A stretch of 64,000 nucleotides of DNA from Muribaculaceae bacterium Isolate-110 (HZI) (GTDB lineage Bacteria; Bacteroidota; Bacteroidia; Bacteroidales; Muribaculaceae), in the NCBI GenBank assembly GCA_003762875.1, contig RIBL01000002.1, positions 186,001-250,000 on the forward strand. Reading direction: 5' to 3'. A model generated the notes under the pieces. The model had not been told where the DNA came from. It made no database searches and saw nothing but the letters and a program-made list of their open reading frames with translations. Positions 1 to 64,000 of the stretch are shown here, piece by piece. Within the stretch, counting starts at the first letter, position 1. Every line of letters begins with the position of its first letter. A program made the position numbers and the translations under genes.

Positions 1-1215
1 ATAGACGGCATAACCCTCGCTGAAACCCTCGGAATACACCGAACGGTAGTCAACTCCGAAGGCTGTCTTGAACGAAAGACCTTTGAGTATGGCCTTGAGG
101 TCAAAGTCCAGACCCACGTCAAAGAGAAATGTACGGGTCTTGGTCTTCACATATCCAGCCTCAAGTGCGTCGCCGATGGCGTTGGTTGAATTTTGCGATG
201 TGCCGCCAAGCAGATAGCGTCCGTCGATAAGTGTGGCCGAGGCTATCATGTCCTGAAGCTCCGAATTGTTGGGGTCAACCATATCGACAGGCAGAAGCAC
301 TCCGAAACGGTTGGGCCATGTGCCCGAGGCCATACCCCAGAAATCGCCTCGCGAGGCATAGTCGTCGTTGACCAGCACCGAAGCGTTGGTATAGCCCTTG
401 AGCCAGTCGGTAATCTGCATGTCGACATTGCCGCGCACATTGAAGCGCAGGGTATTGTCATTCTTGTGATCGCCGACCTTGACCAGACCGTTGGTGTATT
501 TTAGTCCTACATTCATGTAGTAGTGAGTGCGCTCGTTGCCGCCGCGTATCTCACCGTTGGCCCCGTAAGAGTTGGAAAACTTGCGCAGAAACTCGTCGTT
601 GTAATACTTCTGGTCGGGATAACGGTAAGGATTTGCTCCGACAGCCGTATTATATATGGTAGCGGCATCATAACGCTCCGACAGGCCGTCATTGCGGCAT
701 GCCTCGTTATAGAGAGTCATGTAGCTGGCCGCGTCAAGATATTTGGGATAGGTCTTTGGCACATAGAATCCGGCATTGGCGCGGAAGTCGATGTGCATCT
801 TCTCCATATTGCCGCGCTTGGTGGTGATGAGTATCACTCCCTTGGCGGCACGGCTGCCATAGAGTGCCACCGCGGCGGCATCCTTGAGCACCGACACCGA
901 AGCCACTTCCGAGGCAAGCACGTCGGCAACGTCGCGGGGCATCCCGTCGACGAGCACAAGCGCGTCCTGACCCCACACCTGGCCGTTGTAGCCTCCGATG
1001 ATTGACTGAAGGCTGCCGTCAAGGGCATTGTCGGTAAAATTCTTCTTGAGCAGCTCCTCCATATTCACTGACGACACGGCATTGATGACATCCTCTTCCG
1101 GCAATGTCCCGAAAGCCACATTCACAATGCTGTCGCTCTGAGCATAGACCGTCAGGCAGGGGCATAGTGCCATCGTAAGGGCCGTGCTTACGATATATTT
1201 GGATATTATGTTCAT
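1..1215 (-). CDS. SusC-like TonB-dependent receptor, N-terminal part (cut by window edge)
   Basis: This is the first 405 codons of an outer-membrane TonB-dependent receptor for glycan import; the reading frame runs off the left edge without a stop. After a signal peptide (MNIISKYIVSTALTMALCP) the plug domain begins almost at once, with the SusC-family signatures VLVDGMPRDVADV, SVLKDAAAVALYGSRAAKG and VILITTKRG. The carboxypeptidase-like beta-sandwich found at the N-terminus of most SusC proteins is missing, unlike in the SusC two genes upstream. The start lies 23 bases after the SusD stop, so it belongs to the same operon. A second SusC directly after a SusC-SusD pair resembles tandem SusCDCD loci such as the xylan (Xus) system; a second SusD would then follow outside the window. 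The family is certain; the substrate is not visible. Confidence 0.9.
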   Translation of the reverse strand, partial: MNIISKYIVSTALTMALCPCLTVYAQSDSIVNVAFGTLPEEDVINAVSSVNMEELLKKNFTDNALDGSLQSIIGGYNGQVWGQDALVLVDGMPRDVADVLASEVASVSVLKDAAAVALYGSRAAKGVILITTKRGNMEKMHIDFRANAGFYVPKTYPKYLDAASYMTLYNEACRNDGLSERYDAATIYNTAVGANPYRYPDQKYYNDEFLRKFSNSYGANGEIRGGNERTHYYMNVGLKYTNGLVKVGDHKNDNTLRFNVRGNVDMQITDWLKGYTNASVLVNDDYASRGDFWGMASGTWPNRFGVLLPVDMVDPNNSELQDMIASATLIDGRYLLGGTSQNSTNAIGDALEAGYVKTKTRTFLFDVGLDFDLKAILKGLSFKTAFGVDYRSVYSEGFSEGYAVY

Positions 1216-1238
1216 TGTTGGGTGTGTTTATTTTAAGT

Positions 1239-3125
1239 TTACCATCCGGGATTTTGTCCGAACTCGGGATAGATATTCACGTCGGCCGTCGGCAGCGGGA
1301 ACCAGTAGTGACGTGCGTCGAGCTTGCGTTCGAGTATGACCTCCTCGCGAAGATTCACCACTCGGGCCTCCTTGGGATTGCTGAAATCCATACCGGCCGC
1401 GCGGTCAAACTCCAGGCGCGTCTTGTAGGTGTAAGGACGCTCGGTGAGCAGCAGCCAACGGCGAAGGTCATGGAAACGGTGACCCTCAAAGGCGAGCTCT
1501 ACGGCGCGCTCGCGGCGCACTTCGCTCATGAATGCCTCGCTATCGCCTGTGTAGCGCGAGTTGACTCCGCCCACTCCGGCACGGGCACGCACCTTGTTGA
1601 CAGCCTCTACCGCGGTCATCCCGAAAGTAGCGGCCTTTGACGAGGGGGTGCCGTAACCGTTGGCCACAGCCTCGGCATAAAGCAGATACACATCAGCAAG
1701 ACGCATGAAGCTGACCGACATACACATGTCATACTCGTTGTAATAAGCCACGGTCTTGGCCATCTGAGGGATCCATTTGGTCTCGATAAAGCCTGTGAGA
1801 TTTGACTTCAGAGCATTGGCTGTGCGGTGCTTGCCTTTGGAGTAGAGACTCGCATACTTGATCTCAGCCTCGACCTCTCCCTTCTCGTCCTTGACCACCT
1901 GCACACCGTCAAATGCTACGTCCTTGTAGAAACGCGGGTCGCGATCCTTCCAGGGATGCGAGGGGTCATAGCCCGACACGGGGTCGGCTTCGGTCCACGA
2001 GGGGATTGGCAGACCGTTTTTCATGCCGTAATAAAGCATATAGTTGGCCGTGGGCTGCACCTTTACGCCCGAACTCACCACGAGCGGACAGAAGTAGTCA
2101 TTCTTCTGGTTCCAGTTTGAACCACTGAGTATATCACTGTTATTTTGCATCAGTATGGCCTCCTTGAGTCCGGGGATGCGGGTGCCACGGTCGGCATAAT
2201 AAAAGAGGTCGGTCCACTGCGAGAAAGGTGCCAGCTCATAGCGGCCGGTAGTCTCGCTCAGATTGAGAGCCTCGCCCAGAAGGTCGGCTCCGCGTTTGCA
2301 CATCTCGGCGTCATAAGTGCGCGAGCCATTTGACTCATAGTTCCACAGCGGGCTACCGCCATAGAGCAGCGACTTGCCAGCATACGCGAGTGCCATAATC
2401 TTGTTGGGACGGAAATTGTTGTTGCCTATGGTCGGCCGGCCGGTGGCTGTCTGGTCCCAGTCGACAGGCAGCAGACGTGCGGCGGCCTCGAGGTCGGCGG
2501 CGGCCAGACGGGCCGTCTCCTGTGCGTTGAGACGGGGCAGATTGGGGGTCTCGCCCGAAGGCAGCACATGGTCGATATAAGGCAGACCGCCCCAATAGCT
2601 CATGAGCATAAAATGATTCCAACCACGGAAAAACAGCAGTTCGCCCTCGATGATTTCACGCTCTTCGGCCGTGGCGTCGGTGAGAAGACTAAGATTGGCA
2701 AGTCCGATATTAGCCTTGCGGATGCTGTACCAGCCGAATTTCCACATATTGGCCTTGCCGTCAAGACGGTTATTACTGCCCACATTACCGTCATCCACAA
2801 CTGGGAAACCATAGATAAATGTGCCGGGATCGACAAAGGGACGATAGTTGCCGTTGTCCACAAAATACGCCATGGGACGTGTGTCGGACGGCTCCCAGTA
2901 TTCGTCCTCGCCGAAATTCCAGCTCGTGTGATACTGCTGGCCGATAACCATGGGAATAGCGTTGTGCAGCTCCTCGATAAAGCCCTGAAAATTGCGGAAA
3001 TTCTTATAGGGCTCGGTCTCGTCGATATCGCTCTTGGGGGCTTTGTCGAGATAGTCGGTACACGATGTGGCGAGCATGACGGCCGACAGTCCCAAGAGCA
3101 GACGTGAGAATATATGTTTTTTCAT
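1239..3125 (-). CDS. SusD/RagB-family glycan-binding lipoprotein
   Basis: Surface lipoprotein that caps the SusC barrel and binds oligosaccharide. I start it at MKKHIFSRLLLGLSAVMLAT followed by SC, a lipoprotein signal peptide and lipobox. The frame is open further upstream, but that extension would read back into the preceding susC gene. The product is about 628 residues, normal for larger SusD proteins. Family marks are the N-terminal YLDKAPKSDID segment, the central TPR-like helices (FFRGWNHFMLMSYWGGLPYID) and the C-terminal ERAVELAFEGHRFHDLRRW motif before a terminal NIYPEFGQNPGW. It lies 11 bases after the susC stop and is surely co-transcribed. The sugar specificity cannot be read from the sequence; the GH43 at the head of the operon suggests an arabinose- or xylose-containing glycan. 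Confidence 0.95.
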   Translation of the reverse strand: MKKHIFSRLLLGLSAVMLATSCTDYLDKAPKSDIDETEPYKNFRNFQGFIEELHNAIPMVIGQQYHTSWNFGEDEYWEPSDTRPMAYFVDNGNYRPFVDPGTFIYGFPVVDDGNVGSNNRLDGKANMWKFGWYSIRKANIGLANLSLLTDATAEEREIIEGELLFFRGWNHFMLMSYWGGLPYIDHVLPSGETPNLPRLNAQETARLAAADLEAAARLLPVDWDQTATGRPTIGNNNFRPNKIMALAYAGKSLLYGGSPLWNYESNGSRTYDAEMCKRGADLLGEALNLSETTGRYELAPFSQWTDLFYYADRGTRIPGLKEAILMQNNSDILSGSNWNQKNDYFCPLVVSSGVKVQPTANYMLYYGMKNGLPIPSWTEADPVSGYDPSHPWKDRDPRFYKDVAFDGVQVVKDEKGEVEAEIKYASLYSKGKHRTANALKSNLTGFIETKWIPQMAKTVAYYNEYDMCMSVSFMRLADVYLLYAEAVANGYGTPSSKAATFGMTAVEAVNKVRARAGVGGVNSRYTGDSEAFMSEVRRERAVELAFEGHRFHDLRRWLLLTERPYTYKTRLEFDRAAGMDFSNPKEARVVNLREEVILERKLDARHYWFPLPTADVNIYPEFGQNPGW

Positions 3126-3136
3126 GTATATCCTGT

Positions 3137-6100
3137 TTATAAAGTTATATCTATACCTAAATTGAATCGGCGCACCGTCGGATAGGCTCCGTCGGTCGAA
3201 CCTCCTGCGGTATTTGACTCGCGGTCGTCGGGCATCTTGGTCCAGAGCAACAGGTTGTCGCCGTTGAGATAGATGCGACAATTGCTAAGACCGATTTTGC
3301 GCACCAGCTTCACCGGCAGCTTATAAGAAAGTTCGGCATTCTTGAGTCTCACATATGAGGCGTCATAGGTGTAGCGTGTGCCGCGGGCCGACTCGTCGGT
3401 GGTAGTGGTCCAGCGTGGCATCGGGAGTCCGTAACGGCCGGGAGCCCAGTAGTCACCCTCCACATAAGCCACAACGTTGGAGTTCTTGAGCGTCGGAAAG
3501 TTGATTTCGCGGGTCACATTGTTCACACCATAGAACTGTACCATCGCGCTGAATCCCTTCCACTCAAATCCGAGTGTGGCGTTATACGTATTCTGAGGCA
3601 TCGAGCTGTAGCCCACAGGCGCGCGGTCGTTAGTGTCGATGACACCGTCACCGTTGAAGTCGACTATCATATAGTCGCCAGGCAACTTGTTTTCATTCTG
3701 TGTGGTCCATGTCGAACCGAGGATGTCGTCCCAGCCTGTCATGGTGCCGGCGTCGATATAATCCTTGCGCTGGTCTATAGCGTGACCGGCCTGTTTGAGA
3801 TAATCGGCCAGCAGAGGCGCGTCGTCGCGAAATTTCACCTTATTGGTCGCATGAGTCATGCTGGCGTTGAGCCACACGCGGGTGTGACGGTTAAACGGAT
3901 AGCTCAGACGAAGTTCAAGCTCGTAACCCTTGCTGTCGACAGCTCCGAGATTGGCTCCGGGCGCGGTGGCTCCGAAGTAAGAGGGGATGGCTCGGTTGCC
4001 GCCCGAGATATAGATGTCGGTACGCTTGTCGGAAAATACGTCCACCGAACCGCTCACGAGGCCGTTGACAAATCCATAGTCGAGACCGATATTGCGCTTG
4101 GTCACTTTCTCCCAACTGATGTCGGGGTTGCCAAGACTCGAGATTGCAAAGAATGTGTAAGGCGTTGCCGTGGGATTGGTCATGCCCATGAGCGCGTTGC
4201 CGCCATAGGAGTATGAGTCGCGGTAGAGCCAGCGGCCGCCGGCACTGTCATCGCCGACCTTGCCCCATGAGCCGCGAAACTTGATCTGGTCTATCCAGGA
4301 GATGTCGCGCATGAATGGCTCCTCGCTCAAACGCCAGCCCAGCGACACTGAGGGGAAGAACTCAAATCGGTTGTTGCTACCGAATTTCTCCGAGCCGTTA
4401 TACGCACCGTTAAACTCGGCAAAGTAACGGTTGTCAAAATTATATGTGGTACGGAACACCCAGTCCTCGCGATAGTGATGAAACTCCGAGCCTCTGGCGT
4501 TGTCCTCGCGGTTAAAGGCACCCATGGCTGTCACCGAGTGTAGTCCGAAGGTGCGGGCATAATCAAGCTGGAACGCATAGTAGACCTTACGGTAGGTATA
4601 ATCCTTGTTGACCTCGCCGCCGGCGGTGTACCAGTGCACACCCTCGCTGAAATCAAGCTGTGTATTCTGGTTGGTGACCTGCTTGTATTTCACATCACCC
4701 GTAGTAGGGTCGACCCACTTCTGCTGCGCGCCGTTGTCAAGGTCGACGATGCCGCGACGACCCTCGAGAAAACTGTAGTCGAGCGAGAACCGGCCCTGAA
4801 GATGCAAGCCCTTGGTGATAAAGTCGAGGTCCTGGCCAAGCACAAAGTCAGTATTGATTTTGGTAGTGGTGCGTTTCTCGATGCCCGATGTGGCTATGGC
4901 GAAAGCCGAGTTCTGCACATCGGCGTCACGGGGTGCGTAATAGCCCCAGGTGCCGTCGCTGTACACCGGACGCATAGCCGAAGGAGCCGTCTTATAGGCC
5001 GCGCTCCAGAAACTCGTGCCCAGCGGATCGTCAAAGTTACGTCCGTAGGGAGTCTTGCGCTCTCCGTTCGAACCGAAAAGATTGACCTGAAGCTGCGTGG
5101 TCGGGGTCAGTTGGAAGTCGAGATTCGAGCGCACATTGGCTCTGTTGAAGCCAAATCCGGCCTTGTAGCCGCGATGGTTGTCAAACGACTTGAAGAGGTC
5201 ACCCTCATGCAGAAAGTCGATAGCGGCATAATACTTCACAAATTTCGTGCCGCCAGTAACGTCGACGCTGGTATTGTAGGAGAAAGCAGCATCTTTAAAC
5301 AGATAGTCCTCCCAGTCGACATTGGGATAGCGGTCCCACTCCTCGGCTGTGAGAGGATTGCGGTATTTTTCTATGATGTCCATAGGCAGCATGTCGGCCC
5401 ATCCGTTGCTGCCGGGCACAAGCATCTCGCGCTCTATCGCCTGATTGCGTATGAGATATGAGTCATAAGCATCATACTTCTTGGGGAGCTTCGAGGCGAC
5501 CTTTGCCGTAAAGTTGGCCTTGGCGTGCACCTTGGCGTCACCCTCGGCTCCGCGCTTGGTGGTGATGAGTATCACACCGTTGGCTCCCTTCACGCCATAC
5601 ACGGCCGTGGCCGACGCGTCCTTCAACACCGACACATTGGCTACCGAAGAGATATCCACCGAATTCATCTCACGCTCTATGCCGTCCACAAGCACCAGAG
5701 GCGCGCTGTTGTTCCACGAACTCTTGGCTCGGATTATAATCTCGGGGTCCTCATCGCCGGGCATACCCGATGATGCCGAAGTGATTACGCCGGGCAGATT
5801 ACCCGTCAGGGCTGCTCCGAGGCTCGACACGCCGCCGGCCTTCTCAAGCACCTCGCCCGAGGTCTGTGTGATGGCTCCGACTATCGAAGCCTTCTTCTGC
5901 TGACCGTAACCCACCACTATCACCTCGTCAAGCTGCTCGGAGCTCGTGGTGAGGGTTACATTGACTGTGGACCGACCGGCCACCTTTACTTCCTTTGACT
6001 CCATTCCCACATACGATACCTCCAGGATGGCGTCCTTCAGACTGGGCACGACAAGCGAATAGTTACCGTCTATATCGGTTACCGTCACCGCCTTGCTGTT

Positions 6101-6253
6101 GCCCTTTAGAGCTACGGTGGCTCCGATCAGCGGCTCGCCGGTGTCGTCCGCGACCGTACCCTTGACCGTGTCGGCGAGTGCTGATGATGTTCCCACGATC
6201 ATAAAGCACAGAAGCAGACCAAGCCAATGATAAAATTTGATTACATTCTTCAT
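3137..6253 (-). CDS. SusC/RagA-family TonB-linked outer membrane protein
   Basis: Energy-dependent outer-membrane importer of glycan fragments, about 1038 residues. I start it at MKNVIKFYHWLGLLLCFMI, a signal peptide. Domains in order: a carboxypeptidase-like beta-sandwich (KGTVADDTGEPLIGATVALKG, about residues 30-110), a linker with the TonB-box-like segment LDEVIVVGYGQQKK, a plug with PLVLVDGIEREMNSVD and VSVLKDASATAVYGVKGANG, then the 22-strand barrel ending in GIDITL. The full N-terminal domain distinguishes it from the shorter second SusC of this operon. It lies between GH43 upstream and SusD 11 bases downstream. Family certain; substrate inferred only from the operon. Confidence 0.96.
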   Translation of the reverse strand: MKNVIKFYHWLGLLLCFMIVGTSSALADTVKGTVADDTGEPLIGATVALKGNSKAVTVTDIDGNYSLVVPSLKDAILEVSYVGMESKEVKVAGRSTVNVTLTTSSEQLDEVIVVGYGQQKKASIVGAITQTSGEVLEKAGGVSSLGAALTGNLPGVITSASSGMPGDEDPEIIIRAKSSWNNSAPLVLVDGIEREMNSVDISSVANVSVLKDASATAVYGVKGANGVILITTKRGAEGDAKVHAKANFTAKVASKLPKKYDAYDSYLIRNQAIEREMLVPGSNGWADMLPMDIIEKYRNPLTAEEWDRYPNVDWEDYLFKDAAFSYNTSVDVTGGTKFVKYYAAIDFLHEGDLFKSFDNHRGYKAGFGFNRANVRSNLDFQLTPTTQLQVNLFGSNGERKTPYGRNFDDPLGTSFWSAAYKTAPSAMRPVYSDGTWGYYAPRDADVQNSAFAIATSGIEKRTTTKINTDFVLGQDLDFITKGLHLQGRFSLDYSFLEGRRGIVDLDNGAQQKWVDPTTGDVKYKQVTNQNTQLDFSEGVHWYTAGGEVNKDYTYRKVYYAFQLDYARTFGLHSVTAMGAFNREDNARGSEFHHYREDWVFRTTYNFDNRYFAEFNGAYNGSEKFGSNNRFEFFPSVSLGWRLSEEPFMRDISWIDQIKFRGSWGKVGDDSAGGRWLYRDSYSYGGNALMGMTNPTATPYTFFAISSLGNPDISWEKVTKRNIGLDYGFVNGLVSGSVDVFSDKRTDIYISGGNRAIPSYFGATAPGANLGAVDSKGYELELRLSYPFNRHTRVWLNASMTHATNKVKFRDDAPLLADYLKQAGHAIDQRKDYIDAGTMTGWDDILGSTWTTQNENKLPGDYMIVDFNGDGVIDTNDRAPVGYSSMPQNTYNATLGFEWKGFSAMVQFYGVNNVTREINFPTLKNSNVVAYVEGDYWAPGRYGLPMPRWTTTTDESARGTRYTYDASYVRLKNAELSYKLPVKLVRKIGLSNCRIYLNGDNLLLWTKMPDDRESNTAGGSTDGAYPTVRRFNLGIDITL

Positions 6254-6418
6254 TGTGTTGTTACTATTAATTCTGAGATTGATAATTGCCGCGGCCGCCC
6301 TGTGGCCCCGCAACACTGTTGATAAGGTTAGATTTTTGCTTTTGTGTAATTGATGTTTATTTCCGTTTCGTGTAATAAATGGGTATGATTTAGGTTAGTA
6401 ATTCGATTTTTATGATTT

Positions 6419-8134
6419 CTATTTTTTGCTTGAGGCATAAGGTCCTATCAGAGTGCCGGTAAAACCGCCGGCCTCGGCCGTCGACGTATGGCGGGCGTCG
6501 ACCTCCGTCACGAGTGTACCCCAGTTGGTCCCGCGGTCGAGCGAATATAGAAAGTCGAGCGTCCTTCCCCTCGACACCACACGCAGGTCAAGCTCGGCCA
6601 CCGAGGCGTCCACCGGCACCGATGCCAGCTCGGCCACTGAGTCACCCTCAATCCTGCGCAGTGCCAGATACTGACCATCATCGCCACATCCCCGCGCCAA
6701 TTGATACTGATGGGTCTCATCCTTCATGACCAGCAGACCCGCATGAAGGTCGTGACGGCCCGGACTAAACACCATACGTGTCGAGCAGTCATACTTGTGA
6801 TGCTGCACACGGCGGCCCATAAACGAGAGCACATTTTTTTCGGTCGTGGCCACCTCCGCACACCTCATCGTCAGATGCCCGGGCACCGCGCTAAGCGAAC
6901 AATGCTCCGAAGCATCCCCGCGCAGAGTATACCACTCCTTGTCACGTATCCCTGAAGTGAAATCATCACTCCACTCAAAGTTGCCGAACGTCACAGCCTC
7001 ACCGCGCGCCACGCCCTGACGCCTGCATATCATCGGTATCGCCTCTCCCTTCCCGGTAATGCGGGGCCAACCGTCGTCGGTCCACTTCACGGGCATAAGA
7101 AAAGTCTCGCGTCCGAGATTCTCAAAATCATTATCTATCGGACGACAGGCCAGAAACACAGCCCACCACTCCCCCTCGGGAGTCTTCACCAGGTCGGCAT
7201 GACCCGCACAAGTCACAGGATCGGGACGACCGTTGTCAAGGTCGCGCTGCGTCAGTATCGGATTCTCGCTCCACGGCTCATAAGGACCAAACGGCGTCTT
7301 GCCCTTATATATGACCTCACTGTGGTCATGGGCAGTGCCCCCCTCGGCCGTCATCAGATAATACGTCCCGTCCACATTATATATATGCGGACCCTCACAC
7401 CATATCGGCTTGTCCTGCGGACGCCACCCCTTGTCGACAATGATTCTGCGCTCGCCAACACACCGGTCAGTAGCCGTGTCAAACTCCACGATTCTCACCG
7501 TGCGGTGGCCAGCATACTCAGGCTTACCCTCGGGCGCATCATCATTGTTGACAATATAAGCTCGGCCGTCATTGTCAAAAAAGAACGACGGATCGATACC
7601 CTGCACCTCTGGAAGATACACAGGATCGCTCCATTCACCAAACGGGTCACGGGTCTTGACAAAAAAGTTGCCCGCTCCGACATTGGTCGTAATCATATAA
7701 TAAGTCTTATTGGCCGGATTATACTTTATGTCAGGCGCAAAGATGCCGCCGCTCACATGCTGGTGGCGAAAATTGTTCATCTGCGACTCACGTGTAAGTA
7801 CATGTCCCACCTGACGCCAGTTTACAAGGTCGCGGCTGTGATACAAAGGCACACCCGGCACATACGTAAAACTCGAGGTTGCTATAAAATAATCCCCCTC
7901 ACCGTTAGTGCATATTGACGGGTCCGAATTCCATCCCGGAAGTATGGGATTATAAAACGAACACTCATCAGGCAGAGGATTCTCGACATAGAAATCATCC
8001 ATCCCCCTATAGGAGAAAAACTCAAATATCGCCGCATCCTCCAGAGCCGACACCTCGGCTTGCGTCGGCCGGCATGCCGTCAGCGAAGACATGACACCCA
8101 GAGCCATTGCGGACAAATACAGACACTGCTTCAT
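6419..8134 (-). CDS. GH43-family glycosidase, predicted lipoprotein (xylosidase/arabinofuranosidase type)
   Basis: Glycoside hydrolase expected to cleave beta-xylosides or alpha-arabinofuranosides. I start it at MKQCLYLSAMALGVMSSLTA before a lipobox cysteine (TAC); 571 residues. The five-bladed propeller starts near residue 60 with NPILPGWNSDPSIC, whose Asp is the usual GH43 general base; GIDPSFFFD supplies the pKa-modulating Asp and WCEGPHIY the general-acid Glu. A C-terminal beta-sandwich (about residues 370-570) with WSDDFTSGIRDKEWYTLRG matches the XynB/GH43_12-like arrangement. A roughly 40-residue acidic linker lies between the lipid anchor and the catalytic domain. It is the first gene of the operon, 165 bases upstream of susC, behind a TACTTTTG promoter element. 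Subfamily and exact bond specificity are uncertain. Confidence 0.9.
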   Translation of the reverse strand: MKQCLYLSAMALGVMSSLTACRPTQAEVSALEDAAIFEFFSYRGMDDFYVENPLPDECSFYNPILPGWNSDPSICTNGEGDYFIATSSFTYVPGVPLYHSRDLVNWRQVGHVLTRESQMNNFRHQHVSGGIFAPDIKYNPANKTYYMITTNVGAGNFFVKTRDPFGEWSDPVYLPEVQGIDPSFFFDNDGRAYIVNNDDAPEGKPEYAGHRTVRIVEFDTATDRCVGERRIIVDKGWRPQDKPIWCEGPHIYNVDGTYYLMTAEGGTAHDHSEVIYKGKTPFGPYEPWSENPILTQRDLDNGRPDPVTCAGHADLVKTPEGEWWAVFLACRPIDNDFENLGRETFLMPVKWTDDGWPRITGKGEAIPMICRRQGVARGEAVTFGNFEWSDDFTSGIRDKEWYTLRGDASEHCSLSAVPGHLTMRCAEVATTEKNVLSFMGRRVQHHKYDCSTRMVFSPGRHDLHAGLLVMKDETHQYQLARGCGDDGQYLALRRIEGDSVAELASVPVDASVAELDLRVVSRGRTLDFLYSLDRGTNWGTLVTEVDARHTSTAEAGGFTGTLIGPYASSKK

Positions 8135-8190
8135 TTCTGATAGATTTATGGTAAGATTCGTGTTGGCGGTGTTAACAAATTCTAACATCG

Positions 8191-8198
8191 CAAAAGTA
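8191..8198 (-). promoter_or_regulatory. Bacteroidetes -7 element for the GH43-susC-susD operon
   Basis: Read on the minus strand this is TACTTTTG followed by C, matching the Bacteroidetes -7 consensus TAnnTTTG. It lies about 57 bases upstream of the chosen GH43 start. I see no clear TTTG at the -33 spacing, so activation by a regulator is likely. Confidence 0.55.
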
Positions 8199-8617
8199 AT
8201 CTTAATTAATCTATCCCGCCCGTTTTATAATCTTAATGACTTATCTCAATGTCACATCGCCCCCAATCCACGTCTCAACTTCATATCTCATCGTAACCCC
8301 ACCACTGACCCTCAACTACTTACACTCACACTCCATAAAAGCATTCATAACACAAATCGTAAGCATTTCAAAACACTCAGCACATCCATCAACTTTGAAA
8401 TAACATAAAAACAAATATCCAATTAACCTTTTTAACATATGTCACATCAGCTTATACAAATCACAGCCAACACACAAGTTAATATATATTAAACAACTCG
8501 TTATTATTTTCAAAATTCAAAAATTATTCATATATTACCACCATAAATTCAAATTATGTAGCACTTGTAAAATATTTTATAATCATCTCTATCTGACCTT
8601 TATTGCTATAGATTATT
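8199..8617. other. AT-rich non-coding stretch
   Basis: About 420 bases of strongly AT-rich DNA between the GH43 promoter and the small reading frame that follows. I find no convincing gene, RNA or repeat in it. Its composition contrasts sharply with the GC-rich coding DNA on either side. Confidence 0.5.
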
Positions 8618-8761
8618 ATGCCTTTAGACTTAAAAAAATTACCCTTTCTACTATTCCTATTACTAAATATAACATCAAAAATAATTACACTATTGGAAAA
8701 AGATTATCCATGCCCCTATATATCTGGTCCACACCAAAGGTCACCATACACTATATATTAA
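8618..8761 (+). CDS. Possible 47-residue membrane/exported small peptide
   Basis: Short frame starting MPLDLKKLPFLLFLLLNI, with a lysine pair followed by a hydrophobic stretch, then a Pro/Tyr-rich tail (DYPCPYISGPHQRSPYTIY). The layout of positive N-terminus, hydrophobic core and polar tail resembles a signal or anchor peptide. It ends 37 bases before the next gene in the same direction. I recognise no family. In DNA this AT-rich a chance frame of this length is quite possible, so treat it as a candidate only. Confidence 0.22.
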   Translation: MPLDLKKLPFLLFLLLNITSKIITLLEKDYPCPYISGPHQRSPYTIY

Positions 8762-8798
8762 TCCCCTCTTATTATAAACGCCTAAAATTTACCAGCCT

Positions 8799-9320
8799 AT
8801 GAAAAAATCAACTCGTATATTTGTGACATTCGTCATAGCACTTTTCTCAACACTTATATTGTTTGGGAAAAATACGAACAACAAATATCCCGAAAAAATT
8901 CAATTCAAACCAGAAAAGGAAATTAAAATTATAACAGTCGCTCAAAAAGTCGCACAGGAAATTGCACCTCAATTTCGTACTGACACGTTGGTTGCTGTAA
9001 TATACACCGCACCTTACTCCATGAAAAAAGATGTTGTAGATGTCCATTTTATGAAACATGAAGATGACCACATTGAATACCATAAAGGCAAAAGAGATAC
9101 AGTCAATAAACGGCTAATCATAGACTCTGCTCCAATAAAAAGGCCTAACAGTATCTTAACAGTTACCATATACGAAAGCACTTTAGAACCGGAGTCCATA
9201 TCTGACAGCTACTCAAGAAGTATATCATTTGAACCTAATTATATTGATTTTAGAAAAAACAATCCAAACAAAAAATTAGAGCCGTATATAAATCCTACTG
9301 GAGAAAACGTAATATTTTAA
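8799..9320 (+). CDS. Hypothetical exported protein in an AT-rich island
   Basis: A 173-residue protein starting with a typical signal peptide (MKKSTRIFVTFVIALFSTLI) and then a mostly beta/charged, lysine-rich body without recognised motifs. It contains no cysteine after the signal, so it is probably a soluble periplasmic or secreted protein. The codons are AT-rich (many AAA, ATA, AAT), unlike nearly every other gene in the window, which suggests recent acquisition or weak selection on expression. It is convergent with lepA, and the two are separated by a 39-bp perfect inverted repeat. I do not recognise the family and assign no function. Confidence 0.6.
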   Translation: MKKSTRIFVTFVIALFSTLILFGKNTNNKYPEKIQFKPEKEIKIITVAQKVAQEIAPQFRTDTLVAVIYTAPYSMKKDVVDVHFMKHEDDHIEYHKGKRDTVNKRLIIDSAPIKRPNSILTVTIYESTLEPESISDSYSRSISFEPNYIDFRKNNPNKKLEPYINPTGENVIF

Positions 9321-9373
9321 ACTATTACTGTCCGCTCAAAATAGTTATTAATATAGCATTATCATAATTAACA

Positions 9374-9464
9374 AATATCGACCAATATCCAATATATAGT
9401 AATGAGACTGTGTCATCCCCTGATTCACAGTCTCATTACTATATATTGGATATTGGTCGATATT
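9374..9464. repeat. 39-bp perfect inverted repeat between convergent genes
   Basis: Arms 9374-9412 and 9426-9464 are exact reverse complements, separated by a 13-base loop (TCATCCCCTGATT). The right arm ends one base before the lepA stop codon. It can fold into a 39-bp hairpin in RNA from either strand and probably ends transcription of lepA and of the plus-strand gene at 8799. It is longer than a normal intrinsic terminator and has only a weak T-rich tail. Confidence 0.85.
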
Positions 9465-9465
9465 A

Positions 9466-11253
9466 TCAGTCAAGTTTAAGCACGGCGAGGAAAGCCTTCT
9501 GCGGCACTTCTACAGAGCCAATCTGCTTCATGCGCTTCTTGCCTTTCTTCTGCTTCTCGAGAAGTTTACGCTTACGCGAGATGTCGCCGCCATAACATTT
9601 TGCGGTCACATCCTTGCGCACAGCCTTGATGGTCTCGCGGGCTATGATTTTGGCACCGATAGCTGCCTGGATGGCGATATCAAACTGCTGACGCGGTATC
9701 AGCTCCTTGAGTTTCTCACACATGCGGCGGCCGAAAGTCACGGCATTATCCACATGGGTGAGCGTAGAGAGCGCGTCGACACTCTCGCCGTTGAGCAGGA
9801 TGTCAAGTTTCACGAGCTTGCTCACACGGAAATCATGCAGATGATAGTCAAACGACGCATACCCCTTTGAGATACTCTTGAGCTTATCATAAAAATCTAT
9901 CACAATCTCGCCCAAAGGCATGTCGAAAATCATCTCCATACGGTTGCCCGAGATATATTCCTGCTTCACGAGTTCGCCGCGCTTGCCCAGACAGAGCGTC
10001 ATGATAGGACCGATATAATCGGCGGCGGTAATGATGGAGGCTCGGATATAAGGCTCCTCGATATGGTCGATAAGAGTCGGCTCGGGAAGTCCCGAAGGAT
10101 TGTGCACCTCGGTCATGGTGCCGTGCTTGTCATACACCCGATAGCTTACGTTGGGCACAGTGGTGATGACATCCATGTCAAACTCGCGTCCCAGACGCTC
10201 CTGTATGATCTCCATATGGAGCAGACCGAGAAATCCGCAGCGGAATCCAAATCCGAGAGCCATCGACGACTCGGGCTGGAACGTTAGCGACGCATCATTG
10301 AGCTGGAGCTTCTCGAGCGATGAACGCAGATTCTCGAAATCTTCCGTCTCGATGGGATACACTCCGGCAAACACCATGGGCTTGACTTCCTCAAACCCGT
10401 CAATAGCATTTTCACACGGACGCTGCACATGTGTGATGGTATCGCCCACCTTCACCTCCTTCGAAGTCTTGATGCCCGATATTATATATCCCACATTTCC
10501 TGCCGACAGACTCTCACATGGCTGCATGTCGAGCTTGAGCACACCTATCTCGTCGGCGTTATACTCCTTGCCGGTCGCGACAAACTTCACGAAATCATTC
10601 TTACGTATGGAGCCGTTCTCAATCTTGAAATACGCGATGATGCCTCTGAACGGATTGAACACAGAGTCAAATATCAGAGCCTGCAGCGGAGCCTCCGGGT
10701 CACCCACAGGCGCGGGGACACGCTCAACGATAGCCTGCAATATCTCGGGCACACCGATACCTGTCTTGCCGCTGGCGCGTATCACCTCCGACGGGTCACA
10801 TCCGAGCAGGTCCACTATCTGGTCCTCCACCTCATCAGGCTTGGCACTGTCAAGGTCCACCTTATTAATAATAGGTATTATCTCGAGGTCATTGTCAATG
10901 GCCATATAGAGATTGGAGATTGTCTGGGCCTGGATACCCTGCGAAGCATCGACTATAAGCAGCGCACCCTCGCATGCAGCGATGGAGCGCGACACCTCAT
11001 AGGAAAAATCGACATGCCCCGGAGTGTCGATAAGATTCAGCACATAATCCTCGCCGTTGAGACGATAGTTCATCTGTATGGCGTGACTCTTGATAGTAAT
11101 GCCGCGCTCTCGCTCCAGATCCATATCGTCAAGCACCTGGGCCTGGAGATCCTTGCCGGCCACGGTGTTGGTAAACTCGAGCAGACGGTCGGCAAGCGTG
11201 CTCTTGCCGTGGTCAATGTGCGCTATGATGCAGAAATTGCGGATATTCTTCAT
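9466..11253 (-). CDS. lepA: Elongation factor 4 (LepA), ribosome back-translocase GTPase
   Basis: Translational GTPase that acts on stalled or mistranslocated ribosomes. At 595 residues it has the normal family length. The GTPase motifs are in order: [15 protein letters not shown] (P-loop), [16 protein letters not shown] (G3) and NKVD (G4). The EF-G-like domains and the LepA-specific C-terminal domain follow, ending in [20 protein letters not shown] and [19 protein letters not shown], which are diagnostic for LepA against EF-G and TypA. It is transcribed alone from a TACTTTTG element 17 bases upstream of its start, sharing a short intergenic region with the divergent tRNA-His gene. Confidence 0.98.
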
Positions 11254-11270
11254 ACGTATTTATTCTACTG

Positions 11271-11278
11271 CAAAAGTA
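11271..11278 (-). promoter_or_regulatory. -7 element of lepA
   Basis: On the minus strand this reads TACTTTTG then C, a strong Bacteroidetes -7 match. It lies 17 bases before the lepA start, so the leader would be only about 10-12 bases. Confidence 0.6.
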
Positions 11279-11315
11279 CAATTTTTTTTTGACTTGAAAA
11301 AATTATGCCAAAATG

Positions 11316-11347
11316 TTTGGTAGTTTCAAAAATCCTTCTTAACTTTG
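11316..11347 (+). promoter_or_regulatory. Promoter of tRNA-His (-33 TTTG, 20 bases, -7 TAACTTTG)
   Basis: TTTG at 11316-11319 and TAACTTTG at 11340-11347 are spaced by 20 bases, an exact match to the Bacteroidetes sigma-ABfr consensus. The tRNA begins 19 bases downstream. With the lepA element it forms a compact divergent promoter region. Confidence 0.75.
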
Positions 11348-11366
11348 CACCGCAAAACCAAGAGAT

Positions 11367-11444
<78 letters not shown>

Positions 11445-11465
11445 AGTTATAAGAAACAATAGTTT

Positions 11466-11504
11466 GACAAGCTCAGCGACGATTCGCTGAGCTTGTCGTT
11501 TTTT
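11466..11504 (+). terminator. Intrinsic terminator of tRNA-His
   Basis: A 13-bp perfect stem (GACAAGCTCAGCG with CGCTGAGCTTGTC), a six-base loop, then G and a T-run. Confidence 0.85.
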
Positions 11505-11584
11505 ATAACAATTTTACTGCTTCTCAATCCGTTATCATACTGATTATAATTAACTAAATTATCTAATTTTTAATTCTCACTATT

Positions 11585-14500
11585 ATGACACAACCCCCTT
11601 TCTGGCTGAAAATCAGTAACCGTTATGTAATTGAAAATTTCGAGCAATTGTTAAAATACGTCAAGGCCTATAATTATGTCTACGAGGACGAGAGCGAAGA
11701 CAGTGATTTTGTCCAGACCTACCGACATCTCAAATCAGTGGCCGACGAATACAGTTGCATGATTAAGAATTTTAAAATCTACGAGACACCTCAGTTTGAC
11801 ATCCCTTTCAATAAAGTGGCACGCATCATTGCTACGGCTATACTGACCGCCCGCAAGATGGGCATTGACGACTTTGACCTCCTCACATCTCTTATCAATC
11901 TACTGGTACTCAACAATAAGAGTCTTAATCCTGAAATCGAGCGAAAATACTTCAACATCATCTGCCTCTGCATAAAGCGATGTCCCGTCGACCGGCTGAA
12001 ACTATCGTTGAGTGACCTTGATGAAGACAAGTTTATGCTCGGACTCCTGGAGACAAAACTGGCCGACACGACATTCAAGACACCGTCCGCCACTCCGACC
12101 GACCACATCTACGAAAACCGCGGCTGCCTCACCGTCGGAAGCGACAGCCTCACTCTATCCAATGTAAGCTACGCCGACAGCAAAAAGAAAAAATCCAAAG
12201 GCGAGCTCCACACTGACCTCGGTCTTGACGTGCTGACATCCTCGCCCTGCAACGCCGACTCCCTCGATGAACTCCTGGACATCTACCCTCACATATCCAA
12301 CGAGTTTGACAGCATGAAGCCAGTCCCTCGCCCGACACTCAAACGCTACTCGGCCACCGAGACAATAATCATGCGTGTCACACAGGTCTCGGGACTGAAA
12401 GTCGTGGTCGAGACCGCCGACCCCGACTATGAATACGAGTCAGGCAACGTATTTATCGACGCCAACATAAGCCTCATACCCAAAGACTCCTTGCTCAAGG
12501 AGCTGCGTGTGGGCGACTATCTCCCCGTCGTGCGCAACGACCATGCCAATCTCCCCTTCCGGCTGTCACGCGAATGTGTCACAGACTTTGTTGACGAATA
12601 CGCCCGCCAATGCTCCGACGAAGAGGAATGCGACGAACTGCTGTCGGTCTATGACACCGACTTCAACGGCGGCTCGCGCTGGCTGTCCGAGTCCGGACTT
12701 TACATCAACATCTTCGACAACGACGTCGCCCAATCGGGCATTGAGGAGGAATACAATTACGCCGTGTCCAACCGATTGCCATCTCTGCTGACAATACATT
12801 CATGGTCGATTGACGCCGGCAACTGCAGGGTCAAGGGCAAATTTGTCGGATTCACAAACGACGAAGACTCCCCGCTCGACGAGACTACATTCAAGACCAA
12901 CGCCTACCACTACTTTATCGTCAACTTCATCAGCTATGTCTATGACCGCCGTCCCCAGGTCAAGGAGGCAATCCACACCGAACCCATCGACCCCGACACC
13001 ATACATCTGCTCGGCATCCTCACCTATCGCCTCGCGCTGAAAATAACACGTGGCGACTCACTCTCGCGCATACGTCACCTCATAGCCGCCATGCTGCTGG
13101 TCAAGATGGCCGGCAACAATGACGACGCCGACTTTGTGCGCACCCAGCTCGACTATCAGAAGGCCGTCATACTCTTTGCCAAAGGCACATCACCCACAGC
13201 CCTGCCGCGCGTCAGCTCCACATCCGAATCCATAGCCGAAGAGACACGGGCCGAAAAAGAAATAGTCGACATCCTGCACGGCTACAAAGAGATTACCGAC
13301 GGCGGCGATGCCACCCTGCGCCCCACCCTGCTATACGGCTCACGGCTCGCCGACACACGCCCCGTGGTCCAAGACCTCGTGAAAGCATCCAACAGCCTGC
13401 TCAACCGCATCGACATCTCCGAAATCAACCGCATAAAAAAGAACATATGCGCCCACCTCAACGTGGCCGATCAGTACAAGGACATCTACAACGAACGCAC
13501 CAACTATGGCGTCGAGAGCGACTTCCTCGAGTTTAAAGCCTCATGCGCCCGTCCGCCTATCCAATCGTCATCGCTCCTCAACGACATCAACATCCAGAAG
13601 TGGACCATCCTCAAGGCCATATGCGCATTTCTCAACTCCATCAGCGGAGGCGACCTGCTCATCGGCGTCTCCGACAACGGTTTCGCCCTCGGACTTGACG
13701 AAGACATACAGTTTCTCTACCGCGAACACATGATTTCCGAGCCCAACGCCGATCGCCTGCGCACCTACCTCAAACTGTTTATCGACAAGGGTTTCACCAC
13801 AGCCGACGGCCGTGTGTCGGGCACAGCCATCACAGCCGAACGCGTCAAATTCATCATCGAGAAAAACGAGGAAAACCGCGAGATACTCCGCGTCAAGGTA
13901 ACCCCCTACCCCTGGGACGTCGTAAGGATTTCAGCCCCCGACCGCCCCAACGGATTTCACGACACCTACATACGCACCTCGGGAGCTTCCACACCGCTCA
14001 ACCACGCCGGAGTGCGCGAGGTAAAGCTGCGCAAGCTCAACAGTCTCGACAAAAACCTCCTGAAAATCGCAAAGATACGCCAGGCCATTGACGAGAACGT
14101 AATCGTGGAAATCAAAAACTACAACAGCGTCAACGGCCTCTCCGACCGACGCATCGAGCCCTACAAAGTATATGACGACAACAAGTCATTTCTCGCCTAC
14201 GACATCGACCGCCACGACATGCGACGCTTCAAAGTGTCACGCTTCAAAGACTCCGACCTAAACGTGACAAAAGACAAATGGAAAAACCAGAAGAAGCACG
14301 CCGACCGCTCGGTAGACATCTTCGGCATGGTGGAGTCAGCGACATCACCGGGCGAAACCGTCCGAGTCAAACTCACCGACTATGCCCGTTGTCTGCTGCT
14401 CGAGGAGTGCAACATCAGCCTCCACGATGACAACAGCCCCGTCAACAGCATACTACACCGCAATCCCGACTACACCGACAGCAAACGTTTTCCCTGGTTG

Positions 14501-14626
14501 CTCGAAGTCAAAGTCTACGGATTTGACGGAGTGGCACGCTTCGTGATGGGACTGCCCGCCCACACCAGGATAACCGACACCCCGAGGCTCAACGACCACA
14601 TACGCCGGCTCACAACACCCGTCTGA
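11585..14626 (+). CDS. Large protein with AlbA_2 (Schlafen-type) and WYL domains
   Basis: A 1013-residue, predicted soluble cytoplasmic protein. The N-terminal 600 residues match no family I know; they are rich in Asp and Ser, with a short beta-rich segment around residues 255-330. A clear AlbA_2/Schlafen domain follows at about 640-800 (ESDFLEFKASC, ICAFLNSISGGDLLIGVSDN, GLDED, YIRTSGAS). A WYL-type sensor domain lies at about 840-905 (RRIEPYKVYDDNKSFLAYDI, then MRRFKVSRFKDSDL) with a WCX-like extension (ETVRVKLTDYARCLLLEE). AlbA_2 proteins bind nucleic acid and WYL domains bind nucleic-acid ligands in regulators of defence and DNA repair, so a role in stress or phage response is plausible but inferred. 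It sits directly after tRNA-His; base composition is like the rest of the genome. No obvious partner effector is adjacent. Confidence 0.85.
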   Translation: MTQPPFWLKISNRYVIENFEQLLKYVKAYNYVYEDESEDSDFVQTYRHLKSVADEYSCMIKNFKIYETPQFDIPFNKVARIIATAILTARKMGIDDFDLLTSLINLLVLNNKSLNPEIERKYFNIICLCIKRCPVDRLKLSLSDLDEDKFMLGLLETKLADTTFKTPSATPTDHIYENRGCLTVGSDSLTLSNVSYADSKKKKSKGELHTDLGLDVLTSSPCNADSLDELLDIYPHISNEFDSMKPVPRPTLKRYSATETIIMRVTQVSGLKVVVETADPDYEYESGNVFIDANISLIPKDSLLKELRVGDYLPVVRNDHANLPFRLSRECVTDFVDEYARQCSDEEECDELLSVYDTDFNGGSRWLSESGLYINIFDNDVAQSGIEEEYNYAVSNRLPSLLTIHSWSIDAGNCRVKGKFVGFTNDEDSPLDETTFKTNAYHYFIVNFISYVYDRRPQVKEAIHTEPIDPDTIHLLGILTYRLALKITRGDSLSRIRHLIAAMLLVKMAGNNDDADFVRTQLDYQKAVILFAKGTSPTALPRVSSTSESIAEETRAEKEIVDILHGYKEITDGGDATLRPTLLYGSRLADTRPVVQDLVKASNSLLNRIDISEINRIKKNICAHLNVADQYKDIYNERTNYGVESDFLEFKASCARPPIQSSSLLNDINIQKWTILKAICAFLNSISGGDLLIGVSDNGFALGLDEDIQFLYREHMISEPNADRLRTYLKLFIDKGFTTADGRVSGTAITAERVKFIIEKNEENREILRVKVTPYPWDVVRISAPDRPNGFHDTYIRTSGASTPLNHAGVREVKLRKLNSLDKNLLKIAKIRQAIDENVIVEIKNYNSVNGLSDRRIEPYKVYDDNKSFLAYDIDRHDMRRFKVSRFKDSDLNVTKDKWKNQKKHADRSVDIFGMVESATSPGETVRVKLTDYARCLLLEECNISLHDDNSPVNSILHRNPDYTDSKRFPWLLEVKVYGFDGVARFVMGLPAHTRITDTPRLNDHIRRLTTPV

Positions 14627-14715
14627 CTGCAAAATCAGCTCAGTCGACAACTTTTCGCAAGGAAATTTCATTATATATGTATGATTACTTACACGTTTTA
14701 TAAATTATCAACATT

Positions 14716-14958
14716 ATGAAAGCCTTAGGTAAAGCTCTGTTCTGGATCGGATTTGTCGCCCTCATCGGCGTAGTGCTCGCTTATCTCATCATCATACTCT
14801 CAGGGGCCGTGGCCTTTGCCACAACAGCCACAGCATTGTCCATATGCGCCATCATACTCATCGGCTCGCTGCTCATGCTCATGGGCCGGTCATATGAAAA
14901 GTCAGGCGAACGGAAAGAGGAACTGAGACGCATACAGCACATGAACACCAAAAACTGA
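14716..14958 (+). CDS. Small two-helix membrane protein, function unknown
   Basis: An 80-residue protein with two predicted membrane helices (ALFWIGFVALIGVVLAYLII and TALSICAIILIGSLLMLMG) joined by a short small-residue turn, and a charged cytoplasmic tail (RSYEKSGERKEELRRIQHM). It lies 89 bases after the AlbA_2-WYL gene in the same direction and is closed off by a strong terminator, so the two may share a transcript. I recognise no family. GC-rich codons like its neighbours support a real gene. Confidence 0.65.
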   Translation: MKALGKALFWIGFVALIGVVLAYLIIILSGAVAFATTATALSICAIILIGSLLMLMGRSYEKSGERKEELRRIQHMNTKN

Positions 14959-14978
14959 TAGTCCCTGCAGACTGTCAA

Positions 14979-15055
14979 AGTCTCATCACCATCAAAAAGC
15001 GGCAAAAGTCCCGGCCCCGGGCCGACTTTTGCCGCTTTTTGATGGTGATGAGACT
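14979..15055. terminator. Strong hairpin terminator with 32-bp perfect arms
   Basis: Arms 14979-15010 and 15024-15055 are exact reverse complements around a GC-rich 13-base apex that can pair further. An AAAAAGC/GCTTTTT step lies within the stem. It separates the 80-residue gene upstream from the lipoprotein-tamB operon downstream. A short T-rich tract (CCTTTTTTAA) follows at about 15066. It is unusually long for an intrinsic terminator. Confidence 0.7.
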
Positions 15056-15107
15056 CCTGCATCTCCTTTTTTAACCATGTCAAGAGCATATTTACAGGGA
15101 AAATCGC

Positions 15108-15115
15108 TATCTTTG
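15108..15115 (+). promoter_or_regulatory. -7 element for the thioredoxin-like/tamB operon
   Basis: TATCTTTG followed by C matches TAnnTTTG, 32 bases before the lipoprotein start. No clear -33 TTTG is seen. Confidence 0.5.
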
Positions 15116-15147
15116 CAGCTACTTTACCCTGAAAACCATCCTACGAC

Positions 15148-16242
15148 ATGAAATCTATATTCCGTATTGCTCTCCTCGGCATGGCCGCTGTGGCTGTGTC
15201 ATGCTCTGACAACGGCCCTAAATGGCATCTGAACGGCTCAATCGAAGGCCTTTCGGAAGATGACAACATAATCCTCGAAGCCAACAACCAGGGTTACTGG
15301 TATGTGGTCGACACCATCAACGCCAAAAACGGCAAGCTCGACTATGCTGGCGACGTGCATGGTTATCCCGACATCTTCCGCCTGCGTGTGGGCGACAGCT
15401 CGGTCTACTTTCCCGTCGACAGCATCGAGACAGTGACAATCAATGCCACGGCACCCGACATAGCCGCCAACCACACCCTCTCGGGCTCGCCCCAGGCTGT
15501 CAATCTGGCCCGTGTCGACAGCATGCTCACCGCTGCAGCCGCCGCCAAAGGTGTCAAGGCCATGGTGGCCGACGAGGAGCTAAAACGTCAGCTCGCAGGA
15601 ATGATTCTCGCCGACCCCGCAGGCGTGGTCAGCTATTACATCATCAGCAAGACCATCGGCGACACTCCTCTCTACAACCCCTCGGCTCCCATGGACAACC
15701 GCATCATCGGTGCCGTGGCCAACTCGTTCAACTCTCAGCGTCCCGACGACCCGCGCACCAAATATCTCACCTCGCTCTTCCTGCGCAACCGTCGCCCTTC
15801 ATCGTCGGCCGAAGGCTCTGCCATGCAGGCCCAGCTCATCAAAGCCTTCGAGATAGACCTCTATGACCATACAGGCAAACGCCACTCGCTCCTAAAGCTC
15901 ACCGAGAGCGGACGTCCTGTGATACTTAGCTTCACAGCCTACAGCGCGGACTGGTCGCCAGCCTTCAACGTCGAGCTCAACAAGGTCTACAGCAAATATC
16001 ATCCCAACGGACTCGAAATCTATCAGGTGTCGGTCGACGAGGATGAATACGCCTGGAAGCAGGCCGCCAAAAATCTCCCCTGGATTACAGTCTACAACAG
16101 TGTGGCCGACGGTGGCAAAGTACTCCGTCAGTACAATGTCGCACAGGTGCCCACAACCTTTGTATTCAACCGCGAAGGCGAACTTGTGGAGCGCGTGCTC
16201 GACATCGCCGATCTTGACTCGGCCGTGGCAAAGGTAATGTAG
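15148..16242 (+). CDS. TlpA-like thioredoxin-fold lipoprotein lacking the catalytic cysteines
   Basis: A 364-residue predicted lipoprotein (signal MKSIFRIALLGMAAVAVSC). The N-terminal half (KWHLNGSIEGLSEDDNIIL and following) looks like the DUF4369 domain that precedes thioredoxin domains in Bacteroidetes. The C-terminal thioredoxin fold is clear from PVILSFTAYSADWSPAFNVE, YQVSVDEDEYAWKQ and the cis-Pro loop AQVPTTFVFNREGEL. Where TlpA/ResA proteins carry WCxxC, this one has DWSPAF, so it cannot do thiol-disulfide exchange. It probably acts as a binding or scaffold protein at the envelope. Its TAG stop overlaps the GTG start of the tamB-like gene by one base, so the two are translationally coupled and probably work together. 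Confidence 0.85.
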   Translation: MKSIFRIALLGMAAVAVSCSDNGPKWHLNGSIEGLSEDDNIILEANNQGYWYVVDTINAKNGKLDYAGDVHGYPDIFRLRVGDSSVYFPVDSIETVTINATAPDIAANHTLSGSPQAVNLARVDSMLTAAAAAKGVKAMVADEELKRQLAGMILADPAGVVSYYIISKTIGDTPLYNPSAPMDNRIIGAVANSFNSQRPDDPRTKYLTSLFLRNRRPSSSAEGSAMQAQLIKAFEIDLYDHTGKRHSLLKLTESGRPVILSFTAYSADWSPAFNVELNKVYSKYHPNGLEIYQVSVDEDEYAWKQAAKNLPWITVYNSVADGGKVLRQYNVAQVPTTFVFNREGELVERVLDIADLDSAVAKVM

Positions 16243-19200
16243 TGAAGACCTTCTACAAGATTCTGCGCACCGTCCTGGTGATATTGCTGGTGCTGCCTCT
16301 GGCAGTGCCGGCTTTGCTGTATATCACCCTCTCAATCCCGAGCGTGCAGTCCTACATGGGACACCGCGCCGAACGTGAGCTCACAGCCCTGCTCGGCACA
16401 CGTGTCACCATAGGCCGCGTGGAATACTCTCCCTTCACCCGCATAGTCCTCACCGACGTGTCGGTGAGCGACACCGACGGCAAGACGCCCCTGCGCATAG
16501 GCCATCTCGGCGCAGGTGTGAGCATCACTGAGAGCCTCTGGCAACGCCATCCCGTGGTGACATATGCTGAAATCATTGACCTTGAGGCCCATCTGTGGCG
16601 CGACTCTGTCGGCGCACCCCTCAACATCACTCCTATCATCGAGCGGTTCAGAAAAAAAGAGCCGGGCGGCAAATCGACCTTCGACCTGGCCGTCAACCTG
16701 CTGGTGATACGACGCTCGTCATTCACCTACGACATCCTTGACGCCCCGGCCCGCGTGGAGGGACACTTCGACCCCTCCCACATCGCTGTGAGCGACATCC
16801 GCGCCGACCTGCGTGCTCCACGCATATCCAACGACAACATAAGCCTCGACATCAAACGCCTCGGAGCCTACGACCGCTCGGGCCTAACACTTTCCTCGCT
16901 CACGGCCCTATTCTATGCCGACAGCGCGGGCTGCACCATACAGAACCTCGGGCTACACATGCCCCACTCATCGCTGACCTTCGACAACATCACCGTCAGC
17001 ACCTCGCCGCTGGCTCAGGGTTTCGACCCTAAAAAAATCAGCACAGAGATAACCACACTCCCAGGCTCGCACATAGCCTCAGCCGACCTCGTGCCGCTCA
17101 TGCCCGCCCTTGAGGGGCTCGATCTAATCGCCGACATCGAGCTTGAAGCCGAGGGCAACGCCGCTCTCATCGACATACCGCGACTTTCGCTCTCGATGCG
17201 TGACAAGGACACATGGCTGAGCCTCAACGGATTCGTGAGCAATCTCGACCATACCAATGACTCGATTGAAATCAATCTGGAGCGCATCAGTGCCAACTTC
17301 AATGCCCCGGCTACACTCTCGATACTCTCCTCACTTGGTGACAAAGAGCGCGCCCTCGCCCGAAAACTCACCCCGCTCGCATCGCTCGGCGACATTAATC
17401 TGCTTGGACGGCTGGCCGCCGACAACCGCAGTCTCGACTTTAACGGCTCCGTCATCACCACAGCCGGCAGCATCGACATCGACGCCGGCATAATGCGCGA
17501 TTCCCCCTCGGCTCCCGTCAAGGTCGACGGCACAGTCACAGCCTCCGAATTCAACCCCTCTGGGCTTCTTCCAGCTCTCCGTCCCCTCACCGACGTGTCG
17601 CTCCAGGCCTCGGCCGACCTGTCCATCCGACGCTCCGGAGCCATCGACGGCGAAGCCGAACTCCGTATCGACAACGCCACCTGGAACTCCACCCCCTACT
17701 CCGACATCACGGCAAACGCCACCTTTGCCGGTTATCAGATCGACGCCGCCATCGACAGCCACACCCCCACGGCCGACTTCTCCGTCAGGGCCGGCTATCA
17801 GACGAAAGGCGACCACCCGCTCACCGAACTCTATGCCAACATACGCAACATTGATCTCGCGCCGTTCGTAACCTCGGGCCCTTACAGCGACTACAGCCTC
17901 TCGGCCGACATCAACGCTTCAGTGACAGGCCGCAAGGTCGACGACATGGACGGATGGGTCAAAATCAGCGACATTGACTTCTCATCAGCCCGCGACCATT
18001 CGGCCCCGGCCCTGTATCTTGACTGCATCGACATCGTGTCGATGGCATGCGACTCGGTCCACTCGCTCACCTTCAGCAGCCGGCCGCTCGACCTCACGCT
18101 CAAAGGCCGATACTCCTATCCTGCTCTGGTCTACGACCTGAAACTGCTATGCGCCAAAGCCTTCCCCTCGCTGCTGCCGGGCCTCACGCCCGACGGTTCC
18201 ATATCGAGCATGGCGACCCTCGACCTCACCATCAACCCCGACTCATCCCTCTCAAGATTTGTCAAACTCCCAGTCGAGGTCATATATCCCGTGCAGCTCT
18301 CAGCCAAGACCGACGCCGACAGCGGCAACGCCTCGCTGCTGCTCAACGCTCCATATCTCAAGCAGAAAGACAAGCTCATCGAAAACACCACTCTGAGCGC
18401 GGGCATCGACGGCAACGACAGCACCTCCTATCTCGGATTTCACACCATAGTCCCGACAAAAAATGGACCTATGGACCTCGACCTCAACACGTCGGGCATC
18501 TCCGACTCGCTGCTCACAGCCATCAGCTGGCGCATAGACCGCGCCAAGGATTTCCACGGCGACCTGTGCTTCTCGACAGCCTTTTCGCGCGATGACGACG
18601 GCCTCCTGACAGGCATACGCTTCATGCCCACCGACCTCGTATTCAATGACTCGGCCTGGCATGTCACTCCGGCACGCATCGATATCCGTCCCCACCGCAT
18701 ACACGTCAGCGACTTCGGAGCCAGACGCCCCGGCCAGACTCTCGCCATCAACGGAGAGGCCGCAGCCGACTCGCTGAGCCGCATGGTGGTATCGCTCGAT
18801 GACATCGACCTCGACTACGTGTTTGAGACACTCGCCATCAGCGACGCCGTCAACTTCGGCGGACGCGCCACCGGCCGCGTCTATGCCGAGGCACTCCTCT
18901 CGAAAGACCCTGTGCTCTACACGCCGCGTCTCTTCGTCAAAGGACTCAGCTACAACCACTGCACCTTTGGCGACGGCGACATACACTCGTGGTGGGACAA
19001 CAACACCAAGACCATCACCATCGGCGCGGACATAGCCGGGCTCAACGGCAAGCACTCCACCATATCGGGCACCATCAAGCCTTTCACCGAAGAACTCGAC
19101 TTCAACTTCTCGGCCGAGGAAGCCCCCGCCGGCTTCATGCTCCCATTCATGTCGGCCTTCACCTCGAGCGTCAACGGCCTCATCTCGGGCGACGCCAGGC

Positions 19201-20879
19201 TCTATGGCACCTTCAAGGACCTCGATCTCGAAGGCGACATATACGTGCGCGACCTAAGCATGAAACTCGACTTCACCAACACCGTCTATACAGTCAGCGA
19301 CTCGGTGCACATAGCCCCGGGCGAAATCACATTTGACAACGTAACCCTCAACGACCGCTACGGCAACAGCGCGAAACTCTCGGGACGCGTGTCACACCAA
19401 TATTTCCACGAGCCGAGTTTCACCTTCAACATCACCGACGCTTCCGACATGCTTGTCTATGACATCGGCGAGCACGACACCTCCGACCCATGGTATGGCC
19501 GCATCTACGGCAACGGCTCCGCCACCGTCACAGGCGTCCCGGGCAAAATAGACATAGGCGTGAAGATGCGCACCGCGCCCGGCTCGACATTCACCTTCGT
19601 GCTCAGTGACGCCGAGCACTCGGTGGAGTATGACTTCATCAAACTGCGCGACCGCGACCGCGCCAAAAAAGACTCCATCGCAGCCCTCGACCCCACACCG
19701 CTCATCGTGCGCCAGCTCCGCGACCGCATCAACCGTCAGGAACAGGGACCTCCCACAGCCTACGCCATGGAGTTTAACGTCGACATCACCCCCGAGGCCA
19801 CCCTCAACCTCATCATGGACCCAATCGGAGGCGACAAAATCACCGCCCACGGCACCGGACATCTGCGCATGAACTATGCCTCTGACGGCGAGCTGGAGAT
19901 GTTTGGCGAATACACTCTCAACCGCGGCACCTACAACTTCACCCTCCAGGACATCATCATCAAGGACTTCACTATCCTCGAAGGGAGCCGCATAACATTT
20001 CTCGGCGACCCCTATGCCGCACAGCTAAACATACGTGCGGCCTACTCGCTCAACGCCAACCTCAGCGACCTCGACGAGTCGTTTCTCGAAGACCGGGAGC
20101 TCACACGCACCAACGTCCGCGTCAACGCTATCATGATAGTGACAGGCGACATGCGCCAGCCCGACATAAAGTTTGACCTCGAGTTTCCGACACTCACAGC
20201 CGACACCTACCGCAAAGTCCGATCCATAATCTCGACCGACGAGATGATGTCGCGCCAGATCATCTATCTGCTCGCGCTCGACCGCTTCTACACACCCGAA
20301 TACATGGCCACCACCCATGGCAACGAACTCGTGTCGGTAGCCTCCTCGACCCTCTCGTCGCGCCTCGGCTCGATGCTCGGACAGCTCAGCGACAAGTGGA
20401 GCATCGCTCCGGCCATACGAAGCGACCGCGGCGACTTCTCCGACGTGGAGGTCGACGTAGCCCTCTCGAGCCAGCTTCTCGACAACCGGCTGCTATTCAA
20501 CGGCAACCTCGGCTATCGCGACAAGTCGCTCAACAACAACAGCTTCATCGGTGACTTCGACATACGCTATCTGCTCAACCGGGCCGGCACAATACAGCTC
20601 AAGGCCTACAACCGCTACAACGACCAGAACTATTATCTGAAGAGCGCGCTGACCACCCAGGGCATCGGCGTGGTGTTCAAGCGCGACTTTGACAACATAT
20701 TCTCCTTTCTGCGTCCGCTGAGAAAGAAAAAAGAGCAGAAGAAAGACAACGACGAAGAGGATAACCCAGAGGACAAAACGCATGACAAGAACGTCACCGA
20801 GCCCGACGCCGCAACGATGCCGGCCATTCCCTCCGATACCATCCCCAAACCTCGCACCAACCGCTTTGAGGTAAAATGA
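16242..20879 (+). CDS. tamB: TamB-like protein (translocation/assembly module, DUF490 family)
   Basis: A 1545-residue protein with one N-terminal membrane anchor (VLVILLVLPLAVPALLYITL) and a very long repetitive beta-rich periplasmic body ending in the conserved DUF490 domain (about 1100-1480: YGNGSATVTGVPGKIDIGVK, GELEMFGEYTLNRGTYNFTL, DPYAAQLNIRAAYSLNANL). Such AsmA-like bridging proteins link inner and outer membranes and are implicated in outer-membrane protein insertion and lipid transport. The start codon is GTG inside TAGTG, overlapping the upstream stop. The tail is highly charged (KKKEQKKDNDEEDNPEDK). No BamA/TamA-type partner is beside it, unlike many tamB loci; the coupled neighbour is the cysteine-less thioredoxin-like lipoprotein. 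Confidence 0.9.
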   Translation: MKTFYKILRTVLVILLVLPLAVPALLYITLSIPSVQSYMGHRAERELTALLGTRVTIGRVEYSPFTRIVLTDVSVSDTDGKTPLRIGHLGAGVSITESLWQRHPVVTYAEIIDLEAHLWRDSVGAPLNITPIIERFRKKEPGGKSTFDLAVNLLVIRRSSFTYDILDAPARVEGHFDPSHIAVSDIRADLRAPRISNDNISLDIKRLGAYDRSGLTLSSLTALFYADSAGCTIQNLGLHMPHSSLTFDNITVSTSPLAQGFDPKKISTEITTLPGSHIASADLVPLMPALEGLDLIADIELEAEGNAALIDIPRLSLSMRDKDTWLSLNGFVSNLDHTNDSIEINLERISANFNAPATLSILSSLGDKERALARKLTPLASLGDINLLGRLAADNRSLDFNGSVITTAGSIDIDAGIMRDSPSAPVKVDGTVTASEFNPSGLLPALRPLTDVSLQASADLSIRRSGAIDGEAELRIDNATWNSTPYSDITANATFAGYQIDAAIDSHTPTADFSVRAGYQTKGDHPLTELYANIRNIDLAPFVTSGPYSDYSLSADINASVTGRKVDDMDGWVKISDIDFSSARDHSAPALYLDCIDIVSMACDSVHSLTFSSRPLDLTLKGRYSYPALVYDLKLLCAKAFPSLLPGLTPDGSISSMATLDLTINPDSSLSRFVKLPVEVIYPVQLSAKTDADSGNASLLLNAPYLKQKDKLIENTTLSAGIDGNDSTSYLGFHTIVPTKNGPMDLDLNTSGISDSLLTAISWRIDRAKDFHGDLCFSTAFSRDDDGLLTGIRFMPTDLVFNDSAWHVTPARIDIRPHRIHVSDFGARRPGQTLAINGEAAADSLSRMVVSLDDIDLDYVFETLAISDAVNFGGRATGRVYAEALLSKDPVLYTPRLFVKGLSYNHCTFGDGDIHSWWDNNTKTITIGADIAGLNGKHSTISGTIKPFTEELDFNFSAEEAPAGFMLPFMSAFTSSVNGLISGDARLYGTFKDLDLEGDIYVRDLSMKLDFTNTVYTVSDSVHIAPGEITFDNVTLNDRYGNSAKLSGRVSHQYFHEPSFTFNITDASDMLVYDIGEHDTSDPWYGRIYGNGSATVTGVPGKIDIGVKMRTAPGSTFTFVLSDAEHSVEYDFIKLRDRDRAKKDSIAALDPTPLIVRQLRDRINRQEQGPPTAYAMEFNVDITPEATLNLIMDPIGGDKITAHGTGHLRMNYASDGELEMFGEYTLNRGTYNFTLQDIIIKDFTILEGSRITFLGDPYAAQLNIRAAYSLNANLSDLDESFLEDRELTRTNVRVNAIMIVTGDMRQPDIKFDLEFPTLTADTYRKVRSIISTDEMMSRQIIYLLALDRFYTPEYMATTHGNELVSVASSTLSSRLGSMLGQLSDKWSIAPAIRSDRGDFSDVEVDVALSSQLLDNRLLFNGNLGYRDKSLNNNSFIGDFDIRYLLNRAGTIQLKAYNRYNDQNYYLKSALTTQGIGVVFKRDFDNIFSFLRPLRKKKEQKKDNDEEDNPEDKTHDKNVTEPDAATMPAIPSDTIPKPRTNRFEVK

Positions 20880-21022
20880 CGCCGCCTCACATGACGCCCG
20901 CGCTCCGTTGACCCGCAATGCGGCCCACACGCGAGTGTGCATAAACACAGTGATTAAATTACACTGCAAAATTAACACATCCCCCTACAGTGCGATAATG
21001 CCGCACAACCTCACAAAAAATA
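20880..21022. other. Intergenic DNA after tamB, no gene seen
   Basis: The gap between the tamB stop and the decaying susC/susD locus is 307 bases. This first part holds nothing I can identify; the remainder is occupied by a long inverted repeat. Confidence 0.5.
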
Positions 21023-21167
21023 GAGATACAAAAGATTCAGAAAGACATAAGAGACATAAGTTTTTTTAATTTTAAGACAGAGGGTCAGTTTATATCCTTT
21101 TCCCTTCGTCTTCAACTTAAAACAAAAAACTTATGTCTCTTATGTCTTTCTGAATCTTTTGTATCTC
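21023..21167. repeat. Dispersed long inverted repeat, copy A (44-bp perfect arms)
   Basis: Arms 21023-21066 and 21124-21167 are exact reverse complements around a 57-base AT-rich spacer. Reading inward the arm starts GAGATACAAAAGATTC, continues with GAAAGACATAAG and ends GAGACATAAGTTTTTT. The T/A tract lies at the inner end of the stem, not after it, so this is not a standard intrinsic terminator. Related sequence occurs at 33155-33259 and 49503-49547. It sits between convergent genes. Confidence 0.85.
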
Positions 21168-21186
21168 CCGTTTAGAGCGGGTCTGT

Positions 21187-21924
21187 TCAATAATTATTGG
21201 TCAGGGTCGGGTTCATGTTGCGCACCTTGGTCGGGAACGGAAACACCCACAACGACGACTCTGGGGCTATGCTGTATGTGCCATATTGCTGAAGATCATG
21301 CGTAATGGTCTTTCGATACTTGGCCTCGGTGTTCCAACGCTTGCGGTCAAAGAAATTCTCAAACGTATTGACAAACTCTATGCTGCGGCACTTCTGATAC
21401 AGCTCCATGGCCTGCTCCTCGGTGACATTCTCCAAGGCCGAATACATCTCGGGCGAATAGACGCGCTTGAGACGCACAGCGTCAAGTTTGGCAAGTCCCT
21501 CCGTGATATGGCCGGTGCGTATCAGACACTCAGCGGCCACATAATACATCGACTCGGCCCTAAGCCCCCACACATTATAGCGTATGTCGCCGCTCACAAA
21601 CATCAGACACTCCGGAAAGACATACATGTTGTATATGTCAGACCATCCTTCCTGCGGATTATATATGCCGTCCTTGACAAAGTCGCCGTCATCAAAGAGC
21701 GCGACGGTCTCGGGCGTGAGCACCACCGAATACATGTCGCCGAGATTAGAGGATGTATCACAATGGATGAGCATATAATTGTTGTCGGACTCATATGACA
21801 GATTCCATTTGCCGTCGGCTATGACCGACGAGCGGTCCTCGATTCTGTCGTTGACACTCAGTGCCTTGTTGGCATAGACCAGAGCCTCGTCATAACGTTT
21901 CATCTGGAAGAGTATGCGGGTGCG
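21187..21924 (-). pseudogene. susD remnant (C-terminal third) fused to truncated susC
   Basis: About 245 codons with clear SusD C-terminal features: the TPR-like helix MKRYDEALVYANKALSVND, YYVAAECLIRTGHITEGLAK, MELYQKCRSIEFVNTFENFF and the terminal SLWVFPFPTKVRNMNPTLTNNY. It has no start or signal peptide of its own. The frame continues directly from the SusC barrel, with the join inside GHYMRTRILF near 21910-21930. The SusC C-terminus and the SusD N-terminal two thirds are missing, so a deletion has fused the genes. A signal-less SusD end on a truncated barrel is unlikely to work. Confidence 0.8.
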
Positions 21925-24905
21925 CATATAGTGGCCGGCATAGAAGTTAAACATGGCCTCGAGCGAGAAGCCGTTCCATGTTATCTGCGGCGTGAGGGCC
22001 CCGCTGATTTTGGGTGTCGTGGAGCCTGAATACACACAGTCGTCGATGGTGAGCTCCGACGCTACATTGCCTGCATGCAGATTGCCGTCCTTGTCCTCCC
22101 AGCCGGTGTAGTAGGTGCCGTCTTTCTCGACCATGCCACGGTCGCGGATTGAGAAGAGCGAGTTGAGCGGATAACCTTCGTGAAGACTGAAACTCAGATT
22201 CTCGGTGCCCGACGATGGATTATGAAATATCTTCGTGACCTTGTTGGTGTTACATGCTATATTGAATCCGAGATTGATGCTCAGGTCATTGCGCGATTTT
22301 GCCTCAAGTATATGGCCGTTGAGCTGGAGCTCCACTCCGTGGTTGACCATATTGCCGGCATTGATTTTAAGTGTCTCGAATCCTGTGGTCATGTCAAGGT
22401 CTACATCGGTAAGGAGGTCCGAGCCCGACTTGTGGTAATAGTCAAGCGAGCCGCTAAGACGATAGGCCCAGAGCACAAAATCAAGGCCAAGATTCCATGT
22501 GGCGGTCTTCTCCCAGCGCAGCTGCTCGTTGGGCGGAGTCTGCACATGCTTGTTGACATAGTTGGACGTAATCGTAGCCACAAGATATGACGAGATTGAC
22601 GAGTCGATATTGCCAGTAAGGCCATAACTGGCACGGAGCTTGAGGGCGTCGAGCCAGGTGTAGCCCTTCATGAACGCTTCGTTATGCGCGTTCCACGAGC
22701 CACCGACAGACCACAGCGGACGGCCGCGGAATTTCGGATCGGCTCCGAAAAGGTCACACTTGTCCACACGATAGCTGCCTGATAGCGAGTAACGGCGGTC
22801 ATAGACATAGTTGCCTGTAAAATACACTGAATAGAATCGATGGAGAACTTCGGGAAACTTTGAGGCCGGAGTGAAGAGAAAACTGCCCTGATAGCCGGCA
22901 TAATCCGAGCCGAGCACGCCTGTATAGGTATTGCCTATATAATTCCAGTCGGCACTGACGGTACTGTTGTTGAGAGTCTCGGGCGAGTAGCCATACACAA
23001 GATAATCCTCGCTCGACGTGTGGTTTTCACGAAATTCCATACCGGCGAGAGCGTCAATCTCATGAGGCCCGAAATCGCGGTTATAGCGAGTCTGGGCGCG
23101 GAATGTATAGTAAGCCGCCTGGCTTGAGGCCGACCTCTTGACACCCCCGTCGGGTATATGGTGGGTGGCTGCCTTGCCATAGACCTTGCGTTCTCCTATG
23201 TGCTCGGGGCCTATCTCGGGATTGTTCATGTCGGCGATGATGTCATCGATGCTCGTCCAGTCAAAATCGGGATTGGCCTCCCAGCCTATATGCTTGGACT
23301 CCACTGTGGTGGCGAAATTATAAAGCGTACGCATGTGATAGGAATCCGCGTCATACACTGTCTCAGTCTTGGAATATATGTCCTCATACTGAAACTGGAT
23401 CTGTGCCGTCCAGCCGGGCAATATCCTAAAGAGCGCGTGGATATAGGAGCGGATATTTGTGTTGCGATAGCGTGAGAAGTTGTAATTCATCTCGTTGACG
23501 AGATTGAAGGTCGGGTCCTTGAGTTCGTTAAGAAGGTCATCAAACACGCTCTCACCCGGATATACTATACACTCCATGCCTGTGGGATTGCCCTGTGAGT
23601 CATAGGGCGATATGTAAGGCAGAAAAGAAGTGTTGGATAGGAAACGGTTGGCGTGGGTCTTGGAACGCGACGATATCATGTTGAGTCCCAGCGATATGTC
23701 GAGCCACTTCGCGGCCTTGATGTCGCCTTTGTATTTGAGGGTTATGGCGTCGGAGTGCTCCTTGCGCACACCCTTGTTGTCGCGCGAATAGTTGAGCACG
23801 ATGCTCGAGTTGATTACCTTGCCCTGCATGCGTAGAGCGAGATTGTAATTCTGATTTATTTGGTTGCGGTCGTGCACGCGCTCAAACTCATCCATGTAAT
23901 TATTGCCGCGATAGATGTCGAGTTGACGGTTCATGTCGGCATCCGACATCTCTCCGAGATGATTGGCGAGCAGCAGACGCGACACAGGCGACAGCATGCT
24001 CATCTTGCCTGTCCTGTAGCGTGATACAGCCGAGGCGAGATAGTCGGGATTGGGGTCGTTGAGCATGCCGTTGAAGTTTAGCAGCTCGAGCTCCACGGCC
24101 TCGGATCCGGTGGCATAGTGCATATTGGAGTAGTCATACTTCTCGCTGATGTTGAGGTCGGCGTTGAAGTCGACTGTCAGACGCTCCTTCTTGGCGGTCT
24201 TAAATCACGCCGGCCGACGCGCGCTCCATAGATGGCAGCGGCGGCCGCGTCCTTGAGCACCGTGATATTCTCCACGTCATAAGGATTGATCGACTCGAGG
24301 CCACCCTCGATGGGCAGACCGTCGACCACTATGAGCGGTGAGTTTTGGGCCGAGAACGAGCCCACACCGCGTATGACGATGTTCGACTCACCCTTTTCGG
24401 CTCCCACGAGGCCTGGCACCTTGCCCTCGAGGTTTGACACAAGATTGCCTGTGAATCGCTTGTCGAGCTCATCGGCCGAGATGGTCTGATAGGAACCCGT
24501 GGCCGCCTCGCGCTTCATAGTCTGATAGCCTGTCACCACGACCTCATCCATCATAGTGGTCTTGTGTTGCAGACGCACCTGCAGAAACTTGTAGTCTTTC
24601 GGCACTTCCACGCGTGCCGTCTCCATACCTATGTAAGAGATGACGAGCACGGTGTTTTTATTGTCGGAGAGTATCGAGAAGTTACCATCGGCATCGGTGG
24701 CCACCCCATTGGTTGTGCCATCGATCATGACGGTCGCGCCGGCCAACGGTTCGCCGTCGCTGTCAAGGACAGCTCCTATAATGTTTTTCCGCTCGATTCT
24801 GGCTACTTTATCCGCCACGTTTCCGGAGGTCTGGGCCACGGCATATGCCGGCAGCCCCGTGACCATCATCATGGCAAACAGATAGGCTAATTGTTTCGCT
24901 GTCAT
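21925..24905 (-). pseudogene. susC pseudogene: frameshifted and 3'-truncated TonB-dependent receptor
   Basis: Former SusC-family importer. The N-terminal part (24905 down to about 24220) is intact: signal peptide, carboxypeptidase-like domain (GAVLDSDGEPLAGATVMIDG), MDEVVVTGYQTMKRE and plug motifs PLIVVDGLPIEGGLESI and ITVLKDAAAAAIYGARV. Between about 24224 and 24195 the frame changes twice around a GCGCGCG tract, and the middle frame has a TAA at 24202-24200. The expected VDFNADLNISEKYDYS sequence resumes in another frame and continues as a barrel to GFSLEAMFNFYAGHYM, where the SusD remnant begins. About 150-200 C-terminal residues are absent. At least two lesions support real decay, though an assembly error at the GC-repeat cannot be excluded for the frameshift alone. 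Confidence 0.8.
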
Positions 24906-24944
24906 ATTAAGAATTATGTGATAATGTGATGATTTTAAGATTGG

Positions 24945-25327
24945 TTATCTGGCCAGAAGGCTGTTAATCAGTTGCTTTATCGCCTCGTCGCTCTGCGGAC
25001 GCGTGGCATCGATGTCGGCTATGGTCATGTCGGGATTGACCACTATGAAACGCGGTATGGCAGTGACCCCCATGGCTGTCATGAATTGCTGACCGCTCTC
25101 ACCGTTAAACACATACTGCGGCCATTCGGGCGAATCCTGCTCGAGTTTCTTGCGCCATGCGTCAAAGTCTTCGTCACACGAGATGGGTCTCCGTCTATGT
25201 CGTAATAAGCTGTGACCAATACGAAGTCATTTGCAGCTATCGTGCCTGTGAGCAACGGGGCATCTTCCTTATGCGTGCATGACGCGAGCATAAACGGTAA
25301 AACTAAAAGAGCACTGATTGGTTTCAT
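24945..25327 (-). pseudogene. TlpA-like lipoprotein remnant with internal deletion and frameshift
   Basis: The N-terminus is a lipoprotein signal (MKPISALLVLPFMLASC) followed by about 30 residues up to AYYDIDGDP. After that the correct reading moves to another frame: DEDFDAWRKKLEQDSPEWPQ, GVTAIPRFIVVNPDM (the cis-Pro loop of a thioredoxin fold) and a C-terminus at INSLLAR. The DUF4369-like part and the whole CxxC active-site region that should lie between are gone, so a deletion with a frame change joins the two ends near 25180-25200. It was probably a nutrient-processing lipoprotein of the adjacent susC/susD locus. Confidence 0.72.
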
Positions 25328-25382
25328 TTAAGGTTTTATATATAAATGGTGAATTTTGTTAAACATTAACACTCTGCACCCA

Positions 25383-25407
25383 CAAAAATAATTAAATCTC
25401 AAATATA
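25383..25407 (-). promoter_or_regulatory. Candidate -7 elements of the decaying tlpA-susC-susD locus
   Basis: On the minus strand TATTTTTG (25390-25383) and TATATTTG (25407-25400) both match TAnnTTTG, upstream of the TlpA-like remnant. Neither has a clear -33 partner; the surrounding DNA is AT-rich, so chance matches are possible. Confidence 0.3.
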
Positions 25408-25466
25408 ATTCCAATCAATGTTCTCAGAATACGTACATTTAACATCACGACACCTTTATACACAAA

Positions 25467-25500
25467 AAAGCGATTGAATATCAATACATTCAATCGCTTT
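25467..25500 (-). terminator. Intrinsic terminator after the regulator pseudogene
   Basis: A 13-bp perfect stem (AAAGCGATTGAAT with ATTCAATCGCTTT) and eight-base loop. On the minus strand a T-run follows. It lies 34 bases past the stop of the TPR-AraC gene. Confidence 0.8.
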
Positions 25501-25533
25501 AAGAAAACATTCTAAAACGTAAATTCTGACAAA

Positions 25534-27318
25534 TCACAACTCCCTGTCATCGTCATCGTCCCCTATACGAGTCTGCTCCTTGCGGTAAGCGGCGGGAGTC
25601 ATTCCGACGATATTACGGAAAGTGGTAAAAAATACCGAGGATGACGAGAAACCCACATCGGCGGCTATCGCCTTGAGCGGCATATCACACTCGAGATTGC
25701 TTATCATCTCTATCGCCGCTCGCACGCGATATTCGGCCAGCACTTGGGGAAACGATTTGCCGAAGGTGCGGTTGATGGCCTGAGAGAGATAGATGCGGTT
25801 GGTGTGAAGCTCCTCAGCTATACTCCTGATTGAGATGCCGGGGTCGGTGTAGGCCTTGCGTTCCGACATCAGTTCGTTAAACCTCACCATAAGGTCTTCG
25901 ATTTTATCCTTGGCAATAACCGCCGTGCAACTCTTTCCGGCCTCGGCCGACTCGGCTCGGGCCGAATCAAGAGCCTGGCGCAAGAGACGCTCCCTCACCA
26001 TAGCCTCCTTTTCACGCGCCACAATCATGCGTATCAGGCTCTCCTTGCGACGGTAAAGATGCCACAGTAGACATATGACGGCCAACATGGCCACGCCTAT
26101 GGCGATGAGTATCATTATATATTTCTGACGTGTGTCAAGCTCCACTTCCTGACGCTCGAGCCTGGAGGTGTTGAGCAGCGACTCATTTTCAAGACGATAA
26201 CGGTGGAGCTTAACCACCTGTTCGCTCAGCCACAGGCTGTCAACACCACGCTGATAATCCTGAAGGAAATTTAAAGCATTGCGGTAGTCGCCAAGTTTCT
26301 CATAACAGAATGCCGCTCCCGAGAAAGCCTCGAAACGATAGGCCTTATAGCCCGTAGCAGCTATTATTCTCAATGCCTCCCGATAGGTGTCTATGGCTCC
26401 GGCATAATTGTCCAAGGCTGTCAGAGCATGTCCCTTATAAAGCAACATCCTGATACCCGAAAGCGGGGATGTCTCTGAAAGACCGCCGTCAAGAGCCTTT
26501 TCAAACAGTGACTCCGCCCCTTTGTAATCACCTTTCGACATAAGATACCGACCCTCGACGAGCTCTATCTCACCCTCCGGAAGATAGCCGTGGGCAAGCT
26601 GTATGTCGCGGACTTTGCGAAGCAGTACAGGTATCTCGCCTTCATACTTGTAATTGTAACATGAGTAATGGGCCAATGCAAGCGCGCACCGCTGTATGAT
26701 GCGCTTGTCACCGATGTTTCTCGATATGGTCAGGGCTTCCTCGACAAACCCGATACCCTAGAAGTCATGACGCCACAGATAAGCATCAGAGATATTGCAC
26801 AGTATCTCGGCCGCCAACTGCTGCGAGCCCGATTCGCGGGCCGCCTTGAGGGCTGTGTTGAATGAGTCGAGCCCGAGCCCGAAATCTATGTCAAAATTGA
26901 TATAGCAGAGTCCAAGCTCATTGGTAGCCTCGGCCAGCTCGGCAACCATCGAATGGTTTTGGGCTATCGTGATGGCCTTACGTAATTGGGCGACAGCCTC
27001 CGGACAATCGCCCCTACGGATATTGGCACGTCCCAGCAGCAACTTGGCGTGATAGCGGGCATTGATGCTGTCGGGATAGCTGCACCCTATGCTTTCGAGC
27101 CTGCGGGCCATGCCGATACATTCCTCGTAGTCATACAGGTCGAGATAAATCTGTCCGGCTCCGATGAGCACGCCTATGTTGTCGGGATTGTCTTTAAGCG
27201 TTGCGAGATATTGCGACATCCTTTTGACCGGGGGGTCGACATGAATGGTGCCCGTACCGACGAGCATCATCAGCAGGAGCGTAAACATGTGTGATATGTG
27301 GCGGAGGTTATTCATCAA
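25534..27318 (-). pseudogene. TPR-transmembrane-AraC regulator interrupted by an in-frame amber codon
   Basis: Reads as one 590-residue Bacteroidetes regulator: signal peptide, TPR repeats (LLGRANIRRGDCPEAVAQLR, FSGAAFCYEKLGDYRNALNF), a membrane helix (IMILIAIGVAMLAVICLLW), a coiled segment, then an AraC HTH pair (EELHTNRIYLSQAINRTFGK and ADVGFSSSSVFFTTFRNIVG). A single TAG at 26760-26758 (after YLWRHDF) splits it without a frame change; codons on both sides keep the TPR pattern (GIGFVEEALTISRN). TAG ends other genes here, so it is a true stop. The second half has no good start. The start overlaps the PHP gene end by 11 bases. It probably controlled the decayed susC/susD locus downstream. Confidence 0.8.
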
Positions 27319-28150
27319 TTATTACAAAGGCGGCGGCACGGCCGGCAGTGATGCGCGACGAGTAGTGGGCATCGCTGTTGACCACAAGGGGCAATCCGGC
27401 CGATACCAGACGACGGATGACGTCGGGCGACGGGAACAGGCGCGGCTCATAGACGGACTCTTGGTCGGGGGTGGCTCCGACCGGTGCCGGATAGGCTTTG
27501 GTGTTGATTTCCACGATTATGTCGGTGGCACGCACGGCGTCGATCACATTGTCGATATGACGTCTGTACCACGGTTCGTTCTCTATGCCGGGAGAGAAGG
27601 ATGAGGCATTGAAGCCGATTTTGTCAAAGTGTCCGAGTATGTCAAAGCCCCCTTTCTCAATCATTGCGAGGGTGCGGGCATAGAAGCTGTCGACCACATA
27701 GCGTATGTCGTTGTCAAAATGCTCGACCATCTTGGCGCGGAAATTCTGTGGACGTCCGTCGACATCGACCTCACGCTCCCCGTCAGGGGTGGACACGAAG
27801 TGCACCGAACTGAGACGGTAATCAAGCGGAATGGTGTCAAAATAGGGATTGGTCGCACCCCAGCGGTCGCCGAGATAGTCAATCTCCATGGAGAGATAGA
27901 GGTTGAGACGGCCTGCATAGAGCTCTTTGAGCCGTTGAAACTCGGCCACATAGTCGGGCACGGCAAGTGCCGACATGTTGCACGACGAGGGAAGCGGGAT
28001 GGGCGAATGGGGCGTGAAGCCGTAATGCTTCATACCGCAGGCGAGGGCCTGCCCGGCCATGCGGGCCATAGACTCGCGCCCGTCGCAGAACTGGGTGTGG
28101 GAATGGAAGTTATAATCGCGTGTAGTGGATATTATTTCGTGTAAATTCAT
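27308..28150 (-). CDS. PHP-domain phosphoesterase, HisK-type histidinol-phosphatase
   Basis: A 280-residue cytoplasmic metal-dependent phosphatase of the polymerase-and-histidinol-phosphatase fold, most like histidinol-phosphatase HisK of histidine synthesis. Metal ligands are spread as expected: NFHSHTQFCDGRESM near the N-terminus, GFTPHSP, SMEIDYL, SSVHFVST, ILGHFDK, and VVNSDAHYSSRI at the end. Length fits the family. It precedes and overlaps the regulator pseudogene by 11 bases. Other PHP phosphatases cannot be excluded, because no other his gene is nearby. Confidence 0.85.
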   Translation of the reverse strand: MNLHEIISTTRDYNFHSHTQFCDGRESMARMAGQALACGMKHYGFTPHSPIPLPSSCNMSALAVPDYVAEFQRLKELYAGRLNLYLSMEIDYLGDRWGATNPYFDTIPLDYRLSSVHFVSTPDGEREVDVDGRPQNFRAKMVEHFDNDIRYVVDSFYARTLAMIEKGGFDILGHFDKIGFNASSFSPGIENEPWYRRHIDNVIDAVRATDIIVEINTKAYPAPVGATPDQESVYEPRLFPSPDVIRRLVSAGLPLVVNSDAHYSSRITAGRAAAFVIIDE

Positions 28151-28177
28151 ATATTATAAAAAAAGGTTCATACAGGC

Positions 28178-28224
28178 GTTTAGGGATTGGAGCGCGTCTT
28201 ACGAGCCGCCTCCAATCCCTAAAC
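28178..28224 (-). terminator. Terminator after floA
   Basis: A 14-bp perfect stem (GTTTAGGGATTGGA with TCCAATCCCTAAAC) around a 19-base loop. On the minus strand a T-rich tract follows about 16 bases later. It separates floA from the PHP gene. Confidence 0.65.
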
Positions 28225-28257
28225 CCGGACCTTTAAACTCCAAATAAACTTTAAACT

Positions 28258-29232
28258 TTATTTATTATTCAAAGGAGGATTGGCTATATTCTGGCGCATG
28301 TTGGTATCCGACTCGATGTTTTTCATCTTATAATAGTCCATGATACCGAGGTTGCCGTTGATGAAAGCCTGAGCCATGGCGCGTGGCAACTCGGCCTCGG
28401 CTTCGATTACCTTGGCACGGGCCTCCTGGGCCTTGGCGCGCATCTCCTGCTCGAGTGCGATAGCCATTGCGCGACGCTCCTCGGCCTTCGCCTGGGCAAT
28501 ATTTTTGTCAGCCTGGGCCTGGTCAATCTGAAGGGCGGCACCGATGTTTTTGCCTATGTCGATGTCGGCGATGTCGATGGAAAGTATCTCGAAGGCTGTG
28601 CCTGAGTCAAGACCCTTGCGGAGCACAAGTTTGGAGATATTGTCGGGATTTTCAAGCACCTGCTTGTGGCTCTCTGACGAACCGATTGACGACACGATGC
28701 CCTCTCCTACACGGGCCAGCACAGTGTCCTCGCCGGCACCGCCAACGAGCTGGCGTATGTTGGCGCGCACAGTGACGCGGGCTATGGCTATGAGCTGGAT
28801 ACCGTCCTTGGCCACAGCTGTGACGTGGGGTGTCTCGATGACCTTGGGATTGACCGACATCTGCACGGCCTGAAACACATCGCGGCCGGCGAGGTCGATG
28901 GCGGTGGCCATCTTGAAACCGAGGTCGATATTGGCCTTGGAAGCCGACACGAGCGCGTGGACCACCTTCTCGACATTACCTCCTGCCAGATAGTGGGCCT
29001 CGAGGTCGTCGCGGTTCACATCGTTGAGTCCGGCCTTGTGGGCCTCGATAAGCGCGCGCACAATAATTGATGCGGGCACCTTACGGATGCGCATCAGAAA
29101 CAATTGCATGAGCGAGATGTGCACACCGCTCACCCGCGCCGAAATCCATAGAAAAAACGGCACGTAATAGAAAAACACGCAAAGGCATATTATCAATGCC
29201 GCCGCAAGTAGCACTACTGTTGTAATTACCAT
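28258..29232 (-). CDS. floA: Flotillin-like membrane-domain protein FloA (YqfA family)
   Basis: A 324-residue SPFH-type protein that organises membrane microdomains. An N-terminal membrane segment ([20 protein letters not shown]) is followed by the flotillin-like region ([60 protein letters not shown]) and a long Ala/Glu-rich coiled coil ([20 protein letters not shown]), ending in [13 protein letters not shown]. Length and motif order match the FloA family. It lies 45 bases after the TPR/propeller gene and is the last gene before a terminator. Confidence 0.95.
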
Positions 29233-29277
29233 AATATTAAAAGGTTAATCAAAAAGAATCAACTTTAAACTCCATAC

Positions 29278-30726
29278 TCACATCACCTCCGCACTCACCA
29301 CCTGGTTGGAGAGGTCGAGCAGATTGCGGCGAGATGTCTCAAGCGACTTTTCGGCACCAAGTATCTCCTTGGCAAGCGACGTGTCACCGGCCGCATAGCG
29401 TCGGCGCATGTCCTCGAGAGTAGAGGCTGCCTTATCGGCATACTCACGCTCCTTCAGATAATTTTTCATAAGATTGCGAGCCATGGCCGAACGGAAATCG
29501 CTCAGTCGGTGCATGACCCTACCGTCGGGAAGAGCGAAATCAAACTCGCGCGAGGGACCTGTGCGACGCGACTCGGCCGCCTTCTCGATGCGCTTCTTCA
29601 CCTCGGCATAGTCGGCACCCTCGGCCCACGTGTCGGCTATGGAGCTGACCTTGGCATAGCCTATCAGCCCGGGCGTATCGGAGGCATAATTGTTACGGAG
29701 CTCCTGCGGGATAAAAGTATAGACTGTCACCATGTCGGGGACACCATTGCGGTCGGTGACCCACCAGCCGACACCGTTTTGCTCGTCGATGGCATAGAGA
29801 TAGTCGTTGTAAGGCGAATTGTATGGCATGCCTATATTGGAGGGCTGGAGAAATCCGTCCTCGTCGCGGCGTGAGATGAAGATGTCGAGATTGCCAAGCG
29901 ACTCCTCACCGTCGGCGGCAAAATAGAGTGTGGTGCCGTCGGCCATCAGGAATGGATATGACACGACCGAGCCGTTGTCGGAGCCAAATATGCCTTTGTA
30001 GTCAAACAGGCGGCGCGGCGAGTCCCAACTGTCATCGGCAAGACGCGACGACTCATACATCGACGAACTGCCGTCGGCGTTGAGCCCGACCCATATCATG
30101 TCGTCGCCCGACTCGGTGAGATAGGCCGGCGAACCTATGTCATCAATAGCGAGACGGTCGAGGTCGTCGACCGTAACTATACGGCTCGTGACGTCACCGC
30201 TCTGCAGCGAACCTGCACTGCGGGCTATCTTGACAAACTCAAAAAATTCCTCGGCCGGGACATTGATGCTGTCGATAATCTGTATCTTCTCCACGCGGTC
30301 GAGCATCGAACGGCCCAGATCTATACGGGCCGAGAGATATTCGGCCCAGTCGACTGGCTCGGTGCCGATGCCGTAGGTGTAGTTGCGGTCTCTGTCGGCC
30401 TCGGCGTCGGTGCGCTTGTCGATATACTTGTCAATGTATGTGCGTGCGCCGTCAAAATCATAAAGATAATAGGAGGCCTCGGCTGCACCGAGGTTGCCGG
30501 CGTTGCCACCTTTCATATAATAGGATATCGACTCGGCATAGCGTCCGGCCCCCTTGAGTGCGTCGCCGGCGGCACGGTTGAGAGCCTGGTTGCGCGGGGC
30601 TTTTTTGGCGGCCTCGACGGCAGCAGTGACCTCGGCCGGGAGACTCTGCTGAGCAAAAAGTGTCCCTGCCGACAACATCAATGCCGGCAAGGACGCCAAT
30701 AATATTCTACGGGTAGATAATATCAT
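29278..30726 (-). CDS. Exported TPR/beta-propeller (PD40-like) protein, function unknown
   Basis: A 482-residue secreted protein with a signal peptide (LLASLPALMLSAGTLFAQ). The first half is TPR-like helices (KGAGRYAESISYYMKGG, YYLYDFDGARTYIDKYID). The middle carries WD40/PD40-type propeller strands (SYPFLMADGTTLYFAADGEE, NLDIFISRRDEDGFLQPSN), and the C-terminus is a helical coiled coil (YADKAASTLEDMRRRYAAGD). Bacteroidetes proteins of this build resemble the periplasmic part of OmpA/PD40 proteins, but no OmpA domain is present. It lies between nfnB-like and floA genes in a likely operon. I assign no molecular function. Confidence 0.75.
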   Translation of the reverse strand: MILSTRRILLASLPALMLSAGTLFAQQSLPAEVTAAVEAAKKAPRNQALNRAAGDALKGAGRYAESISYYMKGGNAGNLGAAEASYYLYDFDGARTYIDKYIDKRTDAEADRDRNYTYGIGTEPVDWAEYLSARIDLGRSMLDRVEKIQIIDSINVPAEEFFEFVKIARSAGSLQSGDVTSRIVTVDDLDRLAIDDIGSPAYLTESGDDMIWVGLNADGSSSMYESSRLADDSWDSPRRLFDYKGIFGSDNGSVVSYPFLMADGTTLYFAADGEESLGNLDIFISRRDEDGFLQPSNIGMPYNSPYNDYLYAIDEQNGVGWWVTDRNGVPDMVTVYTFIPQELRNNYASDTPGLIGYAKVSSIADTWAEGADYAEVKKRIEKAAESRRTGPSREFDFALPDGRVMHRLSDFRSAMARNLMKNYLKEREYADKAASTLEDMRRRYAAGDTSLAKEILGAEKSLETSRRNLLDLSNQVVSAEVM

Positions 30727-30791
30727 ACGTTGTTTTATCCATTCAAGTCGCGGGCTGTATCATCCGAGACACAGACCCTGCATCAGACATT

Positions 30792-32249
30792 TCATGAAAG
30801 AGCCTCGTGCATGGCACCGGCGGCACGACGGCCGTCGCCCATGGCGAGAATCACAGTGGCCCCTCCGCGCACTATGTCGCCGCCAGCATAGAGGTCGGCG
30901 AGCGATGACTGCATGGTGGCGTCGTTGACCACGATGGTGCCTCGGCGCGACACTTCAAGCGCGCTGATGGCATGGGGGATGAGGGGGTTGGGTGACACAC
31001 CGACACTCACTATCACGAGATCGACGGGTATCTCCTCTATGGCTCCGGGGATAGGCTGCGGCGAGCGGCGTCCCGACTCATCAGGCTCGCCAAGCTCCAT
31101 CCGCTGCACCTTCATGGCACACACGCGGCCCTTGTCGTCGGCCAGATATTCGACGGGGTTGCAGAGGGTCATGAACTGTACGCCCTCTTCCTTAGCATGC
31201 TCCACCTCCTCAATGCGCGCGGGCATCTCGGCCTCGCTGCGACGATAGACTATCATCGCGGCCTCGGCCCCCTGACGACGCGCGGTGCGCACGGAGTCCA
31301 TGGCGGTGTTGCCTCCTCCGATGACGGCCACGCGGCGGCCCTTGAGCACGGGGGTGTCCTCGCCGGGACGGCCGGCACCCATGAGGTTGATGCGGGTGAG
31401 ATATTCGTTGCTCGACATGATTCCGATGTAGTTTTCTCCGGGTATGCCCATGAAGCGAGGAAGTCCGGCTCCCGAGGCAACAAAGATGCCTTTGTATCCG
31501 AGTGCGTGGAGGTCGTCATAGGAGAGAATCTTGCCTACGACGCAATCCTTGACAAACCTTACTCCGAGAGCGCGCAGACCGTCAATCTCAGCCTCGACCA
31601 CGCTGTTGGGGAGTCGGAACTCGGGGATGCCATACTTAAGCACTCCGCCTATCTCGTGAAGAGCCTCGTAGACGGTAACGTCATAGCCGCGCTTGATCAT
31701 ATCGCCGGCAAAGGAGAGTCCGGCGGGGCCTGAGCCGACCACCGCTACCTTGATGCCGTTGGGGGCGGGACGCTCCACCGCGACGGGGTTGACGGCATGC
31801 TCCTCACGCTCGAAGTCGGCTGCGAAACGCTCGAGGTAACCGATGGCTACGGGTGACTTCTTCATCTTGTTGTATATACACTTTGACTCGCACTGCTTCT
31901 CCTGGGGGCACACACGGCCACATACGGCGGGAAGCGCGCTGGTCATCTTGAGCACCGAGGCAGCCTGAAGAAACTCGCCGCGCTCGATGTTTTTGACAAA
32001 GCCGGGGATGTTGATGGACACAGGACAACCCTGCATACACTGCGGGTCGGGGCAATCGAGACAACGCGAGGCCTCGAGCACAGCCTGCTCGGCCGAGAGG
32101 CCGCGGTTGACCTCTTCATTGCATGTGATACGATAGTCGGCCGGAAGCATGGGCATGGTCACACGGGGTGTGGCCGAACGCTCTTTGGCACTTTTCTCAC
32201 TGCGAAGAGCCACACGCCAGGCTGCATCGCGATTCATATCCTGATTCAT
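30792..32249 (-). CDS. NfnB/GltD-like NADPH-dependent iron-sulfur flavoprotein
   Basis: A 485-residue FAD/NAD(P)H oxidoreductase, annotated in relatives as glutamate synthase small subunit or as the large subunit of NADH-dependent reduced ferredoxin:NADP oxidoreductase (NfnB). N-terminal cysteine clusters for [4Fe-4S] centres are visible (CLDCPDPQCMQGCP, CGRVCPQEKQCESKC). They are followed by the FAD motif VAVVGSGPAGLSFAGDM, the NADPH motif VAVIGGGNTAMDSVRTARR and the C-terminal YAGGDIVRGGATVILAMGDG. It overlaps the upstream nfnA-like gene by four bases (ATGA). The tight pairing and lack of a large glutamate synthase gene favour the Nfn-type electron-bifurcating role; this is inference from context. 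Confidence 0.88.
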   Translation of the reverse strand: MNQDMNRDAAWRVALRSEKSAKERSATPRVTMPMLPADYRITCNEEVNRGLSAEQAVLEASRCLDCPDPQCMQGCPVSINIPGFVKNIERGEFLQAASVLKMTSALPAVCGRVCPQEKQCESKCIYNKMKKSPVAIGYLERFAADFEREEHAVNPVAVERPAPNGIKVAVVGSGPAGLSFAGDMIKRGYDVTVYEALHEIGGVLKYGIPEFRLPNSVVEAEIDGLRALGVRFVKDCVVGKILSYDDLHALGYKGIFVASGAGLPRFMGIPGENYIGIMSSNEYLTRINLMGAGRPGEDTPVLKGRRVAVIGGGNTAMDSVRTARRQGAEAAMIVYRRSEAEMPARIEEVEHAKEEGVQFMTLCNPVEYLADDKGRVCAMKVQRMELGEPDESGRRSPQPIPGAIEEIPVDLVIVSVGVSPNPLIPHAISALEVSRRGTIVVNDATMQSSLADLYAGGDIVRGGATVILAMGDGRRAAGAMHEALS

Positions 32250-33046
32250 TTCTTCTGTGTGTCAAGGTTATAACTCTTCATTCTCATCATCATCTCGTCA
32301 AAGTCGACCTTATGGGCGTCAAACTCTGGACCGTCGATGCATACAAAGCGGGTCTTGCCGTCGACCGTCACGCGACAGGCTCCGCACATGCCGGTGCCGT
32401 CGACCATGATGGTGTTGAGCGAACACATGGTGGGCACCTCGTATTTCTTGGTAGTGAGGGCCACAAACTTCATCATCACGGCGGGTCCGATGGCCACGAC
32501 GAGATCGACTTTCTCGCGCTGCATCACTTCCTCGACTCCGGCAGTCACAAGACCTTGGCGTCCGGCCGAGCCGTCGTCGGTCATGATGATTACCTCGTCG
32601 CTGTAACGTGCCACTTCGTCCTGAAGGATTATCAAGTCGGCGTTGCGGGCCGCAAGGATGGAAATGACGCGGTTGCCGGCCTTCTTCATCGCCTTGATGA
32701 TGGGAAGCAGCGGTGCCATACCGACACCTCCACCGCAACATACCACTGTACCGTATTTCTCGATGTGCGTGGCCTGTCCGAGAGGGCCTACGACATCGGT
32801 GAGTTCGTCGCCCGGCTCGAGCGCGCAGATTTTGGCGGTCGAGACGCCTACTTCCTGCACTACAAGAGTGATAGTGCCGCGCTCAACGTCGGCATCGGCT
32901 ATCGTGAGCGGTATGCGCTCTCCTCCGTCGCCTGTACGCACTATTACGAAATGGCCCGCACGACGTGCAAGCGCGATCATTGGAGCCTCGACCACGAGCT
33001 TGACCACGTGTTCCGAAAAGTGCTCCTTGGATAAAATCTTATTCAT
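32246..33046 (-). CDS. NfnA-like ferredoxin-NADP reductase subunit
   Basis: A 267-residue FAD/[2Fe-2S] protein of the sulfide dehydrogenase/dihydroorotate dehydrogenase electron-transfer family. I start at MNKILSKEHFSEHVVKL; the longer open frame upstream would begin before the promoter. FAD domain: GHFVIVRTGDGGERIPLTIA. NAD domain: VVCCGGGVGMAPLLPIIKAM. The C-terminal iron-sulfur ligands are in MCSLNTIMVDGTGMCGACRV and the later CIDGPEF. It is coupled by ATGA to the NfnB-like gene, and the pair probably moves electrons between NADH, NADPH and ferredoxin. Confidence 0.88.
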   Translation of the reverse strand: MNKILSKEHFSEHVVKLVVEAPMIALARRAGHFVIVRTGDGGERIPLTIADADVERGTITLVVQEVGVSTAKICALEPGDELTDVVGPLGQATHIEKYGTVVCCGGGVGMAPLLPIIKAMKKAGNRVISILAARNADLIILQDEVARYSDEVIIMTDDGSAGRQGLVTAGVEEVMQREKVDLVVAIGPAVMMKFVALTTKKYEVPTMCSLNTIMVDGTGMCGACRVTVDGKTRFVCIDGPEFDAHKVDFDEMMMRMKSYNLDTQKK

Positions 33047-33083
33047 GGTGTAAAGATGAACGAATGTACGGTTAAGTGATGCG

Positions 33084-33117
33084 CAAAGATACAATAAGTT
33101 ATCAAAATATCTACAAA
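33084..33117 (-). promoter_or_regulatory. Promoter of the nfnAB-floA operon
   Basis: On the minus strand the -7 is TATCTTTG (33091-33084) followed by C, with a TTTG at 33117-33114 spaced 22 bases, slightly longer than ideal. It lies 38 bases before the NfnA-like start. Confidence 0.55.
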
Positions 33118-33166
33118 ATCGAGTCAAAAAAAGAGTTACCCGACACAACGTAGGGAGATACGGAAA

Positions 33167-33259
33167 GACATAAGCCTCAAAAGAGACAAAAGTTTTTATT
33201 TCAACGACAACACCATGTCGAATGAAATAAAAACTTTTGTCTCTTTTGAGACTTATGTC
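33167..33259. repeat. Dispersed long inverted repeat, copy B (36-bp arms, one mismatch)
   Basis: Arms 33167-33202 and 33224-33259 pair with one mismatch, and an inner CGACA/TGTCG extends the stem. The inward sequence GAGATACGGAAAGACATAAG (from 33155) and GAGACAAAAGTTTTT are shared with copy A at 21023. The T/A tract is again at the inner end of the stem. It lies just past the asnS stop. Confidence 0.8.
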
Positions 33260-33277
33260 AATGTCTGTCCGGAAAAA

Positions 33278-34669
33278 TCAGAATTCAGCCTTGCCCGGGG
33301 TGCGGGGGAATGGAATCACGTCACGGATATTGGTCATGCCGGTGACGAAGAGCACGAGACGCTCAAATCCGAGACCGAAGCCCGAGTGGGGCACAGTGCC
33401 GAAACGACGGGTGTCGAGATACCACCACATGTCCTTCATGGGGATATCGAGCTCCTCGATGCGGCTGAGCAGCTTGTCATAGTTTTCCTCGCGCTCCGAG
33501 CCGCCGATAATCTCGCCGATGTTGGGGAAGAGGACGTCCATGGCGCGGACAGTCTTGCCGTCCTCGTTCTGCTTCATGTAGAAGGCCTTGATTTCCTTGG
33601 GATAGTCGGTGAGAATAACAGGCTTCTTGAAGTGCTCCTCGACGAGATAACGCTCATGCTCACTCTGGAGGTCGGTGCCCCAGTGGACAGGGAACTCAAA
33701 CTTACGTCCCGACTCCTCGAGTATCTTCACGCCCTCGGTGTAGGTAAGGCGTACAAAGTCGTTGTCGACCACAAAGCGCAGACGCTCCTCGAGCTCCTTG
33801 TCGAAGCGTTCGGAAAGGAAGCGGATGTCGTCGATGTTGTGCTCGAGAGCGTAGTTGATACAATATTTCACAAACTCCTCGGCGAGATCCATGTTGTCGG
33901 AGATGTCATAGAAAGCCATCTCGGGCTCAATCATCCAGAACTCGGAGAGGTGACGGGGAGTGTTGGAGTTTTCGGCACGGAATGTGGGGCCGAAAGTGTA
34001 GATCTGACCAAGCGCGGTGGCTCCGAGCTCGCCCTCGAGCTGCCCCGAAACGGTGAGAGCGGTGGCCTTGGCATAGAAGTCCTTGGAGTAATCGACCTTG
34101 CCCTCCTCGTCCTTGGGAAGATTGTTGAGGTCGAGTGTTGTCACCTGGAACATGGCTCCGGCTCCCTCGCAGTCACTGGCTGTGATGAGTGGGGTGTGGA
34201 AATAATAGAAGCCGCGCTCGTTGAAGAACTTATGGATAGCGAAAGCCAGTGAGCTACGTATGCGCAACACCGAGCCGAAAAAGTTGGTGCGGGGACGCAG
34301 ATGTGCTATCTCGCGCAGAAATTCGAGCGAGTGACCTTTTTTCTGCAGAGGATATGTGGCGGGGTCGGCTGTGCCGTAAAGCTCGATTGTATCGGCCTGA
34401 ATCTCGGAGGTCTGTCCCTTGCCCATCGACTCGACGAGCTTGCCGGTGACACGCACGCTCGAGCCGGTGGTCACGGGCTTGAGCTGCTCGTCGGTGAAGC
34501 GGGTCATGTCGAGCACGACCTGGATATTATTGACCGAGGAGCCATCATTGAGCTGTACGAACTGCACGTGTTTGTTGCCTCGGCGGGTGCGTACCCAGCC
34601 TTTGGCCTCGACCTCCGTACCCATGAGCGCGGGGGTCGAGAGAAGGTCCTTGACCGTGGTTTTCTTCAT
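33278..34669 (-). CDS. asnS: Asparaginyl-tRNA synthetase
   Basis: Class II aminoacyl-tRNA synthetase charging tRNA-Asn; 463 residues, normal length. The N-terminal OB-fold anticodon-binding domain is seen in [20 protein letters not shown]. Motif 2 is [20 protein letters not shown] and motif 3 is [20 protein letters not shown] with the AsnS-typical end [14 protein letters not shown]. It follows the rluB-like gene by 24 bases on the same strand and is probably co-transcribed with it. Confidence 0.98.
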
Positions 34670-34693
34670 AATGATTGGATAAGTGTATGTGTT

Positions 34694-36226
34694 TTATTCA
34701 AACGAACCCATCTTGAGGTAGTTGACCTCGTCCTGGGTGAGATAACGCCAGCGACCGCGGGGGAGGTTCTTCTTGGTGAGACCTGCGAAGTAGACGCGGT
34801 CGAGTTTTGTCACATGATAGCCGAGGCTCTCAAAGATGCGGCGCACGATGCGGTTGCGTCCGGAGTGAATCTCGATGCCGGCCTGGTTGCGGTCTGTCTC
34901 GGTGGCATATGATATGGCGTCGGCGTGTATGGGGCCGTCCTCAAGCTCGATGCCGTCGGCTATACGCTGCATATCGTCCTCGGTGATGTCGTGGTCGGTC
35001 CATACGTGATAAATCTTTTTCTTTACAAACTTGGGGTGTGTGAGCTTGGAGGCAAGGTCGCCGTCGTTGGTGAGCAGGAGCACTCCGGTGGTGTTGCGGT
35101 CGAGACGTCCTACGGGATAGATGCGCTCCTCACACGCGCCCTTGACGAGATCCATGACGGTGAGACGTCCGTTGGGATCGTCGCTTGTGGTGACACAGTC
35201 TTTGGGCTTGTTGAGAAGTATGTAGCACTTCTTCTCGAGGGTCACCACCTTGCCGTCATACTCTACGACGTCGTTGTGGCTGACCTTGGTGCCAAGCTCG
35301 GTAACTACCTCTCCGTTGACCTTGATCAGACCCTTGAGGATGTATTCGTCGGCTTCGCGGCGCGAGCAGAGTCCGGCGTTGGCCATGAACTTGTTGAGAC
35401 GAAGCTGTTCGTTGGGATCGGGCAGCGGTGTCTCGTACTCGATGCGCTTGGGACGCGGGGTGAAGCTGCGTCCTCCCTGGGGCATGCCATACTGGTTCTG
35501 ACGGGGACCTTTGTTCTGATAGCCGCCCTGACGATTGTTCTGGTAACCGCCCTGCTGACGGGGCTGGTAACCACCCTGCTGACGGGGCTGGTAGCCGCCC
35601 TGCTGACGGGGCTGATAACCACCCTGCTGACGGAGCTGATAGCCGCCCTGCTGACGGGGCTGATAACCGCCCTGCTGACGGGGCTGATAACCACCCTGCT
35701 GACGGGGCTGATAGCCGCCCTGCTGACGGGGCTGGTAACCGCCCTGCTGACGGTTGTAATTGTTGCGGGGCTGATAACCGCCCTGACGGTTATAGTTGTT
35801 GCGGGGCTGATAGCCGGTGGAGGGAGCTGTGTTTTCACCCTGCTCTGAGTCGGTCACCGCGCTGTCGGAGGTATGGCCTTCGGTCTGGGGCACATGGGGA
35901 CGGGGCTGGTAGCCACCCTGCTGACGGGGCTGATAGCCGCCTTGGTTGCCGTAGCGGTTGTTCTGATAGCCGCCCTGATTGCCATAGCGGTTGTTCTGAT
36001 AGCCGCCTTGGCGGTTATAGTTGTTGCGGGGCTGATAAGGCCTCTGCTGGCGGTCGCCATATGATTGGGAGCTGTAGGTGTTCTGTGACTGTCCCTCGGA
36101 GTTGCTTTCAGCCGAAGATGCATAATCGTTTGATGAGTTGTCGCGTACGCCACCGTCATGCGAATCTACGGTGTAAGGGCGCGCACCGATGCGGGGTCTT
36201 TTACCTTTCTTTTCGTTGCTGTCCAT
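34694..36226 (-). CDS. rluB: RluB/RsuA-family 23S rRNA pseudouridine synthase with long repetitive N-terminus
   Basis: A 510-residue protein. The C-terminal 240 residues are a standard RNA pseudouridine synthase: S4 domain (RLNKFMANAGLCSRREADEY), NKPKDCVTTSDD, the catalytic-Asp motif GRLDRNTTGVLLLTNDGDL and GRNRIVRRIFESLGYHV. The first 265 residues are a low-complexity Gln/Gly/Tyr/Arg/Asn region, including nine copies of QQGGYQPR-type octapeptides (residues 160-231), predicted to be disordered and RNA-binding. RluB of Proteobacteria lacks this; related extensions occur in Bacteroidetes. It heads a likely rluB-asnS operon from a TAACTTTG element far upstream. Assignment to RluB rather than RluE or RsuA is by overall similarity only. 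Confidence 0.92.
   Translation of the reverse strand: MDSNEKKGKRPRIGARPYTVDSHDGGVRDNSSNDYASSAESNSEGQSQNTYSSQSYGDRQQRPYQPRNNYNRQGGYQNNRYGNQGGYQNNRYGNQGGYQPRQQGGYQPRPHVPQTEGHTSDSAVTDSEQGENTAPSTGYQPRNNYNRQGGYQPRNNYNRQQGGYQPRQQGGYQPRQQGGYQPRQQGGYQPRQQGGYQLRQQGGYQPRQQGGYQPRQQGGYQPRQQGGYQNNRQGGYQNKGPRQNQYGMPQGGRSFTPRPKRIEYETPLPDPNEQLRLNKFMANAGLCSRREADEYILKGLIKVNGEVVTELGTKVSHNDVVEYDGKVVTLEKKCYILLNKPKDCVTTSDDPNGRLTVMDLVKGACEERIYPVGRLDRNTTGVLLLTNDGDLASKLTHPKFVKKKIYHVWTDHDITEDDMQRIADGIELEDGPIHADAISYATETDRNQAGIEIHSGRNRIVRRIFESLGYHVTKLDRVYFAGLTKKNLPRGRWRYLTQDEVNYLKMGSFE
35534..35749 (-). repeat. Nine tandem 24-bp units inside the rluB-like gene
   Basis: The 216 bases encode nine octapeptides of the type QQGGYQPR; one has L for P, and the last is QQGGYQNN. 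Neighbouring near-repeats (NNYNRQGG, NQGGYQNNRYG) flank it. Nearly identical DNA units suggest slippage and length variation between strains. Confidence 0.9.
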
Positions 36227-36622
36227 AATAGTTCTTTAGAATTGGATGTGAAGTGATTCTTTTTTACCGGCCTCGCGGCTGGTCGGGAATTGTTGTTACT
36301 GAATAATGTAATTTTTGAAAATTTGGGTGAATGTTATAATTTTTTATATTGTAGAAACGATTTACTTCTTATTATTGTTGAATTGTCAATGTCATTATGC
36401 CAATCTTTGGCGCAAAGTTAATAATTTGTGCGAGATAACACAATATTACTATGTGAGCATACAAGGTCGGTTTTCTAAAATAATGTTAAAACAGAGCTCT
36501 ATATTTTAAACTTATCCCGATTCATGGTGTCTTTATAATAAACCGACCGCCTAACGGCAAAACGGAACGAACGAACAAACAGATAAAAAACAGACAACAA
36601 TACGAACAAAAGAACGAACACA
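36227..36622. other. Divergent AT-rich intergenic region with a minus-strand promoter
   Basis: About 395 bases between the divergent rluB-like and Spy-like genes. At 36413-36420 the minus strand reads TAACTTTG (then CG), a good -7 for rluB. ATTG at 36444-36441 is a near match to -33 at 20 bases. This predicts a leader of roughly 180 bases for rluB. No plus-strand promoter is clear, and I see no gene here. Confidence 0.5.
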
Positions 36623-37114
36623 ATGAAAAAGAAAATTTTAAGCATTACACTTGTACTCGCCGGACTCATGGGCTCATCAGCTATGGCCCAGTCACCCTCG
36701 GCTCCCCAGCAGGCCACTCAGACTGTAGCCACCCCCAATGCCAAGAAGATGGCCAATCCGTTTGAGGGACTGAATCTCTCGGAGAAGCAGCAGGCAGAAC
36801 TGAAGGCTCTGCGCGAGGGATGCAAGGCCGAACGTCAAAAGATAGCCGAGAAAGAACGCGCAGAAAAGAAGGAGATGAAGGAACAGCGCAAAAAGGATGC
36901 CAAAGAGTATCTCGCAAAGGTCAAGGAGATACTTACTCCCCAACAGTATGTGCAGTTTCTTGAGAATGCCTATCTTAATCAGGGCGGTCGCCCGTTTGGC
37001 TCACCCCGCAGCGGCAAACAGGGAATGCGCCAGGCAAGAAACGGCAAGCAGGCAGGTCAGCGCGCCCAGCGCACCAATGCTTCGCATCCCTCTACTCAGA
37101 ACGCCGCCATGTAA
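36623..37114 (+). CDS. Small exported Spy/CpxP-like helical protein
   Basis: A 163-residue periplasmic protein with a signal peptide (KILSITLVLAGLMGSSAMAQ). It has a charged helical core (NLSEKQQAELKALREGCKAE, KEYLAKVKEILTPQQYVQFL) and a Gly/Arg/Gln-rich tail. The LTxxQ-type signature LTPQQYVQF and the alternating Lys/Glu helix are typical of Spy/CpxP-type or DUF4890-like periplasmic proteins proposed to chaperone envelope proteins or bind metals. The role is inferred from this resemblance. It stands alone, ending before a bidirectional terminator. Confidence 0.65.
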   Translation: MKKKILSITLVLAGLMGSSAMAQSPSAPQQATQTVATPNAKKMANPFEGLNLSEKQQAELKALREGCKAERQKIAEKERAEKKEMKEQRKKDAKEYLAKVKEILTPQQYVQFLENAYLNQGGRPFGSPRSGKQGMRQARNGKQAGQRAQRTNASHPSTQNAAM

Positions 37115-37176
37115 CGGCAGGAGCGCAAGAGAATAAGATAAATAAGATTATTGTGTAAAAATAGCCATTACAAAGT

Positions 37177-37219
37177 ATTCGGGTCATTCGCTGCAAAGGC
37201 AAATGACCCGAATGTTTTT
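37177..37219. terminator. Bidirectional terminator between Spy-like gene and kdgK
   Basis: A 12-bp perfect stem (ATTCGGGTCATT with AATGACCCGAAT) and 13-base loop, with GTTTTTG after it on the plus strand. It lies between convergent genes. Confidence 0.8.
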
Positions 37220-37261
37220 GTTATGCGTTATGTCTCAATCGTGAGACTTTGACATATAGTA

Positions 37262-38284
37262 TTAACGCTGTACGCGGCCGTTGGCGTTACCGCCGGCAAG
37301 CGACATTACTTCGTCAACCGACACAAGGTTGAAGTCGCCGGGGATAGTATGCTTGAGAGCGGATGCTGCTACGGCAAACTCGAGAGCTTCGCCCTGGTTG
37401 GGCATGGTGAGCAGACCGTGGATCACACCGCCGGAGAAAGAGTCGCCGCCACCTACGCGGTCGATGATGGGGTTGATGTCGTAACGCTTTGACTCGTAGA
37501 ACTCCTCGCCGTTGTAGATCATAGCCTTCCAGCCATTGTGAGTGGCTGAGAACGACTCGCGGAGTGTAGAGATGACATACTTGAAGCCAAACTCCTTGGC
37601 CATGGCCTTGAAGATGCCCTTGTAGCCTTCGGCGTTGGTCTCGCCACCCTCAACGTCAGCGTCGGGCTTGAAACCGAGGCAGAGCTCGGCGTCCTCTTCG
37701 TTGCCGATGCATACATCGACATACTGCATGAGGGGACGCATGATCGACTGAGCCTTCTCCTTGGTCCATAGCTTCTTGCGGAAGTTAAGGTCGACCGATA
37801 CAGTCACGCCGTGACGCTTTGCAGCCTCGCAGGCGAGACGGGTCAGCTCGGCAGCCTTGTCAGAGATGGCGGGGGTGATGCCGCTCCAGTGGAACCAGTC
37901 GGCACCCTCCATGATGGCGTCGAAGTCGAAATCTTCGGGATCGGCCTCGGAGATAGCCGAGTTGGCGCGGTCATAGATAACCTTGGAGGGGCGCATAGAT
38001 GCGCCGGTCTCGCAATAGTAGATGCCCACACGGTCACCGCCGCGGGCTATATGATCGGTGTGCACGCCGTAACGACGCAGAGCGTTGACGGCAGCCTGAC
38101 CGATCTCGTGCTTGGGGAGCTTGGACACGAAATAAGCATCGTGGCCATAGTTGGCGCAGCTTACGGCTACGTTGGCCTCGCCGCCACCCCAGATGACATC
38201 AAAATTGTCGACCTGCACGAAACGATAGTTTCCTGCGGGGGAAAGGCGAAGCATGATTTCGCCCAGTGTAACTACTTTACTCAT
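37262..38284 (-). CDS. kdgK: 2-keto-3-deoxygluconate kinase
   Basis: PfkB/ribokinase-family sugar kinase, 340 residues, expected to phosphorylate 2-keto-3-deoxygluconate to KDPG in uronate breakdown. Motifs: the start VVTLGEIMLRLSPAGNYRFV, the GGGEANVAVSCANYG substrate region, VSVDLNFRKKLW, the NEED segment and the catalytic/anion-hole motif DRVGGGDSFSGGVIHGL. Its place downstream of kduI and the permease supports this substrate over other PfkB sugars. The KDPG aldolase is not in the window. Confidence 0.9.
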   Translation of the reverse strand: MSKVVTLGEIMLRLSPAGNYRFVQVDNFDVIWGGGEANVAVSCANYGHDAYFVSKLPKHEIGQAAVNALRRYGVHTDHIARGGDRVGIYYCETGASMRPSKVIYDRANSAISEADPEDFDFDAIMEGADWFHWSGITPAISDKAAELTRLACEAAKRHGVTVSVDLNFRKKLWTKEKAQSIMRPLMQYVDVCIGNEEDAELCLGFKPDADVEGGETNAEGYKGIFKAMAKEFGFKYVISTLRESFSATHNGWKAMIYNGEEFYESKRYDINPIIDRVGGGDSFSGGVIHGLLTMPNQGEALEFAVAASALKHTIPGDFNLVSVDEVMSLAGGNANGRVQR

Positions 38285-38361
38285 GGTTTTGAATTTAATA
38301 TATTAATAGATTTGTGGTTGAAACTCTGATTGAGATTGCGAGGCGAGAGAAAGTGCCGGAG

Positions 38362-39693
38362 TCAGCCTTCGCGTCCGGCATCGTCGGCGTCAAGACCCTC
38401 CATGAGTTTCTTGGCATCGACATAACGGGCTATGCCCTCGGCGACCCGCTTGGCATCCTGCATGGCATGGACCACCGTGGCGGGACGGTTGGTGACATCG
38501 CCGCCGGCAAAGACACCGCGGCGCGTGGTCATACCATAGGGCACTTCGCGCGTGAGGACGTAGCCTTTGGCATCGACATCAATGCCTTCAGTGGTCGAAA
38601 CGATGCGCGAGGCCGGGGCACTGCCCACTGCCATTATCACGCGGTCGACGGGCATAACTACCGATGTATCGCCGGTCTTGACGGTGATGTTACGGAGACG
38701 GTCATTGTCACCGCCCTCGATGTGCGTCACTGATGACTGCCACATGAACTTCACTCCCTCGGCCACAGCGTCGTCATACTCGGCACGCAACGCGCTCATG
38801 TCGTTGACGGTGCGATGATAGATGACTGTTACCTCGGAAGAACCCATGCGCAGAGCGGTACGGGCGGCATCGATGGCTGTATTGCCGCAGCCTATGACGG
38901 CTACTCTATCGCCGTCGCCGACAATTACTTCGCGACGGTCGATACATCCCGACTGATAGAGGCTCACGCGACGCAGAAACCATATGGCCTGGCGCACTCC
39001 GGGGTGGTCTATGCCCTCGATGGGGAGCTTTTTGGGGCGACCGGTGCCGGTGCCCATGAAGATGGCATCGAAACCTTTGGCAAACAGGTCGTCGATGGTG
39101 TAATCGCGTCCGATGGTGGTCTGGAGATGAAATTTCACACCGAGATTTTCGATTTTCTTAATCTCGCGGCGCACCACTTCCTTGGGCAGACGATATTCGG
39201 GTATGCCGAACATCAGCACACCACCGGGCTCAGGCTCCATCTCGAAAATCTCCACGCTGTAACCTTTGCGCGAGAGATCGCCGGCAATAGTCAGACCGGC
39301 AGGGCCGCTGCCTATGACGGCTACTGAGCCGCGGGTCTTTTCGGGAATGGCTTCGTGGGTGAGACATGCCTTGCTGTCAAAGTCGGCTACGAAACGCTCG
39401 AGTTTGCCGATGTTGATGTGCTTGCCGGCCTTGCGGAGCACACACGCGCCCTCGCACTGACGCTCATGACCACACACGCGGCCACACACGGCGGGGAGGT
39501 TGCTGCGCGCGTTGATGATAGCCATCGAGTTGCCAAAGTTACCTTTGGCAAGCTCGGCTATCCACTCGGGGATGTCGTTGCTGATGGGACATCCTTTCTT
39601 GCAGGATGGCACTTTGCAGTGAAGGCATCTTTGGGCCTCACGCACGGCCTCGGCAAGCGTATAGTTTTCGGAGACTTCCTTAAACTCGTTCAT
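38362..39693 (-). CDS. GltD/NfnB-like iron-sulfur flavoprotein, second paralogue
   Basis: A 443-residue FAD/NAD(P)H oxidoreductase related to glutamate synthase small subunit. It has Fe-S cysteines (CLHCKVPSCKKGCP, CGRVCGHERQCEGAC), FAD motif VAVIGSGPAGLTIAGDLSRK, NAD(P) motif VAVIGCGNTAIDAARTALR and the C-terminal FAGGDVTNRPATVVHAMQDA. It starts only 7 bases after the kduI stop and lies before kdgK, so it travels with uronate catabolism rather than with a partner subunit. Unlike the copy at 30792 it has no adjacent NfnA-like gene. A redox job linked to KduD cofactor balance is possible but not shown. Confidence 0.85.
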   Translation of the reverse strand: MNEFKEVSENYTLAEAVREAQRCLHCKVPSCKKGCPISNDIPEWIAELAKGNFGNSMAIINARSNLPAVCGRVCGHERQCEGACVLRKAGKHINIGKLERFVADFDSKACLTHEAIPEKTRGSVAVIGSGPAGLTIAGDLSRKGYSVEIFEMEPEPGGVLMFGIPEYRLPKEVVRREIKKIENLGVKFHLQTTIGRDYTIDDLFAKGFDAIFMGTGTGRPKKLPIEGIDHPGVRQAIWFLRRVSLYQSGCIDRREVIVGDGDRVAVIGCGNTAIDAARTALRMGSSEVTVIYHRTVNDMSALRAEYDDAVAEGVKFMWQSSVTHIEGGDNDRLRNITVKTGDTSVVMPVDRVIMAVGSAPASRIVSTTEGIDVDAKGYVLTREVPYGMTTRRGVFAGGDVTNRPATVVHAMQDAKRVAEGIARYVDAKKLMEGLDADDAGREG

Positions 39694-39700
39694 TTACAGA

Positions 39701-40621
39701 CTATTTCATTTCAAGATAGGTCACCTTATCCATGTCGCCATAGTTAAGGTTTTCGCCACCCATGCCCCATATGAACATGTAGTTGGATGTACCGGCGGCG
39801 GCATGTATCGACCACTCGGGCGAGATGATGGCCTGCTCATTGTGGAGCCATACGATGCGGTTTTCCTTGGGCTCACCCATGAAGTGACACACGGCGTTGC
39901 CTTCGGGGACGTTGAAATAGAAATAGGCCTCGACGCGACGGTCGTGAGTGTGGGCGGGCATGGTATTCCATACGCTGCCGGGCTTGAGTTCGGTCAGACC
40001 CATCTGGAGCTGGCACGGACCCTCTTCGAGCACATTGTTGACAATGAGCTGGTTGATGACGCGGTCGTTGCTCTCCTCCATCTTGCCTGCGGCGAAACTA
40101 TTGGCCTTGATAGAGCCTTTGCGTCCGTCGATGGTGATGAGCTGGGTCTTGTAGGCCTTGTGGGCTGTAGTGGAGTTGAGATAGAATTTGGCGGGATTGG
40201 AAGCGTCCTTGCTGCGGAAGGTCACTTTCTTGTTGCCGCGGCCTACATAGAGAGCGTCCTTGAAGTGGAGCTCGTAGTCCTTGCCGTCAACATTGACAAT
40301 GCCGTCGCCACCTATATTAATTACACCGAGCTCGCGACGCTCAAGGAAGTATTCGGCCTTGAGGGGGTCGATGGTCTCAAGTTCCACGACTTTGGTCACG
40401 GGCACCACGCCGCCGTAGATTAGACGGTCATACATGGTGTAGGTGAGGTTGATCTTGTCCTGCTCCATGACTTTGGGCATCATGAAGCGTTCGCGGAGCT
40501 GGGTCGTGTCGTAATGCTTAACGTCGTCGGGATGACAGGCGCGGAGCACTGTATAGTCGGTCTGAGCCATAGCTGAGATTGAGGCTAATGCGAGTGATAC
40601 GGTTAGATATATTTTTTTCAT
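39701..40621 (-). CDS. kduI: 5-keto-4-deoxyuronate isomerase with a signal peptide
   Basis: Cupin-fold isomerase converting 5-keto-4-deoxyuronate (from unsaturated galacturonate or glucuronate) to 3-deoxy-D-glycero-2,5-hexodiulosonate. The zinc-site motif [13 protein letters not shown] and later [20 protein letters not shown] give the expected ligands. Family traits [20 protein letters not shown] and [16 protein letters not shown] are present. The protein is 306 residues, about 28 longer than the E. coli enzyme, and the extra part is a clear signal peptide ([20 protein letters not shown]). KduI is normally cytoplasmic, so this one is probably periplasmic. It lies 30 bases after the permease gene and directly before the flavoprotein. 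Confidence 0.93.
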
Positions 40622-40651
40622 ATTGAGATAAAGAGGTTTTGACGTTGTTTT

Positions 40652-42073
40652 TTATTCCATGGTCTGGAGCGTATCGGCATCCTTTGCGACCATAGCTTTC
40701 TGGTTGCGGAGGATATTAACGCGGTTCCATATCATAAGCGCGAGTGTCACGAGCACGAGTATGCCGGCTCCAATCCATTTAAGGCTGATGGAGCACTGAT
40801 AGATTACCCATGCAAGGGGGCTTGAGGCGAAGTCGAGGCTGCCGCCGTCAAAGTTTGCGGGGATGGCCACTGCTGCGTCGCCCGTCACTGCATACACGTC
40901 CTTGGCCGCAAGGGTGAAGGCGGGCGCGAGGTTGGTGACGAGATAGAGTCCGACGGTGAGCACTACGAGTCCGATGATGAATGTCTTGACCACACTGCCC
41001 TTGGTGTAGGGAAGCACAAGTGGGAAGACGTAGAACATGCCGGCCAGCGATGCCAGAGGCAGGAACTGGTTGCCGGGGAGCACTACGGCAAGGATGAGGG
41101 TCACGGGGATGAGGAGTATCGACACCACGAGCGTGGTGGGGTGACCGATGACGAGGGCGGGTGTCATGCCGATGTTAAGGCCGTCGGCTCCCTTGAATTT
41201 GCGTGCAATGAGCGAGCGTGTGGCTTCGCTTATGGGGCGTAGTCCTTCGATGAAGAGTACGGTCACGCGGGGGATGAGTTCCATGACGGCTCCCATCTTG
41301 ATGCCAAGACCGAGGATGTATGGTATCTTGTCGACAATCTCGGTCCAGCTTTTGCAGGTGAGGCATCCAATGGCTACGCCTACCACTACTCCGAGGAAAA
41401 GCGGCTCACCGAGGAGACCGAATTTCTTTTTCAAGCCTTCGGCATCGACTTCAATCTTGTTCATGCCGGGGATGGCGTCAAGACCCTTGTTGATGGCCCA
41501 GGCGAAGGGTACGAAGCCGGCGCAGAATGGCTGCGGGATGGATATACCGTCCATGTCTTTGTAGAATCCCTGAAATTTCTTGGCTGTCACATCAGCTATA
41601 ATCAATGTGAGGATGTAGCAGATGATGGCCCCGAAGAATCCCCAGGCAAGCGATTCGCTGGCGAAGTAGATAACGGCTCCGATAAATGCGAAGTGCCAGT
41701 AGTTCCAGAGGTCGATATTGACGGTGCGTGTGGTCTTGGTAAGCAACATGAGTATGTTGACTCCGAGACACACAGGGATGATGAAGGCTCCGACCGCAGT
41801 GTTGTAGGCTACCGATGCGGCTGCTGGCCATCCCATGTCGAAGACTTTGAGCTGGAGGTCATAGATGTTGACCACTGTGTCAAGTGCCGGACCGAGAGCT
41901 GAGGTAAGCAGAGCGGTAACGATGGAGAGTCCCACGAATCCGACTCCGACTTTGAGTCCCGACTTGAGCGCATCGCCAAACTTGATGCCTATACACAATC
42001 CTAAAATCGTGAATATCACAGGCATCATCACCGCAGCACCAAGGCCGATTATGTATGCAAAAATTTGTTCCAA
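40652..42073 (-). CDS. Galactitol-PTS-IIC-like permease without PTS partners
   Basis: A 473-residue polytopic membrane protein with ten or more helices, resembling the membrane component (EIIC, GatC type) of the galactitol phosphotransferase system: MPVIFTILGLCIGIKFGDAL, KSGLKVGVGFVGLSIVTALL, VYDLQLKVFDMGWPAA-like segment, NYWHFAFIGAVIYFASESLA and LNIGMTPALVIGHPTTLVVS. No IIA, IIB, HPr or enzyme I is present in the window, and PTS systems are generally absent from Bacteroidales. It most likely works as a non-phosphorylating transporter. Position immediately before kduI suggests a deoxy-ketouronate or KDG substrate (inference). Confidence 0.82.
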   Translation of the reverse strand: MEQIFAYIIGLGAAVMMPVIFTILGLCIGIKFGDALKSGLKVGVGFVGLSIVTALLTSALGPALDTVVNIYDLQLKVFDMGWPAAASVAYNTAVGAFIIPVCLGVNILMLLTKTTRTVNIDLWNYWHFAFIGAVIYFASESLAWGFFGAIICYILTLIIADVTAKKFQGFYKDMDGISIPQPFCAGFVPFAWAINKGLDAIPGMNKIEVDAEGLKKKFGLLGEPLFLGVVVGVAIGCLTCKSWTEIVDKIPYILGLGIKMGAVMELIPRVTVLFIEGLRPISEATRSLIARKFKGADGLNIGMTPALVIGHPTTLVVSILLIPVTLILAVVLPGNQFLPLASLAGMFYVFPLVLPYTKGSVVKTFIIGLVVLTVGLYLVTNLAPAFTLAAKDVYAVTGDAAVAIPANFDGGSLDFASSPLAWVIYQCSISLKWIGAGILVLVTLALMIWNRVNILRNQKAMVAKDADTLQTME

Positions 42074-42188
42074 ATTTTTAGAGTTAAAAAAGGTGAAAGT
42101 TTAAAGTTTATGTAGTGATGGTTTAGGATTTATCGCCAAATAATTAGAGTTTTTTATCGGGCACGCATGTGTTTTCAGACTATTTGCT

Positions 42189-42196
42189 TACATTTG
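42189..42196 (+). promoter_or_regulatory. -7 element of the four-helix-bundle gene
   Basis: TACATTTG then C matches TAnnTTTG, 23 bases before the ATG at 42220. Confidence 0.5.
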
Positions 42197-42219
42197 CGAA
42201 AACACATTATGCTATCAAT

Positions 42220-42620
42220 ATGGATTTTAGTTTTGAACGATTGACCGTATGGCAGAAATCACTACTGCTTGTAAAGAAAATTTATGCCATAACCAATAAT
42301 TTTACCGACAGGGAGAAATTCGGACTCACCGACCAGATGCGCAGGGCGGCAGTGTCGATATCCTCCAATTTAGCTGAAGGCTCAGGCCGCATATCCACCA
42401 AAGAAAGGTGCACATCTGCGAGATTTCCTATGGCTCGCTGATGGAAGTCATGTGTCAGCTTATATTGTCAAAAGACCTCGTGCTGATTTCCGACGAGACC
42501 ATCAGCGAGACACGACCTATGATTGAAGACATCGGCAATATGCTGAGTGCCTATCGTCGCGCACTGTTCAAATCCATACAATTATACACAATAAATGTAT
42601 CTCTAAACTTTAAACTTTAA
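42220..42620 (+). pseudogene. Four-helix-bundle (S23-type) protein gene with a frameshift
   Basis: The N-terminal 60 residues are typical of the four-helix-bundle/S23 family (FERLTVWQKSLLLVKKIYAI, GLTDQMRRAAVSISSNLAEG, SGRIST). After ISTKE the frame changes near 42400-42410: the expected continuation KVHICEISYGSLMEVMCQLI lies one frame over and runs to 42620. A single missing A in a GAAAGG tract would explain it. It lies on the opposite strand between kduD and the permease, interrupting the uronate cluster. Function of the family is unknown. Homopolymer sequencing error is a real alternative to a pseudogene. Confidence 0.75.
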
Positions 42621-42647
42621 GCCCTAAACTCCCTAAGTATGCTCCGC

Positions 42648-43442
42648 CTACTTAGGTTGCTTTCCGATATAGGCGAGAATGCCGCCGTCGACGTAGAGCA
42701 CGTGGCCGTTGACGAAGTCAGAGGCGTCGGAGGCAAGGAAAACGGCGGGCCCCATAAGATCCTCGGGGGTGCCCCAGCGGGCTGCGGGGGTCTTGGAGAT
42801 GATGAACTGGTCAAAGGGATGACGGCTGCCGTCGGGCTGAAGCTCGCGCAGAGGTGCGGTCTGCTCGGTGGCTATGTAGCCGGGGCCGATGCCGTTGCAC
42901 TGGATGTTGTATTCGCCAAACTCGGAGCAGATGTTGCGTGTGAGCATCTTCAGGCCACCCTTTGCGGCTGCATACGCGCTCACAGTCTCGCGGCCGAGCT
43001 CGCTCATCATGGAGCAGACGTTGATGATTTTGCCGTGACCTTTCTTAATCATGCCGGGGATCACTGCCTTGGCGCAGATGTAGGGGGCGATAAGGTCTAC
43101 GTCAACCACACGACGGAAGTCCTCGACATCCATCTCGGTCATGGGTATGCGCTTGATTATGCCGGCATTATTGACAAGAATATCGATTGTGCCTACCGTA
43201 GCCTCGATGTCGGCCACCATGGCCTTGACAGCTTGCTCGTCGGTAACGTCACAGAGATAGCCTTTTGCTTCTATGCCGAGCTCCTTATATGCTTTGAGTC
43301 CGCGGTCTACAGTCTCCTGACGCGAGCAGTTGAATACGATTTTTGCACCGGCTTCGGCGTATGCCTGAGCTATGGCAAGGCCTATTCCATAGGCTCCTCC
43401 TGTGACGAGGGCCACTTTGCCCTCCAATGAAAAATTCACCAT
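42648..43442 (-). CDS. kduD: 2-deoxy-D-gluconate 3-dehydrogenase / KDG 5-dehydrogenase type SDR
   Basis: A 264-residue short-chain dehydrogenase, expected to reduce 3-deoxy-D-glycero-2,5-hexodiulosonate to 2-keto-3-deoxygluconate with NAD(P)H. Motifs: VALVTGGAYGIGLAIAQAYA (cofactor loop), LVNNAGIIKRIPM, NVCSMMSELG with the catalytic Ser, and SAYAAAKGGLKML with Tyr-xxx-Lys. The IIKRIPMTEMDVEDFRRV and CNGIGPGYIATEQTAPLRE segments and the C-terminal LASDASDFVNGHVLYVDGG agree with KduD. It has no signal peptide, so it is cytoplasmic, in contrast to the KduI here. It has its own promoter and is separated from the rest of the cluster by the four-helix-bundle gene. Confidence 0.9.
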   Translation of the reverse strand: MVNFSLEGKVALVTGGAYGIGLAIAQAYAEAGAKIVFNCSRQETVDRGLKAYKELGIEAKGYLCDVTDEQAVKAMVADIEATVGTIDILVNNAGIIKRIPMTEMDVEDFRRVVDVDLIAPYICAKAVIPGMIKKGHGKIINVCSMMSELGRETVSAYAAAKGGLKMLTRNICSEFGEYNIQCNGIGPGYIATEQTAPLRELQPDGSRHPFDQFIISKTPAARWGTPEDLMGPAVFLASDASDFVNGHVLYVDGGILAYIGKQPK

Positions 43443-43505
43443 TTGTTAATAGTATTAGTCAATTGTTTTTTTGATATTATCTTAAGGCATATACGTATTA
43501 GCTCA

Positions 43506-43513
43506 CAAAGTTA
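43506..43513 (-). promoter_or_regulatory. -7 element of kduD
   Basis: On the minus strand TAACTTTG matches the consensus, 64 bases before the kduD start. Confidence 0.5.
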
Positions 43514-43578
43514 CTCAATTTTACACGAAAATATGAACATATAACCCTATATTTTTTCTTTTTTTAGTAAAACGTTTG

Positions 43579-43586
43579 TACATTTG
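43579..43586 (+). promoter_or_regulatory. -7 element of fbp
   Basis: TACATTTG then C matches TAnnTTTG, 29 bases before the fbp ATG. It implies that translation starts at 43615 rather than at the in-frame ATG at 43576, which would lie upstream of the transcript start. Confidence 0.55.
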
Positions 43587-43614
43587 CGACATCATACCCG
43601 AATCATATCAACTT

Positions 43615-45621
43615 ATGACACTGCATACTCAAAATGTCACTCCCCAGGATGTAGAGAACGACCGCCGCATACTCGAACTCCTGGCTCAGACGTTTCCCAA
43701 CATAAGCGCGGCAAGCACCGAAATCATCAATCTCGAGGCGATACTCAATCTGCCCAAGGGTACCGAGCATTTCGTGGCCGACCTGCACGGCGAGCATGAG
43801 GCGTTTCTGCATATACTCAAGAACGCTTCGGGCAACATCAAGCGCAAGGTCACCGACATATTTGGGACAACGATGCTGGACAGCGAGATACGCCAGTTGT
43901 GCGCGCTCATCTATTATCCCGAAGAGAAGCTCCAGAGCATCAAGGCCATACAGTCGGACCTCGAGGGTTTTTACAACATCACGCTCCACAAGCTGGTGAC
44001 CGTGTGTCGGAGCGTGTCGTCGAAATATACCCGCTCGAAGGTGAGAAAGGCTCTGCCGCGCGAGTATTCCTATATAATAGAGGAGCTGCTCCATGAGTCG
44101 GGCGGCGAATATGACAAGCAGGCCTATTTCAACCGCATCGTGGAGACCATCATCTCGACTGGTCAGGCCGAGCCGTTCATCATATCCATTTGCAACGTCA
44201 TACAGAAACTCAGCATCGACCAACTGCACATACTCGGCGACGTGTATGACCGCGGACCGGGCGCGCACATAATCATGGACACACTGTGTCGATACGGCAA
44301 CTGGGACATACAGTGGGGCAATCACGACATTGTGTGGATGGGTGCGGCCGCCGGCAATGACGCGTGCATAGCCAATGTGCTGAGGCTGTCGCTGCGCTAT
44401 GGCAATCTGGCCACGCTCGAGGACGGATATGGCATTAATCTTATGCCGCTGGCCACGTTTGCGATGGAGACTTATGACGATGACCCGTGCACTGAATTTG
44501 AGACCCGTTCGACCGACGAGAGTAATGTGCATACACCCAAGACGCTCAAGCTGCTGGCCAAGATGCACAAGGCAATATCAATCATACAGTTCAAACTCGA
44601 GGGCGCGCTTATAGAAAGCCACCCGGAGTGGAACATGGACCATCGACGTCTGCTCCACCGCATCGATCGCGAGAAGAGCACGGTAAGAATCGACGGGACC
44701 ACTTATGAGATGTGTGACACTCTGCTGCCCACCGTCGACCCGGCCGACCCCTATAGCCTGACTCCCGAGGAACTGCACCTGGTGCATAAGCTCCACCACT
44801 CGTTTACGGTGAGCACAAGTCTGAGGCGACACATGGACGCCTTGCTGTCGCATGGCTGCATGTATGGTCTATGCAACAATAATCTGCTCTTTCACGCATC
44901 CATGCCGCTCAATGAGGACGGGTCGCTCAAGGAGGTCGAAGTCAACGGTGCGAAATATAAAGGCAAGGCTCTGATGACCGCCATAGGGATGCTGCTACGT
45001 TCGGCCTTCAACGAGGACACTCCGGCCGCCGAGCGTGAGTATGCCCGCGACTTCTACTGGTACATGTGGTGTGGCCCCGACTCGCCGCTCTATGACAAGG
45101 AGCGCATGACCACCTTCGAGCGTTATTTCATCAAGGACTCCGAGTCGCACAAGGAGGGCAAAGGCTGGTATTACAAGCTGCGCGAGAACGAGCAGGTGTG
45201 TGACATGATACTCGATGAGTTTGGTGCTGAAGGCTCCGACCGCCATATCATCAACGGCCACGTGCCCGTGCGCACCGGCAAAGGCGAGAGCCCGATACGC
45301 GCCGGCGGCCGCTTGATGGTCATCGACGGAGGCTTTGCCAAGGCTTATCACAAGACTACCGGCATAGCTGGCTACACGCTGATATATCACAGCAGCAACT
45401 TCGAGCTGGTGGAGCATGAGCCATTCACTTCGGTCGAAGAGGCCGTGAACAACGGCACCGACATCGTGCGCACCACTAAGATGGTCGAGCAGACCGCCAG
45501 ACGCAAGTGTGTGCGCGACACCGACAAGGGTCTTGTGCTGCAAAGCCAGATTGACGAGCTGTCGGAGCTGCTCTATGCATTTCGCCACGGCATGATCAAA
45601 GAGATGCCCATGCGCCGATAA
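43615..45621 (+). CDS. fbp: Fructose-1,6-bisphosphatase, class III
   Basis: Gluconeogenic phosphatase, 668 residues, the large class III type of Firmicutes and Bacteroidetes with a metallophosphatase core. Metal-site motifs appear in order: HFVADLHGEHEAFLHIL, HILGDVYDRGPGAHIIMD, IQWGNHDIVWMGAAAGN and IINGHVPVRTGKGESP, followed by RLMVIDGGFAKAYHKTTGIA. The start MTLHTQNVTPQDVEND was chosen because the promoter lies downstream of the earlier ATG. It is convergent with the small outer-membrane protein gene, 15 bases apart. With the nearby pfp it covers the fructose-6-phosphate/fructose-1,6-bisphosphate step. Confidence 0.97.
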   Translation: MTLHTQNVTPQDVENDRRILELLAQTFPNISAASTEIINLEAILNLPKGTEHFVADLHGEHEAFLHILKNASGNIKRKVTDIFGTTMLDSEIRQLCALIYYPEEKLQSIKAIQSDLEGFYNITLHKLVTVCRSVSSKYTRSKVRKALPREYSYIIEELLHESGGEYDKQAYFNRIVETIISTGQAEPFIISICNVIQKLSIDQLHILGDVYDRGPGAHIIMDTLCRYGNWDIQWGNHDIVWMGAAAGNDACIANVLRLSLRYGNLATLEDGYGINLMPLATFAMETYDDDPCTEFETRSTDESNVHTPKTLKLLAKMHKAISIIQFKLEGALIESHPEWNMDHRRLLHRIDREKSTVRIDGTTYEMCDTLLPTVDPADPYSLTPEELHLVHKLHHSFTVSTSLRRHMDALLSHGCMYGLCNNNLLFHASMPLNEDGSLKEVEVNGAKYKGKALMTAIGMLLRSAFNEDTPAAEREYARDFYWYMWCGPDSPLYDKERMTTFERYFIKDSESHKEGKGWYYKLRENEQVCDMILDEFGAEGSDRHIINGHVPVRTGKGESPIRAGGRLMVIDGGFAKAYHKTTGIAGYTLIYHSSNFELVEHEPFTSVEEAVNNGTDIVRTTKMVEQTARRKCVRDTDKGLVLQSQIDELSELLYAFRHGMIKEMPMRR

Positions 45622-45636
45622 TAACATCACTCCACC

Positions 45637-46320
45637 CTACCATTCATAACCTAACGTGACTCCGAAACTGTTGAGAGTCACATTGCCGCCCGGACTCCAG
45701 TAATAGTCATCATCAGCAGTAAGCAACTGATAAGTCAGGCCTATATTGAAGGCCTGGCTGCTGTTGCGCGCATTAACGGGAATACGCACACCGACCGTGG
45801 GCTTGCAATAAAATCTGGTGCTGTTGGTGACATAGGCGTCGTGAAGGCGCAGATATGGCGTGCCGATGAGCCATGCGGCTCCGATCTTGAGATCTATAAA
45901 GGCCGAGACAGATGACTGATCGCCGATGTTGAAGCGGAAGTTGCTGAACACGGGTATCATCGCCTTGGTCTTGGTGCCTTCATAGCCTCCGTAGTCGGAA
46001 TAGCCACAGGCTGCGGAGCGCGGAGAATCGGAGTCGGCTCCCTGGGCTGTGACAACATCCACTCCAAGACCGACGCCCATGAAAAACCATGAAGAATATC
46101 TGAATCCCTGAGTTGTCGACACGCCTACAAAGTTGGCGCGGTCGGTGCCCACGCCGGCCAGTCCGCTCAGCTCTACATGTCCCTTATAGTTGAAACTTCC
46201 CGAGAGTGCCGGCGACAAGAGCCCCGGCAACTGACTTGCTATCTGATAATACTGGGCACACGCCGGAACGGCACACCCCAGAGCCGTCAAAGTGAGGACA
46301 GAGAGTAAGAAACGTTTCAT
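45637..46320 (-). CDS. Predicted outer-membrane beta-barrel protein
   Basis: A 227-residue exported protein starting MKRFLLSVLTLTALGCAVPA with cleavage near CAQ. The body alternates short hydrophobic and aromatic strands (GHVELSGLAGVGT, SSWFFMGVGLGVDVVT, SVSAFIDLKIGAAWLI) and ends in an aromatic residue after FGVTLGYEW, the usual barrel-assembly signal. It fits the small porin/DUF3575-like outer-membrane family of Bacteroidetes, but I cannot name it precisely. The next gene upstream is pfp, from which a terminator separates it, so it is probably transcribed separately. Confidence 0.75.
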   Translation of the reverse strand: MKRFLLSVLTLTALGCAVPACAQYYQIASQLPGLLSPALSGSFNYKGHVELSGLAGVGTDRANFVGVSTTQGFRYSSWFFMGVGLGVDVVTAQGADSDSPRSAACGYSDYGGYEGTKTKAMIPVFSNFRFNIGDQSSVSAFIDLKIGAAWLIGTPYLRLHDAYVTNSTRFYCKPTVGVRIPVNARNSSQAFNIGLTYQLLTADDDYYWSPGGNVTLNSFGVTLGYEW

Positions 46321-46388
46321 GAGCAATCGTTTATATTGAAATATATAACGTCCGGACAGAGCGAGAGGTTGCATTCATGACACAAAAA

Positions 46389-46434
46389 ATGCGTCCCCCG
46401 TCGCGACGATATTGTCGGACTCAAGGGGACGCAT
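46389..46434 (-). terminator. Terminator of pfp
   Basis: Stem ATGCGTCCCC with GGGGACGCAT; on the minus strand the right side ends in a T-run (CATTTTTTGTG). It lies about 70 bases past the pfp stop. Confidence 0.75.
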
Positions 46435-46501
46435 GCAAGCTGTAAATAAAAGAGGGGGTGAATATGTCAATCAGATGGCTCTGATGTACACATTTTTTCG
46501 A

Positions 46502-48157
46502 TTAGTACTTGCGACGCTTCTGCTCATACACGAGTGTGAGCGAAGGAAGGTCACACACCTCGGCCGGACCGAAGTACTGGATGGGGCCGGGATAGGTGTA
46601 GCATGTGCCTACTTTCCATGCCTCGCGCTCCTTGGCAAACTTGAGGAATGGCGCACCGTCAAGCTCTACGAGAGCCTTGCGGATAACGGGCTTCATGTGG
46701 CCGTGACGACGCTCCATGTTCATCATCATGGTGATGGGTATACCGCCAGCCAGCCAGTTGACGGGAGCGAAAGTGAGGTTGCGGAGACTTGACATGTAGC
46801 CTGTCACACCCGATGCGATAAGGCAAGCGGCGGTGTAGCCGAGACCGTAGCAATAGTTGGCGTCAAAGTTGGAGGGATCGGCGCAACGTCCTTCGTAGCC
46901 GAAAAAGTGGTGCATGGTGGCATACTTGCCATTGTATTCACCCTGTGCGGCAAGAGCCTCAAGACGCTTGCCTACCATCTCGGAGAGGAGTTTCTCGGTC
47001 TCGATGAGCGACACTTGCACATTGCCGTGGGGGTCGCGGTCAAGGGTGAGCTGACGGGCCACGCCTGCGGGGAGCGACTCGTAAGTGGCGGCACACTCGG
47101 GCGAGAGGTTAGCGATGACCCATGCGCGCTGCTCCTCGGCGGCAACGGCAGCAAACTCCTCGGCCTTAGCGGCAAGGAGGTCGTTAAGCTCGGCAATGAG
47201 CTTCTTGACTGCGGGGATAAACTCAATGAGGCCCTCGGGGATGAGCACCACACCATAGTTCAAGCCGTTGTTGGCACGCACTACAACGGCGTCGGCTATC
47301 TCGTTGACCACCTGGTCGAGAGTCATATTCTTGGCCTCTACCTCCTCAGAGATTATGCAGACGTTGGGCTGACACTGGAGAGCACACTCGAGAGCTATAT
47401 GAGATGCCGAGCGACCCATCAGTTTGATGAAGTGCCAATATTTCTTTGACGAGTTGCAGTCACGCTGTATGTTGCCGATCACTTCGGAATAGACCTTGGT
47501 GGCGGTGTCAAAGCCGAAAGAAGTCTCGATTACATTATTCTTGAGGTCACCGTCGATGGTCTTGGGCACACCAATCACCTGCACGCCAGCACCGATAGCT
47601 TTATAATACTCGGCAAGAATAGCGGCATTGGTGTTAGAGTCGTCGCCGCCGATGATGACGAGGGCGGTGATGTCGAGCTCGCGCAGGATTTCAAGACCTT
47701 TGTCAAACTGCTCTTTGGTCTCGAGCTTGGTGCGGCCTGAACCGATGATGTCAAAGCCGCCGGTGTTGCGATACTCATCAATGATGTCGGAGGTGAGCTC
47801 CTTGTAATTGTGGTCGACGAGTCCGCCTGGCCCCATGAGGAAACCGTAGAGCTTGCTGTGCTTGTTGATAGCCTTGATGCCGTCAAACAGACCGCTGATC
47901 ACGTTGTGACCGCCAGGAGCCTGTCCGCCCGAAAGAATCACACCTACATTGACGGGCTTGTCGGATGTGGTGGCCGCAGTCTTCTCAAACACGAGTTCGG
48001 GAAGACCGTAGGTGTTGGGAAACAGTTTCTTAATCTCTTCCTGATCGCCGGCTGACCGGGTGGGCTCGCCCTCCTTAACCTTCACTCCACCGGTAAGGAC
48101 AATGGGGAGCTGAGGACGATAGGCCGCGCGGGCTATCTGCAACGCACTTTTCTTCAT
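46502..48157 (-). CDS. pfp: Diphosphate-fructose-6-phosphate 1-phosphotransferase
   Basis: PPi-dependent phosphofructokinase, 551 residues, the long form common in Bacteroidetes and plants. PPi specificity is indicated by [18 protein letters not shown], where ATP enzymes have GGDGS, and by [12 protein letters not shown]. Other motifs are [39 protein letters not shown] and [19 protein letters not shown]. It is reversible and so can serve both glycolysis and gluconeogenesis. It is transcribed alone from a full promoter at 48208-48239 and stops before its own terminator. Confidence 0.96.
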
Positions 48158-48207
48158 TATCTTAGATATTGATGTAAATTGTATATTTTTGCTTGAAAAA
48201 TCACCTG

Positions 48208-48239
48208 CAAAAATAACAAAAAGAAATCAATAATTCAAA
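48208..48239 (-). promoter_or_regulatory. Promoter of pfp (-33 TTTG, 20 bases, -7 TATTTTTG)
   Basis: On the minus strand TTTG at 48239-48236 and TATTTTTG at 48215-48208 are separated by 20 bases, an exact consensus arrangement, 51 bases before the pfp start. Confidence 0.7.
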
Positions 48240-48640
48240 AAAGCTATAATATATTTTTTTATCACCCATTTCATCCACACAAAGCAGTGCGATACACTAT
48301 GTATTACAGGAGTCTCATTTGGTTAAAATATGAAAAATATTGTAAAATACACCATTTTCATCTAACCACAAATCATTCCTGATATTCAACAACATACCCA
48401 ACGATATCCGAATCATGATTTTAACACATGTTGCTCGACAGGCTCAGCCAAATAAATATTTATTAAAGCACACTCGGATACAATGTGTGCATTTATATGT
48501 GAAAATATGTAAAATATTGTATATAAAATCGCAAAATAAGCTATTTTATTAACATTTTGCACACGAAGTGCTAAAAGGAGTTACCAAGCGTAAAGAATCT
48601 TTTCAATTAACATAATGGAGGGATTGTCAATCAATTGCGA
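48240..48640. other. AT-rich intergenic region between divergent pfp and NlpC/P60 promoters
   Basis: About 400 bases with no convincing gene. The region is very AT-rich and contains several imperfect TAAAATATT-type stretches but no clear hairpin or RNA gene. Confidence 0.5.
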
Positions 48641-48672
48641 TTTGGCCGCCACGACAAAAAAGCGTAACTTTG
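48641..48672 (+). promoter_or_regulatory. Promoter of the NlpC/P60 gene (-33 TTTG, 20 bases, -7 TAACTTTG)
   Basis: TTTG at 48641-48644 and TAACTTTG at 48665-48672, 20 bases apart, followed by C: a perfect match. It rules out the long upstream in-frame start at 48615, which would precede the transcript. Confidence 0.75.
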
Positions 48673-48761
48673 CAATGCATTCTTCGGAAAAGGCGAATGA
48701 ATGTACAAACCAAATTTTAATAATCATCAACATGCAAGCCCCTTCGGGCAGCAACCAATCC

Positions 48762-49391
48762 ATGACACGATACACCAGATACATACTCGCAATAATAACA
48801 ACCATAGCATGCACAGCGATGGCCGGCGCAGAACCTTCGGTAAACGGTTACCCTCTTCCGGCCAACCACTTCAAAAGTGTAGTGGACACATCGGAAGCTC
48901 TCGTAAGACACGCCTATGAAAGTGCGCGCGAAAACTCACCCTTCGCAACCTTTGAAGGCGAGACAGCCGCTTCGGATGATTCGACCGAACTCATCGACAA
49001 GATGAAAGACTTCGCAGCCACTTTTCTCGGCACACGTTACCGCCTCGGTGCGGCAGGCCCCAAACAGTTTGACTGCTCGGGATTTGTTGGATATGTGTAC
49101 CGCAACTTCGGATTCAATCTTCACCGTGACTCACGCAGTCAGTATCTCCAGGGCGAACGCGTAGAGAAAGACCAGCTCAAGCCCGGCGATCTCCTCTTCT
49201 TTTCAAGTCGCTCGAGCGGCAAAGGCCGCGTAGGCCACGTGGCCATGGTAGTCGATGTCAATGAAGACGGCTCGTGCCGCTTCATCCACGCCTCTTCCTC
49301 CAGGAAAGGCGTAGTCTACCAGAATTTCCCAGACAACGGCTACTACTCACGCCACTACATCGGAGCCAAACGTATCATCGGTTCCATCTAA
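48762..49391 (+). CDS. NlpC/P60-family cell-wall endopeptidase, exported
   Basis: Cysteine peptidase cleaving peptidoglycan stem peptides. I start at MTRYTRYILAIITTIACTAM, a signal peptide (209 residues); an in-frame ATG 30 bases earlier is possible, and earlier ones lie at or before the promoter. Residues from about 85 form the NlpC/P60 domain: GTRYRLGAAGPKQFDCSGFV with the catalytic Cys, PGDLLFFSSRSSGKGRVGHV with the catalytic His, and FIHASSSRKGV with the third polar residue. The gene stands alone between a strong promoter and a terminator. Confidence 0.93.
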   Translation: MTRYTRYILAIITTIACTAMAGAEPSVNGYPLPANHFKSVVDTSEALVRHAYESARENSPFATFEGETAASDDSTELIDKMKDFAATFLGTRYRLGAAGPKQFDCSGFVGYVYRNFGFNLHRDSRSQYLQGERVEKDQLKPGDLLFFSSRSSGKGRVGHVAMVVDVNEDGSCRFIHASSSRKGVVYQNFPDNGYYSRHYIGAKRIIGSI

Positions 49392-49436
49392 TCCCACCGA
49401 CAACAGACATTAATAAAAACATAGAGAGAGTTTTGT

Positions 49437-49475
49437 AAGATGCTGTGCCAAGCCAGGTACAGCATCTTTTTTTAT
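49437..49475 (+). terminator. Terminator of the NlpC/P60 gene
   Basis: Stem AAGATGCTGT with ACAGCATCTT (extended by G-T, C-G, C-G), a six-base loop, then a T-run. Confidence 0.85.
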
Positions 49476-49502
49476 ATATACCTTGAATTAAAGAGACAAA
49501 AG

Positions 49503-49547
49503 GGGATACAAAAGTTTCAGAAGGACAAAAGAAACATAAGTTTTTTT
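49503..49547 (+). repeat. Dispersed repeat, copy C (single arm)
   Basis: Matches the left arm of copy A (21023-21067) at about 40 of 45 bases: GGGATACAAAAGTTTCAG, then GGACAAAAGAAACATAAG and seven Ts. No opposite arm is present nearby, so this copy cannot form the long hairpin. Confidence 0.7.
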
Positions 49548-49733
49548 GTGAGCAAACCGAAATTACAGTGCATCGTAGATTAATGCCCGCCCCAGTTCTA
49601 CCACGCATCTGACAGGACGTCGGTTATTGGGAGTGGATTCTGTATAACTGCCGCGCCAGATAATCGTGAATATTGCAAAAATTCCGAAAACAGATTGTAG
49701 CCTATTGTGGCACAAAAACTGATTAAAATATAA
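49548..49733. other. Intergenic stretch without identified function
   Basis: About 185 bases between the solo repeat and the GH105 terminator. A moderately GC-rich patch at 49563-49660 reads on the minus strand as IIWRGSYTESTPNNRRPVRC and onward, which could be the tail of a degraded gene; I cannot identify it. Confidence 0.3.
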
Positions 49734-49776
49734 AAAAATAGAGCATCGGGCCTTGATGGCTTGATGCTCTATTTTT
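49734..49776 (-). terminator. Terminator of the rhamnogalacturonan glycosidase operon
   Basis: A 14-bp stem (AAAAATAGAGCATC with GATGCTCTATTTTT) and 15-base loop, with a T-run on both strands. It lies 50 bases past the GH105 stop. Confidence 0.8.
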
Positions 49777-49825
49777 ATTTCGGAAACGGGGCTCAGATAT
49801 GTTGTGATTCGGTCTGAGCGGTGTG

Positions 49826-50965
49826 TTACAGTTTGTATACTTCCGAGCCGGCGAGGAGGAAACAACCTGTGCCATAATCGTCAAAGTCGGGCTTGGAGTC
49901 ATAGGCTACGGGCTGGCCGTCCTTAGGCTCTTTGCCGGTGCCTTGGACATAACCAAGATAACCGTTAGGGTGTACGGCTTCCTTGGCCATGGCGTTCCAC
50001 GCCTTGGTTATCACAGGCATGTATTTGTCATGGTCAAGAATGCCATTGCGCACGCCATATGCCATGCCGTAGACGAAGAGAGCGGTGCCTGTCACTTCCT
50101 TGCCGCCGAAATTGGAGGGGTCGTGGAGCGATACGTTCCAGAAGCCGTCCTCACGCTGACATTTCACAAGCGCGGCACACATGTCCTGAAGGTCTTTCTC
50201 ATACTCTTTGCGGTGGGGGTCATCGGCAGGAATCTCGTCGAGCACTCTCACGAGAGCGGCCACTACCCAGCCGTTGCCGCGCGACCAGTAGCAGTCTTTG
50301 CCGTTGGGCTCCTTGTAGGGGGGCACAAAGTCGGCGTCGCGCCACCACAGGCCATCTTTCTTGTTGTAAAGACCGCCGGCGAGGGTGTTGCGGGTCCAGG
50401 AATACATCTCGTAGGCTTTCTCAGCATATCGGGGGTCGCCAGTAGTGGCCGAGAGTTTGGCGAGGATAGGCATGCCCATCTGTATGGCGTCAATCCATGT
50501 CCAGTCGTCAACCTGAGGAGTGTTGACGAGCATGTTCATTGTCGCCTTGGTCTTGGTGAGCATTTCGGGACGCGGGGTGAGACGATAGAGGTCGATGTAG
50601 ACTTGTGCGGCGCAATAATTGTCGGCATTGCGGGTGGTGGAGTCATCACGACGCATGCCCCACTTGAAGCCGTCGGCCCACGAGTAGGCATAATCGTAAT
50701 ATCTGTTGTCGGGATATATGGAATGCAGGGCCATCAGTCCCTCGAAATATACCGCACGGGTCCAGATGTTGGCTTCATAGACCTTTTTACGCGAGTAATA
50801 GGGAATGCCAAGCAGTGGGTCGGGGTGTTTTTTCAGATAATGGTCATTGACTTTGACAAGGGTGTTGAGAATCTCGGCACGCGGCTGGAGCTCCTCGGCC
50901 ATCACGGGCATCGCGGTCAAAAAGGCCACCGCAGCGATTAAACATTTGGATAGAATCTTTTTCAT
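49826..50965 (-). CDS. GH105 unsaturated rhamnogalacturonyl hydrolase, exported
   Basis: A 379-residue (alpha/alpha)6-barrel hydrolase that removes the unsaturated uronic acid left by pectin or rhamnogalacturonan lyases. I start at MKKILSKCLIAAVAFLTAMP, a signal peptide; the longer open frame overlaps the GH106-like gene. Family marks are NADNYCAAQVYIDLYRLT, DDWTWIDAIQMGMPILAKL with the catalytic Asp, GLWWRDADFVPP, CYWSRGNGWVVAALVRVLDE and KEVTGTALFVYGMAYGV. It is the last gene of the operon, 14 bases after the GH106-like stop. Its product feeds the kduI-kduD-kdgK route encoded about 10 kb away. Confidence 0.93.
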   Translation of the reverse strand: MKKILSKCLIAAVAFLTAMPVMAEELQPRAEILNTLVKVNDHYLKKHPDPLLGIPYYSRKKVYEANIWTRAVYFEGLMALHSIYPDNRYYDYAYSWADGFKWGMRRDDSTTRNADNYCAAQVYIDLYRLTPRPEMLTKTKATMNMLVNTPQVDDWTWIDAIQMGMPILAKLSATTGDPRYAEKAYEMYSWTRNTLAGGLYNKKDGLWWRDADFVPPYKEPNGKDCYWSRGNGWVVAALVRVLDEIPADDPHRKEYEKDLQDMCAALVKCQREDGFWNVSLHDPSNFGGKEVTGTALFVYGMAYGVRNGILDHDKYMPVITKAWNAMAKEAVHPNGYLGYVQGTGKEPKDGQPVAYDSKPDFDDYGTGCFLLAGSEVYKL

Positions 50966-50979
50966 ATGTATCGATTTTA

Positions 50980-53622
50980 TTATTTGCTGTAATACAATGG
51001 TATCAGTCTCACGCTCGAGTTGAGTCCGGAGGGCACTGTGTCCCAGTCGCCGAAACTGAACGACTTGGCGTTGGTGACGCTGGCGATATTGGCATCCTTG
51101 AACACCCGCCACACCACGCCTCTGCGCTCATAGTCGGCTATGCGGTTGGCCTGAAGATTGGTCACGTCGACCACTATCTCATTTTTGCCGGGACGAAGCA
51201 GATGGCCGACCTCAATCTGCATCGGCACACTCCACACACATCCGGCCTCGCGGCCGTTGACTCTCACCCGCGCGCTTTCTCTCACATCGCCGAGGTCGAG
51301 CATCCAGCCGTCGGCCGAGAAAGTGTCGGGCAATTCGACAGTCACGCTGTAACGTCCTGTGCCGGCATTTATGGTGGCGCGGTCATCGGGAAGACGGGTC
51401 CAGTCGACAAGCGTGTCGGTGGCAAAAGTCTCCTCTATTGGCGGGTCGCTCTTGGGAAAACTGATGCTCCAGCCCGAGGCTATCTCCACCGGCTCACCAC
51501 GACGCTCAACATAACGCCATGATTCGGCTTTGACGGGGGTCGGGAAAGTCTTCAGGAGCAACGACTGTCCGGCCTCCATCTGCAGGCGCACGTCGGTATA
51601 TCCCTTCCCGGCGGCAGGACGACTCTCGGCCACACCGCGACGACCGGTCACGGGGTCGAATATCATGACATGGGGGGCATCGGTGGCTATTCTCACCCAG
51701 CCGTCTATGACGGTGTCGCGCAACACGGAGAGGAAATAATTATGACCTCCACACTCGTTGGTGCGCCGGAGCATGGATATACCTTGCTTTCTCAACGGTT
51801 CGGGATTAGCGGAAAGCGAAGCTGCGGCTGAAGCCACATCGGACGTGAATATTACTTTGACACCGTCGGCGGCCATCTGTCTGAGACGCACCTCTGTCTC
51901 GGCGGGCATATGCTCCACCTCGGGCACTATCACGGCCCGGTAGCTGTTGCCTCCGCGCGAGAGCAGCCGGCCGTCGGGGGTGACTGCAAGCGAATCGACA
52001 AGACGGTCGGAGAGATAGTCCACATCATATCCGGCGGCCATTATGTCGGCCACCCATTGCTTGACGTCGGGCATCACGCGGTCCATCTTGTGAATGTCAA
52101 ACATCAGATAGTGTCCGCCACCGCGCCTGGTGATAATCTCCTCGTAAGGGAAATAGAGCAGCACATCGTTGTCGGGCCTGCCGGCACTCATGAAGGCCTG
52201 AATGCGCGAGATGTAGGCAAACAGTCCGGAGGCGTCCTCCCACAGCGATGCAGTGGGCGACATGTTGATGGCGGCATAGAAAAGCCGACCGGGGAACGGG
52301 GCATCCTTGGGCGAATAGGCCGCTCCGTGAAAGTACACGTGGTTGACACCCGAGCAGAGCATCTGGTCAATCTCGGGCTTGCAGCGGGCGAGCGATGTGC
52401 GGAAATGCTCGGTGAGCCAGGTCAGGGTCTCGGCCGACGTAAGCGGCTTACCGGCCAGATGTGCAGCCGAGGAGGCAAATTTCAGCACCGAGGGGGCCGC
52501 GTCGCTGGGACGTGTAGGTCCGGAGTCATGGAGGCCGGGTATGTCAAAGGCTGTTTGGCCGAACGATTCGCACTCGGGGATGTCGACCATGGCATAGAGG
52601 TCTATGATATTGGCCGGCGAGCCGTGAGACTGATTGCGTATACGCGCACCGTGAGAGTGAGCCCAGTCAGTCCACACGCGGGTGAAATTCTCCTCGAGTA
52701 TGCGCGCGAGGGTCATACGGTAGTCGTGCAACAGTTTGGCTCTGCGGGGGCTCTCGCCGTTGTCACCGAGCAAGTCGGCTATGCACAGCTCGAGTCGGTA
52801 GCCGTGTTCTTTATTGAACTCCTCAAGCAGTCCGTCGCTCCAGTCTGAGCCGTAGACCTCGTATGAATCGTTGAAAAAAGTGTTGGGCATCATCCACTCA
52901 CGGCCGGCAAAAGCCCGGTCGAAACGGTCGAGATAATGCTTGACGGCCACGCTGTCGTAATGATTGACCACGAGCCCCACTCCACCCGGAGCGGCACGCT
53001 TCACTTTCTGATAAGTGCGACCCGAGAAGATGGCATAGACTGTCCAGTCGGCACCCTTGGGGGCTTTCCACTTGAGAGTGCCTTTCTTGACTTTGCCCGA
53101 AATATCGAGCGAACGCGAGGCCGAGACAGCCACCACACGCTGGAGTGTCGCGTCGGGCTGCTTGTCGGGACAGTCGAGTGTCACCTCGAGCGTAGTGCCC
53201 GGAGCCACACTCCACTTACGGGTAACAAGCTTGCGCGCACTGTGTTCGGGAGTGACTTCGGGACCTCCGAAGGGCCAGCCTGTGCCATTGTTCATGTCGA
53301 CCTGCAGGCCCAGGCGCGCAGCCTCGCTCACAGTGTGGCCGAGCATGTCCATCCAGCGGTCTGACAGGTAGGGTATATCGTTGGCCTCGTTGTTCTTTAC
53401 CCCGTAGATAGGAGTAATCTCGACTCCGCCAAGGCCTTGCCTGGCAAACTCCTCGAGATTATATGTGATGCCGGTCGAGTCGACCGCGCTGCCATGCCAC
53501 CACCATCTCACAAACGGGCGGTTCTCGACCGTCTCGGGATACCAGTCCACAAGGGGAGAGGTGGCCGACAACTGGCTCGCACCGAGCAGAGCGGCAGCAT
53601 ATATCAAATGTCTAAGTTTCAT
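50980..53622 (-). CDS. GH106-like alpha-L-rhamnosidase, exported
   Basis: An 880-residue secreted enzyme with a signal peptide (MKLRHLIYAAALLGASQLSA). The GH106 N-terminal catalytic region is recognised by ENRPFVRWWWHGSAVDSTGI, FARQGLGGVEITPIYGV, MNNGTGWPFGGP, QSHGSPANIIDLYAMVDIPE and PLTSAETLTWLTEHFR, whose acidic residues are likely catalytic. The C-terminal part holds beta-sandwich carbohydrate-binding-like domains (WMLDLGDVRESARVRVNGRE) typical of this family. It should release terminal rhamnose from rhamnogalacturonan. It lies third in a four-gene operon, 18 bases after the DUF4450-like gene. Confidence 0.88.
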   Translation of the reverse strand: MKLRHLIYAAALLGASQLSATSPLVDWYPETVENRPFVRWWWHGSAVDSTGITYNLEEFARQGLGGVEITPIYGVKNNEANDIPYLSDRWMDMLGHTVSEAARLGLQVDMNNGTGWPFGGPEVTPEHSARKLVTRKWSVAPGTTLEVTLDCPDKQPDATLQRVVAVSASRSLDISGKVKKGTLKWKAPKGADWTVYAIFSGRTYQKVKRAAPGGVGLVVNHYDSVAVKHYLDRFDRAFAGREWMMPNTFFNDSYEVYGSDWSDGLLEEFNKEHGYRLELCIADLLGDNGESPRRAKLLHDYRMTLARILEENFTRVWTDWAHSHGARIRNQSHGSPANIIDLYAMVDIPECESFGQTAFDIPGLHDSGPTRPSDAAPSVLKFASSAAHLAGKPLTSAETLTWLTEHFRTSLARCKPEIDQMLCSGVNHVYFHGAAYSPKDAPFPGRLFYAAINMSPTASLWEDASGLFAYISRIQAFMSAGRPDNDVLLYFPYEEIITRRGGGHYLMFDIHKMDRVMPDVKQWVADIMAAGYDVDYLSDRLVDSLAVTPDGRLLSRGGNSYRAVIVPEVEHMPAETEVRLRQMAADGVKVIFTSDVASAAASLSANPEPLRKQGISMLRRTNECGGHNYFLSVLRDTVIDGWVRIATDAPHVMIFDPVTGRRGVAESRPAAGKGYTDVRLQMEAGQSLLLKTFPTPVKAESWRYVERRGEPVEIASGWSISFPKSDPPIEETFATDTLVDWTRLPDDRATINAGTGRYSVTVELPDTFSADGWMLDLGDVRESARVRVNGREAGCVWSVPMQIEVGHLLRPGKNEIVVDVTNLQANRIADYERRGVVWRVFKDANIASVTNAKSFSFGDWDTVPSGLNSSVRLIPLYYSK

Positions 53623-53640
53623 TCCTGAAAAAATTTTCGT

Positions 53641-56600
53641 TTACGGTCTTTGCAGACTCACGCTCATGATTCCAGCCACGACGTCGTGAGAGATTGTCTC
53701 AAACTCCAGTCGGTCAAGGGTCTTGGCAGGATCCACGGGGATGTCGAGCAGAATGCCGGCACCACCGGGGATATTGCGGTCATAGGGTCCCTTGAGGTGG
53801 AGTTTCTCTCCGAGATTGCGCGACACTTCGCCTGAGCGCAGATGCACACGATAGGGAAGCGAGGCTCCGGCCGGCTGAGCGAAAGCATAGCGGTCGGTGT
53901 AGAAATCCTGCTCTATCGGAGCCCAGTTAACGGGATTGACCAGCGGCACCGTGTCGGACGAGCCGTCGGCATAACGCACCGTGAGACGGGCGTTCTCCAT
54001 GCCCCACTGCATATGGTTGGTGCTTCCGGCCATGAGCATGTAGAGATGAGAGGCGTTTCCGTTCAACGGGATTACCGCAGAGGTCGGATAGTTGTCCCAA
54101 AGAGTTGTAAAGAGCACATTGTGTCCTTCGGCCGGCATGGCAAACGGGATGTCGAGCAGATTGACACGGCCATTGCCCTGCTGCGAGAGCTGACGCAGAT
54201 TGTAGTCGTCGACCACAGCGGTGAGCTTGGGGTGACACCATTCGCCGATGCCCTGCACGGGTATCTGAAGAGTGGTCACTTCAGGACGGGGCGAAAGATA
54301 TTCGTTGCCGAAGATGTCGGACACGGAGGCATTGTAAAGAGAGGTAAGATCGAGGGGCTCGCATTTGGCAGGCTCGACAACCTCAAAGTCGCCGGTGCGG
54401 GCTATGGCCTGTGATATGGCTGAATTGTCGGCCGAGGCCAAGCCGTTGTCGGCCGGTTGCCACCATCGCAGCAATCCCGATGCCATCTCAGTGAAACACA
54501 CCGGACCTTCGCGGCGCACTGCACCGGTAGGCACGGCCGTACGCGAGGCTGAACGATGTATTCTGACACTCTTCTTATCGCCGCCGACAGGCAGTGTGAC
54601 GGTGACACGCGGCTCACCAATAGAATTTTCGGTCACTTCCCACCGGGCCGGATTACCGTTGACAGTGACACCGCTCAGTCCGAGAGCCGGGACAGTAAGA
54701 GTCACCTTGGCATCGGCGTAATTGCGCGGCTCTATAATATATGTGTCCACATCACCTTCGCGACTGAAGCTGTAGGCCACGTCGGCCATGGCAAACGAAG
54801 CATGGGCCCAAGAGGATGGGAATCCGGGACGTATGCTCAGGCTGCGCTGTCGGGCAAGCATGTCGGGCGACAGTCCATACAGACCTTCGGTTACAGCTCG
54901 GCTCCATACACCTATAGGGTCGGCAAAATCGCGGTAACACTCGCCGCGGGCCGCATCGTAGGAGCTTATCTGGCCGAAGTTGAGAGGCGAGGCTCCGGTG
55001 TACATATTGTCAATCACCACACCCTTCATCAGCCGGTAGGCATCGTCGGGACGACCAGCCTGCCAATAGGCAAGAGCGGTGTGCATGACTTCGGCTATCG
55101 CCACATTATTTATACTCCAGGAGTAAGGTTTCCAGTTGGTGGTCGATATTGTGTAGAGCGAGTCACTGCCGTTGACAGGCAGGCGGGGAATTTCGCGGTC
55201 GACATAGCGTGTGGCCGCGTAACGCTTAAATTCATCACCCACACGCGAGTCGATGGCATGATAGACAGTCCACACCGCAGGATAGGGATGCAGACGCTCA
55301 TGGCCGCCAAGGTCGCGGTATTCGGCCCAGCAACCCTTGTCGGACATCCACAGGGTCGAATCGATGGCAGCATATATGGCAGCAGCCTCAGCCTCATAAG
55401 GGGCAGCATCCTCGCCTATGGCACGCGCCACGCGAGCAGCCATGAGATTGGCAAAATAGTTGTAAGCCGATGAGTGGGTCACCGCACCTCCGCTATAATA
55501 GAGTGCGTCACTGGCCCATATGCAGCAATAGGCGTCATACAGGTGGTCGCCGTCAGGGTCGAAATTGAGTTTTTCCCAAGATAGATGACGCTTGAGCACG
55601 GGGAAGAGTCGGCGCATGGACACAGTGTCGCCTGTGTGCATGAAGTGGCGCAGCATCGCATCGGCATACACCATGTTCATGTCATAGTGAGACATCTCGG
55701 TCTTTTTGCCGGGACGACGGCATATGTAGCCGTTGCTGTACATGGGTGTGCCCCACTTCTTCTCGGCACGGGCCATGTTTTGGCTCTTGTCCTGACGGGG
55801 ATGTGTGAACGAAGCCGGGATGTCGGTAATCTGATTGTCGGCATATGTGTCGAAATGGGTCAGCGCGCGGTCGTGCCATCCCAGAGCATCGCCACAATAG
55901 GCTCCGCGCCATCCGAGATGGGGTGTGCGCCAGCCTATCGAGCCGTGAAGCCACGCATTGCCGCTCCAGATGCCGTCGGCTGCCACGGCAAGCGCGCCAC
56001 CTACGGGATTGAGCCATGGGTCGGGAGTGGAAATCTCAAGCGATGATGCCAGCTCGGCACGCTCACGCTCGGCTCGGGCCATGAGGAGGTCAAGCGACTC
56101 GTCGGAGTGCTTGTCGGAGGGGAAGTAGGCCACGATGCAACTCTTGCCGGGGCGGAGTGTAATCTCACCTTTATATATATTGTCTGACGTAATCACACTC
56201 TTGGAGGCGGGTATGACGAGACACACGGTCTTGCGCTCTTTTTTGCCGTATTCGACCGACAGTCGGTCACCTTTGATTGAAAGGATATTGCCGTCGCAAT
56301 ATTCCGGCTTCAGGTCGAAGCAGTCGGGAGCATCCACTCCGAGATCGCCCTCGCGATAGAACTTTCTACCGCTGACACCGCCAAAGGTCACAGGCACATC
56401 GACGGTACGGCCGGTGGTGTTGGTGATGCGCCACAACGCAGCGTCTGTCGAGCGGAGCACCTGAGCCTCAATCTCCACCCCACCCTGCGTGTAATCCATG
56501 CGACCGGGGGTATAGACGGCCCGACAATCACCCTCGGGAAGAGAGAACTCGAGGTGGCCCCCCATAGTGGGAAGATATATTCCAAACACTGGAGTGTCGC

Positions 56601-56766
56601 TACACTCCATTCTGAAACCGCTGTGCGCTCCATACAGGGCACGGTTGTAACGGGCCGAACCGTTGACACACACAGCCGACCGGCCTTCAGGCTCATAATG
56701 GATGGCTGCCCCGGTCTGCATCGTCATGCAGCCCAGCACAGCAGCCAGACATAAGATTCTTAACAT
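53641..56766 (-). CDS. Exported six-hairpin-type glycosidase, DUF4450-like
   Basis: A 1041-residue secreted protein (signal MLRILCLAAVLGCMTMQTG). The N-terminal 270 residues are beta-rich (YEPEGRSAVCVNGSARYNRA, LPTMGGHLEFSLPEGDC). The middle is an (alpha/alpha)6 barrel as in six-hairpin glycosidases (YCGDALGWHDRALTHFDTYA, MVYADAMLRHFMHTGDTVSM, LSWEKLNFDPDGDHLYDAYC). The C-terminus is beta-sandwich. The overall pattern matches proteins annotated DUF4450 in Bacteroides pectin loci; that name is from memory and needs a search. The operon context suggests action on a rhamnogalacturonan side chain. Asp/Glu in the DGDHLYDAYCCIWASDALYY segment are candidates for catalysis. Confidence 0.75.
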   Translation of the reverse strand: MLRILCLAAVLGCMTMQTGAAIHYEPEGRSAVCVNGSARYNRALYGAHSGFRMECSDTPVFGIYLPTMGGHLEFSLPEGDCRAVYTPGRMDYTQGGVEIEAQVLRSTDAALWRITNTTGRTVDVPVTFGGVSGRKFYREGDLGVDAPDCFDLKPEYCDGNILSIKGDRLSVEYGKKERKTVCLVIPASKSVITSDNIYKGEITLRPGKSCIVAYFPSDKHSDESLDLLMARAERERAELASSLEISTPDPWLNPVGGALAVAADGIWSGNAWLHGSIGWRTPHLGWRGAYCGDALGWHDRALTHFDTYADNQITDIPASFTHPRQDKSQNMARAEKKWGTPMYSNGYICRRPGKKTEMSHYDMNMVYADAMLRHFMHTGDTVSMRRLFPVLKRHLSWEKLNFDPDGDHLYDAYCCIWASDALYYSGGAVTHSSAYNYFANLMAARVARAIGEDAAPYEAEAAAIYAAIDSTLWMSDKGCWAEYRDLGGHERLHPYPAVWTVYHAIDSRVGDEFKRYAATRYVDREIPRLPVNGSDSLYTISTTNWKPYSWSINNVAIAEVMHTALAYWQAGRPDDAYRLMKGVVIDNMYTGASPLNFGQISSYDAARGECYRDFADPIGVWSRAVTEGLYGLSPDMLARQRSLSIRPGFPSSWAHASFAMADVAYSFSREGDVDTYIIEPRNYADAKVTLTVPALGLSGVTVNGNPARWEVTENSIGEPRVTVTLPVGGDKKSVRIHRSASRTAVPTGAVRREGPVCFTEMASGLLRWWQPADNGLASADNSAISQAIARTGDFEVVEPAKCEPLDLTSLYNASVSDIFGNEYLSPRPEVTTLQIPVQGIGEWCHPKLTAVVDDYNLRQLSQQGNGRVNLLDIPFAMPAEGHNVLFTTLWDNYPTSAVIPLNGNASHLYMLMAGSTNHMQWGMENARLTVRYADGSSDTVPLVNPVNWAPIEQDFYTDRYAFAQPAGASLPYRVHLRSGEVSRNLGEKLHLKGPYDRNIPGGAGILLDIPVDPAKTLDRLEFETISHDVVAGIMSVSLQRP

Positions 56767-56818
56767 TATTTGCTGCCTTATGATATTTTTTACTGATATT
56801 GTCGTGACTTATGCATAA

Positions 56819-58915
56819 TTACGGCATAGGCTTGATGCCTTCCCAGCGCACATCCCATGTGCCGTCCTTGGGGAAACCGGGGTTCTTGACCTTGCATCCG
56901 TCCCAGCCGGCTGTCATGAGGGCGATGGTGGTCAGCAGACCACCGTTGCCGGGAAGATAGCAGCGCAGACGGTTGTCCTGGAAGTTGTGGCCATTGGGCA
57001 GATAGGTGTTGGTGCGCTTGTCCATGAGCAGGGCGTTGACCGCCTTCTCGGGCTCGCCGAGTCGGGTGGCACACATAGCCGTGGTCGGATAGTCCCAACC
57101 CCAGGTCTTGTCCCAGTTCCAATTGTCATAAATCCAGTCGAAGGTAGAGTTCATGGTATCAAATTCGAGCAGATGAGACTCGGGCAGGATACCGAGTGCG
57201 CCGAGCACAGCCATGTGGTCGGAGGTGAAACGGATGTCCTCATAAGTCTGCGGAGCAGTCTCGGCGGCAAGATAGAGCGAGTCTTTGGCTGCAAGACGAG
57301 AGAGCGATGCGGCTATCTCGTCCCACTTCTGATTGCGGGGCAGACCACGACGCTCGCGCCATTTGTTGGCTGTGAGCAGGCCAAAATGCCAGTAGGACAA
57401 TTCAAAAGGCGGATTGACGGTCTCGGCCGCACGCAGAGTCTCCTGCGCGGGAATCACACCCTTGAGAGTATAACGGTTGTTGTCCGCATCATATGTTGCA
57501 AACGATTCCATGAAACGGGCGGTCTCCTCTACCTGTCCGGCATACTTCTCTATGACACCGGCCCCGGGATTGGCGCGGTGAAGGAGTTCGGCAAGATATA
57601 TGAGGTGAGGCTGCTGCCATATGAGGAAAGAGCCAACCTTGGAGGGAGCCTCGATGCCCGAGGGATCGGTCATCTTCATCCAGCGTACACCTTCGAAGCC
57701 CTGACGGCGAGCTATCTCGCGGGCGATAGGCATGACGGTCTCATACCAGGGGAGAGTGCGGGCCAGAAGATTTTCATGACCGTAGAGCGCGAACTGGGCC
57801 TGATGCCACCATATCATCTCGAGATGGAATTTTCCAAACCAGGAGTTGTAAGTCAGACCTGTCTCCTGGGGAGGGGTCGAACCGGCACACTGTGTGGCAA
57901 GAAGATATTGTGACAACACGACTCTGCGCTCCAGCTCAGCGGCACGGGGATCGGTGCATTTGCTGAAATCGACCACTCCGCCCGAACGCCAGAAATAATC
58001 CCAATAACGAGTGGATTCCTTTCTCACATCGGCGGCAACAGTCACACCGGCTGCCGACTCGGCTGGAGTAAACTCGGCAGTGAAGCTCCAGGTATCAGAA
58101 GAGGGACGAAGCACCCACTCGTTGCGGCCTTTGACCTCAGGAGTGACATTACCGGTCCATGATACATTTATATAATAGGAAGTGTCGTCGAGAGTGTGAC
58201 GCAGAAGCGCGCTGTTGGAGCCGGAACGCACCACCTCGGTGATGTGCAGCGAGTCGCGGGTCCAGTCACAGGCATCATCGGCATGCGCGCCTGTCGGATA
58301 AGGCATACGGAACACCACCGGGAGATGAGCGGCAGATGTAATCTCAGCCGAAATCATGTCGCGGTCGGGATGACAGGCAGTCATGACCTTTACGGGACGA
58401 CTGTCGACCTTGAAGTCGGAGGTAACTGTGCCCGACCACATGTCGAGAGTCTGATCAATATTGGAAATCTGCGATTTCTTCACTCCGTCAAAACCAATGA
58501 TGCCCAGATGCAGACGATGAGGATTGACACGATACCAGTCAGAAGCACTCTTGCCGCGCTCAGGCTCCTTGAGCTGAGTCGAATACAGCTCAGGGTGGCC
58601 ATGGCCGAAGTCATATGATTTCAAAGTCTCCTCATGACGCAAATTGTCGGGATTGGGGAAAGAATGCCATCCCCACTGGCTCTGAGTGCCGAGGGGTACA
58701 CCATTGCGATATAGTTCGGGAAAAGTCTGGAGGCCTGTCACATCGACCGTATAAGCAAACTCGCCGTTGCCGACTGTAAGCGATGCAAGAGTATCGACAG
58801 TCACCACGTGAGGGTTGTTACGCTTCACAAGGGCCTCACGGTTGATTGTGTCGGAAAAAGCACTGATTGAAGAGCACAAGATTATGGCTCCAAGAATCAT
58901 TGAAGTTTTTTGCAT
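56819..58915 (-). CDS. Exported six-hairpin glycosidase-like protein, family not recognised
   Basis: A 698-residue secreted protein (signal MQKTSMILGAIILCSSISAF), the first gene of the operon. The N-terminal beta-sandwich (LASLTVGNGEFAYTVDVTGL, WGWHSFPNPDNLRHEETLKS) and the C-terminal helical barrel (PPQETGLTYNSWFGKFHLEM, GFEGVRWMKMTDPSGIEAPS, WDKTWGWDYPTTAMCATRLG) follow the layout of GH65/GH95-type six-hairpin enzymes. WWHQAQFALYGHENLLAR and DKTWGWDYP contain acidic or aromatic residues suitable for a sugar site. I do not recognise a numbered GH family with confidence. Co-transcription with GH106 and GH105 points to pectic or rhamnose-containing substrates. Confidence 0.72.
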   Translation of the reverse strand: MQKTSMILGAIILCSSISAFSDTINREALVKRNNPHVVTVDTLASLTVGNGEFAYTVDVTGLQTFPELYRNGVPLGTQSQWGWHSFPNPDNLRHEETLKSYDFGHGHPELYSTQLKEPERGKSASDWYRVNPHRLHLGIIGFDGVKKSQISNIDQTLDMWSGTVTSDFKVDSRPVKVMTACHPDRDMISAEITSAAHLPVVFRMPYPTGAHADDACDWTRDSLHITEVVRSGSNSALLRHTLDDTSYYINVSWTGNVTPEVKGRNEWVLRPSSDTWSFTAEFTPAESAAGVTVAADVRKESTRYWDYFWRSGGVVDFSKCTDPRAAELERRVVLSQYLLATQCAGSTPPQETGLTYNSWFGKFHLEMIWWHQAQFALYGHENLLARTLPWYETVMPIAREIARRQGFEGVRWMKMTDPSGIEAPSKVGSFLIWQQPHLIYLAELLHRANPGAGVIEKYAGQVEETARFMESFATYDADNNRYTLKGVIPAQETLRAAETVNPPFELSYWHFGLLTANKWRERRGLPRNQKWDEIAASLSRLAAKDSLYLAAETAPQTYEDIRFTSDHMAVLGALGILPESHLLEFDTMNSTFDWIYDNWNWDKTWGWDYPTTAMCATRLGEPEKAVNALLMDKRTNTYLPNGHNFQDNRLRCYLPGNGGLLTTIALMTAGWDGCKVKNPGFPKDGTWDVRWEGIKPMP

Positions 58916-58945
58916 GTGTTATTTCTGATTTAAGGAATATTTGTG

Positions 58946-58953
58946 CAAAATTA
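58946..58953 (-). promoter_or_regulatory. Candidate proximal -7 element of the glycosidase operon
   Basis: On the minus strand TAATTTTG followed by C, 31 bases before the first gene. No good -33 is seen. It lies downstream of the putative leader terminator. Confidence 0.42.
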
Positions 58954-58994
58954 CAAAAAATATCGCATATTACGGTCATATCGGACAATATAAA

Positions 58995-59028
58995 TAAAAA
59001 ACAGGGCATCTCTCTCGAGCGACCCTGT
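58995..59028 (-). terminator. Putative leader terminator upstream of the glycosidase operon
   Basis: Short stem ACAGGG with CCCTGT; on the minus strand it is followed by a T-run (TGTTTTTTATTTATA). It could end a transcript entering from the 59029-59830 region, or serve as an attenuator. The stem is only 6 bp, so confidence is limited. Confidence 0.4.
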
Positions 59029-59329
59029 CTGTAGAATTTTCCTATGTACCTTATAATTTAACCTATCATCTTCTATATATTCCTATGAAATAGAAAGAAA
59101 TCTAACTGATTAAAATTTTACACGCCTCAAAATTAACCAAAAATGCAATATATCGTCAGATATAAATGTAATTTACAATATATATCTTAGTTAAACCATA
59201 TGTATTATGCTTATTTTAAGCATAATACACAACAGCATTACTAATATAAATCAAAGTAAAAATATAAATATACAAATCAACTTTATTTCAAATAACGCAT
59301 ACTAAATGTTATATAGATTTGTGTATTTA

Positions 59330-59443
59330 CTACAATAACCATCGGTAGCAGAGACCATTATTCGTGTCAATCAGAAATCGGGATGCATTATTGATCAATC
59401 CCGCCTGACATACACGTCCGCAGGACTCCTCATGTCGCACCAT
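59330..59443 (-). CDS. Possible 37-residue short ORF in the leader region
   Basis: Reads MVRHEESCGRVCQAG, then LINNASRFLIDTNNG and a short tail LCYRWLL. It coincides with the only GC-richer block in an AT-rich 800-base region, so the block is under different constraint or of different origin. It may be a leader peptide, part of a dispersed repeat, or just a non-coding RNA element. I recognise no family. Confidence 0.22.
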   Translation of the reverse strand: MVRHEESCGRVCQAGLINNASRFLIDTNNGLCYRWLL

Positions 59444-59670
59444 TTTAGATGGTATGCTATATATAATGACAAAAAAAGAGCTACCATCATCTCGAGGGCG
59501 GCTCCTGACAGAATCTAACGTTGTGAAAATTCTTAAACCTAACGAAAAACTAATCTATTACCTTATCGTTGTCTTTCTTACCTTAAAATCACCTATCAGA
59601 TAGCGATACAATCTCTAAATCTATCTAAAAATGGTGTATGAATATTATCTCTTGTTCTTTATTTATAACG

Positions 59671-59678
59671 CAAAGTTA
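59671..59678 (-). promoter_or_regulatory. Strong -7 element pointing into the leader region
   Basis: On the minus strand TAACTTTG followed by CG, within 20 bases of a GC-rich patch. It would start a transcript about 750 bases upstream of the glycosidase operon. Confidence 0.45.
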
Positions 59679-59832
59679 AGGGGTTATTTCGGCCGAAACA
59701 ACCCCTTGCAATTCGCATCAAATAAAATCTAAGGATTTATAAAAGCTTATCATATGATATATAATAAGTTACAAACAAACGTAGCATAACAAAATATAAA
59801 TACTTATCAAAACCATACACAATGTCATAGAC

Positions 59833-61410
59833 TTATACAGCACCTATTTTACGTGCATCTTCCTCAAAAGTGGTGCGATTGATGGCACGGGTACGGAGCT
59901 TGTTGCGATAGGTGTAGATAGTGTTGGTCGATATGCCGAGGAAGCGCGCTATTATGGAGGCGTCCTCGATGCCGAGGCGGCTGAGTGCAAGCACTCGCAA
60001 CTCGGTGGTCAGCACCTTGGGCGAAGGGGTGACTATCTGCTTGTCGGGCTGGAGTAGTTTGTTGACATCGGCTATATAATCGGGAAAAATATGAAGCAGC
60101 GCATCGTCAAAGACATCGTAGAACTTGTGACGCTGTTCCTCGATAATCCTGCCCGACTTGATGTAGGCAAGCAGTTCTTCGGTCTGGCCGGCAGTAATCT
60201 TACGTTTACTCATGCGGTTGTAATCCTCCAGACTCTCGATATAGCTCGAACAAAGGTTCATAAACTCGGCTATATATGTATCCTTGGCCAGATTGGCGCG
60301 TGCCAGACGCGACTCCACCCTGCGCAGATGTTTCACCTCGCGACGCTTGTTGGCTATCATCTTGGCCACGACAAGCAGGAGCACGACAAGCACCACGACG
60401 AGCCCCACAAGCAATGACACCCGCTGGTGTTTCTCCCGGTTCTGGGCGTTGGACACATCCATGAAAGCCTCGTTAAGACGAGTGAGATTAAACTTCATAT
60501 CGGCCTTTACGGCATTTTCCAACGACACGGTGAGATAGTTATAGGCACGTGTGGTGTCACCGAGACGGTAAAGCAGCTCACCAAGACGCAAGAGTGCCAC
60601 TTCATCAAGATTAGCCAGCTTTGTGTCATACATGGCACCCATAGCATAGTTGCGTATAGCTTCCTCATTGTTTCCGCCCAACATATGACATTCACCCAAA
60701 AGGGTATGAGAGACTTCCTTCATGCTCTCGTCGGCCGAAGGATTGTCGATGACCTTGCAGAGACTTATTATCATATCTGCATAGCGTCGGTCGGCAAATT
60801 TGCCCAACGCATCACAGAAATGATAGGTCGCAACTTCGGGAGAGAGATATGAAAGTTCCTTTTCGACACTTTCCTTACCACGTTTTATATAATAGTTGAG
60901 TTTGTTGTCCTCTTCCATATATAATGCACCCATGGTGTAACACACTACAAGCGACACGTAATGAAACCGCTGTTCGAGTCCGGGCCGGATACCATTGTCC
61001 TCTATGTGCTTCAGACCTGAAAGACAATAAAGTAACTGACCACGCTTGAAGTAGGTGAGCGAAAGCTCAATGATGAATTTCTGAGCATAGCACGAATCGC
61101 CCAGCTCGCGGCTCAGATCAAGCCCCAACTCCAACACGCTGACAGCCGTATCGGCCGACAATCCTGACCACAGACGTCCGCACTCATAATAAAGCGGTAG
61201 TTTATCGCTGTCGTCGGCCGACATGTCGATGAGCGACTTTACGGAATCGGCCTTTGCTTTGCGGAGATTGTAGTAGTATTCACGATTTTCGACTATGTCA
61301 TCAAGTTTTGACAGTAAAGCGCGGCTATCCAAGTCTTTATCGGCAGCCGAAACAGTGTGCCCCATCGCGCATACAAACACCAGGGCAAACAGAGAGAAAG
61401 CGGTTTTCAT
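59833..61410 (-). CDS. TPR-transmembrane-HTH regulator (DUF6377-type)
   Basis: A 525-residue membrane regulator typical of Bacteroidetes. I start at MKTAFSLFALVFVCAMGHTV, a signal peptide; an ATG 69 bases upstream is possible. Residues 30-310 are TPR-like helices in the periplasm (YYECGRLWSGLSADTAVSVL, LLRLGELLYRLGDTTRAYNY). A membrane helix (VSLLVGLVVVLVVLLLVVAK) and a coiled linker follow. The C-terminus is a LuxR-like helix-turn-helix (ELRVLALSRLGIEDASIIAR, FLGISTNTIYTYRNKLRTRA). The build matches proteins with the DUF6377 domain that sit beside polysaccharide loci. It lies directly upstream of the glycosidase operon and may control it. Confidence 0.85.
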   Translation of the reverse strand: MKTAFSLFALVFVCAMGHTVSAADKDLDSRALLSKLDDIVENREYYYNLRKAKADSVKSLIDMSADDSDKLPLYYECGRLWSGLSADTAVSVLELGLDLSRELGDSCYAQKFIIELSLTYFKRGQLLYCLSGLKHIEDNGIRPGLEQRFHYVSLVVCYTMGALYMEEDNKLNYYIKRGKESVEKELSYLSPEVATYHFCDALGKFADRRYADMIISLCKVIDNPSADESMKEVSHTLLGECHMLGGNNEEAIRNYAMGAMYDTKLANLDEVALLRLGELLYRLGDTTRAYNYLTVSLENAVKADMKFNLTRLNEAFMDVSNAQNREKHQRVSLLVGLVVVLVVLLLVVAKMIANKRREVKHLRRVESRLARANLAKDTYIAEFMNLCSSYIESLEDYNRMSKRKITAGQTEELLAYIKSGRIIEEQRHKFYDVFDDALLHIFPDYIADVNKLLQPDKQIVTPSPKVLTTELRVLALSRLGIEDASIIARFLGISTNTIYTYRNKLRTRAINRTTFEEDARKIGAV

Positions 61411-61543
61411 GTGAGGAAGAGATTGACGTGTAAATGGTTTGAGAGAGATGAAGGACAGGTTACTAAAAAAATGATGCATTTTGAGATTACTGACTTACGT
61501 TAAGCTAAACTTTTTTAATGTACTATTTTTTCGCTCTGTTCGG

Positions 61544-61551
61544 CAAATTTA
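61544..61551 (-). promoter_or_regulatory. -7 element of the TPR/HTH regulator
   Basis: On the minus strand TAAATTTG followed by C, about 134 bases before the chosen start and 65 before the alternative start. Confidence 0.45.
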
Positions 61552-61555
61552 GCAA

Positions 61556-61594
61556 TAAAAAACGGTCTCCGAAAATATTTTGGAAACCGTTTTA
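61556..61594 (-). terminator. Terminator of the alpha-2-macroglobulin-like gene
   Basis: Stem AAAACGGT with ACCGTTTT plus three further inner pairs; a T-run follows on the minus strand. It lies about 50 bases past the stop. Confidence 0.75.
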
Positions 61595-61645
61595 TGTTAA
61601 ATTAAATTAACCTATCGGGTCACTACAGCCCGACAGTTTAACAGT

Positions 61646-64000
61646 TTATTCGTCAGCTATTACTGCATGACCTGACGAGCCGGCTGAATAGCGTGGGGCA
61701 TACTGGCTCTGCACAGAGGCTATACCGGAAGTATATGAACCGGCATTATTGACCCACACGTCATATGAGAGCACATATGTACCCTTGGGCAGACGGTCGA
61801 TAAATATACGTGTCGACGAGTCGCGGTTCTCGCGATAGAAACGCAAGCCCTCGGCATATATCGGAGCCGGGAGCTGGTCGACAGGCTCCAGACATGCGGG
61901 ACGGTCGTCAATAATGGCCACATAGTCCATATCGGCATCGACTTTGAGAGTGAGGCGGACTGTGACACGCTCGCCTACTTTCATGGAGTCGGGTATAGAT
62001 TTCTCGATTGACATTTCTGGGCAGGAGTAGGCCCTGAAATCGTTCATATCGCTCTCATAACGGCAATACACGGCACCCCAGGCGGGTGAGTCAGACGACT
62101 TGCGGACAGTCAACTCTTTGCCTGAGACGTCCTTGGCAGAAAGCGAAACCTCAAGCTCACCTGTCAGACGCTCATAGCTCTCAGGACGTATGCGTTTACC
62201 ACCAATCTTCAACTCAGTCCCTTTGGCTTCAGCGATCCAGCGGCCGGATGTGGCGAGCACAGCCGCCACCACATCGGTAGCCGTGAAGGAGGAACCCCAG
62301 TTCTGCGCCCCCTTCTGAATGATGAGCCACTGCCGCAGCAGGTCGATGTCGGCACAACCAGGCTCAATCATATGGAATGTCTCAAGGATGAGTGCCGTGA
62401 TGCCGAGTTTATCCATAGGCCCGTACCAGACGTTATCAAGCGAAGGGAAATACATGCCCTTGCCGGGACTTGTGACTCCAAACTGGCGTATGGACTCAAG
62501 GATACGTCCGGCCACAGCGCGATAATTGTGACGATAGAGCACTTGCGCATCAACAGCCTTGACCGCGAGAGAAGCAGACTTCCATCCGGAAAGAATCTTC
62601 TGCGTGACTGCGTTGACTATCCGGCTGTCGGGTGCGCCGTATGAGGCATTGGCAAACATATCGTGAAGATATACATAGGACGTATAGTCACTGTCGGGAT
62701 ATTTGCGGAAATCTTTCAGTGTCATCCTCGTGTCGTGCTCAAGTGCGCTTTGAAGCATGTTTTTAAGCGCACCGTTATCGGGCATAAATCCGAGCTGCAC
62801 GAGACGACCCATGTGGACGAGCACTCTGCGTGTGGCCCATTCGGAATAGTCGGGATAGCCGGCACACCAGCTCCATCCACCCTCCTTGCATGAGAGCCGC
62901 GAGAGCAGAGCGATGTTGTCTCTGATAGTCTTGTCGATGGTCTTGCGGTCAAAGAGCAGTGACAGACGCGTCATGCGCTCGGTGTCGTTGCGGGCATCAA
63001 GCATCCACGGAGTGGCATTGAGCAGCACAGTCTTCAACTCATCGTTGCGCTCAAGCATGGAGGTGAGCATCCCGGAAGAGCCGTCTCCCCCACTCCACTC
63101 TTTCAGGGCCTCGGCTATAGCCGGATTGTCGCGCAACAGGCCCGCGGCCACAGCAGCCGAGAATATGGCTCGAGAAGCGTCAGGAGCCGTAGACGACTCG
63201 TTCTGAAGCAATCCCGGAAGAGCCGTGACCACATACCACACGGGGTTTTCACAGAATTGAAGTGTGACATGGCCGTCGGAAGGCATCGAAGGCATCGAGG
63301 CCTTATATTCGCTCTGCGAGGGGTCGAGATAGAACGGTATGGTCTCGATGACCGGTGTCACTGACTGAAGCACTGGGATAAGAGCCTGCTCGCCGTCGGC
63401 AAACGCTGATGTGGACGACTTGACACGATAACCCACCATAGTCATGCCCGACGGCACTGTCAGGGTGGTCTCCACGACCGCACTGCCTTGCGGAGCGATG
63501 GTGTCGGGACGATGGAGCGTCAGGATGGTGCTGCCGTCGGTGGGGTTGAATATCTCGACATCTGTCATCACATGCTGCACTTCGGCGGTGGCGTTCATGA
63601 CCGAAGCCCTGATCACAGCGACATCGCCCGTGCGCAGGAAGCGGGGAAGATTAGGCTGCACCATAATATCCTTGGAGGCCACGACATCGCGTGAGAAATT
63701 GGCCGAGAGGAGTGAGTCGGTAAACGCGAGCGCGCGGAATCCCCAGGTGGTGTTGGCATCGGGCAGGGTAAATTTCAGTTCGAGACGTCCTTCGCTGTCT
63801 GTGACAAGCGAGGGGCGGAAGAATGCGAGCGGCACATTTGAATCACGATATGTAAAGGCAGGAGCATTCTCACGGGCGGCACCTCCTTCGGAATCCGCCT
63901 CCGGCATCGCCTCAGCAGCAGCCTCTTCCACGGTAATCACCTCCTTGTGCTCACGTACCGCTCCAGTGAGCACTGCGGCATCGCCCATGTCGGCAACCAT
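61646..64000 (-). CDS. Alpha-2-macroglobulin-family protein, C-terminal part (cut by window edge)
   Basis: The last 784 codons of a large envelope protein; the N-terminus lies beyond the right edge, so the methionine at the edge is not the true start. The A2M domain is plain: VTDSEGRLELKFTLPDANTT, WGFRALAFTDSLL, VQPNLPRFLRTGDVAVIRAS. The helical thioester-type domain follows (ENPVWYVVTALPGLLQNESS, GGWSWCAGYPDYSEWATRRV), and the receptor-type end has MSIEKSIPDSMKVGERVTVR. The CxEQ thioester motif of trapping macroglobulins is absent, as in the Bacteroidetes MG2-type group. The likely job is envelope protection or protein-protein binding, not covalent protease capture. Confidence 0.9.
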   Translation of the reverse strand: MVADMGDAAVLTGAVREHKEVITVEEAAAEAMPEADSEGGAARENAPAFTYRDSNVPLAFFRPSLVTDSEGRLELKFTLPDANTTWGFRALAFTDSLLSANFSRDVVASKDIMVQPNLPRFLRTGDVAVIRASVMNATAEVQHVMTDVEIFNPTDGSTILTLHRPDTIAPQGSAVVETTLTVPSGMTMVGYRVKSSTSAFADGEQALIPVLQSVTPVIETIPFYLDPSQSEYKASMPSMPSDGHVTLQFCENPVWYVVTALPGLLQNESSTAPDASRAIFSAAVAAGLLRDNPAIAEALKEWSGGDGSSGMLTSMLERNDELKTVLLNATPWMLDARNDTERMTRLSLLFDRKTIDKTIRDNIALLSRLSCKEGGWSWCAGYPDYSEWATRRVLVHMGRLVQLGFMPDNGALKNMLQSALEHDTRMTLKDFRKYPDSDYTSYVYLHDMFANASYGAPDSRIVNAVTQKILSGWKSASLAVKAVDAQVLYRHNYRAVAGRILESIRQFGVTSPGKGMYFPSLDNVWYGPMDKLGITALILETFHMIEPGCADIDLLRQWLIIQKGAQNWGSSFTATDVVAAVLATSGRWIAEAKGTELKIGGKRIRPESYERLTGELEVSLSAKDVSGKELTVRKSSDSPAWGAVYCRYESDMNDFRAYSCPEMSIEKSIPDSMKVGERVTVRLTLKVDADMDYVAIIDDRPACLEPVDQLPAPIYAEGLRFYRENRDSSTRIFIDRLPKGTYVLSYDVWVNNAGSYTSGIASVQSQYAPRYSAGSSGHAVIADE

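Follow-up and report, generated by a model that had tools for sequence, protein, structure and literature searches.

Known 5-keto-4-deoxyuronate isomerases (KduI), those of Escherichia coli and of most Bacteroidota, are cytoplasmic enzymes. In passages of the work on glycosaminoglycan (GAG) loci of Bacteroides thetaiotaomicron, 5-keto-4-deoxyuronate (DKI) enters metabolism in the cytoplasm (PMC6994673), and a 2025 survey of isomerase-reductase clusters describes a Bacteroidota kduI-dhuD cluster called type E (PMC12838403); its main text uses "periplasm" once, about Dickeya, and does not contain the word "signal". On the transport side, an E. coli galactitol-type PTS transporter was deduced, according to parts of PMC10989795, to let xylose through unphosphorylated, by facilitated diffusion, when EI is inactive. 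We found no description of an exported KduI in the open-licence literature. Here, we report a KduI with a signal peptide, encoded next to an EIIC-GAT permease in a stretch of 64,000 nucleotides from Muribaculaceae bacterium Isolate-110 (HZI), i.e., the window. It is, in our judgment, probable that the whole scheme holds, in which a KduI exported by Sec and signal peptidase I (SPI) works in the periplasm, the permease imports its diketo product and the pathway is finished in the cytoplasm. The features needed below are as follows.

37262..38284, minus strand: PfkB-family kinase (PF00294), 2-keto-3-deoxygluconate (KDG) kinase-like, no signal peptide
38362..39693, minus strand: GltD-like flavin/FeS oxidoreductase (Fer4_20 and Pyr_redox_2), between kduI and the kinase
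39701..40621, minus strand: kduI, predicted exported 5-keto-4-deoxyuronate isomerase (NF002091), 306 aa, ATG start
39929..39952, minus strand: HTHDRRVE, with H224, H226 and E231 of the four zinc-ligand positions, from the alignment with E. coli KduI
40565..40621, minus strand: predicted signal peptide, codons 1-19, SPI cleavage before Q20, from direct reading, the strict rule, the codon-position pattern and the 9kd0 match
40652..42073, minus strand: EIIC-GAT permease (PF03611), apparently orphan, 473 aa, TTG start, ending 30 nt before kduI
42648..43442, minus strand: SDR of the gluconate 5-dehydrogenase/DhuD-like type (NF005488), no signal peptide, upstream of the permease
49826..50965, minus strand: predicted exported GH88/GH105-family unsaturated uronyl hydrolase (PF07470, 302 bits), 379 aa from an internal ATG

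By its sequence, the window protein is a true KduI carrying an export signal, real and conserved rather than an annotation error. It scores 400 bits against the equivalog model for 5-dehydro-4-deoxy-D-glucuronate isomerase (NCBIfam NF002091, residues 27-305), well above the cut-off of 250 that defines membership, and 80 bits against Pfam KduI/IolB (cut-off 24); its relatives within the family are 75-94% identical to it. In E. coli KduI we take H196, H198, E203 and H245 to be the zinc ligands. They align to H224, H226, E231 and H273 of the window protein, and these residues are kept in 93, 92, 93 and 93 of the 93 exported rows, respectively, so that the intact zinc motif claimed in the original prediction is found as quoted, with all four ligand positions conserved. 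The prediction had also put the excess length over E. coli KduI (306 versus 278 aa) down to the signal peptide. This stands in part: the difference does not come from the peptide alone, because clade insertions at residues 166-169 and 201-202 add to it. These two insertions are common to nearly all exported KduI rows of the families f1, f59, f111 and f41. At residue 158 the window protein has a lysine, where 90 of 92 cytoplasmic rows have a proline. Together, Lys158 and the clade-specific insertions (residues 158-202) possibly form a contact site for a partner or a substrate.

Residues 1-19 of the window KduI show n-, h- and c-regions with Ala at -3 and -1 and Gln at +1, and this Sec/SPI pattern, with its A-x-A site and Q at +1, recurs in the relatives; going by sequence, the leader places the protein outside the usual cytoplasmic location of KduI. 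Gln is at +1 in 67 of 90 distinct exported KduI sequences as cut automatically. Under the "Q-rule" of Bacteroidetes, as given in parts of PMC5837995, SPI substrates have Q at +1 in 71% of cases (mean over species). Differences by codon position in the leader were compared among 87 distinct aligned sequences of equal leader length, the window's own included. Pairwise differences at the first, second and third codon positions are 0.57, 0.37 and 0.67 over codons 2-17, and 0.67, 0.68 and 0.69 at the same three positions over the 48 nt upstream of the ATG. Codons 6-17 contain no stop and no D, E, K or R in any of the 87 sequences, and Met at position 18, the sole internal Met ahead of the enzyme core, occurs in 17 of them. 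The codon pattern, the lack of stops and charges and the rarity of Met18 together argue that the leader is part of the translated protein and has been maintained in that role. The original prediction had suggested looking for homologues that start at an internal methionine after the hydrophobic segment; most have no such residue, and their leaders are coding and follow the signal-peptide pattern.

We then applied a strict signal-peptide rule which is home-made and was drawn up with the data in view; it is positive in 93/93 exported-type KduI loci and 0/97 others. The control proteins give 1/143 for SDR, 0/73 for KdgK, 0/30 for GltD-like proteins and 1/84 for the permease. Please note that our first, crude rule called 20/143 SDR proteins positive and missed L065, which was assigned to the exported group by eye; six of the 97 cytoplasmic rows (L109, L151, L167, L190, L156 and L188) were likewise read as leaderless by eye. 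The signal peptide first proposed for the window protein is borne out by this result, and export via Sec and signal peptidase I is well supported by the predicted leader. The closest solved chain, 9kd0, matches the window KduI from residue 20, i.e., the mature Gln, on, an indication that the construct had been designed without the leader.

The loci behind these counts come from three sources: 80 named loci (the best 80 of 391, leaning to close relatives), 30 order-wide loci and 80 further stretches. L081 and L112 duplicate the window's own locus and do not count among the 93 and the 97; L018 and L083 have an identical N-terminus and may be one genome. Across the order Bacteroidales, 103 of 393 genomes have a KduI match, and 101 of these were read, G011 and G233 having fragments without an N-terminus; 10 genomes carry the exported type, 91 a leaderless KduI and two fragments. 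Muribaculaceae has a match in 93 of 297 genomes: 88 are full-length, 75-100% identical and start at query residue 1-10, and five hold fragments alone (67-87% identity). No Muribaculaceae row from the 297 genomes has an identity of 42-66%, the values spanned by the remaining matches of the order. In a sample of the phylum, KduI matched in 101 of 390 genomes, of which 86 were read, the remaining 15 being weaker matches. The exported type was found there in G000, G059 and G258 alone, all already in the order set, and the 87 KduI loci of the other 83 genomes read show no signal peptide (L236, flagged by the simple rule, was judged leaderless by eye). The genome G388 has both an exported KduI with permease (L086/L202) and a cytoplasmic kduI-SDR pair (L178), and the two forms can therefore coexist; a rhamnogalacturonan-lyase-like gene is found a few kilobases away from its exported unit. 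The unit is also carried by locus L013 of Duncaniella muris DSM 103720. Six loci with titles naming other taxa, i.e., L001 (Paenibacillus), L015 (Alistipes), L024 (Lachnospiraceae), L042 (Clostridium), L047 (Clostridiales) and L075 (Lachnoclostridium), encode a window-type KduI of 80-93% identity, and these MAG names are probably wrong.

The permease gives 264 bits with PF03611 (EIIC-GAT) and 378 bits with the GatC subfamily model TIGR00827, below its cut-off of 542, and is the only EIIC-GAT match in its own genome. Searches of that genome for PTS_IIB (PF02302) and HPr (PF00381) returned no match, both being positive in control genomes. The permease looks like an orphan because these partners have no match, and PTS-driven import was set aside on the same ground. 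In the window it starts with TTG; a scan for ATG starts finds ATG near that place in L200-L204, L206 and L207.

The distribution of the permease ties it to the exported enzyme. It occurs in 10 of 393 Bacteroidales genomes, and these are the same 10 that have an exported KduI (G000, G025, G059, G258, G388, G211, G357, G151, G078 and G182). None of the 383 order genomes lacking the permease has an exported KduI: 91 are leaderless, two have fragments and the rest are without a KduI match. Given 103 genomes with KduI, an identical set of 10 would arise by chance with a probability of ~4e-14, a figure to be taken as a guide only, the genomes being related. Five contrasts within a genus or family agree with the co-occurrence: G211 and G357 versus G111 and G293 in g116, G059 versus G165 in g64, G388 versus G327 in g193, G078 and G182 versus G272 and G339 in g83, and G151 versus G041 and G245 in f41. 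A draw from the phylum has the permease in 3 of 395 genomes, all with an exported KduI. Whether exported KduI always neighbours the permease had been raised as a check on the original prediction; 10/10 permease genomes have the exported form, with no discordant case among the 393. Permease linkage and apparent orphan status add evidence beyond the single N-terminus and context that the prediction was built on. The pairing has been seen so far in Bacteroidales alone, the permease having been searched for within the phylum.

At the level of the locus, 86 of 93 exported loci (own-locus copies excluded) include the permease in the stretch retrieved, and in 88 of 88 rows (own copies counted) it shares the strand of kduI. 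The distance from its end to kduI is at most 340 nt in 70 of these 88 and 1.1-3.1 kb in the other 18, often with the kinase between. Seven exported loci are without it on the stretch, five being near an edge, L029 and L053 having more upstream sequence; all seven have a permease match elsewhere in the genome, that of L030 being a 128-residue fragment at a contig end. Around cytoplasmic KduI, no one conserved transporter was seen in 61 loci of more than 8 kb, 16 of which have a protein with at least six predicted membrane segments within three genes.

Among the named loci (best 80 of 391), the permease is present in 73, an SDR in 59, the kinase in 51 and a GltD-like gene in 29. The SDR was originally described as a KduD lacking a signal. 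It has no leader; by score it belongs to the gluconate 5-dehydrogenase model (NF005488, 499 bits, cut-off 369), falling below the cut-off of the kduD model (TIGR01832, 225 bits versus 339). We call it DhuD-like, without a direct comparison to DhuD, because Bacteroidota have a kduI-dhuD pair in the part of PMC12838403 consulted. The KdgK without a signal was read correctly, no leader being present, and its best NCBIfam match is to the kinase portion of a fused KDPG aldolase/kinase (526 bits versus a cut-off of 700). In other named loci (again the best 80 of 391), the GltD-like protein is either 62-88% or merely 35-42% identical to that of the window, as if, judging from these identities, two different genes take the place between kduI and the kinase. 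Between SDR and permease, at 42220-42600 (+), lies what is left of a disrupted gene for a 23S rRNA-intervening-sequence protein, whose first 56 residues match PF05635 and are followed by stops in frame. Elsewhere in the window, the frame at 34694-36226 (-) has a long QGGYQPR-rich repeat N-terminus ahead of what we take to be a pseudouridine-synthase-like C-terminus. In f78 the gene order is SDR-permease-kduI, as in the window. In f59, f111 and f41, where some neighbours were scanned, the permease-kduI pair stands among genes without a recognised pathway gene.

How often the pair arose was approached by phylogeny. The exported KduI of f1, f59, f111 and f41 form one group (support 100/100). The exported KduI of f78 (L094, L095) have neither insertion and lie outside this group; the f78 permease falls inside a starred group of 14 rows, among permeases of the Bacteroidaceae type. 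Constraining the f78 KduI to 10 of its permease neighbours costs 88 log-likelihood units (p-AU 9.6e-5), for a test group of 12 of the 14 permease-group rows (L089 and L078 left out) that was chosen after the earlier KduI tree was known; what the test rejects is solely a grouping of the f78 KduI with the KduI from those genomes that have the permeases closest to that of f78. Since the f78 permease is found among the others and its KduI belongs to another lineage, the two genes appear to have been brought together on more than one occasion. We are less sure whether export had one or two origins: two changes of export appear both in a quick tree (127 rows) and in a careful one (45 rows), and a careful tree of 43 rows places all exported KduI on one side with weak support (77/83), leaving a single origin open. 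If export arose just once, the event in f78 would have been an exchange of the permease, not a second gain of export.

The rest of the pathway can be laid out around this pair. The exported GH105 named in the original prediction has an export signal by eye (N-terminus MKKILSKCLIAAVAFLTAMPVMA), as have the other two GH88/GH105-family matches of the genome; of these three open reading frames (ORFs), which all pass the crude rule, one is lipoprotein-like, and one of the three matches is weak (45 bits). The window gene adjoins a GH106-type protein, which points to substrates of the rhamnogalacturonan type. These hydrolases would release unsaturated uronate in the periplasm, where it would open to DKI, and the exported KduI would convert DKI to the diketo form DKII (3-deoxy-D-glycero-2,5-hexodiulosonate). 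The adjacent permease would then carry DKII across the inner membrane without phosphorylation, and the SDR followed by the KDG kinase would finish the route in the cytoplasm, the reduction pulling the flux. KduI, which requires zinc but no nucleotide cofactor, can therefore function in the periplasm; the SDR, which depends on NAD(P)H, cannot. Activity of KduI in the periplasm would follow from its predicted export, and the pairing of exported KduI with the permease leads us to infer the import of the diketo form, i.e., both substrate and direction of the permease. Please note that the co-occurrence is silent on the cargo, and the permease could carry DKI instead. A second KduI was sought in the genome, where the PF04962 profile finds the window kduI alone. 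DhuI was also considered as a hidden cytoplasmic isomerase and rejected: the sole LacAB/RpiB match is an open frame of 155 aa, the size of RpiB. Here we rely on what we take to be the family and size of DhuI.

Other explanations were weighed against this scheme. The exported KduI may isomerise another periplasmic sugar acid, e.g., galacturonate or glucuronate, with the permease importing that product and the DKI route being secondary. Conversion of both acids has been proposed for E. coli KduI, according to portions of PMC3578941, the insertions of the main exported clade may change specificity, and next to the pair in f59, f111 and f41 no SDR was recognised. However, the protein reaches 400 bits with the DKI isomerase equivalog and keeps the zinc positions, an SDR and a KDG kinase-like gene accompany kduI in the window and in most of the best 80 of 391 loci, and the GH88-family ORFs, exported as well, would produce DKI on that side of the membrane, all of which makes this reading unlikely. 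It is quite improbable, too, that the permease imports DKI or another compound and is linked to KduI by shared regulation instead of by passing on a product, the periplasmic enzyme perhaps mainly clearing a reactive aldehyde: the pair stays together where no other pathway gene is seen (L200, L201, L202, L204 and L205), in f78 a permease of this lineage stands next to a KduI of a different one, and the genome has neither a further KduI match nor a second LacAB/RpiB match that might be DhuI. What speaks for it is that the proposed substrate of the permease is deduced from the pairing and that, in the passages of PMC10989795 cited above, a related transporter also carries xylose.

The remaining rival concerns the N-terminus itself, which would be miscalled if translation started at Met18 (MAQTDY...) and the enzyme stayed in the cytoplasm. 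The window does have an in-frame ATG at codon 18, and 17 of the 87 sequences noted above, its own among them, have a Met there; the other 70 lack it, the upstream codons evolve as coding sequence, the strict rule holds in all 93 exported-type loci, and the 9kd0 chain matches from residue 20 only. The codon-position pattern and the missing Met rule this start out as a general explanation, and we give it hardly any credence. Periplasmic isomerisation followed by import of the diketo form is thus our preferred reading. For the broader proposal, that exported KduI and orphan permease make up a two-gene uptake module (DKI isomerised outside and imported unphosphorylated) which was assembled at least twice and replaced the cytoplasmic enzyme of Muribaculaceae, we lean toward acceptance with some reserve.

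What is new here is an exported form of a known enzyme and pathway together with a strongly linked, unexpected transporter. The predicted leaders and the linkage suggest that, in some gut bacteria, a single step in the degradation of pectin or glycosaminoglycans takes place outside the inner membrane, its product being imported afterwards. If true, one step of a textbook cytoplasmic pathway moves to the periplasm, the exported isomerase and a permease without PTS partners name a concrete inner-membrane transporter for the uronates of gut Bacteroidales, and the EIIC-GAT "galactitol PTS subunits" annotated in genomes seemingly without a PTS gain a likely function.

In comparison with known systems, the permease shares the Pfam family EIIC-GAT with GatC, the galactitol PTS subunit IIC (PDB 9u82 series), with similarity over residues 3-435 (E 2.4e-81); it differs in missing the TIGR00827 cut-off and in belonging to a genome without a PTS_IIB or HPr match. 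With the cytoplasmic KduI of E. coli and most Bacteroidota, the window enzyme shares the equivalog family, the zinc positions and the downstream SDR and KDG kinase chemistry. The cytoplasmic enzymes, in contrast, have no signal peptide (typical start MKTNYELRYAAHP) and lack the insertions at 166-169 and 201-202. Their SDR is usually directly downstream, and none of the 97 cytoplasmic loci (26 with less than 1.8 kb upstream) has an EIIC permease beside kduI; the window has its SDR upstream of kduI, with the permease in between. The order SDR-permease-kduI also sets the window apart from the type E cluster, in which kduI is directly followed by dhuD. As for structures, a literature search found no paper naming 9KD0 or 9KCZ; the 9kd0 chain falls in the exported clade, being 95% identical over 275 columns to the KduI of L080, which has both the signal peptide and the permease.
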